A program made the translations under genes and the position numbers. Positions 1 to 64,000 of a DNA stretch of 64,000 nt are shown piece by piece. The stretch's first letter is position 1. Every line of letters starts with the position of its first letter. Below the pieces are notes generated by a model. That model had not been told where the DNA came from. It did no database searches and worked only from the letters and a program-made list of their open reading frames with translations. Source of the DNA: Spirosoma rhododendri (GTDB lineage: Bacteria; Bacteroidota; Bacteroidia; Cytophagales; Spirosomataceae); the NCBI RefSeq assembly GCF_012849055.1, contig NZ_CP051677.1, positions 1,338,501 through 1,402,500 on the forward strand. The letters run 5' to 3'.

Positions 1-351
1 CAGGCGGGAACGGCAGGAGAAGCCACCTATACCTACAACTGGCTGGCGGTTTGTGGCAGCACCAACGGACGACAGGCTGCATCGACGGAGTACGTAGCCC
101 CACTTAATGCCCACATCTATCCCAACCCCGTCGGTGACGAACTAACAGTTGGTATAGCGAATGCTGAAGGGCAAACCGTTCGCTTCCAGCTGATAAACCC
201 TGCCGGGGCACCCTTTGTCGAACGCGCCGTACCGATCAAAACGGCCGATCATCGTGAACACATACCGATGAGCCAGTATCCGGCAGGCTTGTACTTACTG
301 CGCCTGACAACAGGGCAACAAACGACTACCCTTAAAGTGGTTCACCAGTAA
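1..351 (+). CDS. C-terminal end of a secreted protein with a T9SS type A sorting domain (5' truncated by window edge)
   Basis: The reading frame is open from the first base and stops at 349-351, giving 116 residues. The last ~80 residues have the type A T9SS C-terminal domain pattern: the opening IYPNPVGDELTV (YPNP motif), a middle strand around FQLINPAGAPF, and the closing GLYLLRLTTGQQTTTLKVV. This domain directs cargo through the type IX secretion system to the cell surface, where it is cleaved. The functional part lies outside the window, so no enzymatic role can be given. A strong hairpin follows at 369-418. Confidence 0.85.
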   Translation, partial: QAGTAGEATYTYNWLAVCGSTNGRQAASTEYVAPLNAHIYPNPVGDELTVGIANAEGQTVRFQLINPAGAPFVERAVPIKTADHREHIPMSQYPAGLYLLRLTTGQQTTTLKVVHQ

Positions 352-368
352 CAGCGAGTTCCTTTCCC

Positions 369-418
369 ATAAACGTCGGCGGCACGTACTGAAACCAGTA
401 CGTGCCGCCGACGTTTAT
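369..418. terminator. 22-bp hairpin after the T9SS cargo gene
   Basis: Perfect inverted repeat: arm 369-390 pairs with 397-418 around the six-base loop gaaacc. The core is GC-rich (acgtcggcggcacgtact). There is no long T tract, but a gene stops 18 bases upstream and prmA starts 80 bases downstream. A terminator role is inferred. Confidence 0.7.
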
Positions 419-497
419 ACCAGGCAGACTCATCAGAAATCAGTACCGCACCAGCCTGCTGCACCGCCCTCCCCCGCCTTTTTCGTTACTTTGACCC

Positions 498-1331
498 ATG
501 AACTATACCGAAGTACAACTGACGGTTTCGCCCGACTTCGCCGACATCCTGACGGCCGAACTGGCCGAGCTAAATTTTGAATCGTTTGTCGAGACCGATG
601 AGGGCCTGAACGCCTATGTTCAGGAGGCCGATTTCGACCCCGAAGCCCTGCGCGAACTGGTCGCCAAATACAGCCCGATTACCGCAATAGCCTATCAGAT
701 CAATTCGTTAGAAAAACGGAACTGGAACGCCGAATGGGAGCGTGATTACGAGCCAATTGAGGTTGCCAACACCGTGCGCGTCCGGGCGTCGTTTCACCAG
801 CCTGACCCGGCCTTTCGCTACGACCTCGTTATTAATCCGAAGATGTCGTTCGGGACGGGGCACCACGAAACGACGGCGATGATGATGGAGCAGCAACTCG
901 CGCTCGATTTTACCGGCAAAGCGGTACTCGACGTGGGCAGCGGCACCGGTATTCTGGCCGTGCTGGCCGCCCGCATGGGAGCCGCGTCGGTACTTGCGTT
1001 CGACATCGAAGAGTGGGCCGTGGAAAACGCGCGGGAAAATGCAGACCTCAACGACTGCCCGCAGATCACGGTGTTTCAGGGCACGATTGCTGATGTTGAC
1101 CCGACGACCCGCTACGAGGTGGTGCTGGCCAACATCAACCGCAACGTGCTGCTGGCCGAAATCCCGACCTACACAACCCTGCTGCAACCCGGCGGGGCCT
1201 TGCTGGTCAGCGGCTTTTACCAGCACGACGCGGCCGACATCCGGCAGTGCGCCATCGACGCGGGGCTCATACCCGGCACCGCCCTGACCCTGCGCGACTG
1301 GTCGTCGCTCCTGTTTACCAAACCGGCATAA
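498..1331 (+). CDS. prmA: Ribosomal protein L11 methyltransferase PrmA
   Basis: 277 residues, normal for Bacteroidota PrmA. It transfers methyl groups from S-adenosylmethionine to ribosomal protein L11 in the cytoplasm. The N-terminal ~95 residues would form the L11-recognition domain. The PrmA signature NPKMSFGTGHHETT is at 113-126, SAM-binding motif I VLDVGSGTGI at 143-152, and VLANINRNVL at 209-218. The ATG at 498 lies just after ttactttgaccc, a near match to the Bacteroidota -7 element, so the 5' UTR may be very short. The next gene starts 41 bases after the stop, so co-transcription is possible. Confidence 0.95.
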   Translation: MNYTEVQLTVSPDFADILTAELAELNFESFVETDEGLNAYVQEADFDPEALRELVAKYSPITAIAYQINSLEKRNWNAEWERDYEPIEVANTVRVRASFHQPDPAFRYDLVINPKMSFGTGHHETTAMMMEQQLALDFTGKAVLDVGSGTGILAVLAARMGAASVLAFDIEEWAVENARENADLNDCPQITVFQGTIADVDPTTRYEVVLANINRNVLLAEIPTYTTLLQPGGALLVSGFYQHDAADIRQCAIDAGLIPGTALTLRDWSSLLFTKPA

Positions 1332-1372
1332 GTAGCCGGGTTTGCACCAACAACTTGCTTTTGAACTTGCTC

Positions 1373-4300
1373 ATGAAACGCGTTTTATACCTGTTGCTTT
1401 GCCTGTCGTGCCCCCTGTTCAGTATGGGGCAGGCCGTGCGTATTTCCGATAAACCCGATCAGTTTGTGGCCGATGTGCAGAAGCTGATGGCAACGGGTGG
1501 CCCGGTGGCTGCCAGGGCGGGAACGAACTTGCAGGCCCTGTGGTCGGAAAACCGACTGTCGGCGCAGCAGCAGGAGCGCGTTATGGTCCTGAGCCGGAAA
1601 ATGAACCAGAAGCGGCTACCGGCAGCCACGCACTTCGCCCCGGTCTACGACGCGCTGTATTACGACATCACGACGCAGCAGGCCACCCCCGCCGGAGTCG
1701 ATGCGCTGCTGAGTCTGGCCGAAAAACTATTTGAAACGGTCGATTCCAAGACGTTTGCGCAGAGTATGCAAACGGCCCGGCAGTTTCTGGAAAAGCGCGA
1801 GCTCTACGCCGGTCGGTACAACAAGCTCTACGCAACGGGCGGCTCGTTTCAGTTTCGCCTGGTCGACGCGGTACCAACCAGCCCGGCGTCGATGACCGGT
1901 ACGATTACCCCTGCTGACTCGGCCGCTATCGCCAAAGCTGCCGCCGAACGCTCCCGCTTCGACGGGTGGGACGATCCCGCACCGGGTGATTCTGCCATGC
2001 CCCGGCAAATGGGTGTGCAATACGTACCGCAACGTCGGCCCATACCCAGCGTGTCGGGCGCCGTGCTGACACTGACAGGGGTAACGCTGGCCATCGTGGC
2101 TAACGGCGATTCGGCACTGGTCAACAATACGTCGGGCGATCTGATGCTGACCAATGGACAGTTCGTCGGGAAAGGCGGCACCGTAACGTGGGCCACGGCC
2201 GACCGACCCGACATTTCGGTGGCTCTGACCGAGTACGCCATGAATATCGCAAACCCGCGCTTGCAGGCCGATGACGTGACGCTGACCTACGAAGGGGCCA
2301 AGCCGGTCAAGGGCGTGTTTGAATACGTCAGCCGCAAGAAAAACGGACCGGCGCAGTACCCGCGCTTCATGTCGTGGCAAAACGACGCCCGTATACCCAA
2401 CCTCGGTGCCGACGTCGACTACCGGGGTGGGCTAGCATTGGCGGGCGCGCAGTTGGTTGGCTCGTCGGCAAGTGGGCAACCGGCCCTGCTCATCATCAAA
2501 TCGGCGGGGAAGCCGGTGATGAAAGTTAGCAGCCGCCGGTTCGACTTTCGCGATTCGACCATTTCGGCGCAGTCGGCCGCGTTTGTGGGCTACGTCGATA
2601 CCGATTCGATTACGCACCCCGCCACGCAGTTCAAGTTCGACAAGGCACAGCGAATCGCGTGGCTAAACCGCGAGGACAAGACGGGCAATGGCCGGATTCC
2701 TTTCGCCGATTCGTACCACAAATTTTACATTCAGCCTGAGGTGATGCGCTGGGATATGCCGCGCAAAAAAATCGATTTCTACCAGGTTGGTGCCAAGCAG
2801 GAAGTACCGGTCTACCTCGAATCATACGATTATTTTCAGCCGCAACGCTACGCCGACCTGACCGTCGATTACGGCTTTCACCCCCTGCAAATTGCCGCGA
2901 ACTACGTAGCCACGAAGAAAACGCAGCAGTTTACGCCCGAAGACCTGATCGCGTCGGTGAAGGTCAATCCGACGGCCCTGCGCGGGTCGCTGAACCGCAT
3001 GGTACAGGAGGGCTACCTCGACCGCGACGCCAACACGGGTATGCTGCGGCTAAGCCGGAAGGGCGTGCTGTACGTGCTGGCCTACGCGAACAAAAAAGAC
3101 TACGACAACTTTCAGGTGCGGTCGTACTTCCCCTCGAACGACAGCCTGAAAAATGCGACCATTAACCTCGACGACAAGATTCTGACCGTCCGGGGCGTCA
3201 CGCGCTTTACCATTTCCGATTCGCTGAAAGTCGTCGGTACACCGTCGGACAAGACGCTGCGGATTGGCAAAAACCGGGCATTTGCACTGAACGGGCAGGT
3301 TAAGGCGGGAACGCTGCGTTATGCCGGGCGCGACATCAAGTTCGATTACGACAAGTTTTCGATGAACCTGAGCAAAATCGATTCGATCACGTTCTCGTCG
3401 CAGAAAATGGCCGCGCAGGGGAAGACGGGCGAAGTCGGGGGCGACATCAAGTACGAAAACGCGGGGACGGTATTCCTCGCTGCTGCCGATAATAAATCGG
3501 GGCAGATCAAGGGGAAGAAAACCTCGCAGCGCATGGTGATGCCCGAAGGTATGACCGTGTACTTCAATCAGCCGGTGCGGGGCAACCTGGTCTACAATCA
3601 GAAGGTCTATTTCAAGGTGCCGCCGATTGATAAGGACAGTATGGGCTCGGACGATATTTCGTTCGTAGGTACGTTTTACTCCGACGGTATTTTCCCGCCC
3701 TTCAAAGCCGAGCTGAAAACCATGCCCGACAACACGCTGGGCTTCGTTTACAAAGCGCCGGCAGCGGGCTTTCCGGTGTACGGCAGTAAAACAGCCAACG
3801 TAAAGTTTGCCAGCGACATTACGATGGACAAAAACGGCCTGCGCGCCGAGGGGGTACTCAACCACCTGACCGCCAGCCTGAACACGCAGGGTATGCTGTT
3901 CACGGCCGACTCGCTGATCACGTCGGGCGAGAAAGGCACGATTCGGGAAGGGTTGGCCGGGCAGACGTATTTCCCGCAGGTTCAACTCAACAACTACGCG
4001 ATGAAGTGGTGGCCTAAAGCCGACAGCATGGTCATCACCACCCAGAAAAATAACTTCGTCTTCTACAACGCCACGACCAACCTGGAGGGCGGGCTGGTAC
4101 TGCGGTCGAAAGGCTTGTTTGGGCAGGGTACGCTGCGCCGGAAAGACTCGGAAACGGTGTCGAAGAGCATCAAATTCAACAAGGACGGTTTCCTGGCCGA
4201 CAATGCACAGTTTACGGTTCTGTCGGATAAGGAAGGCAATAAGCCGATTCTGGTGGGCAACGACATCGACGTCGATTTCAATCAGGTGAAGGGCGTCGTT

Positions 4301-6214
4301 GGCCTGGCGATTAACAACCGGCAGAACATCACCGATACGCTGAGTTCGAGTCTTGATTTCCCGTTTGCCGCCTACAAAACCAGCATCAACAAGGCGCAGT
4401 GGAACATCAACGCCAAGACGATTGCGATGAAAGGCGACGTAAAGACCTCGACGTTTACGGCAACCGCGGAAGAGCAGGAAAACCTGACGTTCAACGGGTC
4501 GGCCGCGCTGTACGACGTCGACAAGATGATGCTCAACATCAGCGGTGTCCCTTACGTCACCTCGGCCGACGCCCGGATTCAGCCCGACAAAGGACTGGTT
4601 ACAATTCGGCGCAACGGCGAGATGATGCCGTTTAAGAACGCCCGGCTCGAACTCGATACGACGAGCCGATTTCACCACCTGAAAAACGGCAATATCCAGG
4701 TACTGTCGCGCACCCGCTTCTCCGGCGACGCGACCTATCTGTATCCGTTGATGAAAGGCGACACGGCCAGCGTGAAGATGGGTAACTTCGAGTTGCAGGA
4801 AGCCGCTACGCCCGCATCGCCGACACTCACCGCCGACGCCCGCAAGGGTCGGGGCAGCCGCCGGTCAGGTACCGGCGCGCCGACAAAGACGTACACGACC
4901 GTGGCCAAAGCCGAAGTTGACGAGGCCGACAACCTGCAACTGGCACCCCAGATGCTGTACAAGGGCGCGATCCTGATGCAGGCATCGGCTCCCGACCTCG
5001 CGCTGGACGGCTTTATCAAACCCGCCCTGAAAAAACGGGCTGATCTGGTCGGCGGCTGGATTCCGTTCAAAGAAAAAGTCGCCGAACGGCTGGAAATTAA
5101 GGTTGATAAAAACCTGAAAAACGAAGGCGGACAGGAACTGGTAGCCGGTTTCCACTTCCGGGGTGGTGGCGCGGGCCTGTACCCGACCTTCCTGTCGCCG
5201 AAGGAAGACGGCCGCGATGAAGACCTGTTTACAGCAACGGGCATCATGCGCTACGACGAGAAAGACAAGCTCTACCGCATCACATCGGGCGGGGCCGATA
5301 CGGTCGCCGTTGCCGCCGATAGCGCATCCGATGACGTCGAAAACGCGTTTACGTTTAACGACAAACGCGGATTGATTACGTTCAAAGGTCCGATGAACCT
5401 GCTCAATTCAACGCCGAACAAGTACCTGCTGGCGTCAGGCTCGGCCCGGATCAACATCGATAGTAGTCAGTATCGGTTTAACACACTGCTGGCGTTCACC
5501 TTCCCCGTGCCGGAGGGCATCAGTACGTCGATTGCTGCCAAGCTGGTCAGCACGAATCAGGAAGAGCAAAATACCGAAGCCGCCGACGATGATCTGAACC
5601 GGCTCTCCGACAAGCTACTGCCGCTGATTGGCGCGAAAGAAGTGGAAGCCTACCGCACCAAAGCGCAGAATCAGCACGTACCGCTCAACCAAGCATCGCC
5701 CAAACTGCTGACGGCGCTGGTGCTGGCTAACGCCAACCTGCGCTGGTCCGACAAGTTCAACGCCTTCTACAGCACCGGTCAGCTCGGCGTATCGAATATC
5801 ATGGCAACGGATATCAACGCGCAGATGGACGGCTTTGTCGAAATCCGTAAATCGGCCAACGGCGACGAAGCAAGCATTTACCTGGAAGCTTCGCCCGACG
5901 TGTGGGTGTTCTACGATTTCAAGCCCGGCAACGGCCCCGGCTCGATGAGTCAGCTGGCAATCATTTCGTCGGTGCAGGAGATCAACGACCGCCTATTGGC
6001 GGGATCGAAAAACAGCGGCAAATCGGCCATTGAGGTTGTTCCAGCCACCGTCGATGAGAAAACGCTGTTCGTCGATCGTTACCTCGATCAGTACAAGACA
6101 AAAGTCAAACCTGCTCCGAAGCCAAAACCCAAGCCGGGCGAGAAGGTGACGAAAGAGATCGCCAAAGAGAAGGAGAAAAAGAAAGATAAGGAGGCCGAGA
6201 AGGAAGGGTTTTGA
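1373..6214 (+). CDS. Very large secreted protein of unknown function (1613 residues)
   Basis: The frame is open further upstream, inside prmA, but the ATG at 1373 gives a convincing signal peptide (MKRVLYLLLCLSCPLFSMGQ), so I start there. The body is rich in short alternating hydrophobic/polar segments with many Asp, Gly and Asn turns, which suggests repeated beta structure. I recognise no catalytic motif or named domain. The last ~45 residues are very rich in Lys, Pro and Glu (KPAPKPKPKPGEK, then KEKEKKKDKEAEKEG) and are probably disordered. There is no T9SS C-terminal domain. A periplasmic or outer-membrane-associated structural role is a guess. Confidence 0.75.
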   Translation: MKRVLYLLLCLSCPLFSMGQAVRISDKPDQFVADVQKLMATGGPVAARAGTNLQALWSENRLSAQQQERVMVLSRKMNQKRLPAATHFAPVYDALYYDITTQQATPAGVDALLSLAEKLFETVDSKTFAQSMQTARQFLEKRELYAGRYNKLYATGGSFQFRLVDAVPTSPASMTGTITPADSAAIAKAAAERSRFDGWDDPAPGDSAMPRQMGVQYVPQRRPIPSVSGAVLTLTGVTLAIVANGDSALVNNTSGDLMLTNGQFVGKGGTVTWATADRPDISVALTEYAMNIANPRLQADDVTLTYEGAKPVKGVFEYVSRKKNGPAQYPRFMSWQNDARIPNLGADVDYRGGLALAGAQLVGSSASGQPALLIIKSAGKPVMKVSSRRFDFRDSTISAQSAAFVGYVDTDSITHPATQFKFDKAQRIAWLNREDKTGNGRIPFADSYHKFYIQPEVMRWDMPRKKIDFYQVGAKQEVPVYLESYDYFQPQRYADLTVDYGFHPLQIAANYVATKKTQQFTPEDLIASVKVNPTALRGSLNRMVQEGYLDRDANTGMLRLSRKGVLYVLAYANKKDYDNFQVRSYFPSNDSLKNATINLDDKILTVRGVTRFTISDSLKVVGTPSDKTLRIGKNRAFALNGQVKAGTLRYAGRDIKFDYDKFSMNLSKIDSITFSSQKMAAQGKTGEVGGDIKYENAGTVFLAAADNKSGQIKGKKTSQRMVMPEGMTVYFNQPVRGNLVYNQKVYFKVPPIDKDSMGSDDISFVGTFYSDGIFPPFKAELKTMPDNTLGFVYKAPAAGFPVYGSKTANVKFASDITMDKNGLRAEGVLNHLTASLNTQGMLFTADSLITSGEKGTIREGLAGQTYFPQVQLNNYAMKWWPKADSMVITTQKNNFVFYNATTNLEGGLVLRSKGLFGQGTLRRKDSETVSKSIKFNKDGFLADNAQFTVLSDKEGNKPILVGNDIDVDFNQVKGVVGLAINNRQNITDTLSSSLDFPFAAYKTSINKAQWNINAKTIAMKGDVKTSTFTATAEEQENLTFNGSAALYDVDKMMLNISGVPYVTSADARIQPDKGLVTIRRNGEMMPFKNARLELDTTSRFHHLKNGNIQVLSRTRFSGDATYLYPLMKGDTASVKMGNFELQEAATPASPTLTADARKGRGSRRSGTGAPTKTYTTVAKAEVDEADNLQLAPQMLYKGAILMQASAPDLALDGFIKPALKKRADLVGGWIPFKEKVAERLEIKVDKNLKNEGGQELVAGFHFRGGGAGLYPTFLSPKEDGRDEDLFTATGIMRYDEKDKLYRITSGGADTVAVAADSASDDVENAFTFNDKRGLITFKGPMNLLNSTPNKYLLASGSARINIDSSQYRFNTLLAFTFPVPEGISTSIAAKLVSTNQEEQNTEAADDDLNRLSDKLLPLIGAKEVEAYRTKAQNQHVPLNQASPKLLTALVLANANLRWSDKFNAFYSTGQLGVSNIMATDINAQMDGFVEIRKSANGDEASIYLEASPDVWVFYDFKPGNGPGSMSQLAIISSVQEINDRLLAGSKNSGKSAIEVVPATVDEKTLFVDRYLDQYKTKVKPAPKPKPKPGEKVTKEIAKEKEKKKDKEAEKEGF

Positions 6215-6532
6215 CCGCTGATTTTTTTCTTGAACTGTGATTCTTGTGATTACGCTGATGGACTGTGATTTTTTCTTGAACTATGATTCTTGTGATTGCA
6301 CTGATAGACTGTGATTTCTTTGTTGAATCTGGGCAATCATATAATCACAAGAATCACAGTTCAGGAAAATGGATTACGATTCAAGAGAAAAAGAAATCAC
6401 AGTCTATCAAAGCAATCAGGCGAATCACAGTTCAAGATTGTCTGAACTATGATTGACGCTGATTGCTTTGATTTCGCTGATTGAGAAGAAATCATAGCCC
6501 ATCAGCGTAGTCACAAAAATCACAGTTCAGGG
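6215..6532. repeat. Degenerate array of ctgtgattcttgtgatt-type repeats in both orientations
   Basis: This 318-base gap holds no gene. It contains about six diverged copies of a ~40-base unit built from gaactgtgattcttgtgat, acgctgat and gactgtgattt words. Copies near 6232-6275 and 6276-6318 are direct. Reverse-complement copies lie near 6338-6365, 6395-6437 and 6487-6530, with a forward copy near 6441-6482, so the block can fold into several alternative hairpins. The copies are too diverged and irregular for CRISPR. It lies between convergent genes and may act in termination. Confidence 0.75.
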
Positions 6533-7447
6533 CTACAACCCAAACGCAGATAGCTTCACAAATTCATCCACGCGAGATTTGATCTCCTCGTCGGTGAGGT
6601 TCATGATGCGCTCGGCACCGAACTTCTCGACGCAGAATGACGCCATCGCCGAGCCGTAGATGATCGCCCGCTTCATGTTGTCGAACGAGATGTCATCGGT
6701 TTTGGCAAGGTGTCCGATGAAGCCACCGGCAAACGTGTCGCCCGCGCCCGTGGGGTCGAAGACTTCGGCGAGGGGCAGGGCGGGTGCGAAGAAGACCTGA
6801 TCGTTCTGGAACAGCAGCGCGCCGTGCTCACCCTTCTTGATAATCACCGTCTGCGGACCCATCTCTTTGATCTTCGCAGCGGCTTTCACCAGCGACGGCT
6901 GCCGAGTTAACTGCCGCGCTTCTTCATCGTTCACAACGAGCACGTCGACCAGCTTGAGCAGGTTCATCAGGTCCGCGTTGGCGATGTCGATCCAGAGGTT
7001 CATCGTGTCGAGGACGATCAGCTTGGGCCGGTTGGTAAGCCGCTCGATCACTTTCTGCTGAATGGCCGGGGCCGTGTTGCCCAGCATCAGGTACTGGCAA
7101 TCCTGATAAGCGTCGGGGATGATGGGGTCGAAATGCTCCATCACGTTGAGTTGCACCTCCACCGTGTCACGGGTGTTCATGTCGTCGTGGTACTTGCCCG
7201 ACCAGAAGAACGTTTTCTCGCCCTGCCGAATCTCCAGCCCTTCGGTGTTGATGCCGTGCTGATTCAGGTCGTTGATCATGCTCTGCGGGAAATCGTCGCC
7301 CACAACAGCCACCAGATTATTGTCTTTGGTGAAGTACGACGCCGACAGCGTGATGTAAGTAGCCGCGCCCCCGATGATCTTGTCGGTTTTGCCAAAAGGT
7401 GTTTCGAGGGCGTCGAATGCAACTGACCCAACGGTAAGTAGACTCAT
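6533..7447 (-). CDS. PfkB family carbohydrate/nucleoside kinase
   Basis: 304 residues, the usual length of ribokinase-fold sugar kinases. The N-terminal glycine motif is GGAATYITLSAS near 26-37. The second PfkB signature DPTGAGDTFAGG is at 231-242, with D237 as the expected catalytic base. It should phosphorylate a sugar or nucleoside with ATP in the cytoplasm; the substrate cannot be read from the sequence. Adenosine-kinase-like or fructokinase-like roles are possible. It runs toward the preceding gene across a repeat-filled gap, and a hairpin-forming repeat separates its start from the gene upstream. Confidence 0.85.
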   Translation of the reverse strand: MSLLTVGSVAFDALETPFGKTDKIIGGAATYITLSASYFTKDNNLVAVVGDDFPQSMINDLNQHGINTEGLEIRQGEKTFFWSGKYHDDMNTRDTVEVQLNVMEHFDPIIPDAYQDCQYLMLGNTAPAIQQKVIERLTNRPKLIVLDTMNLWIDIANADLMNLLKLVDVLVVNDEEARQLTRQPSLVKAAAKIKEMGPQTVIIKKGEHGALLFQNDQVFFAPALPLAEVFDPTGAGDTFAGGFIGHLAKTDDISFDNMKRAIIYGSAMASFCVEKFGAERIMNLTDEEIKSRVDEFVKLSAFGL

Positions 7448-7450
7448 AGT

Positions 7451-7525
7451 TGTTAGTTTGTGGTTTGTAGTTCGTGGTTTTCTGGCGGCAGCTAACTACG
7501 AACTACAAACCACAAACCACAAACT
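7451..7525. repeat. Inverted repeat made of tttgtgg/tttgtag words
   Basis: Arm 7455-7475 (agtttgtggtttgtagttcgt) is mirrored at 7498-7525, where an extra seven-base cacaaac word is inserted. The arms are themselves built of seven-base near-repeats. The block lies between two minus-strand genes and probably terminates transcription of the upstream one. Confidence 0.7.
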
Positions 7526-7528
7526 GAT

Positions 7529-8724
7529 TTACTTCTTTCGCCCGATTACCGGGCAACGTTTGAATGGTTTAGTTCGGTCGAACAGGTATCGGTACGTAAC
7601 GTGCGTCTTGACAATTGTCGACCCAAGCTGACTCACAAAACGAACCATAATCGGGTTGAAATCGCCCACCCAGTTCATTTCGAGTTGAGTGTACTGGAAG
7701 TCGGGGTTGTTGTCGGCTTCGTGCGGCATCCGCAGCGCAATGGCCGCTTCCAGCCCTTTACCCTGATGGGACGGGGCCACGCCAAACACGACGCCAAACG
7801 CCTTCCGGTTCGTCTTGCGAATCGTATGCCACAGAAATTTCAGCTTCCCGATCAAATCGAGTTTGCCGTTGACGTGCTTGAAGATCTGATTCAGTTCGGG
7901 CAGACAAACAAAAAACGCGACGGGTTCGCCCTGATAGTAAGCGAAGTAAATGATCTTCTCATCGAGCACCGGCTTCAGCTTCTGCATCAGCAACTGCGCC
8001 TGTTCGGCGGTCATCTCGTGCACACCGGCGTGGGCACCCCATGCCGCGTTGTAGATGTGCCGGAACTGTTCGGCGGCAGCGGGCAGGTCGCGCTTGTCGA
8101 GCGTACGGAAATCGTAATCGGGGTTGTCGTAAATGCGCTTGGCCCGGTCTTTCACCGCCTGCGACATCTCCGTCAGCCGCGCCCAGGTCGTCGGAATACC
8201 GAAGGTGAACTGCTTGAAGTAATCCTGAAAGCCGTAGTTCTCGAAAAACTGAATATAATACGGTTTGGTGTAGGGCATACAATAGTTCGGCTCCCGGTCG
8301 AACCCGTCGATCAGCAGGCCCCACCAGCGGTCGCGGTCGCCGAAATTGATCGGGCCGTCCATCGCTTCCATACCCTTCGTCTGCAACCACGCTTTCGCCG
8401 TGTCGAACAGGGTAAAAGCTGCTTTCTCATCGTCGATGCACTCGAAAAAGCCAACGCCACCCGTCGGCTGCTCGTTGTCGAGATTGGCGATGTCGTAATC
8501 GACGAACGCGGCAATGCGGCCGATAGTCTCGCTTTTGTCGTTCAGCAGTAGGTAACGGATGCAGTCGCCGTGCTCGAATCGCTTGTTGCGGGTCGGGTCG
8601 AATACCTCGTCTACGTCGGTATCGAGGGGCGAATCCAGTACGGGTCAGTACGGTAGAGCCGAACGGGCAATTGGATAAATTCGTTTTGATACCGGGCATT
8701 GGTGCCCACCTCAACAACCTGCAT
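7529..8724 (-). pseudogene. GNAT-fold acyltransferase-like protein, interrupted by a one-base frameshift
   Basis: The 5' part from ATG 8724 reads MQVVEVGTNARYQNEFIQL and continues to DPYWIRP, then hits a stop. The rest continues in another frame as LDTDVDEVFDPTRNKRFEHG and runs to the stop at 7529. The switch falls at the GGGG run 8626-8629 (plus strand); one extra G would restore a 398-residue protein. The C-terminal half resembles GNAT N-acyltransferases, with GVVFGVAPSHQGKGLEAAIA like an acetyl-CoA loop. This resembles a common, uncharacterised Bacteroidota family of ~390 residues. Either a sequencing error or a real frameshift fits. Confidence 0.75.
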
Positions 8725-8822
8725 AACGGACTGCCCAGCGGGCACTTCTAAAAACAAAATGCGAATATAGCCAAAACCGCCGGGCGGGTCGACCTGCCTG
8801 CCGTTTTCCAGCCGACAATGCG

Positions 8823-8830
8823 TAGTTTTG
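8823..8830 (+). promoter_or_regulatory. Candidate -7 element of the cysS promoter (TAGTTTTG)
   Basis: TAGTTTTG matches the Bacteroidota -7 consensus TAnnTTTG exactly, 27 bases before the cysS ATG. No clear TTG lies at the expected distance upstream, so the -33 half is weak. Confidence 0.45.
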
Positions 8831-8857
8831 CCTCGTTTCGCAGTCTATTTCTGCCTT

Positions 8858-10360
<1,503 letters not shown>

Positions 10361-10361
10361 T

Positions 10362-10790
10362 ATGGCTCGCGATCTATTTCACGATGCTGTTCGTGAGGCA
10401 CTGCTTGCGGATGGCTGGTCGATAACACATGACGGCTATCGCTTAATTACCGACCTGCTCAAAGATGCGTTGACTGTGGATTTAGGCGCACAGCGACTGA
10501 TTGCAGCCGAACGTAACGTGGAGAAAATCGCCGTTGAAGTGAAAAGCTTTCTGGGCGATTCACTGATTTACGATTTTCACAGCGCTTTGGGGCAAATGCT
10601 GGTTTATCAGGTCAATATGGACTTGCAGGAGCCAGAGCGCGTTTTGTATCTGGCAATACCGCAGCCCAGCTTTGAACGGATGAGCCGGCAACGAGTCTTT
10701 GACGTCGTTACGCAGCGATATTCCGTTAATATTGTCGTGTATGATCCGATTCACCAAACGATTGTTCAATGGATACGGCACAGCAAATAG
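10362..10790 (+). CDS. XisH-family protein, PD-(D/E)XK nuclease-like
   Basis: 142 residues, matching XisH of cyanobacterial fdxN-element excision in length and pattern: a start like DLFHDAVREALLADGWSITHD, a middle RLIAAERNVEKIAVEVKSF, and ALGQMLVYQ. D40, E59 and K61 (VEVKS) have the spacing of a PD-(D/E)XK nuclease active site, with Q78 conserved after it. It starts two bases after cysS and overlaps the next gene (XisI-like) by 22 bases, so the two are translationally linked. There is no fdxN element or XisF recombinase nearby, so a role in excision is unlikely here. The true function is unknown. Confidence 0.85.
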   Translation: MARDLFHDAVREALLADGWSITHDGYRLITDLLKDALTVDLGAQRLIAAERNVEKIAVEVKSFLGDSLIYDFHSALGQMLVYQVNMDLQEPERVLYLAIPQPSFERMSRQRVFDVVTQRYSVNIVVYDPIHQTIVQWIRHSK

Positions 10791-11119
10791 AAACGTATCA
10801 GACGCTGATTATTGATTTTCTATCGGAACATCAGGATCAGAATTTGAATACAGAGGAGTACCGGCGTATGATGCTTGCCGATAAAGAACACCGGCATTAC
10901 CAGCTAATCGCTACGGGTTGGGCATCGCCGAGCCAATACGTCGACGCACTGCTGATTCATCTGACAATTAAGCCAACCGGTAAGGTATGGCTGCTTGAAA
11001 ATAGCACGGAGTTGCACGTAGCGGAAGAACTGGTTGCGCGGGGCGTTTGCAAGACAGATATAGTTCTGGCATTCCACCCACCCCAATACCGCGCGTTGTC
11101 TGGTTATGCCGCGGCTTAG
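10769..11119 (+). CDS. XisI-family protein, partner of XisH
   Basis: 116 residues with the XisI pattern: an N-terminal helix, then HRHYQLIATGWASPSQYVD, a strand pair around GKVWLLENSTE, then LVARGVCKTDIVLAFHPPQYR. XisI proteins are found next to XisH and are presumed to bind it. The ATG at 10769 lies inside the end of the xisH-like gene (22-base overlap). A nuclease-like protein followed by an overlapping small partner resembles a toxin-antitoxin layout, but that is inference. Confidence 0.85.
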   Translation: MDTAQQIETYQTLIIDFLSEHQDQNLNTEEYRRMMLADKEHRHYQLIATGWASPSQYVDALLIHLTIKPTGKVWLLENSTELHVAEELVARGVCKTDIVLAFHPPQYRALSGYAAA

Positions 11120-11153
11120 TTACAGTTCACAACGATACAGCTTTTTCACTCTC

Positions 11154-12182
11154 ATGACCAAACCCACCCTATTACTCGTTGCCGCTGTGCTGACACTGGC
11201 GGGCTGCAAAGAAAAACAGAGTCAGCAAACCGATACCGCTACCACATCGCCAACGATGGTGGCGGCTCCGGCCTTCAACGCGGATTCAGCCTACCAGTAT
11301 ATCGATCAGCAGGTCGCGTTTGGACCGCGCGTGGTCAATACGTCGGCGCACGCGAAGGCGGGACAGTACCTGATCTCGAAACTCAAGCAGTTTGGCTGCG
11401 AGGTAACGGAACAACCCTTTACGACGACGGCCTGGGACGGCACCAAGCTGAACTGCCTGAACATTATCGGTAGCATCAACCCCAAAGCGACCAAACGCAT
11501 CGTGCTGGCGTCGCATTGGGATTCGCGCCCGGTCGCGGATCAGGACCCTGACAAAGCCGATCAGAGCAAAGCCGTTCCGGCGGCTAACGACGGAGCAAGT
11601 GGCGTCGGCGTACTGCTCGAACTAGCCCGCACGGTTCAGCAGGCGAAAACGAAACCCGATGTAGGTGTCGACATTATCTTCTTCGATGCCGAAGACTGGG
11701 GCAATGGCGAGAAAGCGCAGAACGATACCAAAGACGGGCTAACTGTCAATGGGCAACCGATTGACTTTGTTGGTTTCTGTCTGGGATCGCGGTATTGGGC
11801 CAAAAACCTGCACAAGCCGGGCTATTCGGCTTATTACGGTGTTCTGCTCGACATGGTCGGTGCGAAGGGTGCCACGTTTACCCGCGAAGGCTATTCGCAG
11901 CAACTAGCCGCCAGCGTAGTCGACACCGTGTGGAGCACGGCCGCGCGATTGGGCTACAGTCCGTTTTTTGTCGATCAGCCAGGCGGCACGATCACCGACG
12001 ATCACCTGGCCCCGAATCTGGTCGCGAAAATTCCGATGATTGACCTGATTCACACCAACCCGACGATGGGCGGCTTCTTCCCGGCCTGGCATACCGCCGA
12101 CGATACGATGGCTAACATCGACAAAACAACCCTGAAAGCCGTTGGGCAAACACTGACGCAGGTTATCTACAATGAAAAGTAA
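11154..12182 (+). CDS. M28 family lipoprotein, glutaminyl-peptide cyclotransferase-like
   Basis: 342 residues from the ATG at 11154. The start MTKPTLLLVAAVLTLAGC is a lipoprotein signal with C18 as the lipidated residue. The M28 zinc-peptidase fold shows ASHWDSRP with H121/D123, AANDGASG with D146, FFDAEDWG with E180-D181, and LIHTNP with H300. Spacing and the WHTADDTMANID tail resemble glutaminyl cyclases more than aminopeptidases; D146, D181 and H300 would be the single-zinc ligands and E180 the catalytic acid. Such enzymes form N-terminal pyroglutamate, which would suit a T9SS secretor that exports many Gln-starting proteins. Aminopeptidase activity remains possible. Confidence 0.8.
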   Translation: MTKPTLLLVAAVLTLAGCKEKQSQQTDTATTSPTMVAAPAFNADSAYQYIDQQVAFGPRVVNTSAHAKAGQYLISKLKQFGCEVTEQPFTTTAWDGTKLNCLNIIGSINPKATKRIVLASHWDSRPVADQDPDKADQSKAVPAANDGASGVGVLLELARTVQQAKTKPDVGVDIIFFDAEDWGNGEKAQNDTKDGLTVNGQPIDFVGFCLGSRYWAKNLHKPGYSAYYGVLLDMVGAKGATFTREGYSQQLAASVVDTVWSTAARLGYSPFFVDQPGGTITDDHLAPNLVAKIPMIDLIHTNPTMGGFFPAWHTADDTMANIDKTTLKAVGQTLTQVIYNEK

Positions 12183-12555
12183 CGTATTTCTCCTGCTGGC
12201 TTTGCTGGGGCTGTTTAGCTGCGAGCCCCCACCCGACCAATTCGGTCGGCTCGACCTGAAAAAATGGCGCAGCGACCGGGGCGGCTGCAACGGTATTCGG
12301 GCGGCTATTCTGCCCGATTTCCGCGCCGAAATACAAAATCTGAAAGGCAAACGGTCCGATACCATTGGCGATCTGCTGGGTCGCCCCGATATCAATGAGA
12401 TTGCCGATCGAAACCAGAAGTTTTACATTTATTTTCTGGAGAAAGGGCCTCAATGCGACAAACCGGGAGCCAAATCGACAAGTCGATCGGTCGCTATTCG
12501 TATGAGTGCCATTGGCTTAGCTACCGAGATCACGTTTCAAAATGGACTCCCCTGA
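12172..12555 (+). CDS. Small lipoprotein of unknown function
   Basis: 127 residues. MKSNVFLLLALLGLFSC is a lipoprotein signal with Cys at 17. The mature part contains two further cysteines (RGGCNG and GPQCDKP), which might form a disulfide. No catalytic motif is recognised. Its ATG overlaps the end of the M28 gene by 11 bases, so the two are translated together. The segment SDTIGDLLGRPDINE followed by KFYIYFLEKGPQCD resembles the fold of small outer-membrane assembly lipoproteins (SmpA/BamE type), but the match is weak. Confidence 0.7.
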   Translation: MKSNVFLLLALLGLFSCEPPPDQFGRLDLKKWRSDRGGCNGIRAAILPDFRAEIQNLKGKRSDTIGDLLGRPDINEIADRNQKFYIYFLEKGPQCDKPGAKSTSRSVAIRMSAIGLATEITFQNGLP

Positions 12556-12658
12556 TACATGATCATGCGGAAGACATTATTTTAAATTTTTTAAGTAATT
12601 ATCGTCCACTTCAATCTTTTCTTAATGAATAGCTGTATATTTACTGACATGATACGAT

Positions 12659-12675
12659 AACCCAATCGGGTTTTT
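12659..12675 (+). terminator. Short terminator hairpin after the lipoprotein gene
   Basis: aaccc and gggtt pair around a four-base loop (aatc), followed by a T run (ggguuuuug type). It lies 104 bases after the lipoprotein stop. It is a small but classical rho-independent form. Confidence 0.4.
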
Positions 12676-12718
12676 GTGTCTGAAAACATACAGTCTTATC
12701 ATAGGTTAAGGTAGTTTT

Positions 12719-12750
12719 AAAGAGGATGGGAGTTTGCACCCGTCCTCTTT
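12719..12750. terminator. Bidirectional terminator between convergent genes
   Basis: aaagaggatggg at 12719-12730 pairs with cccgtcctcttt at 12739-12750 (one G-T pair) around an eight-base loop. A-rich and T-rich flanks on each side suit termination in both directions, for the plus-strand lipoprotein operon and the minus-strand surface protein. Confidence 0.75.
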
Positions 12751-12771
12751 ATTGTTTTCAAACCAGTCCAG

Positions 12772-15144
12772 TTAATCCCGAATCAGCATAAGCTGACCAC
12801 GCATAACAGGTCGGTTCGGAGCGGTAGACACCGTGTACGCATACATACCAGCGGGAAGTTCGCGACCATTCGTCAGGCCAGCGAAGGGTTCGTGATAGCC
12901 CTGACCGGAGCGAAAAATAACCTCGCCCCAGCGGCTAAAGATCGTAATGACCGCTTCGGGAAATGCCTCAATCCCTACCAACTTCCAATCGTCATTCAGG
13001 CCGTCGCCGTTGGGCGAGAACGCATCCGGAATATATAGCCGCTCAACAATCCGGATGCTGATGCTGTCGGAAGCCGGGCAACCCGACGCGTTGCTAACGC
13101 GGAGCGTGTACACGATCGGGGCAAGAATCTGAACCACCGATGGATTCGCCACGGCAGGGTCGTCCAGAAACGTAGCAGGCGACCAGGTAAAGCGCGTAGG
13201 ATCACCGGTAAACGTTGGCGACAGCGTGAACGTATTCCCGTAATAAGTGACCATCGAGTCAGGCAGATTGATCGTCGGGATAGGGGCGACAATCGCCCGG
13301 CGGGCCGTCGTTACGCCCTCACAAAAGGGGGCGGGCTTTACGGTGTACGTGACGGTATGCGGACCGATACCTGCCGAGCGGGCGTTAAACAAATTTCCCG
13401 TTACACCCGGCCCCTCGAACAGCCCGCCGGCCGGTTGCCCTTTGAGCGTAACGAGGGGCACATCGACACCGCACATGTCGGGTATCGAGTCCAGTTGTGG
13501 CACGACGGGCGGTACGGCTGTTACAACAAACGGGACCGACGTACCGGTACAGCCGTAAAAATCGGTTGCGGTCACCACATAGCTGCCTGTGGTCGTGGCG
13601 GAAAACGTTGCAGCTGTCGTTGGCGGGCCGGGCGGTTGCGCATCCTGTTGCCACGCGTACTGTACCCCGCCATTCGTTTCGAGCGTCAATACACTGTTCG
13701 GACAGAGCTGCGGCTGCTGCGCCTGTATCGTCGGTACCACTGCCGCCGACCGGCTTATAGCAACAGGGTTTGTTTTTGACACACATCCCGCCAGTGCGTA
13801 AGTCAGCTGTGCATAAAACTGCCCCGGCTGCTGCGTACTGATTTCGTTGGCAGTTTGTGGCAGCAACTGTCCGTTCTGGTACCACTGTACGGCGACACCA
13901 GCCGCATTACCGACCGTGAACGATACCGTACCCGTTGTTGCGCAGAGATGCCCACTGTTTGTTAGTGCTGCTTCAGCTCCGACGACGCTGATTTGAATTG
14001 TCGGGGAGTCGGCGGCTTTACTGCAAACCGTTTTCAACGACACATACACCGAGTAGTCCCCAGCCTCACGGACGATCAGGCTCGATCCGGTAGCGCTTGG
14101 CAGGTTGACCCCGTTTTGTCGCCACTGATAGTTCCAGTCGGGGTTATCAGCGGCCTGTATCGTCGCCGTTTGTCCCTGACAAAGCGTAAGGCTGGTCATG
14201 TCGGCGGGTTTGGCCTGAATACGCACGGCCGGATCGGGGGTCGACTGTGGGGGGCATTCAACAACCAGCAGCTGAAAGTCGCGCCGGACTTCCCCGATTT
14301 TAACCCCGTTCCGGTATTCCTCTACATTTACGGCGAAGACGAACAAGCCGGTTTTCGAGGGTGTGCCGGTAAGCTGACCGGTGCTCCTGTTGACACTCAT
14401 AGCAGGCACCCCCGGTATGGCACTGCCTGCACTATACCCCGATTGCCAGGTTACTTCGGGGTATGGACCCGCCGATACGCTATTGTTCTGCCCATTGGTG
14501 TTGCCTTTCTGATTGAGGGGCGTCACCAGTGAATAGCGCAGCTCATCGCCGTCAGGGTCGGTACCGCCGAAGGGAAAGGTAAACGGCTCACCCAGGCAGA
14601 GGTATTCGCCGTTGATAGCCGTGAAATGGGGCGACGAATTCTCGAAAATACGGCCGTTCTGTTGCAGGGCGGGGAATTCCAGATAGAACGTGTACCCCAC
14701 CTGCGACGGATTGACGATGTTGCTGATGCCACCGTTTCGGTTGCGGGTCTGGTACGACATGTAATAGCCCTGCGAATCGGTGTAGCTCGCGGGCGTCAGA
14801 TACAATTCATAGCCGAACGTAGCCACGATAAAATCCAGATTCTGCTGTTTGGCACAGTATGCGTTGGTAAACGGAACCGATGATCGACTGCCGGTTTCAA
14901 CCAGCGTAAACGACTGCATGAATACATTATCGCGCTTGCGGTATATCCCGACCAGCCCTCCCATCTGCTGATTGGCCCGCTGCCCGGCTTCCAGGTAATT
15001 GGTCACCGTGATTCTGTAATGGCCCGGTACGTCGCCCACCAGTTTCATTTCGATCTGTCCACCCACCTGATGCGTCGCCCAGCCCGTGTAATGCAACAGG
15101 AGCGCAATGACCAATAAGCCCAACCGAACGGAGATGTGACGCAT
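12772..15144 (-). CDS. Large surface protein with T9SS type B (gliding-associated) C-terminal domain
   Basis: 790 residues from the ATG at 15144, which gives the signal peptide MRHISVRLGLLVIALLLH; an upstream TTG at 15189 is less likely. The N-terminal ~300 residues are a cadherin/PKD-like region typical of Cytophagales adhesins, and the middle has several Ig-like segments with paired cysteines. The last ~85 residues are the type B T9SS domain: IPDAFSPNGDGLNDDWK, then ITIFSRWGEVIF and LPAGMYAYTV. It is therefore exported by T9SS and probably stays on the cell surface. It sits alone on the minus strand; its ligand is unknown. Confidence 0.85.
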   Translation of the reverse strand: MRHISVRLGLLVIALLLHYTGWATHQVGGQIEMKLVGDVPGHYRITVTNYLEAGQRANQQMGGLVGIYRKRDNVFMQSFTLVETGSRSSVPFTNAYCAKQQNLDFIVATFGYELYLTPASYTDSQGYYMSYQTRNRNGGISNIVNPSQVGYTFYLEFPALQQNGRIFENSSPHFTAINGEYLCLGEPFTFPFGGTDPDGDELRYSLVTPLNQKGNTNGQNNSVSAGPYPEVTWQSGYSAGSAIPGVPAMSVNRSTGQLTGTPSKTGLFVFAVNVEEYRNGVKIGEVRRDFQLLVVECPPQSTPDPAVRIQAKPADMTSLTLCQGQTATIQAADNPDWNYQWRQNGVNLPSATGSSLIVREAGDYSVYVSLKTVCSKAADSPTIQISVVGAEAALTNSGHLCATTGTVSFTVGNAAGVAVQWYQNGQLLPQTANEISTQQPGQFYAQLTYALAGCVSKTNPVAISRSAAVVPTIQAQQPQLCPNSVLTLETNGGVQYAWQQDAQPPGPPTTAATFSATTTGSYVVTATDFYGCTGTSVPFVVTAVPPVVPQLDSIPDMCGVDVPLVTLKGQPAGGLFEGPGVTGNLFNARSAGIGPHTVTYTVKPAPFCEGVTTARRAIVAPIPTINLPDSMVTYYGNTFTLSPTFTGDPTRFTWSPATFLDDPAVANPSVVQILAPIVYTLRVSNASGCPASDSISIRIVERLYIPDAFSPNGDGLNDDWKLVGIEAFPEAVITIFSRWGEVIFRSGQGYHEPFAGLTNGRELPAGMYAYTVSTAPNRPVMRGQLMLIRD

Positions 15145-15489
15145 AGCGCAGCGGAAAAACGCACTGAAGAGGAAAACGACAATCCGCAACTTAATCCAGC
15201 CAGACCAGTACGGCGGCTAGTTTTCAACAAGTGGTTCGTCTATTTATCAGGCCGTTACGCTGGACTCCATTTATTCGTTGCAGGCCCTTTCCGTTTAAAG
15301 TCTCTCTTTCGCTGCTTATACGCTTCATCCGTCAACAACAACCTGTTTTTTAGGATTTTACACATATGAAACGTGCGCTCACCAACTGCCTTCCATGACA
15401 GGTAATGAGCGCACGTTACCGTTTGCTACCAGATAGTGAATTGACTGATAAGGTCATTACGAAACCTTATCATTAGATACAGACGGCGG
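15145..15489. other. 345-base intergenic gap with one hairpin
   Basis: No gene is seen. At 15370-15381 aacgtgcgctca pairs with tgagcgcacgtt at 15406-15417 around a 24-base loop; this probably terminates nothing on the plus strand and may form part of the 5' region of the surface-protein gene. The rest is AT-rich and presumably carries the promoter of the gene starting at 15144. Confidence 0.5.
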
Positions 15490-16857
15490 CTACTGAGCCG
15501 ACGTCAGAAAAAGCCGTAGCCGAATCCGGTCAGACGAGCGTTGCTGATCGCCAATCGTAACTCGTCGGGCCAGCGTACGCAAATCCGTCGATGTGTTGGT
15601 GATGATAATCGGCCGGTTGGGCAGGCGTCCCCGGATAAGGTTTGTCGCGTATTGTGTGATGTCGAATGTGTAGCTGTCGGTCAGTTCGGGCTGTGCGGGG
15701 TCGTAGAAATAGCCCGCAGCATTGTTCTGCGCCACATTCCCGATGGCTCCAATTGGCACGACAGACAGCAATTCATTCTGTGCGTTTGCTTCAAAAATAG
15801 CCAGGTCTGGCGGGACCAGATTGTCCCGCAGCGTCTGCCGGATGGGCTCCAGCACCAGCTGAGCACTATTGACACCGGCATAACCAGTCGGTAATTCAAA
15901 CTGGTTGATGTACGGAAACTCAATCCGCGTACGCAGCCCCATACCCGGCACAAGAGACGAACTCCGACCGGTCAGGTTACTGCTGACGGCGTCTGATCTT
16001 GTTTGCAGGGCAGCCAACGGCGTACCACTTCGATCGCTGATAAACTGCGTAAAGTGAGTGGTCTGTAGCGGAAAATGAATTGACGATGACCGCACAACGA
16101 CGTCGGTATTGTTGTCCACCGCGTGGTAATAGAGTCGCAGCCCCGTCAGATTGTTCGTTGAAAAACCAGCCATCGTATTGCCAGATGCTGGCGTAAGCAC
16201 GACGAAGCCTTTCCAGAATTCATCCATCGTTACGTTGTCGACAATCGAGCCGTCGGTCAGCGCGGTAAAGAACGACTGGGCCACGGTTGTATTCATCCGA
16301 AAGCGAATCTGCCGATAGGCACGGGAAAGAGGGGTACCGGCAGAGGTTGTGACAGGGGTACCGGGGCCGGGCGTTACCGTCCGGGCAAAAAGGGCTTTAC
16401 TGTCGTACGGCACTGAGCTGGTGTTGTAATAAACTTTACTCCGGTTTAGTGCCGTCTGTAGTTGATGCACCTCAACGCTGAAAGCCGTCGTGGTATCGCC
16501 GTACGCATAAGCGTAGCCCAGCTCGAATACAAGCGAATCCAGCGTCAGATTTGAGGTCGATGCCAGTGGGTTCGATGCGTAGTCAACGTTACCGTAGCCC
16601 CGCGTCGTCAGCGTACCCGTATTGGAGTCGGCCCAGCGACCAACCAGAAAGGCGGTGTCGGCTGACGACTGAGCCGACGTCACGAACGAGTCGGGCGACA
16701 GCACCGTCGACACCCGGATACTGATCGTATCGAGTGCCTGAATGGAAAACTCCTGCGGATTGATAATGGCCTGCCCGATGTCAAGCCTTCCCGACTGACA
16801 GGCACATAAGCAGAGCGCAGCCATCAGCAACCCGGCAACTCGGTGAATAAAATGCAT
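15490..16857 (-). CDS. DUF4270 family lipoprotein
   Basis: 455 residues. MHFIHRVAGLLMAALCLCAC is a lipoprotein signal with lipidated Cys20. The body matches DUF4270, a Bacteroidota-specific family: IQALDTISIRVSTVLSPDSF near the start, AFLVGRWADSNTGTL, a long beta-rich middle, and a final RPIIITNTSTDLRTLARR. The function is unknown. It lies downstream of the kelch and DUF4907 genes on the same strand, 22 bases after the DUF4907 stop. This grouping suggests a shared envelope role. Confidence 0.8.
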   Translation of the reverse strand: MHFIHRVAGLLMAALCLCACQSGRLDIGQAIINPQEFSIQALDTISIRVSTVLSPDSFVTSAQSSADTAFLVGRWADSNTGTLTTRGYGNVDYASNPLASTSNLTLDSLVFELGYAYAYGDTTTAFSVEVHQLQTALNRSKVYYNTSSVPYDSKALFARTVTPGPGTPVTTSAGTPLSRAYRQIRFRMNTTVAQSFFTALTDGSIVDNVTMDEFWKGFVVLTPASGNTMAGFSTNNLTGLRLYYHAVDNNTDVVVRSSSIHFPLQTTHFTQFISDRSGTPLAALQTRSDAVSSNLTGRSSSLVPGMGLRTRIEFPYINQFELPTGYAGVNSAQLVLEPIRQTLRDNLVPPDLAIFEANAQNELLSVVPIGAIGNVAQNNAAGYFYDPAQPELTDSYTFDITQYATNLIRGRLPNRPIIITNTSTDLRTLARRVTIGDQQRSSDRIRLRLFLTSAQ

Positions 16858-16879
16858 CTGAAAAGTAAATAGTAAATAC

Positions 16880-17230
16880 TCAGGGCAGCGAAACGTTCAT
16901 CGCCCGTAGTTCTTCCTGTGTGATGGCCGGCATACCCCGCCCCTGCTGTAGTTTGCTGATAACCCGTTCGCCCACCCGCCGGGCCTGCGCTTCGTCGGCA
17001 AACCCACGATCGCCAGCGATACCGGGTATGGCTGGTTGGTGAATAATCAGGTTACCGTGGTTAAGTACGTCGTAGCCCCAGCCCATTGGTGTCTTGTACA
17101 GACTCAGCTCGTAAGCCGTCCGGGACCGATAGTACTGATAAGCCGTCAGCATGGCCAGTACGGCCAATATGACAAACAGAACGCGCCGGACAGCAACTGA
17201 CCGCCCGGCGCGTTCCAAACTAGAAGGCAT
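16880..17230 (-). CDS. DUF4907 family membrane-anchored protein
   Basis: I place the start at ATG 17230, overlapping the kelch gene by 11 bases; this gives 116 residues. One membrane segment (VLFVILAVLAMLTAYQYY) precedes a small domain with GWGYDVLNHGNLIIHQPAIP and FADEAQARRVGERVISKLQQG, the DUF4907 pattern. The domain would be periplasmic. The family has no assigned function. The overlap with the kelch gene indicates coupled translation. Confidence 0.8.
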   Translation of the reverse strand: MPSSLERAGRSVAVRRVLFVILAVLAMLTAYQYYRSRTAYELSLYKTPMGWGYDVLNHGNLIIHQPAIPGIAGDRGFADEAQARRVGERVISKLQQGRGMPAITQEELRAMNVSLP

Positions 17231-18212
17231 CCGTATTCTGTACCGTTGCGGGGTCGAACACCCACAGGTCGTCATAACGGCTCGATGAGCCACCCGTCGT
17301 TACGTACCCTTTGTTGCCGATAGCAAAACCCTGTGCATACTGCCGGTCGGCTCCTTCAAACACACCCAGCGTTGCCCACAGGTCGGTAGCAGGATCATAC
17401 TGCCACACAGTTGTTCCGTTCCCCGTCACGATATAACCTTTGCCGCTGATCGCAAAGCCAACAGCGTAGCTACGGGCAATGGCTGCCTGATCGGTCGTAA
17501 ACTGAAGCTTCTGAGTCCAGAGGTTCTGGGTAGGATCAAACATCCACCAATCGCGCAGCGACGTACCGTTGTTATTGCCCGTACCCATGTACGCTTTTCC
17601 GTCGATAACGAAGGAAACCGCACCAACCCGCTTGTCGCCACCGTAGCTGGCGGCCTGCGTCCAGGCTGCGGTAGTTGGGTTGTACGACCACATATCCTTC
17701 ACGAAGTTTCCGTCGAAGCCAGTGCCTACATAACCAACGTTGTTGATCGAGAAAGCAGTGGCATTCCGCCGGGCGCTGCCGCCGAAGTCAGCAATTTTCT
17801 TCCATGTATTGGCCGATGGATCGTACTCGTAAAAATCCTTGAGCCGGTCGCCGTTGGTATTGACGCCGGTGCCGATATAGCCTTTCGTGCTCGTTGCAAA
17901 CCCGACGCCATAGTAGCGACCTACACCAGCGTACGTTGCTTTTTGGGTCCAGGCGTTACGCGCAGGATCAAAAGCCCAGAAATCGGTCAGACGGTTGTTA
18001 TCGGAGTCGATACCCGTACCGACATAAGCGATGCTACCGATTACGAAGCTGGACGCTCCCGTCCGGGCCACACCATCCAGCGACGATCCTTTGGTCCAGT
18101 CGCCCAGCGTACCGGTCGTGCTCGAACTATTACAACTAGCCAGCCCACCGGCCCAGCCCAGACAACCTACGAACAGCAGGGCGTTGACCCACTGACCACG
18201 AAAACGAGACAT
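17220..18212 (-). CDS. Kelch-repeat lipoprotein
   Basis: 330 residues from ATG 18212 (MSRFRGQWVNALLFVGCLGW, lipobox around GLASC). An upstream in-frame ATG would spoil the signal. Six kelch-like blades repeat the pattern GxxYVGTGxxxxxxxxDFWxFDPxxNxWTQ, for example SIAYVGTGIDSDNNRL and KAYMGTGNNNGTSLRDWW. It should form a beta-propeller in the periplasm or on the outer membrane. No catalytic residues can be assigned. It is first in a run with the DUF4907 and DUF4270 genes. Confidence 0.85.
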   Translation of the reverse strand: MSRFRGQWVNALLFVGCLGWAGGLASCNSSSTTGTLGDWTKGSSLDGVARTGASSFVIGSIAYVGTGIDSDNNRLTDFWAFDPARNAWTQKATYAGVGRYYGVGFATSTKGYIGTGVNTNGDRLKDFYEYDPSANTWKKIADFGGSARRNATAFSINNVGYVGTGFDGNFVKDMWSYNPTTAAWTQAASYGGDKRVGAVSFVIDGKAYMGTGNNNGTSLRDWWMFDPTQNLWTQKLQFTTDQAAIARSYAVGFAISGKGYIVTGNGTTVWQYDPATDLWATLGVFEGADRQYAQGFAIGNKGYVTTGGSSSRYDDLWVFDPATVQNTDAF

Positions 18213-18328
18213 AAATGAACGATTAGTAGTATGGGCAGGCAATTGCTCCTGACCACTGATTTGATGCAAACTCATGAGAAACGTAACGGAAAAACAAGGC
18301 AAAATTAAACGAAATCTCTTCTATATAA

Positions 18329-18364
18329 CAGACCCGCAACGCACCATCGTACATTGCGGGTCTG
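18329..18364. terminator. Hairpin terminator after the S41 protease gene
   Basis: cagacccgcaa at 18329-18339 pairs perfectly with ttgcgggtctg at 18354-18364 around a 14-base loop. It lies 35 bases beyond the S41 stop in the direction of transcription. Confidence 0.65.
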
Positions 18365-18398
18365 ATTATTCCTCCGCCACTGAACGCTGGAACCCGTT

Positions 18399-19859
18399 TT
18401 AGGGGTGACTTATTTTTATGTTTTTCACCATCAGCCCTCCACGCATCTTCTGCTGAATCGACGAACCGAGTTCCGGCAGCGGGTTACGCACTGCCGTCGC
18501 AGAATGACGACCCGACGCGGCCGTACCGGCAATCTGATACAACGCTTCGTTCAGCAGTGCATCCCGCACGTCGCCCAGCGGGTACAGCGTGATGGGTTCT
18601 TCAACCTCAACCGTCGGGGTAAAACCAGCCGAATAATCCGACTGCCCCAGGCTGTTGTACGACCGGAACACAATGGGCTGCATACCCCAGTTGATCTTGC
18701 CCGTATCGTCGGTTATTGTGATAGACCCCACATTCTTGCCATAGGTTGTAGTGCCAATCGTATTTACTGTCATATAGGGCCGAAGACCATTGATAATCAG
18801 CTCACTGGCCGATGCAGTTCTGTCGGTAGTCAGTACATATAGCCGGTTCAGATTGCCACCGATGTTCTGCGCTTTAGTGCTGAATTTTTGCAGGAAAAAG
18901 TCGCTGCCGTATTGCTTTTGCAGCGCCGGTGTAATGGTACTGTTCCAGTTTTCGCGGAAGTACAGCTTCGAGTCATCAACCCCTTTCCCGATCAGGCTGG
19001 CCAGATTCGCCGACGACGATGTGTACCCACCCGGATTGTAGCGCAGGTCGAGCACCAGTTCATTAACGCCAGCCGCCTTGAACTGGGCAAAAACCGCGTC
19101 GACCTGATTATCGTATTCCGAACCGTTGCTGCCGTTGGGTGCCGGTACGAATTGATTGTAAACTAGATAGCCAATTTTTTTGCTACCCACCGTATAAATT
19201 GAATCGAGATAGACCGGATTCGCCTGAAAAACAGTAGCTGTCACCGTCTTCGTCACGTTGGAATCGACAATCGACTGATTGCTGACCGTTGCCAGGCCGA
19301 ACGTGTAGTTAGTCACCGAATCATCAAATAGCAGCGACTGGTAGTTGGTCGTTGTAACGCCCTGCCCGTTCACTTTGGTGATGATGTCGCCCCGTTTCAG
19401 GCCCGCGCTGGCGGCTGGCGAATTGGGCAGCACGTACAGCACCTGCGCGATCACATCCGTCGAACCGCTGGCCCGCAGGTACAGCGCAAACTCCATTCCC
19501 GTCGTCTTGCTTTCTCCGCTCAGGCTCGACGTCAGGTCTGTGGCACTTTCTTCGATCCACGAAAACCGGTCACCTTCCGGGTTCGTCGTCGCATTATACG
19601 TATTCAGGATGGAGTTGAAGAAATCAGATGGGGCCAGGGTTTTGTCGGGATTCGCCGGAATCTTGTCGTTCCAGTAGTAGTACGTCTGCATGTTGTCAAG
19701 AATCCATGCATCGACCGTCTGATTATCGTTTGTCGACGTCGTTGTCGATTGGGGCGTCACCGCATCGTCGGCTTTCTTACAGCCTGCTACCGCTACCAGG
19801 AGGCCGATCAGCAGAACGCCCTGCTTAACTCCCCACACGTTCAAGATACTGTTTTTCAT
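18399..19859 (-). CDS. S41 family peptidase with PDZ domain, lipoprotein
   Basis: 486 residues. MKNSILNVWGVKQGVLLIGL runs into the lipobox VAVAGC. A PDZ segment (NSPAASAGLKRGDIITKVNG) precedes the peptidase domain. The carboxyl-terminal-processing-protease core shows ELVLDLRYNPGGYTSSSANL, then TASASELIINGL (nucleophile Ser near residue 350), then GTTTYGKNVGS with the Lys partner. It should cleave exported proteins at the outer membrane or in the periplasm. It stands alone between hairpins. Its substrate is unknown. Confidence 0.88.
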   Translation of the reverse strand: MKNSILNVWGVKQGVLLIGLLVAVAGCKKADDAVTPQSTTTSTNDNQTVDAWILDNMQTYYYWNDKIPANPDKTLAPSDFFNSILNTYNATTNPEGDRFSWIEESATDLTSSLSGESKTTGMEFALYLRASGSTDVIAQVLYVLPNSPAASAGLKRGDIITKVNGQGVTTTNYQSLLFDDSVTNYTFGLATVSNQSIVDSNVTKTVTATVFQANPVYLDSIYTVGSKKIGYLVYNQFVPAPNGSNGSEYDNQVDAVFAQFKAAGVNELVLDLRYNPGGYTSSSANLASLIGKGVDDSKLYFRENWNSTITPALQKQYGSDFFLQKFSTKAQNIGGNLNRLYVLTTDRTASASELIINGLRPYMTVNTIGTTTYGKNVGSITITDDTGKINWGMQPIVFRSYNSLGQSDYSAGFTPTVEVEEPITLYPLGDVRDALLNEALYQIAGTAASGRHSATAVRNPLPELGSSIQQKMRGGLMVKNIKISHP

Positions 19860-20006
19860 AGTCGTATCGCTAGTTCATAGTCGTCTATTTAAGCAATACG
19901 CTGCCTGCATTGGGGCTGTTGCCTGTTACCGGTTAATAAACGATTAACCTGGTAGACCAATCTACGAATTGGCGGATTGAGTCGACCAATCGACCGGCAG
20001 ATGATG

Positions 20007-20588
20007 CTACAGATAGAACTTCTTCCGCCGGATTACTTCTTCGACCACATCGGGCACCATGTAGCGAATCGACCGGTCAGACCGGATGGCGTCGCGGATA
20101 AACGTGGCGGAAATATCGAGTAGGGGCGCGTCGACCAGCTGCACCTGATCGTGATGGCGCAGCGTGTTCTCCGCCGTGCCGGATACGCCCGGCCGGGGGT
20201 ATACGTAAAGCCCGTATTTGTCGAGAATTTGCTGGTAGTTTTTCCAGTTGACAAACTGGGTCAGGTTGTCTTCGCCCATGATGAGCCGGAACGTATGCTG
20301 CGGAAATTTCTCGCCCAGCCGGGTCAGCGTATCGATGGTGTAGCTGGGCTTGGGCATTGAAAATTCAATATCTGTAGCTCGTAGACGACTGTTATCCGCG
20401 ATGGCCTGCTGCACCATGTCAAAGCGATCGAAGGCATGGAGCAGGCTGGTCGCTTTTTTAAAGGGGTTCTGGGGCGACACAACAAACCACACCTGATCCA
20501 GATCCGTTGTTGTCGCCATCGTGTTGGCAATAATCAGATGCCCGATATGAATAGGGTTGAACGACCCAAAAAACAGCCCAATTTTCAT
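20007..20588 (-). CDS. nadD: Nicotinate-nucleotide adenylyltransferase NadD
   Basis: 193 residues, normal length. It makes nicotinate adenine dinucleotide from nicotinate mononucleotide and ATP in NAD synthesis. The nucleotidyltransferase start GLFFGSFNPIHIGHLIIAN carries the HxGH motif (H14 to H17), and the C-terminal ISATFIRDAI matches the ISSTxxR motif. It lies downstream of gmk on the same strand; an inverted-repeat block separates them. Confidence 0.95.
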   Translation of the reverse strand: MKIGLFFGSFNPIHIGHLIIANTMATTTDLDQVWFVVSPQNPFKKATSLLHAFDRFDMVQQAIADNSRLRATDIEFSMPKPSYTIDTLTRLGEKFPQHTFRLIMGEDNLTQFVNWKNYQQILDKYGLYVYPRPGVSGTAENTLRHHDQVQLVDAPLLDISATFIRDAIRSDRSIRYMVPDVVEEVIRRKKFYL

Positions 20589-20600
20589 GTATGAAGTTTT

Positions 20601-20694
20601 AGAGTCGTAAAGTTATAGGGTTGTAAAGTTAGCTGACGCGTCCAGTGACAGCGGAGCTAACTTTACGACTCTTCAACTGTAAAACCTTACAACA
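20601..20694. repeat. Inverted repeat built of gtaaagtta words between gmk and nadD
   Basis: agagtcgtaaagtta near 20601-20615 and the copy gggttgtaaagttagct near 20618-20634 can both pair with agctaactttacgactct at 20655-20672. A further partial arm follows to 20694. The two alternative pairings make competing hairpins. It overlaps the gmk stop region. Confidence 0.65.
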
Positions 20695-21286
20695 CTATTC
20701 CTCTTTCCGGCACTTCGTTCTTTTGCACGAAATCATCGACTAGTTTCTGCGCTTTCTGGAGCGAGGTGTCCAGGTCGTCATTGACGAGAATAACGTCGAA
20801 TTGATCCTGAAAACTCATCTCGAAGTGAACTTTGAACAGCCGCTTCGATAAGCTCTCATCCGTTTCAGAACCACGACCGATCAGCCGCTGCCGCAACGTC
20901 TCTTCGTCGGGCACTTTTACAAACACCGCCAGCGCTTTGTCGCCGTAGTAGTGCTTTAGTTTCAGCCCACCCTGCACATCGACATCGAATAGTACATGCT
21001 TACCGCTATCCCACAGACGTTGAATTTCGGATTTGAGCGTACCGTAGAACGCTCCGGTATATACTTCTTCCCATTCCACGAATTCGTCGGCGTCAATTTT
21101 GTGCTTAAACTCATCGGGCGTCAGGAAATAATAGTCCTTTCCGTTTTCTTCGCTACGCCCCCGCCGGTCGCGTGTACAGGCCGAAATAGAGAATCCGAGG
21201 TTGTTGTTTTCTGCCAGCAGATGCTTAACGATGGTTGTTTTACCGGAGCCGGAAGGGGCCGAGAAGATAATAAGTTTACCGTCCAA
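20687..21286 (-). CDS. gmk: Guanylate kinase
   Basis: 199 residues. It phosphorylates GMP to GDP. The P-loop [10 protein letters not shown] is at 9-18, followed by [20 protein letters not shown], the GMP-binding region, and the lid region [14 protein letters not shown]. The start appears to be TTG at 21286 (protein start [12 protein letters not shown]), since no in-frame ATG fits upstream and the P-loop position agrees with other guanylate kinases. It precedes nadD on the same strand. Confidence 0.93.
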
Positions 21287-21315
21287 TGTGGTAGAGATGA
21301 ATGGTGTTAAAACTA

Positions 21316-21359
21316 ATTGGGGTGAATAGAGCGCCGAAGGCCACTCTATTCACCCCAAT
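21316..21359. terminator. 16-bp hairpin between the sigma/anti-sigma genes and gmk
   Basis: attggggtgaatagag at 21316-21331 pairs perfectly with ctctattcaccccaat at 21344-21359 around a 12-base loop. It begins 17 bases beyond the anti-sigma stop in the direction of transcription. Confidence 0.7.
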
Positions 21360-21375
21360 CTATAATCAGCTTTTC

Positions 21376-21666
21376 TCAGCTGAACGTCAGTATTTTAGAC
21401 TTAATCGTTGCAATCAGTTGATCCGGGCAGCATTTCTTCTCCATCCGTTTTGTCAGGAGTTCTTTCACTTCCCGTTCGAGATGATACATCTCGATGCAGG
21501 GGCGGCAGGTTTCCAGGTTATCTTTCAACCGGGCAAGCTGCTGTTCGGTGGCTTCCCCATCCACTATCAACTGAATCATCTTCAGACAGTCCGCCCGATG
21601 ACCGCACTCATGTTTCATCCCGGGCTTATCAGCCGATGAAGACGACGATGGCAATGACGTTTGCAT
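21376..21666 (-). CDS. Small zinc-finger-type anti-sigma factor candidate
   Basis: 96 residues. It has Cys/His clusters HECGHRADC and ETCRPCIEMYH, with the HxxxC...CxxC spacing of a short zinc-binding anti-sigma domain, and a basic Cys-containing C-terminus (KRMEKKCCPDQ). It has no membrane segment, so it would be cytoplasmic. It lies 80 bases downstream of an ECF sigma gene on the same strand, the usual arrangement for a sigma factor and its inhibitor. Whether it binds zinc and responds to redox stress is not shown. Confidence 0.7.
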   Translation of the reverse strand: MQTSLPSSSSSADKPGMKHECGHRADCLKMIQLIVDGEATEQQLARLKDNLETCRPCIEMYHLEREVKELLTKRMEKKCCPDQLIATIKSKILTFS

Positions 21667-21746
21667 TGGAAAAATATTATTTATTCCAAGAATAATATTA
21701 AGTTATGATATCAGCACAACCTATTAATCGATAGAAAAGGTTCGTT

Positions 21747-22424
21747 TTATTCGTCACTTTCTTCGTCATATCCCATTGACGATGCATAGTCACGGAGCTT
21801 CTCTTTAAGCAGGTTACGGGCGCGGTGAAGTCGAGACCGAACCGTACCAATTGGAATGTCCAGAATCTTGGCCATTTCCTCATACGTGAACCCCTCGATG
21901 TCGCAAAGAATGATTACCGTTCGGAAATCGACGGGCAGCGAGTTAAGTGCCGTTGCCACTTCGTCACCGATCAGATCAGAGACTGTTTCAGCCCGCAGAT
22001 CGACAGTGTGTTCGGTTTCGGCGTCTTCCGAATTATAGGTCGTTTCCACGTCCTGATAATCGACTTTGGCCGGTTCCTTACTTTTCTTCCGGTAATCGTT
22101 TATGAAGCTGTTCTTCAGAATCCGAAACAGCCACGCTTTTGCGTTAGTTCCTTGCTCAAACGACGAAATAAACCGGAACGCTTTCAGGTACGTGTCCTGA
22201 ACGAGATCATTGGCATCGTCCTCATCCATCGTCAGCCGAAACGCGAAATTGTACATGGAGTCGATGTGCGGCATAAACTCCTTGTTGAATATCTGGTATT
22301 TCTGCTGATCGGTGTAGCTGGCACGAGCAGGCGTTTCGGCAGTCGGTTGCGGGCTGTCGGGTTGTTGCGTTTGGTCGTCGTCGCGAGTCGGCGTATCTGA
22401 CATAACTTGGGGTATGTTCGCCAT
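21747..22424 (-). CDS. RNA polymerase ECF sigma factor
   Basis: 225 residues from ATG 22424; the ATG at 22403 (MSDTPTRDDD) is an alternative start. A low-complexity Gln/Pro/Thr stretch comes first. Region 2 follows, FNFAFRLT-type with DANDLVQDTYLKAFRF and FEQGTNAKAWLFRILKN. Region 4 is LPVDFRTVIILCDIEGFTYEEM then IPIGTVRSRLHRAR. The acidic C-terminus is GYDEESDE. It resembles SigH/RpoE-type factors. The small cysteine-rich protein downstream probably controls it. Confidence 0.92.
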   Translation of the reverse strand: MANIPQVMSDTPTRDDDQTQQPDSPQPTAETPARASYTDQQKYQIFNKEFMPHIDSMYNFAFRLTMDEDDANDLVQDTYLKAFRFISSFEQGTNAKAWLFRILKNSFINDYRKKSKEPAKVDYQDVETTYNSEDAETEHTVDLRAETVSDLIGDEVATALNSLPVDFRTVIILCDIEGFTYEEMAKILDIPIGTVRSRLHRARNLLKEKLRDYASSMGYDEESDE

Positions 22425-22597
22425 AAAAGTAATCGTTAATTGCCGTTTACCATCGGCATAATCAGCCAATCAAAACGGCAATTTTTCCGTAAAACGCTGA
22501 TCAGTATTTGGTTGAGACTGCAAAAATTAATCCTTTGTTTGAAAAAAAGGGTTTCCCTGCCGATTTGTCAGCGAACGTTTCACCCAACCTCAACGTT

Positions 22598-22643
22598 AAA
22601 GCCGACTTTACTGACCAGTAGCATCAGTAAAGTCGGCTTTTTT
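22598..22643. terminator. Hairpin with T run between the sigma gene and the conserved gene downstream
   Basis: aaagccgactttactga at 22598-22614 pairs perfectly with tcagtaaagtcggcttt at 22624-22640 around a nine-base loop; three more T follow on the plus strand. The reverse strand has an A run instead, so the T tract points to the plus strand. Confidence 0.6.
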
Positions 22644-22658
22644 ACGGAGGTATCTACC

Positions 22659-23171
22659 CTATGCGGCAACCGGCGTAAAGTATCGTTTTAGCCAGCTATC
22701 GCCCGCCCTGACCTGCCAGCCTGTCCGAAAAGCACCGGCGGTTTGCACCAGCGTATCGTACAGCAGCGTATCGGGCGTAAGCTGCCCCGCCGTAACAGCC
22801 GCTTTGACAGCAGGCAGCGCAATCGTACTGACCGCACCGTTTTCAGCCACCAATGCCACCGCGCGATCCGTAAAATTAATGGCTTCGCCCGACTGACTAA
22901 GTTGCTGTGCCAGCGTCGTCAGCATCCGGACCGACGCGTCGATCGAGCAGCCGCTCGGTAGGTTGAACCCTTCATCGACACCTAGCACAACGAAGCGGTT
23001 AGCCACGACCTGCGCCGATGCCAGCAACGCCTGCCCGTGGGCGGCCCAGCCCGTTAGCGACTGTTCCATACCGGCCCGAACCTGCTCGCTTTCCGCATCG
23101 GTTAATTCCCGGCTAGCCTGATAAACCCAAACGCGGGCCGAATCGGGCAATTGGTTGAATTGGACGTACAT
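22659..23171 (-). CDS. Conserved Bacteroidota protein of unknown function
   Basis: 170 residues, start MYVQFNQLPDSARVWVYQAS. Database relatives that I recall are often labelled ABC transporter ATPase, but there is no Walker A, Walker B or signature motif here, so that label is unfounded. One stretch, GCSIDASVRMLTTLAQQL, includes the only cysteine and looks like a conserved core. It is predicted soluble. It follows the Fe-S pair on the same strand after a 63-base gap. Confidence 0.65.
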   Translation of the reverse strand: MYVQFNQLPDSARVWVYQASRELTDAESEQVRAGMEQSLTGWAAHGQALLASAQVVANRFVVLGVDEGFNLPSGCSIDASVRMLTTLAQQLSQSGEAINFTDRAVALVAENGAVSTIALPAVKAAVTAGQLTPDTLLYDTLVQTAGAFRTGWQVRAGDSWLKRYFTPVAA

Positions 23172-23234
23172 AGTTGATACGTTGAAAATGCAGTAATTCT
23201 TACTTTCTCCGTCGTCGGGGCGACAGTCATGAAA

Positions 23235-24038
23235 TTACAACCCTTGCCCCTGCGCGATGAGTTCCGACACGTCGAACACCCGTACGCTGTCTTCGCGGTT
23301 CTTGTTTTTCACCCCGTCCGACATCATCGTCATGCAGAACGGGCAGGCTACGGCAATCGTGTCGGCACCCGTTGCGAGAGCTTCCTCGATACGCTCAACG
23401 TTGACGTCTTTGCTGCCCGGCTCCGGCTCCTTGAAATATTGCCCGCCACCGGCTCCGCAGCAAAGCCCGTTGGCCCGTACGCGCTTCATCTCGACCAGAT
23501 CGGCGTCCAGAGCCGCCAGCACCTCGCGAGGGGCTTCGTAGACCTTGTTAGCCCGGCCCAGATAGCACGAGTCGTGAAACGTAATCTTACGCCCTTTGAA
23601 CGACTGCCCACCCTCGACTTTAACGCGCCCTTCGTCGATCAGCCCCTGCAAAAACTGCGAGTGGTGGATAACTTCATAGTTGCCACCCAGTTCGGGGTAT
23701 TCGTTTTTCAGCGTATTGAAGCAGTGCGGGCAGGCCGTTACGATCTTCTTGACGTTGTAGCCGTTCAACACCTGAATGTTCGACATCGCCTGCATCTGGA
23801 ACAAAAACTCGTTACCGGCCCGACGCGCCGGATCGCCCGTACAGGCTTCTTCCGGCCCCAGCACGGCAAACTTGATACCGACGTGGTTCAGGATGCGGAC
23901 AAAGGCGATGGTTACGCGCTTATACCGGTCGTCGAATGAGCCAGCGCAGCCCACCCAAAACAAGATTTCCGGGGCCTCACCCGACGCGGCCATATCAGCC
24001 ATTGTCGGTACGGTGTATGTTTTTTCGTTGACAGTCAT
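23235..24038 (-). CDS. (Fe-S)-binding CCG-domain protein, heterodisulfide reductase subunit B-like
   Basis: 267 residues with two cysteine-rich CCG domains: the first contains WVGCAGSFD and CPHCFNTL, the second DSCYLGR, GLCCGAGGGQYF and CPFCMTMM. Such domains hold unusual iron-sulfur clusters in HdrB, GlpC and LutA. It is the soluble partner of the membrane ferredoxin protein encoded just upstream, and together they form a two-gene electron-transfer unit. The electron acceptor is unknown. Confidence 0.88.
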   Translation of the reverse strand: MTVNEKTYTVPTMADMAASGEAPEILFWVGCAGSFDDRYKRVTIAFVRILNHVGIKFAVLGPEEACTGDPARRAGNEFLFQMQAMSNIQVLNGYNVKKIVTACPHCFNTLKNEYPELGGNYEVIHHSQFLQGLIDEGRVKVEGGQSFKGRKITFHDSCYLGRANKVYEAPREVLAALDADLVEMKRVRANGLCCGAGGGQYFKEPEPGSKDVNVERIEEALATGADTIAVACPFCMTMMSDGVKNKNREDSVRVFDVSELIAQGQGL

Positions 24039-24044
24039 CTTTTT

Positions 24045-24117
24045 GTCTAAGGTCTAAGGTTTACAGTTTAAGGTTGTCTGAAAGCAGAACATTGACCCTT
24101 AAACATCAACCGTTAAA
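24045..24117. repeat. Inverted repeat of ctaaggt/tttaaggt words inside the Fe-S operon
   Basis: The seven-base words ctaaggt, ctaaggt, ttacagt and ttaaggt run in series at 24048-24076 and are answered by cccttaaacatcaaccgttaaac near 24097-24118. This gives an imperfect stem with a loop of about 20 bases. It separates two genes that should be co-transcribed. Confidence 0.5.
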
Positions 24118-25500
24118 CTATTTTGTTAGGGGTTCATTAACCTGCTCGGCCCAGTTGAACCGGTCGCTGGGAGAGAATTTCCAGGGGGCCATATTGTTTT
24201 CGATGTTGCTGAACATTGCATTCCACGACGCCGGTGCTTCCGATTCTTCCATGACCCGGTACCGGCGCAATTGCAGGATAATGTCGAGCGGGTTAATGTT
24301 GATCGGGCAGGCATTGACGCATGCCTGACAGGTCGTGCAGGCATTCAGTTCTTCGGCCGTGATGTAGTCGCCCAGCAGCGATTTGTCGTCTTTGTAGTCG
24401 GGTCCGTTCGTTTTCCAGCCCTTCTGAATATCTTCGAGCCGGTCGCGGGTGTCCATCATAATCTTGCGGGGCGACAGTTTCTTACCCGTAATATTTGCCG
24501 GACAAGCCGCCGTACACCGCCCGCACTCGGTGCAGCTGTAGGCATTCATCAGGTTGATCCATTTCAGGTCTTCGACGTCTTTTGCCCCAAACCGCCCGAT
24601 CTCCGCAGGCTGCTCACCATTGTCATTAGCCTGCGAACCATCAGGCTCAGTCGTGACGGGCAGGCCCAGTGCCAGTTGCACTTCTTTCGTGATCTCTGGC
24701 ATATTCTGCATCTCACCCTTCGGTTGCAGGTCGGAGAAATACACGTTCGGGAAGCCCAACGCGATATGCAGGTGCTTCGAGTAGGTTACGTAGATGGCGA
24801 AGGCCAGAATCCCCAGAATATGCAGCCACCAGGCCGTCCGTTCGTAAGCTACAAGTGCGGTGTCGCTAAAGCCGGTGAACAAAGGCTTGAGGTATTGGCT
24901 CACCAGAAAGTCCGGAACGACGCCCTGCAACTCGCCGTAGTGCCCAACGCCCCGGTCGCGCAGCACACTGTCGGCCGCATTCCAGGTCAGGAAGGCAATC
25001 ATCAGCACAATCTCAGCCGTTAGGATGATCGTAGCGTCTGAAATGGGCCAGCCACGCAGCTCCCGGTGCCGGCTCGCCTGCAACCGGCTGACGCGTGCAA
25101 TGAACCGGCGACACAGAAACACGACACAGACCGCCAGCACACCGAAGGCCAGCACCTCGAACACGTCGATCAGGACCGGGTAAATGGGCGTGATGATAGG
25201 TGCAAACAAGCGGTGCGTACCGAGAATGCCGTCCAGAATAATTTCCAGAATCTCGATGTTAATAATGATGAACCCCGCGTAGATTACAAAGTGCATAACA
25301 CCCACCAGCAGGTTGGTGAACATCTTCTTCTGCCCAAACGCCACGAGCAACATCGTCTTCAGCCGCTCGTCGGCATGATCGAAGCGATTTTCGGCCCGAC
25401 CCAGCCGAATTGCCTTCGCAATAAGCTTTACCCGGCCGGTTATGAACCAGGCCGTAGCCGCTAAGGCCGCTATGAACAAAATTTGCTGTACGATTTCCAT
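24118..25500 (-). CDS. Membrane protein with two 4Fe-4S clusters (HdrC/DsrK-related)
   Basis: 460 residues. The N-terminal ~265 residues contain about five or six membrane segments of a NarI-like cytochrome b type (for example ILFIAALAATAWFITG and LLVGVMHFVIYAGFIIINIE). A C-terminal ferredoxin part has CTECGRCTAACPA and CTTCQACVNACPI, two complete CxxCxxCxxxC sets. It would pass electrons between the quinone pool and the CCG protein encoded next. The gap between the genes is 79 bases and is filled by a ttaaggt-type inverted repeat (24045-24117). Confidence 0.88.
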   Translation of the reverse strand: MEIVQQILFIAALAATAWFITGRVKLIAKAIRLGRAENRFDHADERLKTMLLVAFGQKKMFTNLLVGVMHFVIYAGFIIINIEILEIILDGILGTHRLFAPIITPIYPVLIDVFEVLAFGVLAVCVVFLCRRFIARVSRLQASRHRELRGWPISDATIILTAEIVLMIAFLTWNAADSVLRDRGVGHYGELQGVVPDFLVSQYLKPLFTGFSDTALVAYERTAWWLHILGILAFAIYVTYSKHLHIALGFPNVYFSDLQPKGEMQNMPEITKEVQLALGLPVTTEPDGSQANDNGEQPAEIGRFGAKDVEDLKWINLMNAYSCTECGRCTAACPANITGKKLSPRKIMMDTRDRLEDIQKGWKTNGPDYKDDKSLLGDYITAEELNACTTCQACVNACPININPLDIILQLRRYRVMEESEAPASWNAMFSNIENNMAPWKFSPSDRFNWAEQVNEPLTK

Positions 25501-25583
25501 TTATTTTTCTTCGCTTACAGAGTTGACTATCAGGCGTATGGCAGATAGGCCTATTATTTTGTCGTTTTTTTTTATTGAAACAG

Positions 25584-25614
25584 TTGTGGAAAGTCCGCCG
25601 GATTCCTAGTTTTG
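25584..25614 (+). promoter_or_regulatory. Bacteroidota-type promoter of tRNA-Phe (TTG-N20-TAGTTTTG)
   Basis: TTG at 25584-25586 and TAGTTTTG at 25607-25614 are separated by exactly 20 bases, matching the Bacteroidota primary-sigma consensus TTG/TAnnTTTG. The tRNA begins 13 bases after the -7 element. The same spacing occurs at the his leader promoter. Confidence 0.75.
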
Positions 25615-25626
25615 CACCCACGTTTC

Positions 25627-25702
25627 GGTGATGTAGCTCAGTTGGTAGAGCAAAGGACTGAAAATCCTTGTGTCGGCGGTTCGATTCCGTCCATCACCAC
25701 CA
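25627..25702 (+). tRNA. tRNA-Phe (GAA anticodon)
   Basis: 76 bases with a complete cloverleaf. The acceptor stem is ggtgatg/catcacc, the D arm gctcagttggtagagc, the anticodon stem aagga/tcctt with loop ctgaaaa (anticodon GAA), and the T arm ggcggttcgattccgtc. The 3' CCA is encoded (25700-25702). Confidence 0.97.
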
Positions 25703-25711
25703 CCTTAACGT

Positions 25712-25738
25712 AAGCCTTCCCACTGGGAAGGCTTTTTT
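25712..25738 (+). terminator. Rho-independent terminator of tRNA-Phe
   Basis: aagccttcc and ggaaggctt pair around cactg and run straight into seven T residues (25733-25739). Confidence 0.85.
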
Positions 25739-25786
25739 TATGTCCGTGCTGTTCGCTCACTCTCTTCCGTAATCCCATATTGACTG

Positions 25787-25810
25787 AATTAGTATGCAAG
25801 CATACTAATT
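25787..25810. promoter_or_regulatory. Perfect 24-base palindrome, candidate operator
   Basis: aattagtatgc at 25787-25797 and gcatactaatt at 25800-25810 are perfect mirror arms separated by two bases. It lies in a 180-base gap between the tRNA and the end of the MutS-like gene. The arms are AT-rich and the centre is tight, so a protein-binding dyad is as likely as a hairpin. Confidence 0.4.
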
Positions 25811-25922
25811 TTTGAGTAAGCAAAGATACGTTCTTCTGTGTAGAGAACAAGCACTAAACAGCCTTGTTTTGGACAACTTCAGGAGAAAACAGTATAAACC
25901 CACGGCCTTGCTGTTCCAGCTA

Positions 25923-27728
25923 TCACAGGTTCATCTGTATACCGATAGCCTGCATGAGCTGACTGGCGTTGAACGCTGTACAAACACCGGGGCGCAATTG
26001 ATAGTCAAACAGAAGTTCGCCGTCGCGCAGGTCCGACTGAAAGTGGTAGTTACGAATAAAATCGGCTGCGTTGGTGAGCTGCCCCAACTCAAGGTCGTGC
26101 GTCGATACGAAGCCGGACGCGGTTGTTTTGTGCAATTGCCGGATGAGTGCTTCGGCACCCCGATGCCGATCAGCGGAGTTGGTACCTTTCAGAATTTCAT
26201 CCAGAAAATACAACACTGGCAACGTCGACGGTGTATTGGTTAGCGTAATCAGGGCTTGCAGGCGTTTGAGTTCGGCGTAAAACGACGACGTGCTTTCTTC
26301 GAGCGAATCCTGCGTCCGCATACTGGTAAACACCTGCACCACGGAACAGCTGAACCGGTCGGCACTCACAACCGCCCCGGCCAGTGCCAGCACGACGTTG
26401 GCCCCTACCGTCCGCAAAAACGTACTCTTCCCCGACATATTCGAGCCAGTAATCAGGATGGTTTGCCCCGAATTAGCCATCGTCAGCGAATTGGCAACAC
26501 TGCGGTTCGGCGGCAGCAGCGGGTGCGAAGCGGCTTCCAGTTCGAGCCTCAGTTCACCGTCGGTAATCGTTGGCCTAGCATAGGCGGGGTGAGCGTAGGC
26601 AAACCCGGCCAGGCTGTTGAGGGCTTCGAGTTCGCCCAGTGCGTCAAACCAGCGACGCAGGGCAGTGCCGTGTTGCTGCCGCCAGCGGTTCAGACCACTC
26701 AGGTAATGCCAGTCCCAGAGCGACGCGACGCCGAAAAACAGGTAGAAATATGGATTGAGCCGGAAGTTCAGCCCCTCGGCCAGCGACGCCAGTTGCCGGA
26801 CTGCGTCGGATGCCTTCTGATTATGGCTCGACAACGCCTGCCGAATCGCCTTCAGCCGGATCGCTTCGCCCGGTACCTGCTCGGCCTGCACAAACAGCGT
26901 GTTGACGGTTTTCAAAGCCGTAGCCAGTTCAGCCGTCTGCTCGCTCAGCCGCCTGACCTGATCGGTAGTTTGTCGTAATGCCAGCCACGATACTGCCAGC
27001 GACGTCAGCACAGCCGCCCCCGGCACGTAACCCGTAAGCCACGCGACAAACAGCGCAACCGTCGCAACCGGCAACGCAAACCGCCCGGCGTTGACATAGC
27101 CCGGTACGGGCGTATGTGGTGCTTCGGCCCAGCCGATCAGCGATTCCGGCGAACGCCCGATGGTTTCTTCGATGCGGGCTAGTGCTTCGAACTGCTGCCG
27201 CCAGTCGAGTTGGGGAACGAGTGCCTGCGCGGCTTCCTGCCGCAGCCGGATCGTATCGGCGGTCGACGGATTAAGTAGCCACGTTGCGAGCCGTATTTGC
27301 CCTTCTCGCGTGTGCGTCCGGTTGAGGAGCCGGAATAGCGAGTGAGCGCCGAACACGTCCAGATCGCCCGCATACGGGTGCGTGGCCGAGGCAAACAACT
27401 CCCCCGTTTCGGGTCGCCGGTACTGCCGCCGAAGCCGCGCCGACTCATCTTCGTTGATAAACGCCAGTTGACGCGCCAGATCTCGTTCGCGCCGGATCGC
27501 CTGATGCTTCCGCAGCAAAATCAGAAAACCGACAACACCGACTATCAGCACCGCCACAGCCGCCCACTCCTGCCCTGCCCGACCGAGTAGCCAAGTGGCA
27601 ACGGCAACAACCGCGAACCAGAGCAGCCGGCCCGTCGCCAGTCGATTGTGCCGCTGTTGCGCGTCCTGCTCCTGCTGTAAAAACGTCTGTTGCCGCTGCT
27701 GAAACACAGCGTCTGTATCAATTGGCAT
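25923..27728 (-). CDS. Membrane-anchored MutS-family ATPase
   Basis: 601 residues. Two membrane segments sit near the N-terminus (GRLLWFAVVAVATWLLG at ~32-48 and AAVAVLIVGVVGFLILL just after), and further hydrophobic segments occur near 212-245. The C-terminal MutS ATPase domain is clear: TGSNMSGKSTFLRT (~426-437), FYAELKRLQ, and Walker B YFLDEILKGTNSADRH (~505). Mismatch-recognition domain I is absent, so it is not the housekeeping MutS. The family is seen in Bacteroidota as MutS-related proteins of unknown role; membrane location argues against classical mismatch repair. Confidence 0.85.
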   Translation of the reverse strand: MPIDTDAVFQQRQQTFLQQEQDAQQRHNRLATGRLLWFAVVAVATWLLGRAGQEWAAVAVLIVGVVGFLILLRKHQAIRRERDLARQLAFINEDESARLRRQYRRPETGELFASATHPYAGDLDVFGAHSLFRLLNRTHTREGQIRLATWLLNPSTADTIRLRQEAAQALVPQLDWRQQFEALARIEETIGRSPESLIGWAEAPHTPVPGYVNAGRFALPVATVALFVAWLTGYVPGAAVLTSLAVSWLALRQTTDQVRRLSEQTAELATALKTVNTLFVQAEQVPGEAIRLKAIRQALSSHNQKASDAVRQLASLAEGLNFRLNPYFYLFFGVASLWDWHYLSGLNRWRQQHGTALRRWFDALGELEALNSLAGFAYAHPAYARPTITDGELRLELEAASHPLLPPNRSVANSLTMANSGQTILITGSNMSGKSTFLRTVGANVVLALAGAVVSADRFSCSVVQVFTSMRTQDSLEESTSSFYAELKRLQALITLTNTPSTLPVLYFLDEILKGTNSADRHRGAEALIRQLHKTTASGFVSTHDLELGQLTNAADFIRNYHFQSDLRDGELLFDYQLRPGVCTAFNASQLMQAIGIQMNL

Positions 27729-27802
27729 TTGTTACGGGTTGAGTTTCGAGCATAAAAACAGTGTCGGGTCCCTGACCCGACACCACAGCAAAAGCAAATC
27801 GA

Positions 27803-27896
27803 CCTAGTTGTTTTGTCATGCTGACGCAGGAAGCATCTTCGGTAATTGACTACCGCACGAAGATGCTTCCTGCGTCAGCATGACAAAACAACTAGG
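27803..27896. repeat. Perfect 39-bp inverted repeat
   Basis: Arm 27803-27841 is the exact reverse complement of 27858-27896, with a 16-base loop. The arm contains tgtcatgctgacgcaggaag, a motif I recall as a dispersed intergenic element in Bacteroidota genomes. It lies between two minus-strand genes (fur and the MutS-like gene) and may terminate fur transcription in the opposite sense or act as a mobile palindrome. Confidence 0.85.
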
Positions 27897-27926
27897 GCAG
27901 CAAACAAATACTATCTACGGAAAACA

Positions 27927-28340
27927 CTACGGCTTACACTCGCGGCAGGTGCCTTGTATGAGCAGGTTGGTTTCGCGCCGTTCGTAGCCGTCGGGCAGGG
28001 CCAGGGCGGGAATACGAACGCTGTCGAGGCAGACGGTTTGACCGCAGTTCTCGCACTTGAAATGGACGTGATCGTGGTGATGATGCCCCTGCGCGCAGGT
28101 TTCGCGGCACAGGGCATACTTTGTACCACCTTCGTCATCAAGTACCTTGTGCAATAGCCCTTTATCCAGAAATGTGCGCAGTGTCCGGTAAATCGTGACG
28201 CGGTCGTGGTCGGGGCCGAGGCCGGTTTCAACATCGTTGTGCGCTAATGCGTAACCCGCTTTCAAAAACAGGTCGAGCACTTCCTCCCGCCCGGCGGTGT
28301 GGCGGAGGTTAAAGCTTTTGAGTGTTTGTGCAGCGTTCAT
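27927..28340 (-). CDS. Fur family metal-responsive repressor
   Basis: 137 residues. The winged helix is in the first ~80 residues (LRHTAGREEVLDLF, DRVTIYRTLRTFLDKGLLHK). A His-rich metal site GHHHHDHVHFKCENCG follows. Two structural CxxC pairs are present (CENC and CREC). Whether it senses iron, zinc or peroxide cannot be decided; the CxxC pairs and short length fit Zur or Fur. It sits 32 bases downstream of the ABC exporter gene on the same strand. Confidence 0.9.
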   Translation of the reverse strand: MNAAQTLKSFNLRHTAGREEVLDLFLKAGYALAHNDVETGLGPDHDRVTIYRTLRTFLDKGLLHKVLDDEGGTKYALCRETCAQGHHHHDHVHFKCENCGQTVCLDSVRIPALALPDGYERRETNLLIQGTCRECKP

Positions 28341-28372
28341 AGCAATACGAGTTATCGGTGTGGCAACGTCTA

Positions 28373-30175
28373 CTAACTAATCGGTTCGAATTGCAGCCTG
28401 ACCAGGTTGGCGTACACACCATCTTCCAGCAGGGCCAGTTCGTCGTGTGTGCCCGATTCGGCGATCTGCCCTTCACGCAGCACGTAGATTCGGTCGACCT
28501 TACGGATGGTAGCCAGCCGGTGGGCGATGATAATTGTCGTGCGGTTCTGCATCAGCTCGTCCAGTGCCGACTGTACCAGTTGTTCCGATTCAGCGTCGAG
28601 CGAACTGGTAGCTTCGTCGAGTACCAAGATGGCCGGGTCTTTCAGGATAGCGCGGGCAATGGCGATGCGCTGCCGCTGACCACCCGATAGTTTGACGCCC
28701 CGTTCACCCACAATCGTCTTGAAGCCGTCGGGAAACGACTCGATGAAGTTGAGCGCGTTGGCTTTACGGGCGGCTTCGCGCACATCGGCTTCCGACGCGC
28801 CCAACCGACCGTACTGAATGTTTTCCATGATCGTACCACCGAACAGAATCACTTCCTGCGGCACGACGGCGATGTTCTTACGAAGTTCGGTTATGTTGAA
28901 TGTATTCAGGTCGCGACCGTCGATGCTGATACGTCCCCCGCTGAGGTTATAGTAGCGCATCAGCAATTGCACCAACGTCGACTTACCGGCTCCGCTCTGT
29001 CCCACGAGTGCGATCTTTCGACCGGCGGCCACGTCGAGCGACACGCCTTTCAGTACCGGAATGTCAGGCCGGGCGGGGTACGAAAACTTGATATCGTCGA
29101 ATTGAATGTTGCCCTGTACGGGAACGAACAGCGGCAGTTCGTCGTCAGCGTTGACTTCAGACGCTTCGCCCAGAATCTCCAGAATCCGCTCCGACGAGCC
29201 AACCGTTTTCTGCAACTGCGCGTACAAGTCGCCCATACCGGCAACCGAACCGCCGATAAACGTGGTATACACGATAAACGTCAGCAGGTCGGAGAACGGC
29301 ATTTCGTTGTGAAGCACCAGCGAACCGCCGTACCAAACAACGCCGATAATACCCCCGAAGAGCGCGAAGATGATAAACGACACGAACACACCCCGGTACT
29401 TGGCCGCGTGCAGGGCGGTGCTGACCACTCGCTGCAAAGCCGAACCATAGCGATGAATTTCCAGCCGTTCGTTGGTAAACGCCTTGACAATGTTGACCGA
29501 TTGCAACGTTTCCTCGACCACGACGTTAGCCTCGGCCAAGTAGTCCTGCGCCCGCTTCGACAGTTTGCGGATGAATTTTCCGAAGAAAATGGCGGCAATG
29601 ATGATGACCGGGAAAGTACCCAGCATAAACAGCGTTAGCTTCCACGATACGTAGAAAATGATGGCCGTACCGATCACGAGCGTAGCTACCTGCCGGAACA
29701 GTTCAGCCACCGTCAGCGTCAGCACGTCCTGCAATTGAGAGACGTCGGCCGAGATACGGCTTGTGAGTTCACCCACCCGGCGCTGCTCGAAAAACGGAAT
29801 CGGCAGGGTGATGATTTTGCTGTAGGTAGCCCGGCGCACGTCGGCCATGGCCCGCTCGCTGACCTGCGAGAAAAAGTAGATGCGGAAAAACGAAAAGATG
29901 GCCTGCGCCACCAGTACGCCCACAAAAAACAGCGTGACCTGATTGAGTGTGTACGCTGATTTCCCCTGAATAACGCTGGTGATCTGCCCAATGAGCAAAC
30001 CAAAGCTCATCGTTGTTCCGGCCGACAGAATCAGGAATACAAACCCGATTATGTACTGTACGCGGTAGGGCCGCACAAACCGGAAGATGCTCAGTGCCTT
30101 GCGAAACCCTTCTTTAGTAACCCGTTTTTTGTCGGCTTCGTCCGATTCTACATCGGCGTTTCTTCGTTTAGCCAT
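28373..30175 (-). CDS. ABC exporter, fused permease and ATPase
   Basis: 600 residues from ATG 30175 (MAKRRNADVESDEADKKRV); an upstream TTG adds five residues. The membrane domain spans residues ~40-330 with six helices. The ATPase has Walker A GQSGAGKST (~390), signature LSGGQRQRIA (~495) and Walker B ILVLDEATSSLD. The MsbA-like architecture exports lipids or drugs as a homodimer in the inner membrane. The substrate is unknown. GldB is encoded upstream on the same strand, 41 bases away. Confidence 0.92.
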   Translation of the reverse strand: MAKRRNADVESDEADKKRVTKEGFRKALSIFRFVRPYRVQYIIGFVFLILSAGTTMSFGLLIGQITSVIQGKSAYTLNQVTLFFVGVLVAQAIFSFFRIYFFSQVSERAMADVRRATYSKIITLPIPFFEQRRVGELTSRISADVSQLQDVLTLTVAELFRQVATLVIGTAIIFYVSWKLTLFMLGTFPVIIIAAIFFGKFIRKLSKRAQDYLAEANVVVEETLQSVNIVKAFTNERLEIHRYGSALQRVVSTALHAAKYRGVFVSFIIFALFGGIIGVVWYGGSLVLHNEMPFSDLLTFIVYTTFIGGSVAGMGDLYAQLQKTVGSSERILEILGEASEVNADDELPLFVPVQGNIQFDDIKFSYPARPDIPVLKGVSLDVAAGRKIALVGQSGAGKSTLVQLLMRYYNLSGGRISIDGRDLNTFNITELRKNIAVVPQEVILFGGTIMENIQYGRLGASEADVREAARKANALNFIESFPDGFKTIVGERGVKLSGGQRQRIAIARAILKDPAILVLDEATSSLDAESEQLVQSALDELMQNRTTIIIAHRLATIRKVDRIYVLREGQIAESGTHDELALLEDGVYANLVRLQFEPIS

Positions 30176-30216
30176 TGGTTTGATTGTCAACCGGTTAATC
30201 TACCGGCGTAGGTGTA

Positions 30217-31188
30217 TTATTCCGTTTGTCCCTTGTAGCCCGACTGCTCAAAAATCTGTCGGGCATCGGCGTTCTGCATCAGCTCCCGAATGCCAACACT
30301 GCGTTTGTCATAGTACATACTGACGATGCGCCAGCCCAGCCAACGCCCAATCGCACCGGGAGCGGCCGGGCCGATCTCCGCCGTGAACGGACGCTCATTC
30401 ATATATCGCTGTTTAATGGCCGGACTCGTCTGATACAACAGCTTTTCGTCGATAAAGTGCGCCCAGACAATGTCCTGTGCGTTAAACGTTTCGGTCAGTT
30501 GCTTGTCTGAATAGCCGATAATCAGGCTATCGTTCGTGTTGGGCAGCATGGTCCGCGTAAAGACATACCCTTTTCCGTAGTACACCATGTCTGCCAGCAG
30601 CGTCTGATCGGTGCGATTAGTGGCGTTGTACCGATCCGATATAGCGAAGATAACAGCCGGAACGATGTATTTCCGCTGATACCGACGTAGAATGTATTGC
30701 GGAAACGACGGACCTACGGGCCGGTATTTCGACTTAGGGCCGGCGAAATAATCAATTCCGATGACGACTAAACTATCATTAACAACCAGATCGGGGCCCA
30801 TGAAGCCCGTTGCAATCGTTTCGACGCGAGGGGCTTTAAAGTTGGGAAAGTCTTTTTTGATGTTGGCGAAGGCGTCGGCGAGTTGAGTCCGCAGATCGGC
30901 AAGATCGCCGTATTCGGTTTGCAGTTGTTTGTTGAAGTCCTGCAAGGCCGGATTGTTGACCCGATCAGTCAATTCCCGAACGAGGGCCGTATCATTACCG
31001 GCCTGATTCGCGTTAAAGTACAATTGAGCAACACCGGGATGCTGATTCAGGAAGGCGCGAATGTCATTGGCCGATTTAGCCGCAAACAGTTGCTGATCGA
31101 GCCGAACAACCGTGACTTCGTCGGGTTTTGAGCACGAACAAAGCCATAAAGCGCAAAAAAGCCCGACGAGGGCAACGCGTATTTGCAT
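30217..31188 (-). CDS. gldB: Gliding motility lipoprotein GldB
   Basis: 323 residues from ATG 31188. MQIRVALVGLFCALWLCSC is a lipoprotein signal. The body has the GldB pattern: VVRLDQQLFA, FPNFKAPRVETIATGFMGPDLVVNDSLVVIGIDYFAG, and RYQRKYIVPAVIFAI, ending with IGRWLGWRIVSMYYDK and EQSGYKG. GldB is needed for gliding and T9SS function in Flavobacterium johnsoniae, though its biochemical role is unclear. The gene is divergent from the outer-membrane barrel gene, with a 39-base shared upstream region. Confidence 0.88.
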   Translation of the reverse strand: MQIRVALVGLFCALWLCSCSKPDEVTVVRLDQQLFAAKSANDIRAFLNQHPGVAQLYFNANQAGNDTALVRELTDRVNNPALQDFNKQLQTEYGDLADLRTQLADAFANIKKDFPNFKAPRVETIATGFMGPDLVVNDSLVVIGIDYFAGPKSKYRPVGPSFPQYILRRYQRKYIVPAVIFAISDRYNATNRTDQTLLADMVYYGKGYVFTRTMLPNTNDSLIIGYSDKQLTETFNAQDIVWAHFIDEKLLYQTSPAIKQRYMNERPFTAEIGPAAPGAIGRWLGWRIVSMYYDKRSVGIRELMQNADARQIFEQSGYKGQTE

Positions 31189-31227
31189 GAAAATCAACAG
31201 TTTTCTGTATTGAAAACGTACAAATTT

Positions 31228-32108
31228 ATGAAAAAAGTTGCAGGGTTCGGGTTCATTTCGCTGCTTCTGCTGGGTACGCTCAGTCAGGCGCAGACCAAGT
31301 CACCGGCCCTCTACCGGTTGAAAACGAAGGAATCCAGCGTTACCGAAAAACGGTTTCGCAAAATTCTCGGCGATAATTACGACGGGCAGGATCAGAACAA
31401 GCGTAATTACGATGATGACCGCAAGCGTCGCCGTCGCCGACAAACAACCGGTAGTACCGACGAAACCGGCCCCGACTACGCCCGCCCAACGCACCTGATC
31501 GAAATGGGTATTCGTTTCGCCCCCTCCCTCGATCTCAACACGGCCGAGGGGTCGGGTTCGTACCTTGGTTTCCGGAACAACGGCGCAGGGGTACGGCTTA
31601 GTGTCGGCCCAACACTGGATTACTACTTCTTCAAAGATCGGTACGCCTTCAGCACGGGGCTATGGTACACGATCAAACGATCTGGCTTTCAGATGCCGGG
31701 CACGTTTGGTCAATCGCGGTTCAACCCGAATTTACCGGAACAGGAATCGACGTACAATCTTCAGTATCTGCAATTGCCGGTTACTGTCAAGATGTTTGCC
31801 AACGACCTCGCACCGGGCGTCCGGCTTTACGTACAAACGGGTGGCCTGCTGAGCCTGAAACTTGCCGAAAAACCGCTCGACACGGCGCGGAACGGGCTGT
31901 ATCTGGCAGAAAGCGGGGGTAGTCGGAGGCAGTATGGCTTTGGTGATATTGAGCTGTTGCTGGGTACGGGGGTTCAGTACAAACTCAACCGCAACAACGC
32001 CGTCAATGTGGGATTAGCTACCAGCGGGGTCTGCTGAACGTCGCGCGGGGACGGGAACTGGTGTCGAAGAATCGGGTCGTATCGATTGATCTGGGCTTCC
32101 AGTTTTAA
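31228..32108 (+). pseudogene. Outer-membrane beta-barrel (PorT-like) gene with a late one-base frameshift
   Basis: From ATG 31228 (signal peptide MKKVAGFGFISLLLLGTLSQ) the frame runs to a stop at 32037, ending in an atypical GLATSGVC. The next frame continues as YQRGLLNVARGRELV and ends SIDLGFQF at 32108, a typical barrel finish with a C-terminal aromatic residue. One missing base near 32012-32020 explains this. Residues ~60-85 are rich in Arg, Asp and Lys, followed by beta strands such as SVGPTLDYYFFKDRYAFSTG. Repairing it gives ~293 residues. It may be an assembly error. Confidence 0.75.
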
Positions 32109-32137
32109 GTTTTTAAACTCAGAGAGACGGATTTTTT

Positions 32138-32259
32138 CAACACAGAGGCACGGAGAACACAGAGGTATCACACAACATCAGGTTGGGCAACGGTAGACGA
32201 ACTGGCGTTTCAGACCTGACACTACATAACACCTCTGCGTTCTCTGTGCCTCTGTGTTG
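32138..32259. repeat. Inverted repeat of the cacagaggcacggag family
   Basis: Arm 32138-32166 (caacacagaggcacggagaa and on) pairs with 32231-32259 with two mismatches, leaving a ~64-base loop. A relative of the same word family occurs at 34869-34938 within the his genes. Confidence 0.75.
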
Positions 32260-32267
32260 GAAAATTA

Positions 32268-33023
32268 TCAAATCCGCATCTCAATACCTTCCTGCCGCAG
32301 GTAGCCTTTCAACGCGGGAATGTCGATTTCGCGGAAGTGGAAAATGCTGGCAGCCAGCCCGGCGTCGGCCTTTCCTGTTGTGAACACGTCGACGAAGTGA
32401 TCCATCGTACCGGCCCCTCCCGACGCGATGACGGGGATGTTGGCCGCACCCGAAATTTGTGCGGTCAGGTCGAGTGCAAAACCGGCTTTCGTACCGTCGG
32501 CGTCCATCGATGTCAGCAGCAGTTCGCCCGCGCCACGATTCTCCACTTCTTTCGCCCACGCAATCGTGCGAAGTTCGGTTGGTTTGCGTCCGCCGTGGGT
32601 GTGTACGATATGCTCCCCATCAACGTAGCGCGTATCGATGGCTACAACGACGCACTGACTGCCAAATTCCAGCGCCAGCTCGTTGACCAGATCGGGGTTA
32701 CGCACCGCCGACGAATTGATCGAAATCTTGTCGGCCCCCGCGTTCAGCAGTGCCGATACATCGGCCACCGACGAAATACCGCCACCGACGGTAAACGGAA
32801 TATTGATTGTATGCGCGACGTTCCTGACCAGCTCAATCAGCGTTTTACGCTCGTCGACAGTAGCGGTAATGTCTAAGAACACCAGTTCGTCGGCACCTTG
32901 CTCGGCATACATGGCCGCCAAAGCCACCGGGTCACCCGCGTCGCGCAGATTTACGAAGTTGGTACCTTTCACGGTGCGCCCGTCTTTGATGTCAAGGCAG
33001 GGAATAATTCGTTTTGTCAGCAT
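32268..33023 (-). CDS. hisF: Imidazole glycerol phosphate synthase subunit HisF
   Basis: 251 residues. HisF is the cyclase barrel that uses ammonia delivered by HisH. Its expected catalytic residues are D11 ([13 protein letters not shown]) and D130 ([11 protein letters not shown]). The phosphate-binding loops TVGGGISSV and [13 protein letters not shown] are intact. Its ATG overlaps the GNAT stop by one base, so it belongs to the same transcript, ending the partial operon hisH-hisA-(unknown)-(GNAT)-hisF. Confidence 0.97.
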
Positions 33024-33445
33024 CAGTAGCTGTCGATTAGTTTTCGTTGCATATACAGTTTGGGATCGTCGGGAAAAGTGAAACCGAACTGTTCATAAAG
33101 CGTATGAGCATCGACCGTGACCAGCGTCCAGCGTCGAAGACCCTGCAAGTCAGGATAGTCGACGATATACTGCACCAGCCGTTTCGACAATCCTTTTCCA
33201 CGATGTTCTTTCACCACAAACACGTCCGATAGGTAGGCAAAGGTGGTGTAGTCGGTAATGACGCGGGCAAAACCAACCTGCTGATCGGCAAGGTATACGC
33301 CAAAGCACAGCGAGTTGTCGACCGCTTTGCGAACCAACTCCATCGGCATATTTTTCGCCCAGTACGATTCCTGACTCAAGAACTGATGGACAAGATTTAG
33401 ATCAAGCCGTGATTTATCTGTGCTGATAATGTAGTCGTCGGTCAT
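33023..33445 (-). CDS. GNAT family N-acetyltransferase
   Basis: 140 residues with a compact GNAT fold: [21 protein letters not shown], the acetyl-CoA loop [14 protein letters not shown], and the C-terminal strand [14 protein letters not shown]. The acceptor substrate is unknown. It lies between the 219-residue unknown gene and hisF and overlaps hisF by one base, so it is carried on the histidine transcript without an obvious role in that pathway. Confidence 0.85.
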
Positions 33446-33480
33446 CGCTCACTTAAATTGTTCTCGGTGTGCGTGTAGGT

Positions 33481-34140
33481 CTAAAAGAGCTGGTTCAGCT
33501 CAGTCAGGATTTCGGTCACGTCGCGTAATTCAGGGATATCGGTGTATTCTCTGTAGAAAGTAGACGGATTACTGTACGAATAGAACCGGAAACCATCATG
33601 ACTGAAGATCGAGAAAGCATAAGCCTCTCCATCGCTGACAGCCATCCGACCACGCGTTCTGCGAGCTTTCACCGTGACGGTCCCGTCAGACGATAATTCG
33701 TTCCAAGTCGAATCTTTGGGAAAGCTGGCGTAATATCTGGCTTGTACATCTGACCATGTCGGTAGCGTAAGCAGGTGTTTGTCAACCAGTTTATTCCAAT
33801 CATCCATCGATACTCTTGCTTTTAGATAGTCGCGCTGTACGCTAGGCGTGCCAGTTGGTGTATATCGAATTCTATACCCATCAACGGTAAGCCGCTGGTT
33901 AGTTTTGCGGATTCGATATACGCTGTGTGCGGCCCCGCGCACCAGACCCTGCCTGTTCCAGACATACACTTCGTACTCCCCCTCTTTTAATGTTGGTGTT
34001 CGCCAGCCAAGTTGCTGAGTGAGGTGATCCAGTTCAGCCTGCCACCTTTCGTCATACTGATCAACAGTCTTTGTCGCCTGCGCGCTAGCAAGCAGTCTGA
34101 CGAAAAACAAGGTAATTACCAGCAGACCATACCTCATCAC
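33481..34140 (-). CDS. Secreted protein of unknown function inside the his operon
   Basis: 219 residues. MMRYGLLVITLFFVRLLASA is a signal peptide, so the product is exported, unlike its neighbours. The body contains ERWQAELDHLTQQLGWRTP, many Tyr and Arg, and DIPELRDVTEILTELNQLF at the end. No family is recognised. Its start overlaps the hisA stop by one base, so it is translationally coupled to hisA. An exported protein in a histidine operon is unexpected. Confidence 0.75.
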   Translation of the reverse strand: MMRYGLLVITLFFVRLLASAQATKTVDQYDERWQAELDHLTQQLGWRTPTLKEGEYEVYVWNRQGLVRGAAHSVYRIRKTNQRLTVDGYRIRYTPTGTPSVQRDYLKARVSMDDWNKLVDKHLLTLPTWSDVQARYYASFPKDSTWNELSSDGTVTVKARRTRGRMAVSDGEAYAFSIFSHDGFRFYSYSNPSTFYREYTDIPELRDVTEILTELNQLF

Positions 34141-34859
34141 TACTGATTAATTTTCGACAGTTCCTTCAACGTAACACGCCCCTCGTAAATCGCCTTGCCG
34201 ACAATGACGCCGAACAGGCCCATATCGGCCAGCGTCTCGATATCAGCCATGTTGCTGACCCCGCCACTGGCGATGATGTTCAGGCTGGGCAGTTGCTCCT
34301 GCATCGTACGGTACAGTTCAAACGACGGTCCCTGTAGCAGTCCGTCTTTGGCTACGTCGGTGCTGATAACGTACTGAATACCTTTCTCGACCCAGTTCTG
34401 CACAAAGTCATACACCCATACATCGGTGCCTTCTTCCCAGCCGCTGACGGCAATTTTCTCGTTTTTCGCGTCGGCACCCAGGATAATCTTCTCGGCTCCC
34501 TGCTGCGACAGCCAGCGTTCCATCACGTCGGGCTGCTTAACGGCGATGCTACCGCCCGTCACTTGCCTGGCACCGCACTCAAACGCAATCCGCAGATCGT
34601 CGTCGGACTGAACACCACCGCCGAAATCGACGTGAAGGCTGGTTTTGCCCGTAATCAGTTCGAGCACTTTCCAGTTAACAACATGCTTCGCCTTTGCCCC
34701 GTCGAGGTCGACCAAGTGCAGGCGCGTCAGGCCAGCGTCCTCAAACTGTTGCGCCACTTCCAGCGGGCGGGCGTTGTATTCTTTTTTCTGACTGTAATCG
34801 CCCTGCGTCAGCCGGACAGCTTTACCGTCGATGAGGTCGATAGCGGGAATGATATGCAT
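34140..34859 (-). CDS. hisA: ProFAR isomerase HisA
   Basis: 239 residues. HisA isomerises ProFAR to PRFAR in histidine synthesis. D8 (IPAIDLIDGKAVRL) and D130 (LGADAKNEKIAVSGW) are the expected catalytic residues, and the phosphate loops VDFGGGVQSDDD and ASGGVSNMADIE are intact. The 82-base gap after hisH holds an inverted repeat, so hisH-hisA transcript levels may differ. Confidence 0.97.
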   Translation of the reverse strand: MHIIPAIDLIDGKAVRLTQGDYSQKKEYNARPLEVAQQFEDAGLTRLHLVDLDGAKAKHVVNWKVLELITGKTSLHVDFGGGVQSDDDLRIAFECGARQVTGGSIAVKQPDVMERWLSQQGAEKIILGADAKNEKIAVSGWEEGTDVWVYDFVQNWVEKGIQYVISTDVAKDGLLQGPSFELYRTMQEQLPSLNIIASGGVSNMADIETLADMGLFGVIVGKAIYEGRVTLKELSKINQ

Positions 34860-34868
34860 GTTTTTCTA

Positions 34869-34938
34869 AACACAGAGTCACAGAGAACTCACGGAGACAC
34901 CAGAGCAATATCTCTGCGTCTCCGTGACCTCTGTGTTG
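34869..34938. repeat. Imperfect inverted repeat of the cacagag family between hisH and hisA
   Basis: aacacagagtcacagagaac near 34869 and cacggagac near 34893 answer tctctgcgtctccgtgacct up to ctgtgtt near 34912-34937. It is inside the his transcript, only ~10 bases from the hisA start and 4 from the hisH stop. Confidence 0.65.
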
Positions 34939-34941
34939 AAT

Positions 34942-35529
34942 TTATAACCGTAAGAAGTTCTCAAGTATACGCTGCCCGACATTGCCGCTGATTTCGGCGT
35001 GAAACTGAGCCGCGTAGAAATTGTCGCGGTGCAGCATCGCGCTGAATGGCCGGCCGTATTCACAAACCGCCGTGGTATGTTCGCAGACGTCGGCGGCATA
35101 GCTGTGGACGAAGTAAACGTAATCGCTTTCCGATAGCCCTGTCGTCAGCGGACTTTTCAGCGAGTGAATGCTGTTCCAGCCCGTGTGCGGCACTTTCAGC
35201 CCCACGTTGCCCGGTAGTCGGCGCACGTCGATGTCGAAGATGCCCATGCAGGTCGCGTCGTTTTCTTCCGAGTGGCGGCACATCAGCTGCATCCCGACGC
35301 AGGTACCCAATACCGGCTGTGTCAGCGACGGAATCAGTTTGTCGAGGCCGCGCTGCCGCAGGTACGCCATGGCCGTGCTCGCTTCGCCCACGCCGGGAAA
35401 GATCACTTTGTCGGCCGAGCGAATTTCGGCTTCATCGTCGGTAAGCAGGTAGCTGGCCCCCAGCCGGTCGAGCGCGTACATTACCGACTGCACGTTCCCC
35501 GCGTTGTATTTGATAATGACCGTTTTCAT
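34942..35529 (-). CDS. hisH: Imidazole glycerol phosphate synthase subunit HisH
   Basis: 195 residues from ATG 35529. HisH is the glutamine amidotransferase that feeds ammonia to HisF. The catalytic triad is C77 (LGTCVGMQLM), H177 and E179 (QFHAEISG). The usual Pro between His and Glu is Ala here. GVGEASTAM forms the oxyanion region. It is the first structural gene behind the his leader peptide and terminator, and the start is only a few bases after the terminator T run. Confidence 0.96.
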   Translation of the reverse strand: MKTVIIKYNAGNVQSVMYALDRLGASYLLTDDEAEIRSADKVIFPGVGEASTAMAYLRQRGLDKLIPSLTQPVLGTCVGMQLMCRHSEENDATCMGIFDIDVRRLPGNVGLKVPHTGWNSIHSLKSPLTTGLSESDYVYFVHSYAADVCEHTTAVCEYGRPFSAMLHRDNFYAAQFHAEISGNVGQRILENFLRL

Positions 35530-35536
35530 AAAGCAA

Positions 35537-35604
35537 AAGCCCGGCTGATAAACCGGGCTTGGGTATGGCTGTGAGGAAAAATCCAGAAACAATCGTACCG
35601 CCCG
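35537..35604 (-). promoter_or_regulatory. Histidine operon attenuator: antiterminator and terminator
   Basis: In the minus-strand transcript, the terminator arms aagcccgg (35560-35553) and ccgggctt (35544-35537) pair around an eight-base loop, followed by ttgcttt just before hisH. An alternative pairing joins cgggcggta (35604-35596) with tacc-caa-gcccg (35565-35554): nine pairs with a three-base bulge, which uses the left terminator arm and so prevents it. A small upstream stem (ccgt/acgg) can occupy the antiterminator. Together with the leader peptide this is a complete ribosome-mediated attenuator. Function is inferred from structure. Confidence 0.85.
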
Positions 35605-35607
35605 TCG

Positions 35608-35652
35608 TTAACGGTGGTGATGGAGATCAATAATTGTCTGGCTATAACTCAT
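35608..35652 (-). CDS. Histidine operon leader peptide
   Basis: A 14-codon frame reads MSYSQTIIDLHHHR and stops. Three consecutive His codons (35614-35622) lie immediately before the Arg codon and stop. When charged His-tRNA is scarce the ribosome should stall here, leaving the antiterminator free to form. When it is plentiful the ribosome reaches the stop and covers the antiterminator. The ATG lies four bases after the -7 element, so the message is likely leaderless or nearly so. Its position fits hisH, 78 bases downstream. Confidence 0.85.
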   Translation of the reverse strand: MSYSQTIIDLHHHR

Positions 35653-35656
35653 GTAA

Positions 35657-35687
35657 CAAAAGTACCGGACGCAGGGCGCAAAATCAA
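35657..35687 (-). promoter_or_regulatory. Promoter of the his leader (TTG-N20-TACTTTTG)
   Basis: On the minus strand, TTG at 35687-35685 and TACTTTTG at 35664-35657 are separated by 20 bases, an exact match to the Bacteroidota consensus and the same spacing as the tRNA-Phe promoter. Transcription should begin within a few bases of the leader ATG at 35652. Confidence 0.78.
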
Positions 35688-35702
35688 CTGACGTATTGAA
35701 AC

Positions 35703-35767
35703 TGTCTCAAACAGCATCTTGCTGTTTGTTTGAAGACTAAGCAAACAGCAAGATGCTGTTTGAGACA
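35703..35767. repeat. Perfect 26-bp inverted repeat after the LLM gene
   Basis: Arm 35703-35728 is the exact reverse complement of 35742-35767, with a 13-base loop. Its right edge is two bases from the LLM stop. It separates that gene from the his promoter and probably terminates the LLM transcript. Confidence 0.8.
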
Positions 35768-35769
35768 AG

Positions 35770-36825
35770 TTATTGAGCTATTTCGACGGGCACTGCCTGC
35801 AACGCTTTGCGAACAGCCGGAGCGACTTTCGTACCGAACAGTTCGATAGATCGCAGGTTTTGCTTGTGCGAAATCAGGTGCCCGCCGATCATTTGGCCGA
35901 GGTAACGCGTGTTCTGAAACAGTTCGTGGAAATGCAGAATCTTGTCGATTACCTGCTGCGGGCTACCAACCATGAGCGGCCCGTATTTGCGCGTCTGCTC
36001 GTACTGCTCACGGCTAATAGGTGGCCAACCCCGCTCCCGCCCGACCCGATTCATCAACAGCTCATAGGGTGGCCAGAACTCGTTCGATGCCTGCTGCGAG
36101 TCGTCGGCGATGTAGAACTGAGAGTTAGCCGCCAGTTGCAGCTTACTCACATCATGACCAGCCTTCTCCGCCGATTCACGGTATAAGTTTATAAATGGCA
36201 CGAACCGCTCCGGTGTCCCGCCCAGCATTGCTACCGTCATCGGCAGGTTGAGCCGCCCCGCCCTTACGGCCGATGCGGGCGTACCGCCAACGGCAATCCA
36301 GATCGGCAGTTTCGGTTGCAAAGGGCGCGGGTAGATTCCGGCTTGTTTCAACGGTGCCCGAAGCTTTCCTGACCACGTTACCTGTTCGCTTTCATTGATC
36401 GCCAGCAACAGGCTCAGCTTCTCCGTAAATAGCTCATTGTAGTCGCTCAGGTCGTAGCCGAACAGTGGAAACGACTCGGTGAACGACCCGCGCCCGGCCA
36501 AAATTTCCGCCCGACCATTCGAGATCAGGTCCAGCGTAGCGAAGTTTTGAAACGTGCGCACCGGGTCGGCCGAACTCAGCACCGTTACGGCGCTTGACAG
36601 CCGAATGGTTTTGGTTTGAGCCGCAGCCGCAGCCAGTATCACCTCGGGGGCCGAAATGATAAAGTCGGGGCGATGGTGTTCACCCAGCGCAAACACATCC
36701 AGCCCAACTTCGTCGGCCAGTTTTATCTCTTCGAGCAGTTCCTGCATTCGCTGATGTGCGTTGACCGCCTGCCCTGCTTTGTTGTCGGGATTTACCTCTC
36801 CGAAACTACTGATGCCTAGTTCCAT
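35770..36825 (-). CDS. LLM class flavin-dependent oxidoreductase
   Basis: 351 residues, start MELGISSFGEVNPDNKAGQA. The luciferase-like TIM barrel shows DVFALGEHHRPDF, the flavin region RLSSAVTVLSSADPVRTFQ, LISNGRAEILAGRGS, and LPIWIAVGGTPASAVRAGRL. It should be a monooxygenase or reductase using reduced flavin; the substrate is not known. A perfect hairpin follows its stop. The upstream gene on the same strand (DUF72) is 74 bases away. Confidence 0.88.
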   Translation of the reverse strand: MELGISSFGEVNPDNKAGQAVNAHQRMQELLEEIKLADEVGLDVFALGEHHRPDFIISAPEVILAAAAAQTKTIRLSSAVTVLSSADPVRTFQNFATLDLISNGRAEILAGRGSFTESFPLFGYDLSDYNELFTEKLSLLLAINESEQVTWSGKLRAPLKQAGIYPRPLQPKLPIWIAVGGTPASAVRAGRLNLPMTVAMLGGTPERFVPFINLYRESAEKAGHDVSKLQLAANSQFYIADDSQQASNEFWPPYELLMNRVGRERGWPPISREQYEQTRKYGPLMVGSPQQVIDKILHFHELFQNTRYLGQMIGGHLISHKQNLRSIELFGTKVAPAVRKALQAVPVEIAQ

Positions 36826-36899
36826 ATATTTCCAGGAGTATTAAATGTAGATACACCATTATTATCCATATAACAAGCCGGTTCCGTAAAACGTGCCCG

Positions 36900-37808
36900 T
36901 CAAAACAGACTACCCTGCACGACTTTTGGTTGCAGGACGGGTTCGCGCAGGTTCAGCCCGCAGTGTTGATTTAACTGGCGAATCCAGTACAGAATCAGTT
37001 CGGGAGCGGTATCGTTGTCGCCCCCACCGTGGATAAACAGATAGGCCGTTTGCAGTCCTTTCTCGAACCACGTTTTTAGCCGCTGCACCCAGGCGTCGGT
37101 ACGGCTATAATCAGTTTGGTGGCCTTCGTTGGCGATGAAGCGAAGCGTCAGCACCGGACTGCTCAGTCCCATGTGCAGTACATCACGCCGACCGGCTACG
37201 TCGGTGATGACCACATGCCGGTGTAGGGCGTGCAGGCGTTCGAGCGTCTGGGGCCAGACCACTTTACCGAACCAGTCGGGATGGCGAAATTCGACGGATA
37301 CGTTCAGTTCGTCGGGCAGGTGTTTGAGGTAGCTTTCCAACACGGGCCACTTGTCGGGCCCGAAGTGGGGCGGCAGTTGCAGGAAGGTCATGCCCAGAAA
37401 CTCTTCCAGTTGCAGCACCGCGTTGACAAACTCTTCGGTCTGTAACTCGGCCGCTACCAGTTGCCGCTCATGGCTGATAAGCTGCGGGAATTTAGGGCAG
37501 TATGCAAAGCCGGGCGTGGCTTCGTTTTTCCACTTCTCGATCATCCCCGGCGTTGGAATCTGGTAGTGCGTCAGGTTCAGCTCAATGGTGTTGAACTGCC
37601 GGGTATAGTAGTGCAGGAAGTCTTTATCTTTCGCGTTGGTTGGGTACACCTTCCCCACGTAATCTTTGTTTGCCCAGATTGGCCCACCGATATACACCTG
37701 TGGCCGAACGGCGGGTTCGACGGCCGTCCAGACCCGCGCGTTGAATGGATTACCGGGGGGCAGTGCGAAGCTAACTGTATCAAGATTAGGCGTCTTTCCG
37801 AATTCCAT
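36900..37808 (-). CDS. DUF72 (YecE-like) protein
   Basis: 302 residues from ATG 37808 (MEFGKTPNLDTVSFALPPG). The DUF72 TIM-barrel pattern is clear: VYIGGPIWANKDYVGKVYP, FNTIELNLTHYQIPTPGMIE, FAYCPKFPQLISH, LQLPPHFGPDKWPVL, and SVEFRHPDWF. The biochemical role of this family is unknown. It is divergent from the HEPN gene, with 63 bases between. Confidence 0.88.
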   Translation of the reverse strand: MEFGKTPNLDTVSFALPPGNPFNARVWTAVEPAVRPQVYIGGPIWANKDYVGKVYPTNAKDKDFLHYYTRQFNTIELNLTHYQIPTPGMIEKWKNEATPGFAYCPKFPQLISHERQLVAAELQTEEFVNAVLQLEEFLGMTFLQLPPHFGPDKWPVLESYLKHLPDELNVSVEFRHPDWFGKVVWPQTLERLHALHRHVVITDVAGRRDVLHMGLSSPVLTLRFIANEGHQTDYSRTDAWVQRLKTWFEKGLQTAYLFIHGGGDNDTAPELILYWIRQLNQHCGLNLREPVLQPKVVQGSLF

Positions 37809-37871
37809 AGCCGTTGAGATGAAGTAGCTTAGCAAGTAAAAATACGGCATATTTGTTTGAAATCCACCGTA

Positions 37872-38324
37872 ATGCCATCCCGTTCAACCTTGCAAAAACT
37901 GGCCCAGCAGCGCCTTGCCGATGCCGCCGTGTTACTAGCCGCCGACCAGCCCGACACTGCTTTTTACCTCGCCGGTTACGCCATCGAATGCGCGCTGAAA
38001 GCCGCCGTCTGCCGCACCCTCGATCAGAATGACTTCTACCAGCCCGACCGCACCAACAAAGGCAGTCGTTACGTGCAGGACCGTGTTTTCCGTGAGTTTA
38101 AAACGCACAACTACAGCGATTTGCTGGTGTTATCCGGGCTTTCGGCTAAATTTGAGAAGGCAAGAACGGAGGACGGTCAACTCGAAACTGCCTGGACACG
38201 AGTACGCAGTATGAACTGGTCAGAGCAGGTTCGTTACAACCTCAACTCTTTTTCTGTTTTACCTGTTAGCGAGTTTGTGGAATCGGTTAACACGATTGTC
38301 GTATGGATAAGCAAGTACTGGTAG
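37872..38324 (+). CDS. HEPN domain protein
   Basis: 150 residues from ATG 37872. The HEPN core is RLADAAVLLAADQPDTAFYL then AGYAIECALKAAVCR. R74-EFKT-H79-N-Y81 has the RX4HXY spacing of HEPN ribonuclease toxins, but H79 also lies in the KTH element common to this family, so nuclease activity is not certain. The downstream gene overlaps by 22 bases, which indicates a coupled pair. HEPN proteins often act as toxins with a nucleotidyltransferase antitoxin; the partner here is different. Confidence 0.78.
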   Translation: MPSRSTLQKLAQQRLADAAVLLAADQPDTAFYLAGYAIECALKAAVCRTLDQNDFYQPDRTNKGSRYVQDRVFREFKTHNYSDLLVLSGLSAKFEKARTEDGQLETAWTRVRSMNWSEQVRYNLNSFSVLPVSEFVESVNTIVVWISKYW

Positions 38325-38644
38325 GCGCACTAAGCAAAGTGTTTGATGCACTCAAACAGAAAGGGTATGCTGTCTCCGCATACCGAGTCATGCCCGAATA
38401 TTTAGGGTATCGTGAGCTGCCGCTTTTAGTCGGTGTAGTCGTCCCTTCGTGGAAGAACGAGCCTTCGGTTAAAGCAAAAATTTCAACTATCGTAGACATA
38501 CTGCATTCAGGCATACTATCATCTGATGAGCGTGCTTATATCTCGGGGGTAATACCTTACAATTCGCAGGAGGAGATGAACGAATTTTTCGACGAACAGG
38601 AAGGTGTGGGCCGGCCGGTGGTGGAGCCATATTGGCCGGACTGA
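38303..38644 (+). CDS. Unknown protein paired with the HEPN gene
   Basis: 113 residues. The N-terminus is helical (LVGALSKVFDALKQKGYAVS), followed by beta strands (RELPLLVGVVVPSW, AYISGVIPYNS) and an acidic tail with EEMNEFFDEQEG. I see no nucleotidyltransferase GSxxxG motif, so it is not the usual MNT antitoxin. It starts inside the HEPN gene (22-base overlap), and a terminator follows, so the pair is a closed unit. A role as antitoxin or regulatory partner is inference only. Confidence 0.65.
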   Translation: MDKQVLVGALSKVFDALKQKGYAVSAYRVMPEYLGYRELPLLVGVVVPSWKNEPSVKAKISTIVDILHSGILSSDERAYISGVIPYNSQEEMNEFFDEQEGVGRPVVEPYWPD

Positions 38645-38672
38645 GTGCGCGCGTCAACTGACCAAATTCGCT

Positions 38673-38706
38673 GCCCGTCCGGTATTTCCCGCGACGGGCT
38701 TATTTT
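38673..38706 (+). terminator. Terminator of the HEPN pair, overlapping the valS promoter
   Basis: gcccgtc at 38673-38679 pairs with gacgggc at 38693-38699 around a 13-base loop, followed by ttattttt. The T run is also a TATTTTTG element (38701-38708) that matches the Bacteroidota -7 consensus, 33 bases before valS. Confidence 0.6.
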
Positions 38707-38740
38707 TGTCCTTTAATCGGGCGTAGCCCCGCCATAACGA

Positions 38741-41404
38741 ATGATCGCCAAGACATACTCACCCCAGGATATTGAAGCCAAATGGTATCAGTACTGGCTC
38801 GACAATAAGCTGTTCAGATCCACGCCCGACGAGCGGGAGCCGTATACCATCGTGATTCCGCCCCCCAACGTTACGGGGGTGCTACACATGGGCCACATGC
38901 TCAACAACACCATTCAGGACGTGCTGATCCGGAAGGCGCGGATGGAGGGTAAAAATGCCTGCTGGGTGCCCGGCACCGACCACGCGAGTATCGCTACCGA
39001 AGCGAAAGTCGTGGCGATGCTGGCCGAACGCGGTATCAAAAAGCAGGACCTGACCCGCGAGCAGTTTCTGGAATACGCCTGGGAGTGGAAAGAAAAATAC
39101 GGCGGCATCATCCTGAGTCAGCTGGCCAAGCTCGGCGCGTCGTGCGACTGGGACCGGACGCGCTTTACGATGGAGCCGGACCTGTATCAGTCGGTTATCG
39201 ACGTGTTTGTCGATCTGTACGAAAAGGGACTTATTTACCGGGGCGTTCGGATGGTCAACTGGGATCCGCAGGGGCGCACGGCCGTGTCGGACGAGGAGGT
39301 GATCACCAAAGAAGTGCAGCAGAAGCTGGTGTATATCCGCTACGCCATCAAAGGCAGCACGACTGATACCGGTGAGCCCGAATACATCACGATTGCGACC
39401 GTTCGGCCAGAAACAATCATGGCCGATGCGGCCATCGCCGTTAACCCTAACGACGAGCGGTACACGCATCTGCATGGCAAAACGGCGATCATCCCGCTGA
39501 TTAACCGTGAGGTGCCGATCATTACCGATGAGTACGTCGCGATGGACTTCGGTACGGGTGGCCTGAAAGTGACGCCCGCCCACGACCCGAACGACTACAG
39601 CCTGGGCATCAAGCACAACCTGCCGGTTCTCGACATTCTGAACGACGACGGTACGCTGAATGAGAAAGCGCAGATTCTGGTCGGGCAGGATCGGTTTGCG
39701 GCCCGGAAGGCTATTATCAAACTGCTGGATGAAGCGGGGCATCTGGTCAAGACGGAGGATAACAAGTCGAACGTCGGCACGTCGGAGCGGACGGGCGCAG
39801 TGATTGAGCCGAAACTGTCGTTGCAGTGGTTCCTGAAGATGGAGCAGCTGGCCAAACCCGCCCTCGACGGCGTTATGGACGACACCATTCAGCTGGTTCC
39901 GCCGAAGTTCAAGAATATGTACCGGGCCTGGATGGAGAACGTTCATGACTGGTGCATCAGCCGACAACTGTGGTGGGGACAGCGTATTCCGGCCTACTAC
40001 ATGCAGGACGGCACCGTAATCGTGGCCCGCAGCAAGCACGAAGCACTGGAGAAAGTACAGCACGAAAAGCTGCTGTTCGCCATGACCGAAGCCGACCTGA
40101 CGCAGGACGAAGATGTGCTCGACACTTGGTTCTCGTCGTGGCTGTGGCCGATGTCGGTGTTCAACGGTATCGAAGAGCCTAATAACCCCGACATCAACTA
40201 CTACTATCCGACCAACGACCTCGTTACGGCCCCCGAAATTCTGTTTTTCTGGGTGGCCCGGATGATTATTGCCGGGTACGAATACAAAGGCGAAGCACCG
40301 TTCAAAAACGTGTACCTGACGGGTATCGTCCGCGACAAGTTGGGTCGGAAAATGTCGAAGTCGCTGGGTAACTCGCCCGATCCGCTCGACCTGATCGATC
40401 AATACGGGGCCGACGGCGTTCGGACGGGGATGCTCTTCAGCTCACCCGCCGGTAACGATCTGCCGTTCGACGAAAAGCTGGTTGAGCAGGGCCGGAATTT
40501 CAGCAACAAAATCTGGAATGCGTTCCGGCTGGTTAAAAGCTGGAATGTATCGGAAACGGCCGATGCCGGAGCCAATGCACTGTCGATCCAGTGGTTCGAG
40601 TCGAAGCTGAACGCGACGTTGGTCGAGATTGAAGACCTGTTCAGCAAGTTCCGCATTTCCGACGCGCTACAGGCCATCTACAAACTGATCTGGGACGATT
40701 TCTGCGCGCAGTACCTCGAACTGATTAAACCAGCTTACGATACCGAAGCCGGTGCAGCCCAGCCCATCGATAAGGCCACGTTCGACGCAACGATTGATTT
40801 CTTCGAGCGGCTGATGTGTCTGGCGCATCCGTTCATGCCGTTTATCACCGAAGAAATCTGGCAGGACATCCGCGAACGGAAAGACGGCGATAGCATCTGC
40901 GTGACTGCATTCCCGAAAGCCGGGTCGGTCGATCAACCGATTCTGACTGACTTCGATACGCTGTTCGAGATCATATCGAACATTCGTAATATCCGGAGCA
41001 CGAAGCAGCTTTCGCCCAGGATCGAACTGCCGCTGGCGATCCGCACGGCCGACAGCCAGCGTTTTCAGACGCTGGAACCGCTGATTCAGAAAATGGCCAA
41101 CGTCTCAGCAGTGACGTACACGAGCGAGAAGAGCGAAGGAACGGCGTTCCTGATTAAGGCCGACGAGTTCTTTGTCAATCTGGCGGGCGAAGTCGATGCG
41201 GAGCAGGAAATCGCTAGCGCACAGAAGGAATTGGATTACCTCACCGGCTTCCGCGAATCGACCCTGAAAAAGCTGTCGAACGAAAAGTTTGTCGCTAACG
41301 CCAAGCCCGAACTAGTCGAGCGGGAGCGGCAAAAACTAGCTGATGCCGACGCTAAGATTCAGGCTCTGACCGAACGACTGAAAAGTCTGATGGCTAGCAG
41401 CTAA
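38741..41404 (+). CDS. valS: Valine--tRNA ligase
   Basis: 887 residues, normal for the family. It charges tRNA-Val and edits threonine. HMGH at 49-52 (PPPNVTGVLHMGH) and KMSKS at 537-541 are the class I signatures. The editing domain region contains TIATVRPETIMADAAIAVNP and VTPAHDPNDY. The C-terminal coiled coil runs from about residue 815 (EQEIASAQKELDYLTGF on). It is alone on its transcript. Confidence 0.98.
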   Translation: MIAKTYSPQDIEAKWYQYWLDNKLFRSTPDEREPYTIVIPPPNVTGVLHMGHMLNNTIQDVLIRKARMEGKNACWVPGTDHASIATEAKVVAMLAERGIKKQDLTREQFLEYAWEWKEKYGGIILSQLAKLGASCDWDRTRFTMEPDLYQSVIDVFVDLYEKGLIYRGVRMVNWDPQGRTAVSDEEVITKEVQQKLVYIRYAIKGSTTDTGEPEYITIATVRPETIMADAAIAVNPNDERYTHLHGKTAIIPLINREVPIITDEYVAMDFGTGGLKVTPAHDPNDYSLGIKHNLPVLDILNDDGTLNEKAQILVGQDRFAARKAIIKLLDEAGHLVKTEDNKSNVGTSERTGAVIEPKLSLQWFLKMEQLAKPALDGVMDDTIQLVPPKFKNMYRAWMENVHDWCISRQLWWGQRIPAYYMQDGTVIVARSKHEALEKVQHEKLLFAMTEADLTQDEDVLDTWFSSWLWPMSVFNGIEEPNNPDINYYYPTNDLVTAPEILFFWVARMIIAGYEYKGEAPFKNVYLTGIVRDKLGRKMSKSLGNSPDPLDLIDQYGADGVRTGMLFSSPAGNDLPFDEKLVEQGRNFSNKIWNAFRLVKSWNVSETADAGANALSIQWFESKLNATLVEIEDLFSKFRISDALQAIYKLIWDDFCAQYLELIKPAYDTEAGAAQPIDKATFDATIDFFERLMCLAHPFMPFITEEIWQDIRERKDGDSICVTAFPKAGSVDQPILTDFDTLFEIISNIRNIRSTKQLSPRIELPLAIRTADSQRFQTLEPLIQKMANVSAVTYTSEKSEGTAFLIKADEFFVNLAGEVDAEQEIASAQKELDYLTGFRESTLKKLSNEKFVANAKPELVERERQKLADADAKIQALTERLKSLMASS

Positions 41405-41442
41405 GTTTTTAACAGCGTTCTGTTGTTCAAGACCAGAAGCTA

Positions 41443-42729
41443 TCAGGCAATTACTGGATTTTGCTTTTGACGTGGTTCGGTGACTTCGGTTGCCGGACCA
41501 CGTTTGTTTGTATCCAGCCGGAGTATCAGCCCGTATAAACCGATCGCCAGATAGCTGAGCAGACTAAATCCCTGCGAATAATCGTACAGAGTTGGCCCGA
41601 TCGTGTCGAAAATCATTAGTCCGATCAATACGGATACCCAGACCACAACACGCCGAGTTTTGAGTTGACTGGTTACGGTCAACAGTTGGTAGGTGGCTGG
41701 TATCGTCAGCACCATCGTTACAAAATGCCCCTCCCAGGTTACCCCCGAGACCAGCAACATCGTCAGATAAACAAGCACGATCACGGACAAAGGCACCACT
41801 GCCAGGTGGCGACTAACCCAGGCCCGCCAGAACGTCAGACCGAAAACCAGTAGCTGTGCTGCCAGGCTAATCCTACGGACAATTGGTACGTGCCAGTCGA
41901 CGATGTTGTACGCGTGGTTGTTGTACGCATTTCCCGCCGACGTCAGCAGCTTACCCAGCATTGATGGCAGGCTAAAGCTGATCGAATCCGTGTAGATTTT
42001 TCCGGCTTGCAGAAACGGTAGCAACGTAATCTGCCAGAAGTCGACGTAATCCTGATACCCGCGATTGACACCCCGCATCATCAGTACAGTGGCGAAAATT
42101 AGTGCGCTGAAGACAATCGTTTTCAACAGCGTAGGCACCGGTTTACGAATGAAGAACAGCAAAATCAGCAGGGCGGGCATCACTTTCAGCCATGTCGCCA
42201 TCGTCAGCAGTAGCAAGGCTGTCGTCTGTCGCCCCCGCAGGTAGAGGTACACACCACCCAGGCTAAGCAGCGCGACTAGTTCGTTGATATTGACCCAGAT
42301 GATGTTATGCCAGAAATACCGAATCGTTGCGACGAACCCCACGGCAAGCGCGGGGGCCAGATTGGCCGATGGAAAATAGTACCGGAGAATGAGGTAGCTG
42401 AGACGCAGAAGACCCAACCAGGCCATGAAATTGAAGAACGTAAACACGCCCACCGCAACCGGGAATGGCATCAGCCCCAACAGTTGAAAGACCAGCGGAG
42501 CAAAGGGCGGGTACAGAAACTCCTCGGCCCCGCCAATCCGGCTATACAGACCGTTGCCTTCGATAAAATTCACCCCCGCCGACCAGAAGATATAAATGTC
42601 GCCGTGCACGTCCTGCGTGTTTGCTTCCTGTACGGCTTTTAAAACGGCAATGATTAGTATACTGACGATCAGTAGTGTTAGTTGAATCGTATGGGTTCGC
42701 CAATAGGTCGTCGTGAATAACTGGTTCAT
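41443..42729 (-). CDS. GT87 family membrane glycosyltransferase
   Basis: 428 residues with about ten membrane segments (LTLLIVSILIIAVLKAVQEA near the start, LLLLTMATWLKVMPALLILL in the middle). The GT87 (DUF2029) pattern shows DIYIFWSAGVNFIEGNGLYS and EFLYPPFAPLVFQLLGLMP, with an acidic residue before the fourth segment. Such enzymes use polyprenyl-phosphate sugars to build envelope glycans. The acceptor is unknown. It converges on valS and is divergent from the HAD gene. Confidence 0.85.
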   Translation of the reverse strand: MNQLFTTTYWRTHTIQLTLLIVSILIIAVLKAVQEANTQDVHGDIYIFWSAGVNFIEGNGLYSRIGGAEEFLYPPFAPLVFQLLGLMPFPVAVGVFTFFNFMAWLGLLRLSYLILRYYFPSANLAPALAVGFVATIRYFWHNIIWVNINELVALLSLGGVYLYLRGRQTTALLLLTMATWLKVMPALLILLFFIRKPVPTLLKTIVFSALIFATVLMMRGVNRGYQDYVDFWQITLLPFLQAGKIYTDSISFSLPSMLGKLLTSAGNAYNNHAYNIVDWHVPIVRRISLAAQLLVFGLTFWRAWVSRHLAVVPLSVIVLVYLTMLLVSGVTWEGHFVTMVLTIPATYQLLTVTSQLKTRRVVVWVSVLIGLMIFDTIGPTLYDYSQGFSLLSYLAIGLYGLILRLDTNKRGPATEVTEPRQKQNPVIA

Positions 42730-42869
42730 TTATAGTTGAGTTAGCGTTATGTACAAACGTATATAATTCAATCATTGCGAAACCATTTTCTCGATTCTAT
42801 TCATGAAATGGTATGAATCGTTCTATTTTTGCTCGAATGACAGCGCTTACATCACAAAAACCTGCCGGT

Positions 42870-43391
42870 ATGAACAAGTGTATTTTCCTCGACCGCGACG
42901 GCGTTCTGAATGAAGACCGCCCCGACTACGTGTATCGGGTCGACGATTTTATCATTCCCGATGGCGTCCCCAGGGCTTTGCAATTGTTTAAGGATGCCGG
43001 CTATCTGCTGATTATCATTACCAATCAGGCTGGCATTGCCCGTGGCTTATATACCCGCGACGATGTCATGAACTGTTACGCTTATTTACAGCAACAGTGT
43101 GGCAACCTGATCGACGATATTTACTATTGCCCACATCACCCGAAGTTCGATTCCGAATCGCTGATGCGTAAACCCGGTTCGTTGATGATTGAGAAGGCGA
43201 TGGCCAAGTACAACATTCAGCCAGCTACATCCTGGATGATTGGCGACGCGTTGCGGGACATGCAGGCCGGCCGCCGGGCGGGGGTCCGAACGGTACGCAT
43301 TGCGCATCCGACTGCAACGGACTTGCTGGACAGCGAACGCTGCGCTACTGACCTGCTCGAAGCGTCGCACTATGTGCTTAGCCAGGGCTAG
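42870..43391 (+). CDS. HAD phosphatase, GmhB/HisB-N-like
   Basis: 173 residues from ATG 42870; a TATTTTTG match to the -7 consensus at 42824-42831 lies inside the longer open frame, so upstream starts at 42813 and perhaps 42837 are unlikely. HAD motif I is FLDRDGVLNEDRPDY, motif II IIITNQAGIARG, and the end has MIGDALRDMQAGRRAG. The zinc-loop start CPHHP is present but the second Cys pair of GmhB is absent, replaced by SESLMRKP. It probably removes a phosphate from a heptose or histidinol-type compound; the substrate is unsettled. Confidence 0.82.
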   Translation: MNKCIFLDRDGVLNEDRPDYVYRVDDFIIPDGVPRALQLFKDAGYLLIIITNQAGIARGLYTRDDVMNCYAYLQQQCGNLIDDIYYCPHHPKFDSESLMRKPGSLMIEKAMAKYNIQPATSWMIGDALRDMQAGRRAGVRTVRIAHPTATDLLDSERCATDLLEASHYVLSQG

Positions 43392-43411
43392 TTCCAATCG
43401 CCAGTACGCAA

Positions 43412-43447
43412 AAGAGCCCCGTGAATCGACTTATTCACGGGGCTCTT
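43412..43447. terminator. Bidirectional terminator after the HAD gene
   Basis: aagagccccgtgaat at 43412-43426 pairs perfectly with attcacggggctctt at 43433-43447 around cgactt. It serves the HAD gene on the plus strand and the small lipoprotein on the minus strand. Confidence 0.85.
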
Positions 43448-43466
43448 CTATTCAGTATCGTACCGA

Positions 43467-43595
43467 TTAAGCGCGTACCTGATGCACGGAAGCGGGTTTA
43501 TGTACACTGCCGTAGGCCGGGCAGTTTGACCGCCGGGAGCAGGCTCCCATTGACAGGGCAACCAACGCGGTCGCCACAACAAGTAGTTTTTTCAT
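43467..43595 (-). CDS. 42-residue lipoprotein with a CPAYG motif
   Basis: The frame reads MKKLLVVATALVALSMGAC, then a short mature part (SRRSNCPAYGSVHKPASVHQ and VRA). Cys19 is the lipidation site. A second Cys lies in NCPAYG, and I recall very short CPAYG lipoproteins in other Cytophagales. No function is known. A terminator follows at 43412-43447, and the ATG at 43595 lies ~115 bases downstream of the speA stop. It is too small for most gene finders. Confidence 0.8.
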   Translation of the reverse strand: MKKLLVVATALVALSMGACSRRSNCPAYGSVHKPASVHQVRA

Positions 43596-43655
43596 CGAAT
43601 AAGTGGTTGCGTTCAGTGTCACACAGATAACGAATTCTGTGCCAGAACCGTATGT

Positions 43656-43706
43656 GGCCGTGGTGTTGGATTAGTAATCGGCACCAATCCAGCACCACGG
43701 CCTTTT
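43656..43706. terminator. 17-bp hairpin between the speA stop and the small lipoprotein
   Basis: ggccgtggtgttggatt at 43656-43672 pairs with aatccagcaccacggcc at 43686-43702 (one mismatch) around a 13-base loop, with a T run on the plus strand. The minus-strand speA gene ends four bases from it. Confidence 0.65.
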
Positions 43707-43709
43707 TCT

Positions 43710-45190
43710 TTATTCGTCCACCTTCGCCAGTTCAGCCGCTTCCTCGCGCTCTTCGGCCGCTTCAGTTGCCTCCAGTTCGGTCATTCCCGGCTCGGCTTCG
43801 CCGTAGCCCAGGATCTTCAGCATCACCTCGCTGTTTTGCTCCGGTGCGAACAGCCGCGACCGCAGATTGCCGTCCTCATCCATATCCACGATCACGTGTT
43901 GCGGAGCCGGAATCAGGCAGTGCTGAATACCGCCGTAACCGCCCAGCGACTCCTGATAAGCCCCGTGTGGAACAGCCCCACATACTGCTCTTCCTCATCC
44001 TGGTTAAAGATCGGCAGATACAGGTCGGCGCTGTGGGTTTCAGTGTTGTAGAAATCGTGCGAGTCGCAGGTCAGACCGCCGAGGTTGACTTTCTGGTACG
44101 GGTTGTCCCAGTTGTTCACGGCCAGCATGATGTATTTCTGCCCCAGCCCCCACGAGTCGGGTAGCTGCGTGATAAACGAGCCGTCGATCATGTACCACAG
44201 CTCCTTGTCGTTCTGAAGCTTCTGATCGATCACGTTGTAAATCACCGCACCGCTTTCACCCACCGTATACGAGCCGAACTCGGTGAAGATGTGCGGCACC
44301 GGTACGTTGTTCTTGTTGCAGATCCATTGAATACTCTCCACAATCTGATCGATCATAGCCTGGTAATCGTAGGTAAACTGGAACGAGGTCTGAATCGGCA
44401 TTCCCCCGCCGATGTCGATCGAATCGAGGTCGGGGCAAATCTTGGCCAGTTCGCAGTATTTGTACATAAACCGGCTCAGTTCACTCCAGTAATACGCGCT
44501 GTCTTTGATACCCGTATTGATGAAGAAGTGCAGCATTTTGAGCTTGAACCGTTCGTTGGTCGCGATCTTGGACCGGTACAGTTCGTTGACGTCGCTATAG
44601 CGAATACCCAGCCGGGACGTGTAGAACGCGAAGTTCGGCTCCTCGTCCGTCGCGATGCGAATGCCGAAGTTGACCGACTCAGCCGTTACCGAGTTTTCGT
44701 AGGCTTCGATCTCCTTCAGGTTGTCAAGCACCGGCACGACGTTGAACCCCTCGTTGATCATCTCACTCAGGTACTGCGTGTACAGCGGCCGTTTGTAACC
44801 GTTGGCGATGATGTATGTCTGCTTGTTGATCTTGTTCATCTTGTACAATTCGCGCACAATCTGAATATCATAAGCCGACGACGTTTCGAGGTGAACGTTG
44901 TTCTTCAGTACTTCTTCAAGTACAAATTTGAAGTGGGATGACTTGGTGCAGTAGCAGTACGTGTAGTTGCCTTTGTAATTGTACCGCTTCATCGCATTCT
45001 TAAACAGCAACTTGGCGTGCTGAATATGCTCAGTGATCTTCGGCAAAAACGTCAGCTTGAGGGGCGTACCATACTGCTTTACAATGTCCATCAGCGGTAC
45101 ATTGTTGAACAACAGCTCGTTGTTCTCGACGTTGAACTCCCGCGTGGGGAATTCAAATGTCTGGTCAATCAGGTCATAGTAAGTTTTCAT
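43710..45190 (-). pseudogene. speA: Arginine decarboxylase (SpeA-like), broken by a one-base frameshift
   Basis: From ATG 45190 (MKTYYDLIDQTFEFP) the first ~410 codons are open. They contain the PLP lysine (YCTKSSHF), the glycine loop DIGGGMPIQTSF and the catalytic Cys (LTCDSHDFYN), and then stop at 43913 after FHTGLIRSRW. In another frame the protein continues as AYQESLGGYGGIQHCL, then VIVDMDEDGNLRSRLFAP, ending at 43710 with an acidic tail. The switch falls at the CCCC run 43961-43964; one more C would repair it. Intact, it would be ~493 residues and make agmatine for polyamine synthesis. Confidence 0.82.
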
Positions 45191-45380
45191 CCCTACGATC
45201 GGCACCGAAAAAGAAGTTATGGTTCTGAAAAAAACAGGCGCGAAAATGGCCGTAAAAATCGGGCTTTACAAACCACAAACACGCCCTTTGAACACAACAG
45301 CAGCGGGAAAGTTTTTGATTCAAAAATCGTGTTAAGATTTTGCGGGCGGGCAGCGGTTTCCCCATTCCGGCGGAATGCCC

Positions 45381-45388
45381 TATTTTTG
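45381..45388 (+). promoter_or_regulatory. Candidate -7 element of the ligase promoter (TATTTTTG)
   Basis: An exact TAnnTTTG match 29 bases before the ligase ATG. No TTG is found 20 bases upstream, so only the -7 half is supported. Confidence 0.4.
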
Positions 45389-45417
45389 CCGTCAGTCCCG
45401 TTTTTACGTACCCACTA

Positions 45418-46776
45418 ATGCCCCAGTCTATCCATTTCATTGCCATCGGCGGACGTGTCATGCATGACCTTGCCCTGACACTCCAACAGGCCGGCCATAC
45501 CGTCACCGGCTCCGACGATGTACTCTATGAACCATCGCACACGCGCCTGAGCCAGCACGGTTTGCTACCGGCCGAACTGGGCTGGTTTCCCGACAAGGTT
45601 CACGCGAGACTGGATACCGTCATTGTGGGTATGCACACGCAGCCCGACAACCCCGAGCTGCTACGGGCGCAGCAGCTGAACCTGCCTATTTTTTCGCTGC
45701 CGGAATACATCTATCAGCACAGCCAGCAGAAGCAGCGGATTGTTATTGCGGGGAGTCACGGCAAAACCACCATTACGGCCATGCTGATGCACGTACTGAC
45801 GTTTCATCAGCGGGCGTTCGATTACCTGGTCGGTACGCAGCTCAACGGGTTCGACTCGACGGTACGACTGTCGAAAATGGCTCCGCTCATCGTGATCGAA
45901 GGCGATGCGTATACATCGTCACCGATTGACATGACGCCTAAGTTTTTGAATTACCAGCCGCATATCGCCCTCATCAGCGGTATCGCCTGGGACCACGTCA
46001 GTGTTTATCCGAGCTGGGATTTGTACGTCGATCAGTTCGAGACACTGGCTGAAGCTATGCCCAAAGCCGGTATTCTGATTTTTGATGAAGCTGATAATAT
46101 GCTTGACATCATCGGGCAGAAAGAGCGTACTGATATTACGAAAGTACCGTATCAGCCGCACCCCAGCGAAATCGTCAACGGGCAAACGTATCTGCTGCCC
46201 CGCAAAGGCGGTAAGATACCGGTGCCGGTGTTTGGCGAGCACAACATGAAAAACATTGCGGCTGCGCTAACGGTCTGCGATCGCATTGGTATCACCGACG
46301 ATCAGTTTTACGCAGCCATCCCAACGTTTAAAGCCGTTACGCGACGACTCGAACAGGTAGCCGAGCGTGCTGGCAAACGGCTGTTCCATGATTTTGCCTA
46401 CGCCCCGGCTAAAGTTGAAGCGACCACAGAAGCGGTCAAGAAGCAGTTCCCAAAAGATACTTTACTGGCCGTGGCGGAGCTTCACGCAGCCAATCTGCTG
46501 CCGGCCTTTCTGGATGAGTACCGGCAGTCGCTGGATCAGGCCGATCTGGCAGCTGTGTTTATCGATCCGTCGACGCTATCGGACGATCAGCCAATGGCTG
46601 ACGCCGACTCGATCCGCACGGCTTTCGGTCGCCCCGACCTGACGGTATTCACCAGTTCCAGCGAACTGCGTCAGTATCTGCTCGACAACCGCGACAAAGC
46701 CACGATCTTTCTGCTGATGAGTGCGGGAACATTCGGCGATTTAAACATGACCGACCTGGCCGACGTGCTGCTTTAG
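45418..46776 (+). CDS. mpl: Mur ligase family protein, Mpl-like (murein peptide ligase)
   Basis: 452 residues from ATG 45418 (MPQSIHFIAIGGRVMHDLAL). Mur ligase domains are in order: an N-terminal Rossmann domain with HFIAIGGRVMHDLA, the ATP loop AGSHGKTTIT (G112-T118 as GSHGKTT), IEGDAYTSSPIDM, and a C-terminal domain with FHDFAYAPAKVEAT. Mpl joins UDP-MurNAc to recycled murein tripeptide in the cytoplasm. MurC is the main alternative, but the IGGRVMHDLA start and GDAY motif fit Mpl better. Confidence 0.82.
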   Translation: MPQSIHFIAIGGRVMHDLALTLQQAGHTVTGSDDVLYEPSHTRLSQHGLLPAELGWFPDKVHARLDTVIVGMHTQPDNPELLRAQQLNLPIFSLPEYIYQHSQQKQRIVIAGSHGKTTITAMLMHVLTFHQRAFDYLVGTQLNGFDSTVRLSKMAPLIVIEGDAYTSSPIDMTPKFLNYQPHIALISGIAWDHVSVYPSWDLYVDQFETLAEAMPKAGILIFDEADNMLDIIGQKERTDITKVPYQPHPSEIVNGQTYLLPRKGGKIPVPVFGEHNMKNIAAALTVCDRIGITDDQFYAAIPTFKAVTRRLEQVAERAGKRLFHDFAYAPAKVEATTEAVKKQFPKDTLLAVAELHAANLLPAFLDEYRQSLDQADLAAVFIDPSTLSDDQPMADADSIRTAFGRPDLTVFTSSSELRQYLLDNRDKATIFLLMSAGTFGDLNMTDLADVLL

Positions 46777-46806
46777 TATCGGCGTTATTCTTTCAAATCA
46801 ACTGTT

Positions 46807-47358
46807 ATGCATAGTATCGTTGTTTATTGCGCGTCCAGCCCCGGCACCAACCCCGTCTATAAAGACGCGGCTGTCGAACTGGGCGAAAAAATGGCTGGCT
46901 ACAACGTCCGGCTGATTTACGGCGGGGGCGGTTTCGGCCTGATGGGCACCGTTGCCGACTCGGTTCTCCGCAACGGGGGCGAAGTAACGGGCGTAATTCC
47001 CAACTTCCTCGCTGATCTGGAAGTAGCGCACCAGACTCTGACGGAGATTCACTTCGTGGAAACCATGCACGAGCGTAAGTTCAAGATGGTGCAGTTGTCG
47101 AAGGGCGTCATTGCGCTGCCCGGCGGCTACGGCACCTACGATGAGCTGTTCGAGATTCTGGCGTGGCGGCAGCTTAAATTGTACGACGGCCCCATCGTGC
47201 TGCTCAACATCAACGGCTACTACGATCTGATGCTCCAGCAACTTGACCGGGGTGTTCAGGATGGCTTTATCAAACCCGAAAACCGCGACCTGCTCCTCGT
47301 CGCCGACACCGTCGATGAAGGGCTGGCGCTGATCCAGCAGTTCTGGGAAGCGGTATAG
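46807..47358 (+). CDS. LOG-family Rossmann protein (TIGR00730 type)
   Basis: 183 residues. It has the LOG nucleotide-binding pattern GGGGFGLMGTVADSVLRNGG and the motif PGGYGTYDELFEILAWRQL. Members release cytokinin-like nucleobases from nucleoside monophosphates, or are nucleotide 5'-monophosphate hydrolases of unknown biological role in most bacteria. It is probably cytoplasmic. It follows the ligase gene by 30 bases and ends before a perfect palindrome. Confidence 0.9.
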   Translation: MHSIVVYCASSPGTNPVYKDAAVELGEKMAGYNVRLIYGGGGFGLMGTVADSVLRNGGEVTGVIPNFLADLEVAHQTLTEIHFVETMHERKFKMVQLSKGVIALPGGYGTYDELFEILAWRQLKLYDGPIVLLNINGYYDLMLQQLDRGVQDGFIKPENRDLLLVADTVDEGLALIQQFWEAV

Positions 47359-47385
47359 CCGATTGGTTATCAATCAGAACAGGCC

Positions 47386-47433
47386 AAAAAGCATGGGGGA
47401 TGTGATTTCGAAATCACATCCCCCATGCTTTTT
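47386..47433. terminator. Perfect 48-base palindrome between convergent genes
   Basis: Arm 47386-47409 is the exact reverse complement of 47410-47433, with no spacer (centre ttcgaa). The arms run aaaaagcatgggggatgtga outward, so A and T runs close both ends. It fits a bidirectional terminator for the LOG and GH92 genes. Confidence 0.85.
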
Positions 47434-47444
47434 GAAACCACCTT

Positions 47445-49736
47445 CTACCTCTTCGACACCGAGAACGAATACGGTGCGTCGGCGGGGTTAGTACCGCGCT
47501 GGGTATTGGGTTTGTCGGTCATCTGTACGTCGAGCGTAGCGCCTTTCATCAGCTCGCTGTGACTTAGCCAGTTAGGGCTGTATGCCTTTCCGTTCAGCCG
47601 GACGTCCTGCACGTAGCGGTTCTGCTCGCCATTGTTAGCCGCGTTGATGGTCAGCGTTTTGCCGTTTTCCAGTTGCAGCGTCACCTTTTTGAACAGCGGG
47701 GCACCCAATACGTACTGATCGGTGCCGGGGCAGACTGGGTAAAAACCCATCGACGAGAATACGTACCAAGCTGATGTTTGCCCGTTGTCTTCGTCGCCAC
47801 AGTAGCCGTCAGGTGTTGGTTGATACAGGCGGTTCATTACCTCACGCAGCCAATATTGCGCTTTCCACGGCTGACCGGCGTAGTTGTAGAGGTAAATCAT
47901 GTGCTGAATCGGCTGGTTGCCGTGGGCGTAGTTGCCCATATTCATGATCTGCATCTCCCGGATTTCGTGAATCACCGAACCGTAGTACGAATCGTCGAAC
48001 ACGGGCGGCACAACGAATACGGAATCGAGCATTTTGGCAAAACCGGTCCGGCCACCCATCAGGTCGCTCAGGCCCTGCACATCGTGGAAAACCGACCAGG
48101 TATAGTGCCAGCTGTTACCCTCCGTGAAGGCGTCGCCCCATTTGAACGGGTTGAACAGCGACTGGAACGTACCGTTTTCGTTTTTACCGCGCATCAGTTT
48201 CGTACTAGGGTCGAACAGATTGCGGTAATTCTGGCTGCGTCTGGCAAACAAATCAATCTCGGCCTGCGGACGCTTCAGCTCTTTCGCCAGTTGCCAGATC
48301 GTAAAGTCGTCGTAGGCGTATTCGAGCGTACGGGCGGCATTCTCGTTAATCTTGACATCGTACGGAACGTAGCCCAGCTTGTTATAGTAAGCCGCGCCCT
48401 TCCGCCCAACCGACGATAGCGGCCCTTCGGTCTGGGTATTTTTCAGGATGGCTTCGTAGAGCGTGTTAATGTCGTAGCCCTGCCGGTTACCTTTCAGGTA
48501 GGCATCGGCAATGATTGACGCCGAGTTGGAGCCGACCATGCAGTCGCGGTGGCCGGGGCTGGCCCATTCGGGTAGAAAACCGCTTTCCTTGTAAGCATTT
48601 TCCAGCCCCGCCATGATGTGGCTGTTCAGCGTCGGCTGGGTCAGGTTGAAGAGCGGAAAAACGGCCCGGAACGTATCCCAGAAACCATTGTCGGTAAACA
48701 TGTAGCCCGGCAGCACCTGTCCGTTATAGGGGCTGTAGTGTACGATCTGCTTTTTAGCGTCGATTTCGTAGAACTTACGCGGAAACAGCATTGTCCGGTA
48801 CAGGCACGAGTAGAATGTCCGGGTCTGATCGGCGGTACCACCCGACACCGCCATGCGCTTCAGTTCGGTGTTCCAGATCGCTTTCGCTTTGCTTTTTACC
48901 GTGTCGAACGAGTCGTTGCCGATCTCCTCCAGGTTGCGCTCAGCCTGTTCGGGACTGATAAACGACGACGCTACGCGGGCGTACACCTGCTCGCCCTTGC
49001 GTGTCTTGAACCCAACGACAGCCCCAACATGATTGGCCTGCTTCGCCAGTTGCGTCGCCGACAGCGTGTCGCCACTCCAGACAGCGGTGTTGGCAAACGG
49101 CCGGTCGAACTGAATGACGAAGTAATTTTTGAAGTTGGCCGGAACACCCCCGCTGTTCTTTGTCGTATAGCCCACAATTCGGTTTTTACCGGGGATGATC
49201 TGGATCGATGAGCCCTTGTCGAGGGCGTCGATCACGACAAACGACGAGTCGGTTTCGGGAAACGTAAACCGTAGCGCAGCAGCCCGCTCGGTTGGGCTTA
49301 TCTCGGTCGTAACGTTATGGTCGGCGAGGTAAACGCTGTAGTAGTACGGCTTGGCGATTTCCGATTTGTGGGAAAACCAGCTGGCCCGGTCGTCTTCTTT
49401 GTAGCGCCGTTGGCCGGTAATCGGCATGATCGCGAACTGCCCGTAGTCGTTGATCCAGGGGCTGGGCTGGTGGGTTTGCTTGAAGCCGCGCAGCTTGTCG
49501 GCGGTGTAGACGTAGGCCCATCCGTTGCCCATTTTGCCGGTCTGCGGCATCCAGCAGTTCATGCCCCAAGGCAGCGAAATAGAGGGGTAGGTGTTTCCCG
49601 TCGACAGGCTGGGTTTTGAATCGGTACCCATCAGCGGATTGACCCACTCGACCGGGTCGTCGACCCGGTCGACGTTTTGTGCCAGCGCACCAGCCGACAG
49701 AGCCAGCGTCAGCGCAGCACCAAGAACATACTTCAT
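47445..49736 (-). CDS. GH92 family alpha-mannosidase
   Basis: 763 residues from ATG 49736 (signal MKYVLGAALTLALSAGALAQ); in-frame ATG 49763 is an alternative. The GH92 pattern is clear: WVNPLMGTDSKPSLSTGNTY, FTDNGFWDTFRAVFPLF, EGNSWHYTWSVFHDVQ and DEDNGQTSAWYVFSSMGFYP. GH92 enzymes are calcium-dependent exo-acting alpha-mannosidases that trim N-glycans or mannans. The signal peptide places it in the periplasm. A ROK regulator is encoded directly upstream, which suggests sugar-responsive control. Confidence 0.9.
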   Translation of the reverse strand: MKYVLGAALTLALSAGALAQNVDRVDDPVEWVNPLMGTDSKPSLSTGNTYPSISLPWGMNCWMPQTGKMGNGWAYVYTADKLRGFKQTHQPSPWINDYGQFAIMPITGQRRYKEDDRASWFSHKSEIAKPYYYSVYLADHNVTTEISPTERAAALRFTFPETDSSFVVIDALDKGSSIQIIPGKNRIVGYTTKNSGGVPANFKNYFVIQFDRPFANTAVWSGDTLSATQLAKQANHVGAVVGFKTRKGEQVYARVASSFISPEQAERNLEEIGNDSFDTVKSKAKAIWNTELKRMAVSGGTADQTRTFYSCLYRTMLFPRKFYEIDAKKQIVHYSPYNGQVLPGYMFTDNGFWDTFRAVFPLFNLTQPTLNSHIMAGLENAYKESGFLPEWASPGHRDCMVGSNSASIIADAYLKGNRQGYDINTLYEAILKNTQTEGPLSSVGRKGAAYYNKLGYVPYDVKINENAARTLEYAYDDFTIWQLAKELKRPQAEIDLFARRSQNYRNLFDPSTKLMRGKNENGTFQSLFNPFKWGDAFTEGNSWHYTWSVFHDVQGLSDLMGGRTGFAKMLDSVFVVPPVFDDSYYGSVIHEIREMQIMNMGNYAHGNQPIQHMIYLYNYAGQPWKAQYWLREVMNRLYQPTPDGYCGDEDNGQTSAWYVFSSMGFYPVCPGTDQYVLGAPLFKKVTLQLENGKTLTINAANNGEQNRYVQDVRLNGKAYSPNWLSHSELMKGATLDVQMTDKPNTQRGTNPADAPYSFSVSKR

Positions 49737-49771
49737 TCGTTGAGGATTAAGTAAGGAACGCATTAGTAAAT

Positions 49772-50986
49772 TCACGGAATCAGCTCCTGCTCCAGCAGGT
49801 TTTGCAGCACATAAGCCTGTGTGCCGTACAGCTTGGCCATACCATCCAGATTCGATTGTACGATGGTCAGGTTGTCGCGGTAGTTGGGCAGGCAGTACTT
49901 GGCGATGGCCTGTTCGATAGGCCGGATAATGGCTTTCTCGGCTTTGGCCAGTACCCCATTCACAATAATCAGTTCGGGATTGAACAGGTGAACGGCCGTA
50001 GCCAGTCCGCGACCCAGCTCACTACCGATGTCGCTCAGCAGATCAATTGAGAAGACGTCGCCCAAACCCGCCTTGGCAATGATGGTTTCGATGGTCAGGT
50101 TGTCCAGGTTCTCCTCGGCCAGCAATGACACAGCTCCGGCTTTCAGACCGGCTTTTGCGCGTTGAATCAGTGCCGACGCCGACGCCAGCGTATCCAGGCA
50201 GCCAACCTTTCCGCAGTGGCAGAGTTCGCCCCCCTCGGATTTCATCTGGATATGCCCCAATTCACCGGCGAAGCCACCCCCACCCTGAAAAATAGTCCCA
50301 TCAACGATAACCCCCAGCCCAACACCCCAGTCGATATTGACCGACATAACATGGTTTTTTCCCTTCGCCAGCCCGAACCGGTGTTCGCCGATAATCATGG
50401 CCTGCGAGTCGTTGATGAGGTAGACGGGTGCACCGAAAATCGTCCGAAACAGCTGGCTCATTGACATACCCGGTCCGTTCAGGTTTGGGTACGTGTGGTT
50501 GATGCTTCGCTTGGGATCGACCAGGCCAGGCATCGAAACGCCGATACCGATGGTCTGCACATTACGGGCTTCCAGCAGCTGGCTCAGTTGCTCCAGTGGC
50601 TCCCGCAGTACCGACAGAAACCCGGGCGACAGATCAAGACCCATCTTAACGTCAAGCTCTTCAACGATCTCGTTGGCCAGATTCATGGCCCGCAGTTGAA
50701 TGTCGTGTACGGTAATGTCGGCAACGATGTTTATGTAGCGCTCGGGATTGAGGGCGAACAGCGACGGCTTACGGCCAAACTGCGCATTACCAGTGCCGAT
50801 TCCGCGCACCCAATGCTCGTTACTCAGTTCTTCAATCAGGTTAGTCGTCGACGGGACACTGGTATGCAGAAGGCCCGCTAGCTGCGAGATCGTACGGGAT
50901 TCCGCCCGGTACAATTCATCGATTAAGCGTCGCTTGAGTTTACTTTTTTTAGTGTCGATGACTGAAAGAACTATATTATCCTGCAT
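49772..50986 (-). CDS. ROK family transcriptional regulator
   Basis: 404 residues. An N-terminal winged helix (KRRLIDELYRAESRTISQL then LLHTSVPSTTNLIEELS) is followed by a ROK sugar-kinase-like domain with IGIGVSMPGLVDP, GGGFAGELGHIQM and the zinc motif CHCGKVGCLDTLAS. It would bind DNA and a sugar or sugar phosphate in the cytoplasm. It is encoded immediately before a GH92 mannosidase on the same strand, with only 35 bases between, so the pair is probably co-transcribed and mannose-linked. Possible dyad operators lie upstream. Confidence 0.88.
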   Translation of the reverse strand: MQDNIVLSVIDTKKSKLKRRLIDELYRAESRTISQLAGLLHTSVPSTTNLIEELSNEHWVRGIGTGNAQFGRKPSLFALNPERYINIVADITVHDIQLRAMNLANEIVEELDVKMGLDLSPGFLSVLREPLEQLSQLLEARNVQTIGIGVSMPGLVDPKRSINHTYPNLNGPGMSMSQLFRTIFGAPVYLINDSQAMIIGEHRFGLAKGKNHVMSVNIDWGVGLGVIVDGTIFQGGGGFAGELGHIQMKSEGGELCHCGKVGCLDTLASASALIQRAKAGLKAGAVSLLAEENLDNLTIETIIAKAGLGDVFSIDLLSDIGSELGRGLATAVHLFNPELIIVNGVLAKAEKAIIRPIEQAIAKYCLPNYRDNLTIVQSNLDGMAKLYGTQAYVLQNLLEQELIP

Positions 50987-51077
50987 GATGATGGATGTAT
51001 TCGGCTTATCCGTTGCCAGGTGGCAATCGGTGGTTCAGGTTTTATTGATAGAGTATTACGTTGCCCTGCGAACAGGT

Positions 51078-51131
51078 TTGCTTACGCAGCTATAGTAAGG
51101 CAGCAAGTTTACTACCCTACTTGCTTACTAT
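51078..51131. promoter_or_regulatory. Candidate operator dyad upstream of the ROK gene
   Basis: atagtaa at 51092-51098 and gcaagt at 51103-51108 mirror acttgc at 51119-51124 and ttactat at 51125-51131. The word ttgcttac occurs twice in direct orientation at 51078-51085 and 51121-51128. The gap 50987-51301 contains no gene, so this is its only visible signal. The link to the ROK protein is inferred from position. Confidence 0.4.
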
Positions 51132-51301
51132 TTTGCTTTGTCTCGCTACGTAACTAGTCAGGTGAGCGCATTGTCCTGAACAGGTTAGATTACAAAACTT
51201 GATTTTCGTCATCTTTTCTGCCCGCATCGGCACACCGGTCTGTATAACAGCACGTTCACCACTATATTTTCAATGGCTCGACTGCTTTTCGGCAGTGGTC
51301 C

Positions 51302-52636
51302 TTAACGGCCAGCAGTCAGTATTTTGCGAACACCCGCTTTGCGTAGCCGGTCGATAACAAAGTCGCCGATCGCTTTGCCCTGCACTTGCCCGTTTTCGAT
51401 CGCATCCCGGTAGTGAATACCGCCGTAAAGCCGCGAAATAGCCGCTTCCGACGCTGCCTGCCGAAACGATGAAAACTTCCGCTCCGGTAAGTCAAAGGTT
51501 ACTTCGGTATTGTCTACAAAGGCAATGCCATCACCAAGCAGATAAGTCAGCACTTCCGAAACTGCCGTCGAGATTACGCTATGCCCACTCGTATATTCCG
51601 GGAAAGGGGGCGTTTGTAACAGCGGTTGCCAGCGCGGGCTGATGTACCGGTTGATGTACGTTTCGGGGCGGATACGGTTGCTGCGGTACTTCTCGTCCCA
51701 TACGCTGATAAACGCATCCATAAGCGTCATAGCGGCAATCGATTCAACTTCCACCGCCTGATCGAACGGTAGTTTGAGCTGGCTCGTAACCAGATTCGTG
51801 ATGTTCATCCAATGGCCGCCGGGGCTGATTTTTTTAAAGCCGATCGACATGTGGCCCGACGTATTGACGGCAAACGGGTTGCAGTCCCAGTACGACGCGA
51901 TAAACCGCTGTTCGGGCGTCAGCGCATTCACAACAGTATGTACCTCTCGTGCCAGCTTGTAGAACTGGCTGGTAGAATCTTTGCTGAATGTGGCTGGAGC
52001 AATGGGCTTAAACTGACTGCACGAATCGATCAGCATCGGCCTGATTGTGCGCCAGTTGGGCTCAATCGCTTCGATGTAAGCCGGTGGTGTTGGGTACCAG
52101 TGCGCGTCGTCTTTGATGGGTCGGTAGCGCAGCTGCGTACTCAATTTGCTGTACTTGTCGCCAGCCGCCCGCTGCATTACCTGCTTGGCCACCTGCTGCG
52201 CCACCTCAACCGACTGCTCAATCTGGATCGGCGTGTAACCGGCTTTCTGCAACGACTCAAGCAGTTTTTTCTGCTCCTCCTCCAGCATATAGCCCGACGG
52301 CAGAATCAGTCGGCCCGTTTCCAGAATACAGTACAGCGCGGCAATCTGGTAGTTGTAATGCTCGGGTGTAGTGATCATGATTGGCTTCATCTGCTGCACA
52401 AACCGCTGAGCCGTTGCGACCTGATCGGGGTGTTGCTGCGCGACGATTTCATGGGCGCCCAACAGGCAGTAGGTGTAAAATCGACTGGCTGCGGGCGGAT
52501 TGACAACGTCGTGGATCATCACCATCGTCGTGGCAAACACCGCTGGCTGTAACCGGTGCGCCAGATCAGGCAGTTTGGGCGTTGGCCGGGCCATGCTCAC
52601 CTGCCAGCACAGCCACAAGACAAGCAATTTCTTCAT
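51302..52636 (-). CDS. Vanadium-dependent haloperoxidase-like PAP2 superfamily protein
   Basis: 444 residues with a likely signal peptide (MKKLLVLWLCWQVSMARPTP). Its C-terminal PAP2 core has PPFPEYTSGHSVISTAVSEV and SRLYGGIHYRDAIENGQVQG, matching the phosphate/vanadate-binding motifs SGH and SRxxxGxHxxxD; a basic segment RIRPETYINRY precedes them. Such enzymes are haloperoxidases or acid phosphatases, and activity cannot be decided from sequence. It starts by a four-base ATGA overlap with the upstream VCBS gene, so the two are translated together. Confidence 0.82.
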   Translation of the reverse strand: MKKLLVLWLCWQVSMARPTPKLPDLAHRLQPAVFATTMVMIHDVVNPPAASRFYTYCLLGAHEIVAQQHPDQVATAQRFVQQMKPIMITTPEHYNYQIAALYCILETGRLILPSGYMLEEEQKKLLESLQKAGYTPIQIEQSVEVAQQVAKQVMQRAAGDKYSKLSTQLRYRPIKDDAHWYPTPPAYIEAIEPNWRTIRPMLIDSCSQFKPIAPATFSKDSTSQFYKLAREVHTVVNALTPEQRFIASYWDCNPFAVNTSGHMSIGFKKISPGGHWMNITNLVTSQLKLPFDQAVEVESIAAMTLMDAFISVWDEKYRSNRIRPETYINRYISPRWQPLLQTPPFPEYTSGHSVISTAVSEVLTYLLGDGIAFVDNTEVTFDLPERKFSSFRQAASEAAISRLYGGIHYRDAIENGQVQGKAIGDFVIDRLRKAGVRKILTAGR

Positions 52637-55600
52637 GGCTTCGTGGTTTTATACAGTTGCAGTGGCTGGTTGAACGATCCGATCAGTACATACGGCTGAC
52701 CGCCGATGGTTACCGTCATGGCTGATTTTACGTCGCCCTGCACCAACAAACCGGACGCGGGCTGACTGACGTAGGTGAAGCCGCCTTTCCCGTCGCCCGA
52801 TAGCAGACAGCCGTAATTGGCATCCATACTGCCCAGCTTCAGCCGGTTGTCGGACCGGTTGCCGAGCAGCAGCAGGTCTGTTGTGCCGTTCCGGTCATAA
52901 TCGCCCGTCAGGGTGCTGGTAACGGGCGCAAATTGTGCCTGAATCGGTAGTTCACCCGGTACGAACGTATTCCCCTGCCGCAGGTAGCAAACCGAACGCG
53001 TATTGGTCACGGTGAGCTTGTGGGCTTTGGCCAACTCCTCCGCTGAGAAAATATCCGTTGCCGATGCGTTCGCGTAGTCTTTGTAGTAGGCAAACTTCCG
53101 GCGCATGGCGTATATCTGATCGTTCAGCTCGTCGCGGCTGACAAACGGGTACGTCTTGCCCTGAATGTAGTAGCAGAAAAACGGATCGACCGAGCCATTC
53201 CCGTCGAAGTCGGCAAACAACAGTTCAGCGGGCTCAGTGGTCGATGCTTTGATCTGCGAATTAAGCCCCAGGTTACCGGCTATGATGTCTTTCTTCCCAT
53301 CGCCATTTAGATCAGCAACCGTCAGCGACGACCAAAAACCCGTCTCACCCCTGGGCATATACGTTTTCGTCTGATCGACAAACCCACTCTTCGTGTTTTG
53401 GTAGACTATGACCGGCATGAACTCGCCACACAGTATCAGGTCGGGCCGGTTGTCGCCGTCCAAATCACTCCACTGAGCATCCGTCACCATCCCAACCGAT
53501 GCAAACGGTACATCGACCAGACTGAACCGTGCGTTGCCTTTATTTTCGAGCAGATACGACTGCGGTGTTTCGGGGTACCGGCCCGGCACAACCCGCCCAC
53601 CCACGAACAAATCGAGATCACCGTCGCCATCGTAATCGACCGGCCGTATGCACGACTTGCTGCTCATCGTCATTGCAGGCAGCGTTGCTTTGTTTAGCTT
53701 TCCGTGACCATCATTCAGGTACAGTTCGTCCTGTAGCGATGCTGTATTCGCTTCAAACAGGGAATACCCACCCTTTGCAACGTACAAATCATCATAGCCG
53801 TCACCGTTGGCGTCGAAGAACGTAGCTGCCGAGATAGCCGATACGGTTTCGTCGCCAATCGTCAGCCCGTCGAGCTTCGTGAACGCCGGTTCCGATTTTT
53901 TACCTTTCTGCTGTATCCAGACCGCACCCGGCTTTTTCTGATCACCACTGATGAACAAGTCCTCCAGCCCATCACGGTTGACATCACCTTTGGCAATGAC
54001 CGGCCCCGTGTGCGAATACATCCAGAGCATAAGCGGCTGCCGTTTGAAGTCATTCTCGACGTAGCCTTCGTGCGTGTGCGGCAGTAGCGAATCAACCGAT
54101 ACGAACACCGGTACAGCGTTAGCGACTGGGTTTGTCTTTACCTTTTTTGCGCCCGCCTGTCTGATTGTCAGCAACTGATTCACCCCTTGCCGCACCAGTA
54201 CCTGCCGCGACTGATCGGGCCACACCACGGCAATGGAATCGATTGTGGTGGCGGCTCCCAGACCAAAGTGCAGTGTCGTCGGCTGGGTCGACAGGTAGCC
54301 CCGCGCCGGGTTCAGCTCCTGATACTGCCTGTTGCCCGCCGTGTAAACAGTAACCTTAGCGCCAATCGTGCCGGCGGAACCATTGTCTGACTCCAGTTTC
54401 AGCTGCACATACGCATGTTGCCCCTGCTCACGAGCCATGTTTTGGTAGACCGACGCTGGTTCGTTGATGTTGTTGACGATCAGTTCGAGATCACCGTCGT
54501 TGTCCAAATCAGCGTAAACGGCCCCGTTCGAGATCGTCGGCTTCGTAATCCCCCACCCCTGCTGCTGATTTGAGAACGTCAGGTCGTGGTTGTTACGGAA
54601 CACGTAGTTGGGCAGCTTCGTGGCAGGCATGGCTTTTACCAGATCCATCAGCTGCACCGGTTCGCGATCGATTGCCTTGCGGATTTTGTAGTCGCCCCAA
54701 TAGCGCAGGAAGTCTTTGTTGGTGTAATCGCGCAGGTACCCGTTGGTGATGAACAGGTCTTTGTAACCATCATTGTCGAAGTCAGCTAACAGGGGTGCCC
54801 AGCTCCAGTCGGTATTTGAGACACCCGCCACCTGCGCAATCTCGCTGAACACAGGCAACGACATACCGTTGTTACCAGCTATATTACCATTGTTCAGCTG
54901 CAACATATTGCGCATGTACTGCCGTTGCAGGTTCTGTTGCTGCATCAGTTCAAACGACTCGTAGTTCTCCTGCAACTGAAGCAGTTTCTGCCGCCGATTA
55001 TCTTCCGGTAGCATATCCAGCGATATGATATCAGGCAGGCCGTCGTTGTTTACATCGGCAATATCAACGCCCATCGAGAACTGCGCCATGTGCCGCAACT
55101 GCTGCTGCGTGGCGTCCAGAAAGGTGCCGTTCTTCTGGTTTATGTAGATGTAATCGGGTTCGTTGTAATCGTTCGTTACGTAGACGTCGGGCCAACCGTC
55201 GAGATTGATATCGGCAATGGCCATGCCCAACCCGAATGTTAGCGGGTACTGGTGAATCCCGGCTTTGGCCGTTACGTCGACAAATTTGCCCTTCTGATTT
55301 TCGAACAGCTTGTTTCCCGCTAGCGGATCGGTTTCGTTGTGCAGCCGGGCCAGCTCCATGTTGTCGTACTTCTTGACGTTATGGTTCAGCAACAGCATGT
55401 CGAGATCACCGTCGCGGTCGTAGTCGAGGAAGGCGGCCTGTGTGCTGTAGCCGGGATCGTCGAGGCCGTACTCAGCCGCTTTTTCCACGAACTGTGCCGT
55501 ACCGTCGGCCTTATTACCCTGATTGATGAAGAGTTGATTTCGGCGCAGGGCTTCATCGCCTTTGCCCGAATAACAAACATAGATGTCGGGGCGTCCGTCG

Positions 55601-55989
55601 TTGTTCACGTCGGCGACGCTCACGCCCGTTTTCCAGCCACCGCTACGGCCACTAAGCCCGGCACCGGCGGCTTTGGTAATGTCGGTAAACGCCAGCTTAC
55701 CCTGATTCAGGTACAGCTTATTGGCGTTGAGATTGGCCGTAAAGAACAGGTCGATCAGGCCATCGTTGTTGAAGTCGGCAGCGGCAACACCGGCACCGTT
55801 GTAGAAATATTCGTACGACAGCACATTCAACTGCTCATTCTCGTCTACGTTGTTCGTAAACGTGATGCCCGTTTTTTCGGACAATAGCGCCTGAAAAAGC
55901 GTCGATTGTCCATTGGCAGACAGGCCAGCGAAGCACAGTAGTACGATTGACAGCAATCGGCAAATAGCAGGCTGAATAGCTGTAATCAT
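52633..55989 (-). CDS. VCBS/FG-GAP repeat protein with ASPIC/UnbV domain
   Basis: 1118 residues with a signal peptide (MITAIQPAICRLLSIVLLCF). Many FG-GAP/VCBS calcium-binding repeats occur: DFNNDGLIDLFF, DVNNDGRPDIYV, DYDRDGDLDMLL, DINLDGWPDVYV and others, forming beta-propeller blades. An ASPIC/UnbV-type segment is near the middle (LNPARGYLSTQPTTLHFGLG, then IAVVWPDQSR). It would sit outside the cytoplasm, probably at the cell surface. It is followed by the haloperoxidase-like gene with a four-base overlap and preceded by SusD and SusC. Confidence 0.88.
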   Translation of the reverse strand: MITAIQPAICRLLSIVLLCFAGLSANGQSTLFQALLSEKTGITFTNNVDENEQLNVLSYEYFYNGAGVAAADFNNDGLIDLFFTANLNANKLYLNQGKLAFTDITKAAGAGLSGRSGGWKTGVSVADVNNDGRPDIYVCYSGKGDEALRRNQLFINQGNKADGTAQFVEKAAEYGLDDPGYSTQAAFLDYDRDGDLDMLLLNHNVKKYDNMELARLHNETDPLAGNKLFENQKGKFVDVTAKAGIHQYPLTFGLGMAIADINLDGWPDVYVTNDYNEPDYIYINQKNGTFLDATQQQLRHMAQFSMGVDIADVNNDGLPDIISLDMLPEDNRRQKLLQLQENYESFELMQQQNLQRQYMRNMLQLNNGNIAGNNGMSLPVFSEIAQVAGVSNTDWSWAPLLADFDNDGYKDLFITNGYLRDYTNKDFLRYWGDYKIRKAIDREPVQLMDLVKAMPATKLPNYVFRNNHDLTFSNQQQGWGITKPTISNGAVYADLDNDGDLELIVNNINEPASVYQNMAREQGQHAYVQLKLESDNGSAGTIGAKVTVYTAGNRQYQELNPARGYLSTQPTTLHFGLGAATTIDSIAVVWPDQSRQVLVRQGVNQLLTIRQAGAKKVKTNPVANAVPVFVSVDSLLPHTHEGYVENDFKRQPLMLWMYSHTGPVIAKGDVNRDGLEDLFISGDQKKPGAVWIQQKGKKSEPAFTKLDGLTIGDETVSAISAATFFDANGDGYDDLYVAKGGYSLFEANTASLQDELYLNDGHGKLNKATLPAMTMSSKSCIRPVDYDGDGDLDLFVGGRVVPGRYPETPQSYLLENKGNARFSLVDVPFASVGMVTDAQWSDLDGDNRPDLILCGEFMPVIVYQNTKSGFVDQTKTYMPRGETGFWSSLTVADLNGDGKKDIIAGNLGLNSQIKASTTEPAELLFADFDGNGSVDPFFCYYIQGKTYPFVSRDELNDQIYAMRRKFAYYKDYANASATDIFSAEELAKAHKLTVTNTRSVCYLRQGNTFVPGELPIQAQFAPVTSTLTGDYDRNGTTDLLLLGNRSDNRLKLGSMDANYGCLLSGDGKGGFTYVSQPASGLLVQGDVKSAMTVTIGGQPYVLIGSFNQPLQLYKTTKP

Positions 55990-56062
55990 TTCATTAATAG
56001 CGAACTAGGATGGTAAGTATAGCAGGAACGAGTAACGTATTTAAAATAATTCATTGGTCATA

Positions 56063-56100
56063 AAAAAGGTAAGGCAGCCCGAAAGCCACCTTACCTTTTT
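56063..56100. terminator. Terminator after the SusD gene
   Basis: aaaaaggtaagg at 56063-56074 pairs perfectly with ccttaccttttt at 56089-56100 around a 14-base loop, 13 bases beyond the SusD stop. It partly separates SusC/SusD from the VCBS gene, whose start is 74 bases further on. Confidence 0.7.
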
Positions 56101-56112
56101 CGATAGCACTAC

Positions 56113-57711
56113 TTACTGTTTATCCCAATAAACGCGTGAGATCCAGGTGTCGCCACCTGTCAGGTTACCCAGTGCTGCACGATAACTGTTTGTATTCAAC
56201 GTGGCTTCGCCGGTTGGATACGGTTGCCGACGCGGAATCTGACCGTTCGAGAAGTTGCCGGTGTAGTTAACCGGCGTCAGTGCCGGATAACCCGACCGCT
56301 TCCAGTTGTTCCAGCTTTCCATGAAGTTCATCAACAGGCCCGTCGTTGCCCAGATCTGCTCGTTGATCTGCTTTAGTGCTGTAGAGGCTACCAACGGGTG
56401 TGCATCAGCATAGGTCGACGCTGCACTGGCATCTACAGTAACACCGTACCGACTCAACGACTGTACACCGGCAACCAGTCCATTTTTGTAGTGCTGAGCA
56501 GCCGTACCACTTACTGCGAAACCACGCGTAGCAGCCTCGGCCAGCAGCAGTTCGGTTTCTGCATACGTCAGGACGAACAGTGGCGCATTACGATTCCGGT
56601 ACATAGCCGTCGGACGCGAGTAGTTACCAAGTGCAGCTACATCGTTACCTGATCCGGTTGCTCCTGGATAGTTCGGGGCTTTGCTGATATCCGTAGCGCC
56701 CCCGTTCAGGTCATAACCATTCGGTAAACCTAGTTGGGCAGATGGCGTCGAGTTCCCGGCAATGTCGGCCGTTTGATTCGTTGCCAGGCCACTGGCAGGG
56801 ATCTCGGCTACGATACTAAGCCGGGGATCGCTGTTTGCTTTCAGGTAATCGATCATAGTTTTGCTCCAGCGAACCTGGTATATGTCGCCGGGAGTCGTCA
56901 GGGCCTGGCCATTGCTGTTACCATAGCCTTTCGAGTTATCAGCCACTACATACGCATCGTCAGCCGTACTGGCGAACACACCACCGGCGGCAGCTTTCTC
57001 CGCATATGTTTTTGCCATCGTCGGGTCAGCTTTCGTCATGCGCATAGCCAGCTTCAGCATCAGCGAGTAACCGAACTTTTTCCACTGCGCGATATTACCG
57101 CCGTACGCAAACGCATCATTCGTTGGCACATCTCCGCTCGTACTCAGGGCAGCCGTAGCGGCATCAAGCCGGCTCAGTACCGATGCGTAGATGCTCTGCT
57201 GTGTGTCATAGGCAGGTGTAGTCGTACCCGCTTTAGCCTGCAACGCCTGGGTGTATGGCACATCGCCGTATACGTCAGAGATGTTAGACACTGTTAGCGC
57301 CTGCATGATGACGGCAATGTTATTCAGGTTCGACCGGGAAGCTTGTCCCTTCGTCAGCTGATCCATCTCGTAGGCATAGCTGGCTGCCTGATAGTCCAGG
57401 TTCCAGGTACGCTGGAGATAGTCGTTGGTGTTGCTGGAAATAACGTACTTGTCGGCGTTGGTATAATAGTTAACACCACCCGAACTGGTCGACGCCAGCA
57501 CCTGTACCCAGCCCGCTTGAAACAGAATCGGTCCGTTATAGCCCGAATTGGCGTTAACGTGCGAATATTGAATACTTGGCAGTAACAGGTTTGCATCGAA
57601 GCTACCAGCCGTTGCCCGGGTCGGGTCGGTATTTAGTGCATCAAAAGTATCTGTACAGGCAACCTGCAACGCACCGACGAGCAAGGTTGTCGCGATTAAG
57701 CGTTTCTTCAT
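56113..57711 (-). CDS. SusD/RagB-family nutrient-binding lipoprotein
   Basis: 532 residues. MKKRLIATTLLVGALQVAC is a lipoprotein signal (Cys19). The SusD-like pattern includes FDALNTDPTRATAGSFDAN, YLQRTWNLDYQAASYAYEMD, NISDVYGDVPYTQALQAKAG, YAETELLLAEAATRGF and a C-terminal PYPTGEATLNTNSYR. It lies seven bases downstream of SusC and forms an outer-membrane import complex with it. The ligand is not evident. Confidence 0.92.
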   Translation of the reverse strand: MKKRLIATTLLVGALQVACTDTFDALNTDPTRATAGSFDANLLLPSIQYSHVNANSGYNGPILFQAGWVQVLASTSSGGVNYYTNADKYVISSNTNDYLQRTWNLDYQAASYAYEMDQLTKGQASRSNLNNIAVIMQALTVSNISDVYGDVPYTQALQAKAGTTTPAYDTQQSIYASVLSRLDAATAALSTSGDVPTNDAFAYGGNIAQWKKFGYSLMLKLAMRMTKADPTMAKTYAEKAAAGGVFASTADDAYVVADNSKGYGNSNGQALTTPGDIYQVRWSKTMIDYLKANSDPRLSIVAEIPASGLATNQTADIAGNSTPSAQLGLPNGYDLNGGATDISKAPNYPGATGSGNDVAALGNYSRPTAMYRNRNAPLFVLTYAETELLLAEAATRGFAVSGTAAQHYKNGLVAGVQSLSRYGVTVDASAASTYADAHPLVASTALKQINEQIWATTGLLMNFMESWNNWKRSGYPALTPVNYTGNFSNGQIPRRQPYPTGEATLNTNSYRAALGNLTGGDTWISRVYWDKQ

Positions 57712-57718
57712 TGTCTTC

Positions 57719-60700
57719 TTATTTAAACTTAATGTTCAGGTTAACACCGTAGTTCCGCGTAGCTGGCAGGTTACCGCCTTCGATACCTGAATAGGTCAGG
57801 TTAGATCCAAACGATGCTTCAGGATCAATGTTGGTCGTTTTCTTCATGAAGTAGAATAAGTTCCGGCCAACCAGTGAGATGTTTACAGCCCGAATCAGGG
57901 GTACTTTCTCCAGCAGGCGTGTTGGCAGGCTGTAGCCAAATGTCAGCTGACGCATCTTAATGAAGTCGCCATCGACGACACTCACTTTTGTTACGTTGTT
58001 AGCCAGCGCCGTGTAGTAATCCTGCGCATTAGCCGCTTTCGTGTTTGCGGCCCCATCAGACGTTACACCCGTCGTGATACCGCCTTCGCGACCGACCAGC
58101 GTTGCCTGGTGAAGACCCCGACGGTACGCGTAGTTTTCAGTAGCCGACAGAATCTTGTTGCCATAGTTGTAGTCAACCAGGAACGCCAGGTTGAAGCCAC
58201 CCAGAATAAATTCGTTATTCAAACCACCATACAAAGTCGGCAGTACCGTACCCATGTTGATCAGATTACCCCGAACAGGAAGACCAGACTGATCAACCAC
58301 AATCTGACCATTAGACGAGTACTGGTAATCGTATGCCCGAATCTGCGGACCAGCCTGTCCAACAACAAATGCTGTAACTGCATTACCCAGCGTAGCCCGG
58401 TTCTGACCCAGGTTAATCGTGTTGTCATTAGCATCGGTGTGCAGTACTTTGTTGTGAACCGACGTCAGGTTAAACGACGTGTTCCAGGTCAGTTTTGAGT
58501 TCCGAACGGGTGTACCGTTAATCTGCAACTCTAACCCTCTGTTTTGTACCGAACCCGTTCCAACTACGCCACTTGAATAGCCCGTCGACCAGCTGTAGTT
58601 AGCTGGCATAATCTCGTTGTGCGTTTCCTGCGTGTAATAAGCCACATCGAAGCCCAGCCGGTTACCAAAGAACCGCAGTTCAAGGCCCAGTTCCAGTTCG
58701 GTTTTTGTGAACGGCTTCAGGAACAGGTTTGGCAACCGGTCAGTGAAGTTACCCGTTGCAACACCATTGATCGAGTTACCAACGCCGTAATAAATACTGG
58801 TTCCGTAAGCCGTTGTTGGCTCACCACTCGTCATAGCATACGAAGCCCGCAGTTTACCAAAGCTCAGTTTGGGTACGTTAACCAGATCACTGAAAACAAG
58901 CGCACCCGTTACCGACGGCGTAAAGATGGCACGGTTAGCACTTGGTAGCGTTGAGTATGCATCGTAACGACCCGTCGTACTCAACGTAAGGAAGGTTTTG
59001 TACGCCAAGTCGACGTTATAATACGCCGAATTGACCTGTGTATTCGCTACATCATACGTCCGGTTGTAGTTCACTACGTTGTTATAGCTATACAGGTAAG
59101 GCAACACAAATGGGCTGCCGTTGATACCGATTTTCTCGTAACTATTTTTCCGAATGTTCCCGCCCAATATGGCATTGACCGAGATATCCGACGTAATACT
59201 CTTGTTGATACCAAGTAATCCGTCGACGTTTAACTCTGTCCGCTGTGCGTTCGACAACTCATCCAGACCACCCTGTCCTTTGGGGTTCGAACTGATCGAA
59301 TAGGCCGTTCCCCAGGGAGTAACCTTGAAAATGCGGTCGTTCGAGTTATCATAACCAACCCGTGCCTGCGCGTAGATCCATTCAGCAAACTGGTATTTAG
59401 TTGATACCATTGAGATGATCCGCTTACGGTCGACGTTGTTGACAAACTGGTTAGTAACGAAATACGGGTTCGTCACGTAATTGTCGTCACTAAATACAAT
59501 CTCCCGTCCTGTCGTTGGGTTGAAGCCCGGTGCCAAAATACGCTCATCGATATTGGTGGCCAGCAGCAAACCGTTGTTGGCGTTCATTGGGCCATCACTC
59601 AGAATCGGTTTGTTTTTAACGCGCTCGTCGATGTAGTTAGCCAGCACGCTAAAGCTTAATTTCGATGTGATGTTCTGATCAGCCGTCAGATTGATCGTTT
59701 TCCGACCTAAACCACTATTGTCGATAATAGCCTGACTTGATAGATTCGACAGCGACAAGCGAAATGAACCATTATCTCCACCTTTCGTCACCGAGACAGT
59801 ATTGGTGAAGTTGGAACCCATGCGGTAAAAATTCTTGATGTTATTCCGCTGAGCAACGTAGGGATACTGGTTACCGTCAAACTGGATAACGTTCGTACCA
59901 TCTAACTTAGCACCCCAGCTATACCGGCCTGACTGCTGCGCGGCATCAACCGTGGTCGGTTTCTGTCCATACTGACCCTGTCCATACTGATATTGAAAAT
60001 CAGTGTAGTTTAACGGCTGGTCAGTCGTCAGGTTCATGTTGTAATCGACTGCGAAATCACCTTTTTTACCTTTCTTGGTCGTTACCAGAATAACGCCGTT
60101 TGAGGCCCGCGCACCATAGAGAGCCGATGCCGACTGCCCTTTCAGAACTGTCATCGTTTCAATATCGTCAGGGTTCAGGTTACCAAGACCGTCACCACCA
60201 TCGGCACCACCCCACTCACCAGCACTACCCCGCTGTGTGTTGTCCATTGGTACGCCGTTGATAACGATCAGCGGAGATCCAGCCGAGTTCATGCTGGGCA
60301 TACCCCGCATCAGGATTTTAGCTGTTCCACCGGGGCCGCTGTTGGTACCTTTCACGTTCAGACCAGCCACCCGACCAGCCAGTGAGTTACCAATGTTCGT
60401 TTCACGCGCTTTCGTGAACTGAGAAGCATCAACTGTCGTCACGGCGTAACCAATCTTACGGGCGTCTTTCGACACACCAAGGGCCGTTACAACAACTTCG
60501 TTCAGCGTCGCGTCACCCGGATTAAGCTTAACGTTAATGACCGTTTTACTACCGACGATAATCTCCTCTTTATTGTAGCCGATGTAAGAAAACACCAGTA
60601 CGTCTTCCGCACTGGTTACGTTAATCCGATAATTACCGTTGGCGTCAGTATTGGTACCCTTACTGGTTCCTTTCACCGTTACTGTCGCGCCAGCTAGTTC

Positions 60701-60829
60701 GTTTCCCTTCTCGTCCTGCACCTTACCAGTGATAACCTGGTCTGCGGCAAACGATGATACGGTCAGGAACAGTAACGTTCCCAACACAAGCAAAGCCCTT
60801 GAAAAGGTCCTTTGTAGCATTAATTTCAT
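57719..60829 (-). CDS. SusC/RagA-family TonB-linked outer-membrane transporter
   Basis: 1036 residues from ATG 60829 (MKLMLQRTFSRALLVLGTLL, signal ending SSFA). The order is a carboxypeptidase-regulatory-like domain (VITGKVQDEKGNELAGATV), a SusC motif EVVVTALG, a plug domain with SLAGRVAGLNVKG and MRGMPSMNSAGSPLIVINGV, then the long beta-barrel ending in LNIKFK. It imports a ligand captured by SusD, using TonB energy. The substrate is unknown; the downstream VCBS and haloperoxidase genes do not identify it. Confidence 0.95.
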   Translation of the reverse strand: MKLMLQRTFSRALLVLGTLLFLTVSSFAADQVITGKVQDEKGNELAGATVTVKGTSKGTNTDANGNYRINVTSAEDVLVFSYIGYNKEEIIVGSKTVINVKLNPGDATLNEVVVTALGVSKDARKIGYAVTTVDASQFTKARETNIGNSLAGRVAGLNVKGTNSGPGGTAKILMRGMPSMNSAGSPLIVINGVPMDNTQRGSAGEWGGADGGDGLGNLNPDDIETMTVLKGQSASALYGARASNGVILVTTKKGKKGDFAVDYNMNLTTDQPLNYTDFQYQYGQGQYGQKPTTVDAAQQSGRYSWGAKLDGTNVIQFDGNQYPYVAQRNNIKNFYRMGSNFTNTVSVTKGGDNGSFRLSLSNLSSQAIIDNSGLGRKTINLTADQNITSKLSFSVLANYIDERVKNKPILSDGPMNANNGLLLATNIDERILAPGFNPTTGREIVFSDDNYVTNPYFVTNQFVNNVDRKRIISMVSTKYQFAEWIYAQARVGYDNSNDRIFKVTPWGTAYSISSNPKGQGGLDELSNAQRTELNVDGLLGINKSITSDISVNAILGGNIRKNSYEKIGINGSPFVLPYLYSYNNVVNYNRTYDVANTQVNSAYYNVDLAYKTFLTLSTTGRYDAYSTLPSANRAIFTPSVTGALVFSDLVNVPKLSFGKLRASYAMTSGEPTTAYGTSIYYGVGNSINGVATGNFTDRLPNLFLKPFTKTELELGLELRFFGNRLGFDVAYYTQETHNEIMPANYSWSTGYSSGVVGTGSVQNRGLELQINGTPVRNSKLTWNTSFNLTSVHNKVLHTDANDNTINLGQNRATLGNAVTAFVVGQAGPQIRAYDYQYSSNGQIVVDQSGLPVRGNLINMGTVLPTLYGGLNNEFILGGFNLAFLVDYNYGNKILSATENYAYRRGLHQATLVGREGGITTGVTSDGAANTKAANAQDYYTALANNVTKVSVVDGDFIKMRQLTFGYSLPTRLLEKVPLIRAVNISLVGRNLFYFMKKTTNIDPEASFGSNLTYSGIEGGNLPATRNYGVNLNIKFK

Positions 60830-61355
60830 AGATTTTAGTTGATTAGTTTTGTGCAAATTCGCTTGAACTTACTAGGAGGACCGAAGACTGCATTATTTGA
60901 CTTGTTTGCGCGAAGTGTTCTGCATTCTACTAAAAGTCATATTCAACATATCATCGGGTATGCTGTTTCATTTTGCTGGTTGTTAGGTTGATCTACCTAT
61001 TTTCTACTTCACAGTTGCGTTGAGAAACAGATGATTAACGTACGCGTATTTACTCGACAGCACTACATTATTTTGCTCTCGTAAAATTTAACACAAATAT
61101 ATTCTTCTTTATTAAATTATTTTAGAATTATAACGGCTTTTCAAGAATAACTTTTGTGATCTTATTATCCGTGTTAACAAAAACGCTGTTTGCAAGTAAA
61201 ACACGGAATTATCCTATAATACAAAACTCGCTCGAAAGCCCACACAAAGCTAATTAGTGAGTTTATAGAGTGTGATATGCATTTAATACTACCTTTCAAT
61301 TAACAGTGCAGACAGTTTAACCAAGTAACCTGTTCATACTAGTTATAAACGCAAC
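60830..61355. other. AT-rich region upstream of SusC, no gene seen
   Basis: About 525 bases, much richer in A and T than the coding DNA. No open frame or repeat of note. It should contain the SusC promoter and any 5' leader; no exact TTG-N20-TAnnTTTG match was found. Confidence 0.6.
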
Positions 61356-61384
61356 GAGCCGGTCAGCTTTTAGCTAACCGGCTC
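61356..61384. terminator. Terminator hairpin after the 5S rRNA
   Basis: gagccggt and agct at 61356-61368 pair with agct and accggctc at 61372-61384 with one mismatch and a three-base loop. In the minus direction it lies about 14 bases after the 5S 3' end. Confidence 0.7.
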
Positions 61385-61397
61385 GGCTAATTCATCA

Positions 61398-61509
61398 GGT
61401 GGCACCTACCTACTCTCCCGCTTGTGACAGCAGTACCATCGGCAGTACGGGGCTTAACGACTCTGTGCGGAATGGATAGAGGTGTTCACCCGCCTTACCA
61501 GCACCAACC
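61398..61509 (-). rRNA. rrf: 5S ribosomal RNA
   Basis: The minus strand reads ggttggtgctggtaaggcgg, then caccyc-type loop gaacacctctatccattccg, acagagtcgttaagccccg, ccgatggtactgctg and ends ggtaggtgccacc. These are the conserved 5S loops. The ends are placed by the terminal stem and may be off by one to three bases. It lies downstream of the 23S in the same operon. Confidence 0.88.
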
Positions 61510-61640
61510 TGTTGACCCTTTCGAGATTCACCCCATTGGGCAATCTCAATATCGTTTCTTTGATACCAGCAGAGAAAAACGTTTGTAGAACAATTCGTAT
61601 ATCACACACAAACCATAACCAGATTCGGACTGATTAGTCA

Positions 61641-64000
<2,360 letters not shown>

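Follow-up and report, generated by a model that had tools for sequence, protein, structure and literature searches.

The hisH gene in the window, a stretch of 64,000 nucleotides from Spirosoma rhododendri, is very probably preceded by a transcription attenuator that would sense charged tRNA-His by means of a translating ribosome. The genome is 6.05 Mb, and its genus is coded g1 below. The parts of the attenuator, their conservation, covariation in the terminator, and a mutual fit of the antiterminator arms are observed.

The mechanism itself appears to be classical. What would be new is the probable leaderless start, the position ahead of hisH, and a family of leaders in which the regulatory codons are exchanged. 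A conserved attenuator that apparently starts at base +1 offers a testable case for ribosome-polymerase synchronisation in a Shine-Dalgarno-poor phylum. About a hundred candidate leaders for His, Tyr, and Phe genes are located (58 in the family, 38 in the order, and 10 in the class), and they include phenylalanine hydroxylase under apparent Tyr control.

Parts and geometry of the hisH leader

The minus strand, read from 35664 to 35529, carries TACTTTTG-TTAC-ATG, the leader ORF, the antiterminator, the terminator, and hisH (Table 1). The earlier note had described a histidine attenuator at this site. Its leader, antiterminator, and terminator are all found where it had placed them, and its nine antiterminator pairs are confirmed. 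That reading is under-interpreted; the promoter and the probable leaderless start were overlooked.

Table 1. Features of the hisH leader and presumed operon (positions in the window)
Feature	Positions	Strand	Remark
-33 element candidate, TTG	35685..35687	minus	20 nt 5' of the -7 box
TACTTTTG	35657..35664	minus	match to Bacteroidota sigma-A -7 consensus TAnnTTTG
Predicted transcription start	35652	minus	A of leader ATG; from box position
Leader ORF, MSYSQTIIDLHHHR and stop	35608..35652	minus	14 codons
Leader start codon, ATG	35650..35652	minus	
Regulatory His codons, CAT CAC CAC	35614..35622	minus	
Leader stop codon	35608..35610	minus	
1:2 hairpin, ACCGTT/AACGACG/GGCGGT	35597..35615	minus	would sequester antiterminator left arm if leader untranslated
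Antiterminator left arm, CGGGCGGTA	35596..35604	minus	
Antiterminator right arm, TACCCAAGCCCG	35554..35565	minus	overlaps terminator 5' arm
Intrinsic terminator, AAGCCCGGTT/TATC/AGCCGGGCTT, then TTGCTTT	35537..35560	minus	
hisH, glutamine amidotransferase subunit of IGP synthase	34942..35529	minus	controlled gene; PF00117
hisA	34140..34859	minus	downstream in presumed operon; PF00977
ORF between hisA and GNAT gene	33481..34140	minus	
GNAT acetyltransferase	33023..33445	minus	within presumed operon, between hisA and hisF; PF00583
hisF	32268..33023	minus	PF00977

The name hisH is based on similarity and on the hisA and hisF neighbours, and the assignment of hisA versus hisF, both PF00977, is our own reading. 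A luciferase-like monooxygenase gene (Pfam) precedes the leader. Between the two lies a near-perfect long palindrome (35703-35767), a dispersed repeat that matches 50 places in the genome when partial copies and both strands are included, which may terminate the upstream transcript. Matches to microRNA and RNA-OUT models at about 35700-35771 sit on this inverted repeat; all fall under their gathering scores and were rejected.

In Flavobacterium psychrophilum, the sigma-A box TAnnTTTG occupies positions -12 to -5 (PMC9723704; this and the other papers cited are drawn on in part). The position of the box in the window therefore makes the A of this ATG the predicted start, and the hisH leader, with TACTTTTG 4 nt ahead of its ATG, is probably leaderless. 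In the genome of the window, 35 of the 50 TAnnTTTG-N4-ATG sites examined begin an ORF of at least 120 codons, some of these ORFs reaching the end of the sequence read (manual count). Among these 50 of the 58 sites in the genome, the hisH leader is the only one seen by eye to hold a codon run for one amino acid; a boxed ORF with one His upstream of hisG is treated apart from this reading. Model R1, a covariance model built on 53 His leaders only, gives no second full-length match below E 0.25 in the same genome.

The leader ORF has the cluster of end-product codons known from classical attenuation, HHH within 14 codons, and an intrinsic terminator stands between the leader and the first gene. 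The terminator forms a hairpin of 10 pairs, followed by a T-rich but interrupted tail (TTGCTTT). Three terminator-like sites are found within 35400-35800, versus 0.5 expected. The antiterminator pairs CGGGC with GCCCG and GGTA with TACC around a 3-nt bulge. It is the minimum-free-energy fold (-18.1 kcal/mol) when the RNA up to 35608 is omitted and the terminator 3' arm is unmade, a fold equalled or beaten by 6 of 200 shuffles. When the 3' arm is included, the terminator outcompetes it.

For the entire leader, the folding energy is -33.7 kcal/mol (z -2.9). The energy of the antiterminator in the window is matched by 4 of 200 shuffles and its occupancy of the terminator arm by 139 of 200; by itself, this antiterminator exceeds chance only moderately. 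The part of the window sequence that contains the 1:2 hairpin, folded alone, has a z of 0.17 and is within chance.

The order of events can be proposed as follows. RNA polymerase would begin the transcript with the A of the leader AUG, and this 5'-terminal AUG would be bound directly by a ribosome. Such binding suits a phylum with little Shine-Dalgarno use, and Bacteroidota are described as generally without Shine-Dalgarno sequences (PMC3155529). When His-tRNA is ample, the ribosome would reach the stop codon and cover the left arm, which lies 6-14 nt past the first base of the stop; the terminator would then form, and transcription would stop ahead of hisH. When His-tRNA is scarce, the ribosome would stall on the HHH codons and the left arm would stay free. 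The antiterminator would then capture the terminator 5' arm, and hisH-hisA-...-hisF would be transcribed. If the leader is not translated, the 1:2 hairpin would hold the left arm, making termination the default. From the DNA we infer the start site, stalling, termination, regulation, default state, and extent of the operon. The bacteria in which classical attenuation was elucidated rely on Shine-Dalgarno pairing for ribosome loading.

The edge of a ribosome lies about 12-13 nt beyond the first base of its A site. Over 54 leaders, the median distance to the beginning of the left arm is 29 nt from the first His codon, 19 nt from the last, and 6 nt from the first base of the stop; the last of these distances ranges from -31 to 12. 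Given that edge, a ribosome stalled at the first His would leave the left arm free, and one at the stop codon would cover most of it. The antiterminator is placed to be masked by a ribosome at the stop and free when the ribosome is at the regulatory codons. In the window, the three distances are 18, 12, and 6 nt, respectively. Among the leaders listed, those of the Dyadobacter group have the left arm inside the ORF, 3' of the His codons.

Leaders ahead of hisH across the family

The gene hisH is present in 118 of 121 genomes of the family. The upstream regions of 110 were read (30 and 80), with eight left out (G113, G022, G014, G084, G117, G061, G073, and G093). A leader was defined as TAnnTTTG, 3-5 nt, ATG, and 8-30 codons with at least two His. 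Such a leader stands ahead of hisH in 58 of the 110, spread over 20 of 33 genera, and 1 of 2200 dinucleotide-shuffled upstreams satisfies the same rule. The leaders were collected with a minimum of one His, and G094, with a single His, was then removed; two His are found in 7 leaders, three in 17, four in 23, and five in 11. Named loci with such a leader account for 13 of 80 and comprise three titled as Spirosoma, seven as Dyadobacter, two as Siphonobacter, and one as Cellulophaga sp. BC115SP, a name that seems to be wrong.

No leader under the rule is found in the other 52 upstreams, of which G042, G033, and G009 offered less than 160 nt of sequence. One of the 52, G038, has a full-length model match about 870 nt 5' of hisH. 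The genera g12, g27, g31, g22, and g19 have no hisH leader in the stretches read. Thirty hisG upstreams were also scanned, 23 of them from these five genera, and none of the 23 holds a boxed His-rich leader before hisG. The hisG upstream of G109 has an unboxed ORF with HH.

The spacing between box and ATG bears on the leaderless start. It is exactly 4 nt in 55 of the 58 leaders, 3 nt in two, and 5 nt in one, under a rule that allowed 3-5 nt only, and a spacing of 4 nt is what a leaderless leader predicts. An attenuator that is real and begins farther upstream, with an ordinary 5' untranslated region on its leader, is judged unlikely. A match to a consensus differs from a mapped start, and five His-rich leaders before hisG outside the order have a box whose start is 17-33 nt upstream of the ATG, so a 5' untranslated region is compatible with the design. 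Against this reading stand the fixed spacing, the finding by eye of only two further His-rich ORFs without the strict box (G040 and G069), and the over-representation of TAnnTTTG-N4-ATG in the genome of the window (58 sites versus 34 for the reversed control). A TTG lies 17-23 nt 5' of the box in 32 of the 58 leaders (raw count).

For structural comparison, 71 leaders were reduced to 63 distinct ones and, after removal of near-duplicates, to 53 for alignment. A script detected a stem followed by a T-rich tail in all of the 63 but G023, thus in 62. In the alignment of 53, terminator pairing holds in 93.1% of cells and in 21-60% when one side is slid. Compensatory cells, with both sides changed, number 47 versus 12.9 in shuffles, and 0 of 500 shuffles are as high. 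The number of terminator pairs with a compensatory change (6) and the number of pair types are within the range of shuffles (125 and 216 of 500, respectively).

A rival reading is translational control, in which a hairpin would mask the hisH start and translation of the leader would release it. In its favour, just 7 nt separate the terminator stem from the hisH ATG in the window. The same distance is about 6-186 nt in relatives (median 27, 54 leaders), which disfavours sequestration of the hisH start as a conserved mechanism. With the T-rich tail also kept in nearly all distinct leaders, translational control is considered very unlikely, and transcription attenuation remains the preferred reading.

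Among the leaders listed, many relatives have GGCAGAAC after the stop, and its partner there is GTTCTGCC, which spans terminator arm and loop. In other genera, again among the leaders listed, GGAA.GGCT pairs with AGCC.GATTCC. In the window and its nearest relative, the left arm CGGGCGGTA pairs with TACC.GCCCG, and the pairing in the window is a derived version. Alignment A2 holds 26 leaders of the GCAGAAC type and two of the type in the window. Its antiterminator is paired in 86.4% of cells and in at most 54% when slid. The A2 antiterminator has no excess of covariation (451 of 500 shuffles as high), and its paired cells are not above column shuffles (81 of 500); it shows hardly any variation in this alignment.

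Because one group gives no covariation excess, each leader's own arms were compared with swapped arms across genera. Over 19 genera, the antiterminator residual is -2.44 kcal/mol, and 2 of 10,000 permutations are as good; relatedness is handled in these permutations through one genome per genus only. In the same comparison, the 1:2 hairpin gives 129, 11, and 333 of 10,000 for three selections of genera. The antiterminator folding energy is below that of shuffles, with a mean z of -2.1 and 42 of 62 leaders having at most 10 of 200 shuffles as good. Arm occupancy is a weak statistic, with just 11 of 62 leaders at or below 10 of 200.

A chance short ORF ahead of the ordinary terminator of the upstream gene would account for the 1:2 stretch and the arm occupancy in the window, both of which are within chance. 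It would not account for leaders in more than half of the upstreams read, set against a single shuffle, nor for the covarying terminator and the fit of the arms across genera, and it is regarded as extremely improbable. This conservation settles the reality of the leader in the window despite the moderate signal of the single sequence. The earlier note had made its reading depend on conservation of the His codons and paired arms in close relatives. Codons, arms, and terminator are kept, and the interpretation as a histidine attenuator is well supported at the level of sequence.

A second boxed short ORF is found before hisG in the same genome, outside the window (G000:C1:3323963-3324022, minus strand, locus L219). 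It recurs in 12 relatives (L248, L263, L271-L277, and L279-L281), giving 13 cases (ten in g1, two in g18, and one in g29) with a spacing of 4-5 nt. These ORFs often end in an FRHRRHH-like sequence; the copy in the genome of the window has a single His. By eye, none of the 13 has a clear intrinsic terminator. The stretch between the ORF and hisG is 25-36% C and 14-25% G, and a second TAnnTTTG box is present in the ten g1 genomes. Rho-dependent control or two promoters are possible explanations.

Leaders with other codons in the order and class

Model R1 was searched in 390 genomes of the order. Matches at E of at most 0.1 occur in 298 of these, a figure that includes many weak partial matches and is excluded as a count. 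Forty non-family matches (39 full-length) were read, hand-picked from the top among the matches listed (E 8e-10 to 6e-5). Of these 40 hand-picked matches, 38 have a leader with codons suited to the gene that follows, and two have no leader; they come from five other families. Of the fitting leaders, 17 are Tyr-rich before phenylalanine hydroxylase, 13 are Phe/Tyr-rich before DAHP synthase, seven are His-rich and assigned to hisH, and one is His-rich before hisG. The seven include L334 of G385, where hisH was not seen in the fetched stretch. Pfam identified the next gene in five cases (two with PF00793, one each with PF00351 and PF01634, and one hisH with a glutamine amidotransferase domain); the remainder were read from similarity of the N-terminus.

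Of the 38 fitting leaders, 31 have a strict box at a distance of 4-8 nt from the start codon (4 nt in 13, 5 nt in 14, and more in 4), by which these leaders are predicted to be leaderless or nearly so. At hisH itself, the leaderless or nearly leaderless form is seen in the family of the window and in one other (f12, spacing 5). Terminators are present in 36 of 37 leaders tested, a set that leaves the hisG case aside. The arms fit their own partners in 36 leaders, many closely related (0 of 5000 permutations), and still do so when a single leader represents each combination of family and amino acid (7 of 5000, n = 7). By type, the figures are 0 of 5000 for Tyr and 21 of 5000 for Phe/Tyr; the non-family His subset alone has no such fit (897 of 5000, n = 7).

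That one model finds the His, Tyr, and Phe/Tyr kinds suggests common descent. Since this chassis recurs before aromatic amino-acid genes elsewhere in the order, with Tyr or Phe/Tyr codons, it looks like a modular attenuator family. We lean towards the view that Cytophagales inherited one leaderless or near-leaderless chassis that is switched between pathways by codon exchange, with loading at a 5'-terminal AUG in place of a Shine-Dalgarno start. His codons would serve before hisH, Tyr codons before phenylalanine hydroxylase, which makes Tyr, and Phe/Tyr codons before DAHP synthase.

A class-wide search of 295 genomes matched 39 at E of at most 0.001, seven of which belong to the same order or nearer. 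Of 22 class loci read, 12 resemble chance terminators and 10 have a leader that fits its gene, as identified by eye: five His before hisG, four Tyr before phenylalanine hydroxylase, and one Phe/Tyr before a prephenate dehydratase-like gene. The last (L385 of G559, in another family of the class) is FYF-rich, and its box begins 16 nt ahead of the ATG. The five His leaders have predicted 5' untranslated regions of about 5-21 nt and are predicted not to be leaderless. They indicate that His attenuation occurs elsewhere in the class.

Relation to described systems

The enterobacterial hisL leader (RF00514) likewise stands ahead of his genes and shares a His-codon leader peptide and an antiterminator that competes with an intrinsic terminator (PMC3896937, PMC8305728). 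hisL precedes hisG, whereas the leader described here precedes hisH. hisL has 18 residues with seven consecutive His, compared with 14 codons and three His here (two to five in the family), and the hisH leader is probably leaderless. The comparison with RF00514 that the earlier note had suggested gives no match at the gathering score in the window and none even at E of at most 10 in 35400-35800. T-box riboswitch models of Rfam match neither the window nor 40 related loci. No known Rfam family reaches its gathering score at the leader or in those 40 loci; at E of at most 10, the leader region has matches below threshold only, among them RF01772 (E 0.18) and RF00513 Trp_leader (E 2.1), and these were rejected.

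According to a 2010 paper, which added a case in bacilli, demonstrated leader-peptide systems had until then been confined to Proteobacteria and Actinobacteria (PMC2965389). A paper on the his genes of this superphylum does not use the word 'leader' in the main text as drawn on here (PMC8305728). The Bacteroid-trp RNA motif (RF01692) is likewise a candidate cis-regulatory RNA in Bacteroidetes (PMC2864571). RF01692 has no match at the gathering score in the window or in the 40 related loci. The motif presumably carries Trp codons.

Among the papers listed from the literature searched, with subscription journals and preprints largely outside it, there is no recognised description of a leaderless attenuator in Bacteroidota or of a Tyr leader before phenylalanine hydroxylase. 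The earlier note knew of no described example in this phylum, but 'strong clues' to attenuation by leader peptides in F. psychrophilum were published in 2021 (PMC9723704). That suggestion shares the phylum and the inferred mechanism; in the portions of the paper drawn on, it is given neither a gene nor a sequence nor a leaderless start.

In both Bacteroidota maps consulted, leaderless mRNAs make up a minority: 5.5% in F. psychrophilum (PMC9723704) and, taken as 5' untranslated regions under 10 nt, about 3.7% in B. thetaiotaomicron (PMC7366714). Leader-peptide-like sORFs are also mentioned for B. thetaiotaomicron (PMC7366714). The trpL leader RNA of Sinorhizobium meliloti also begins with the ATG of its leader peptide (PMC7298713); it differs in its Trp codons and in belonging to another phylum.
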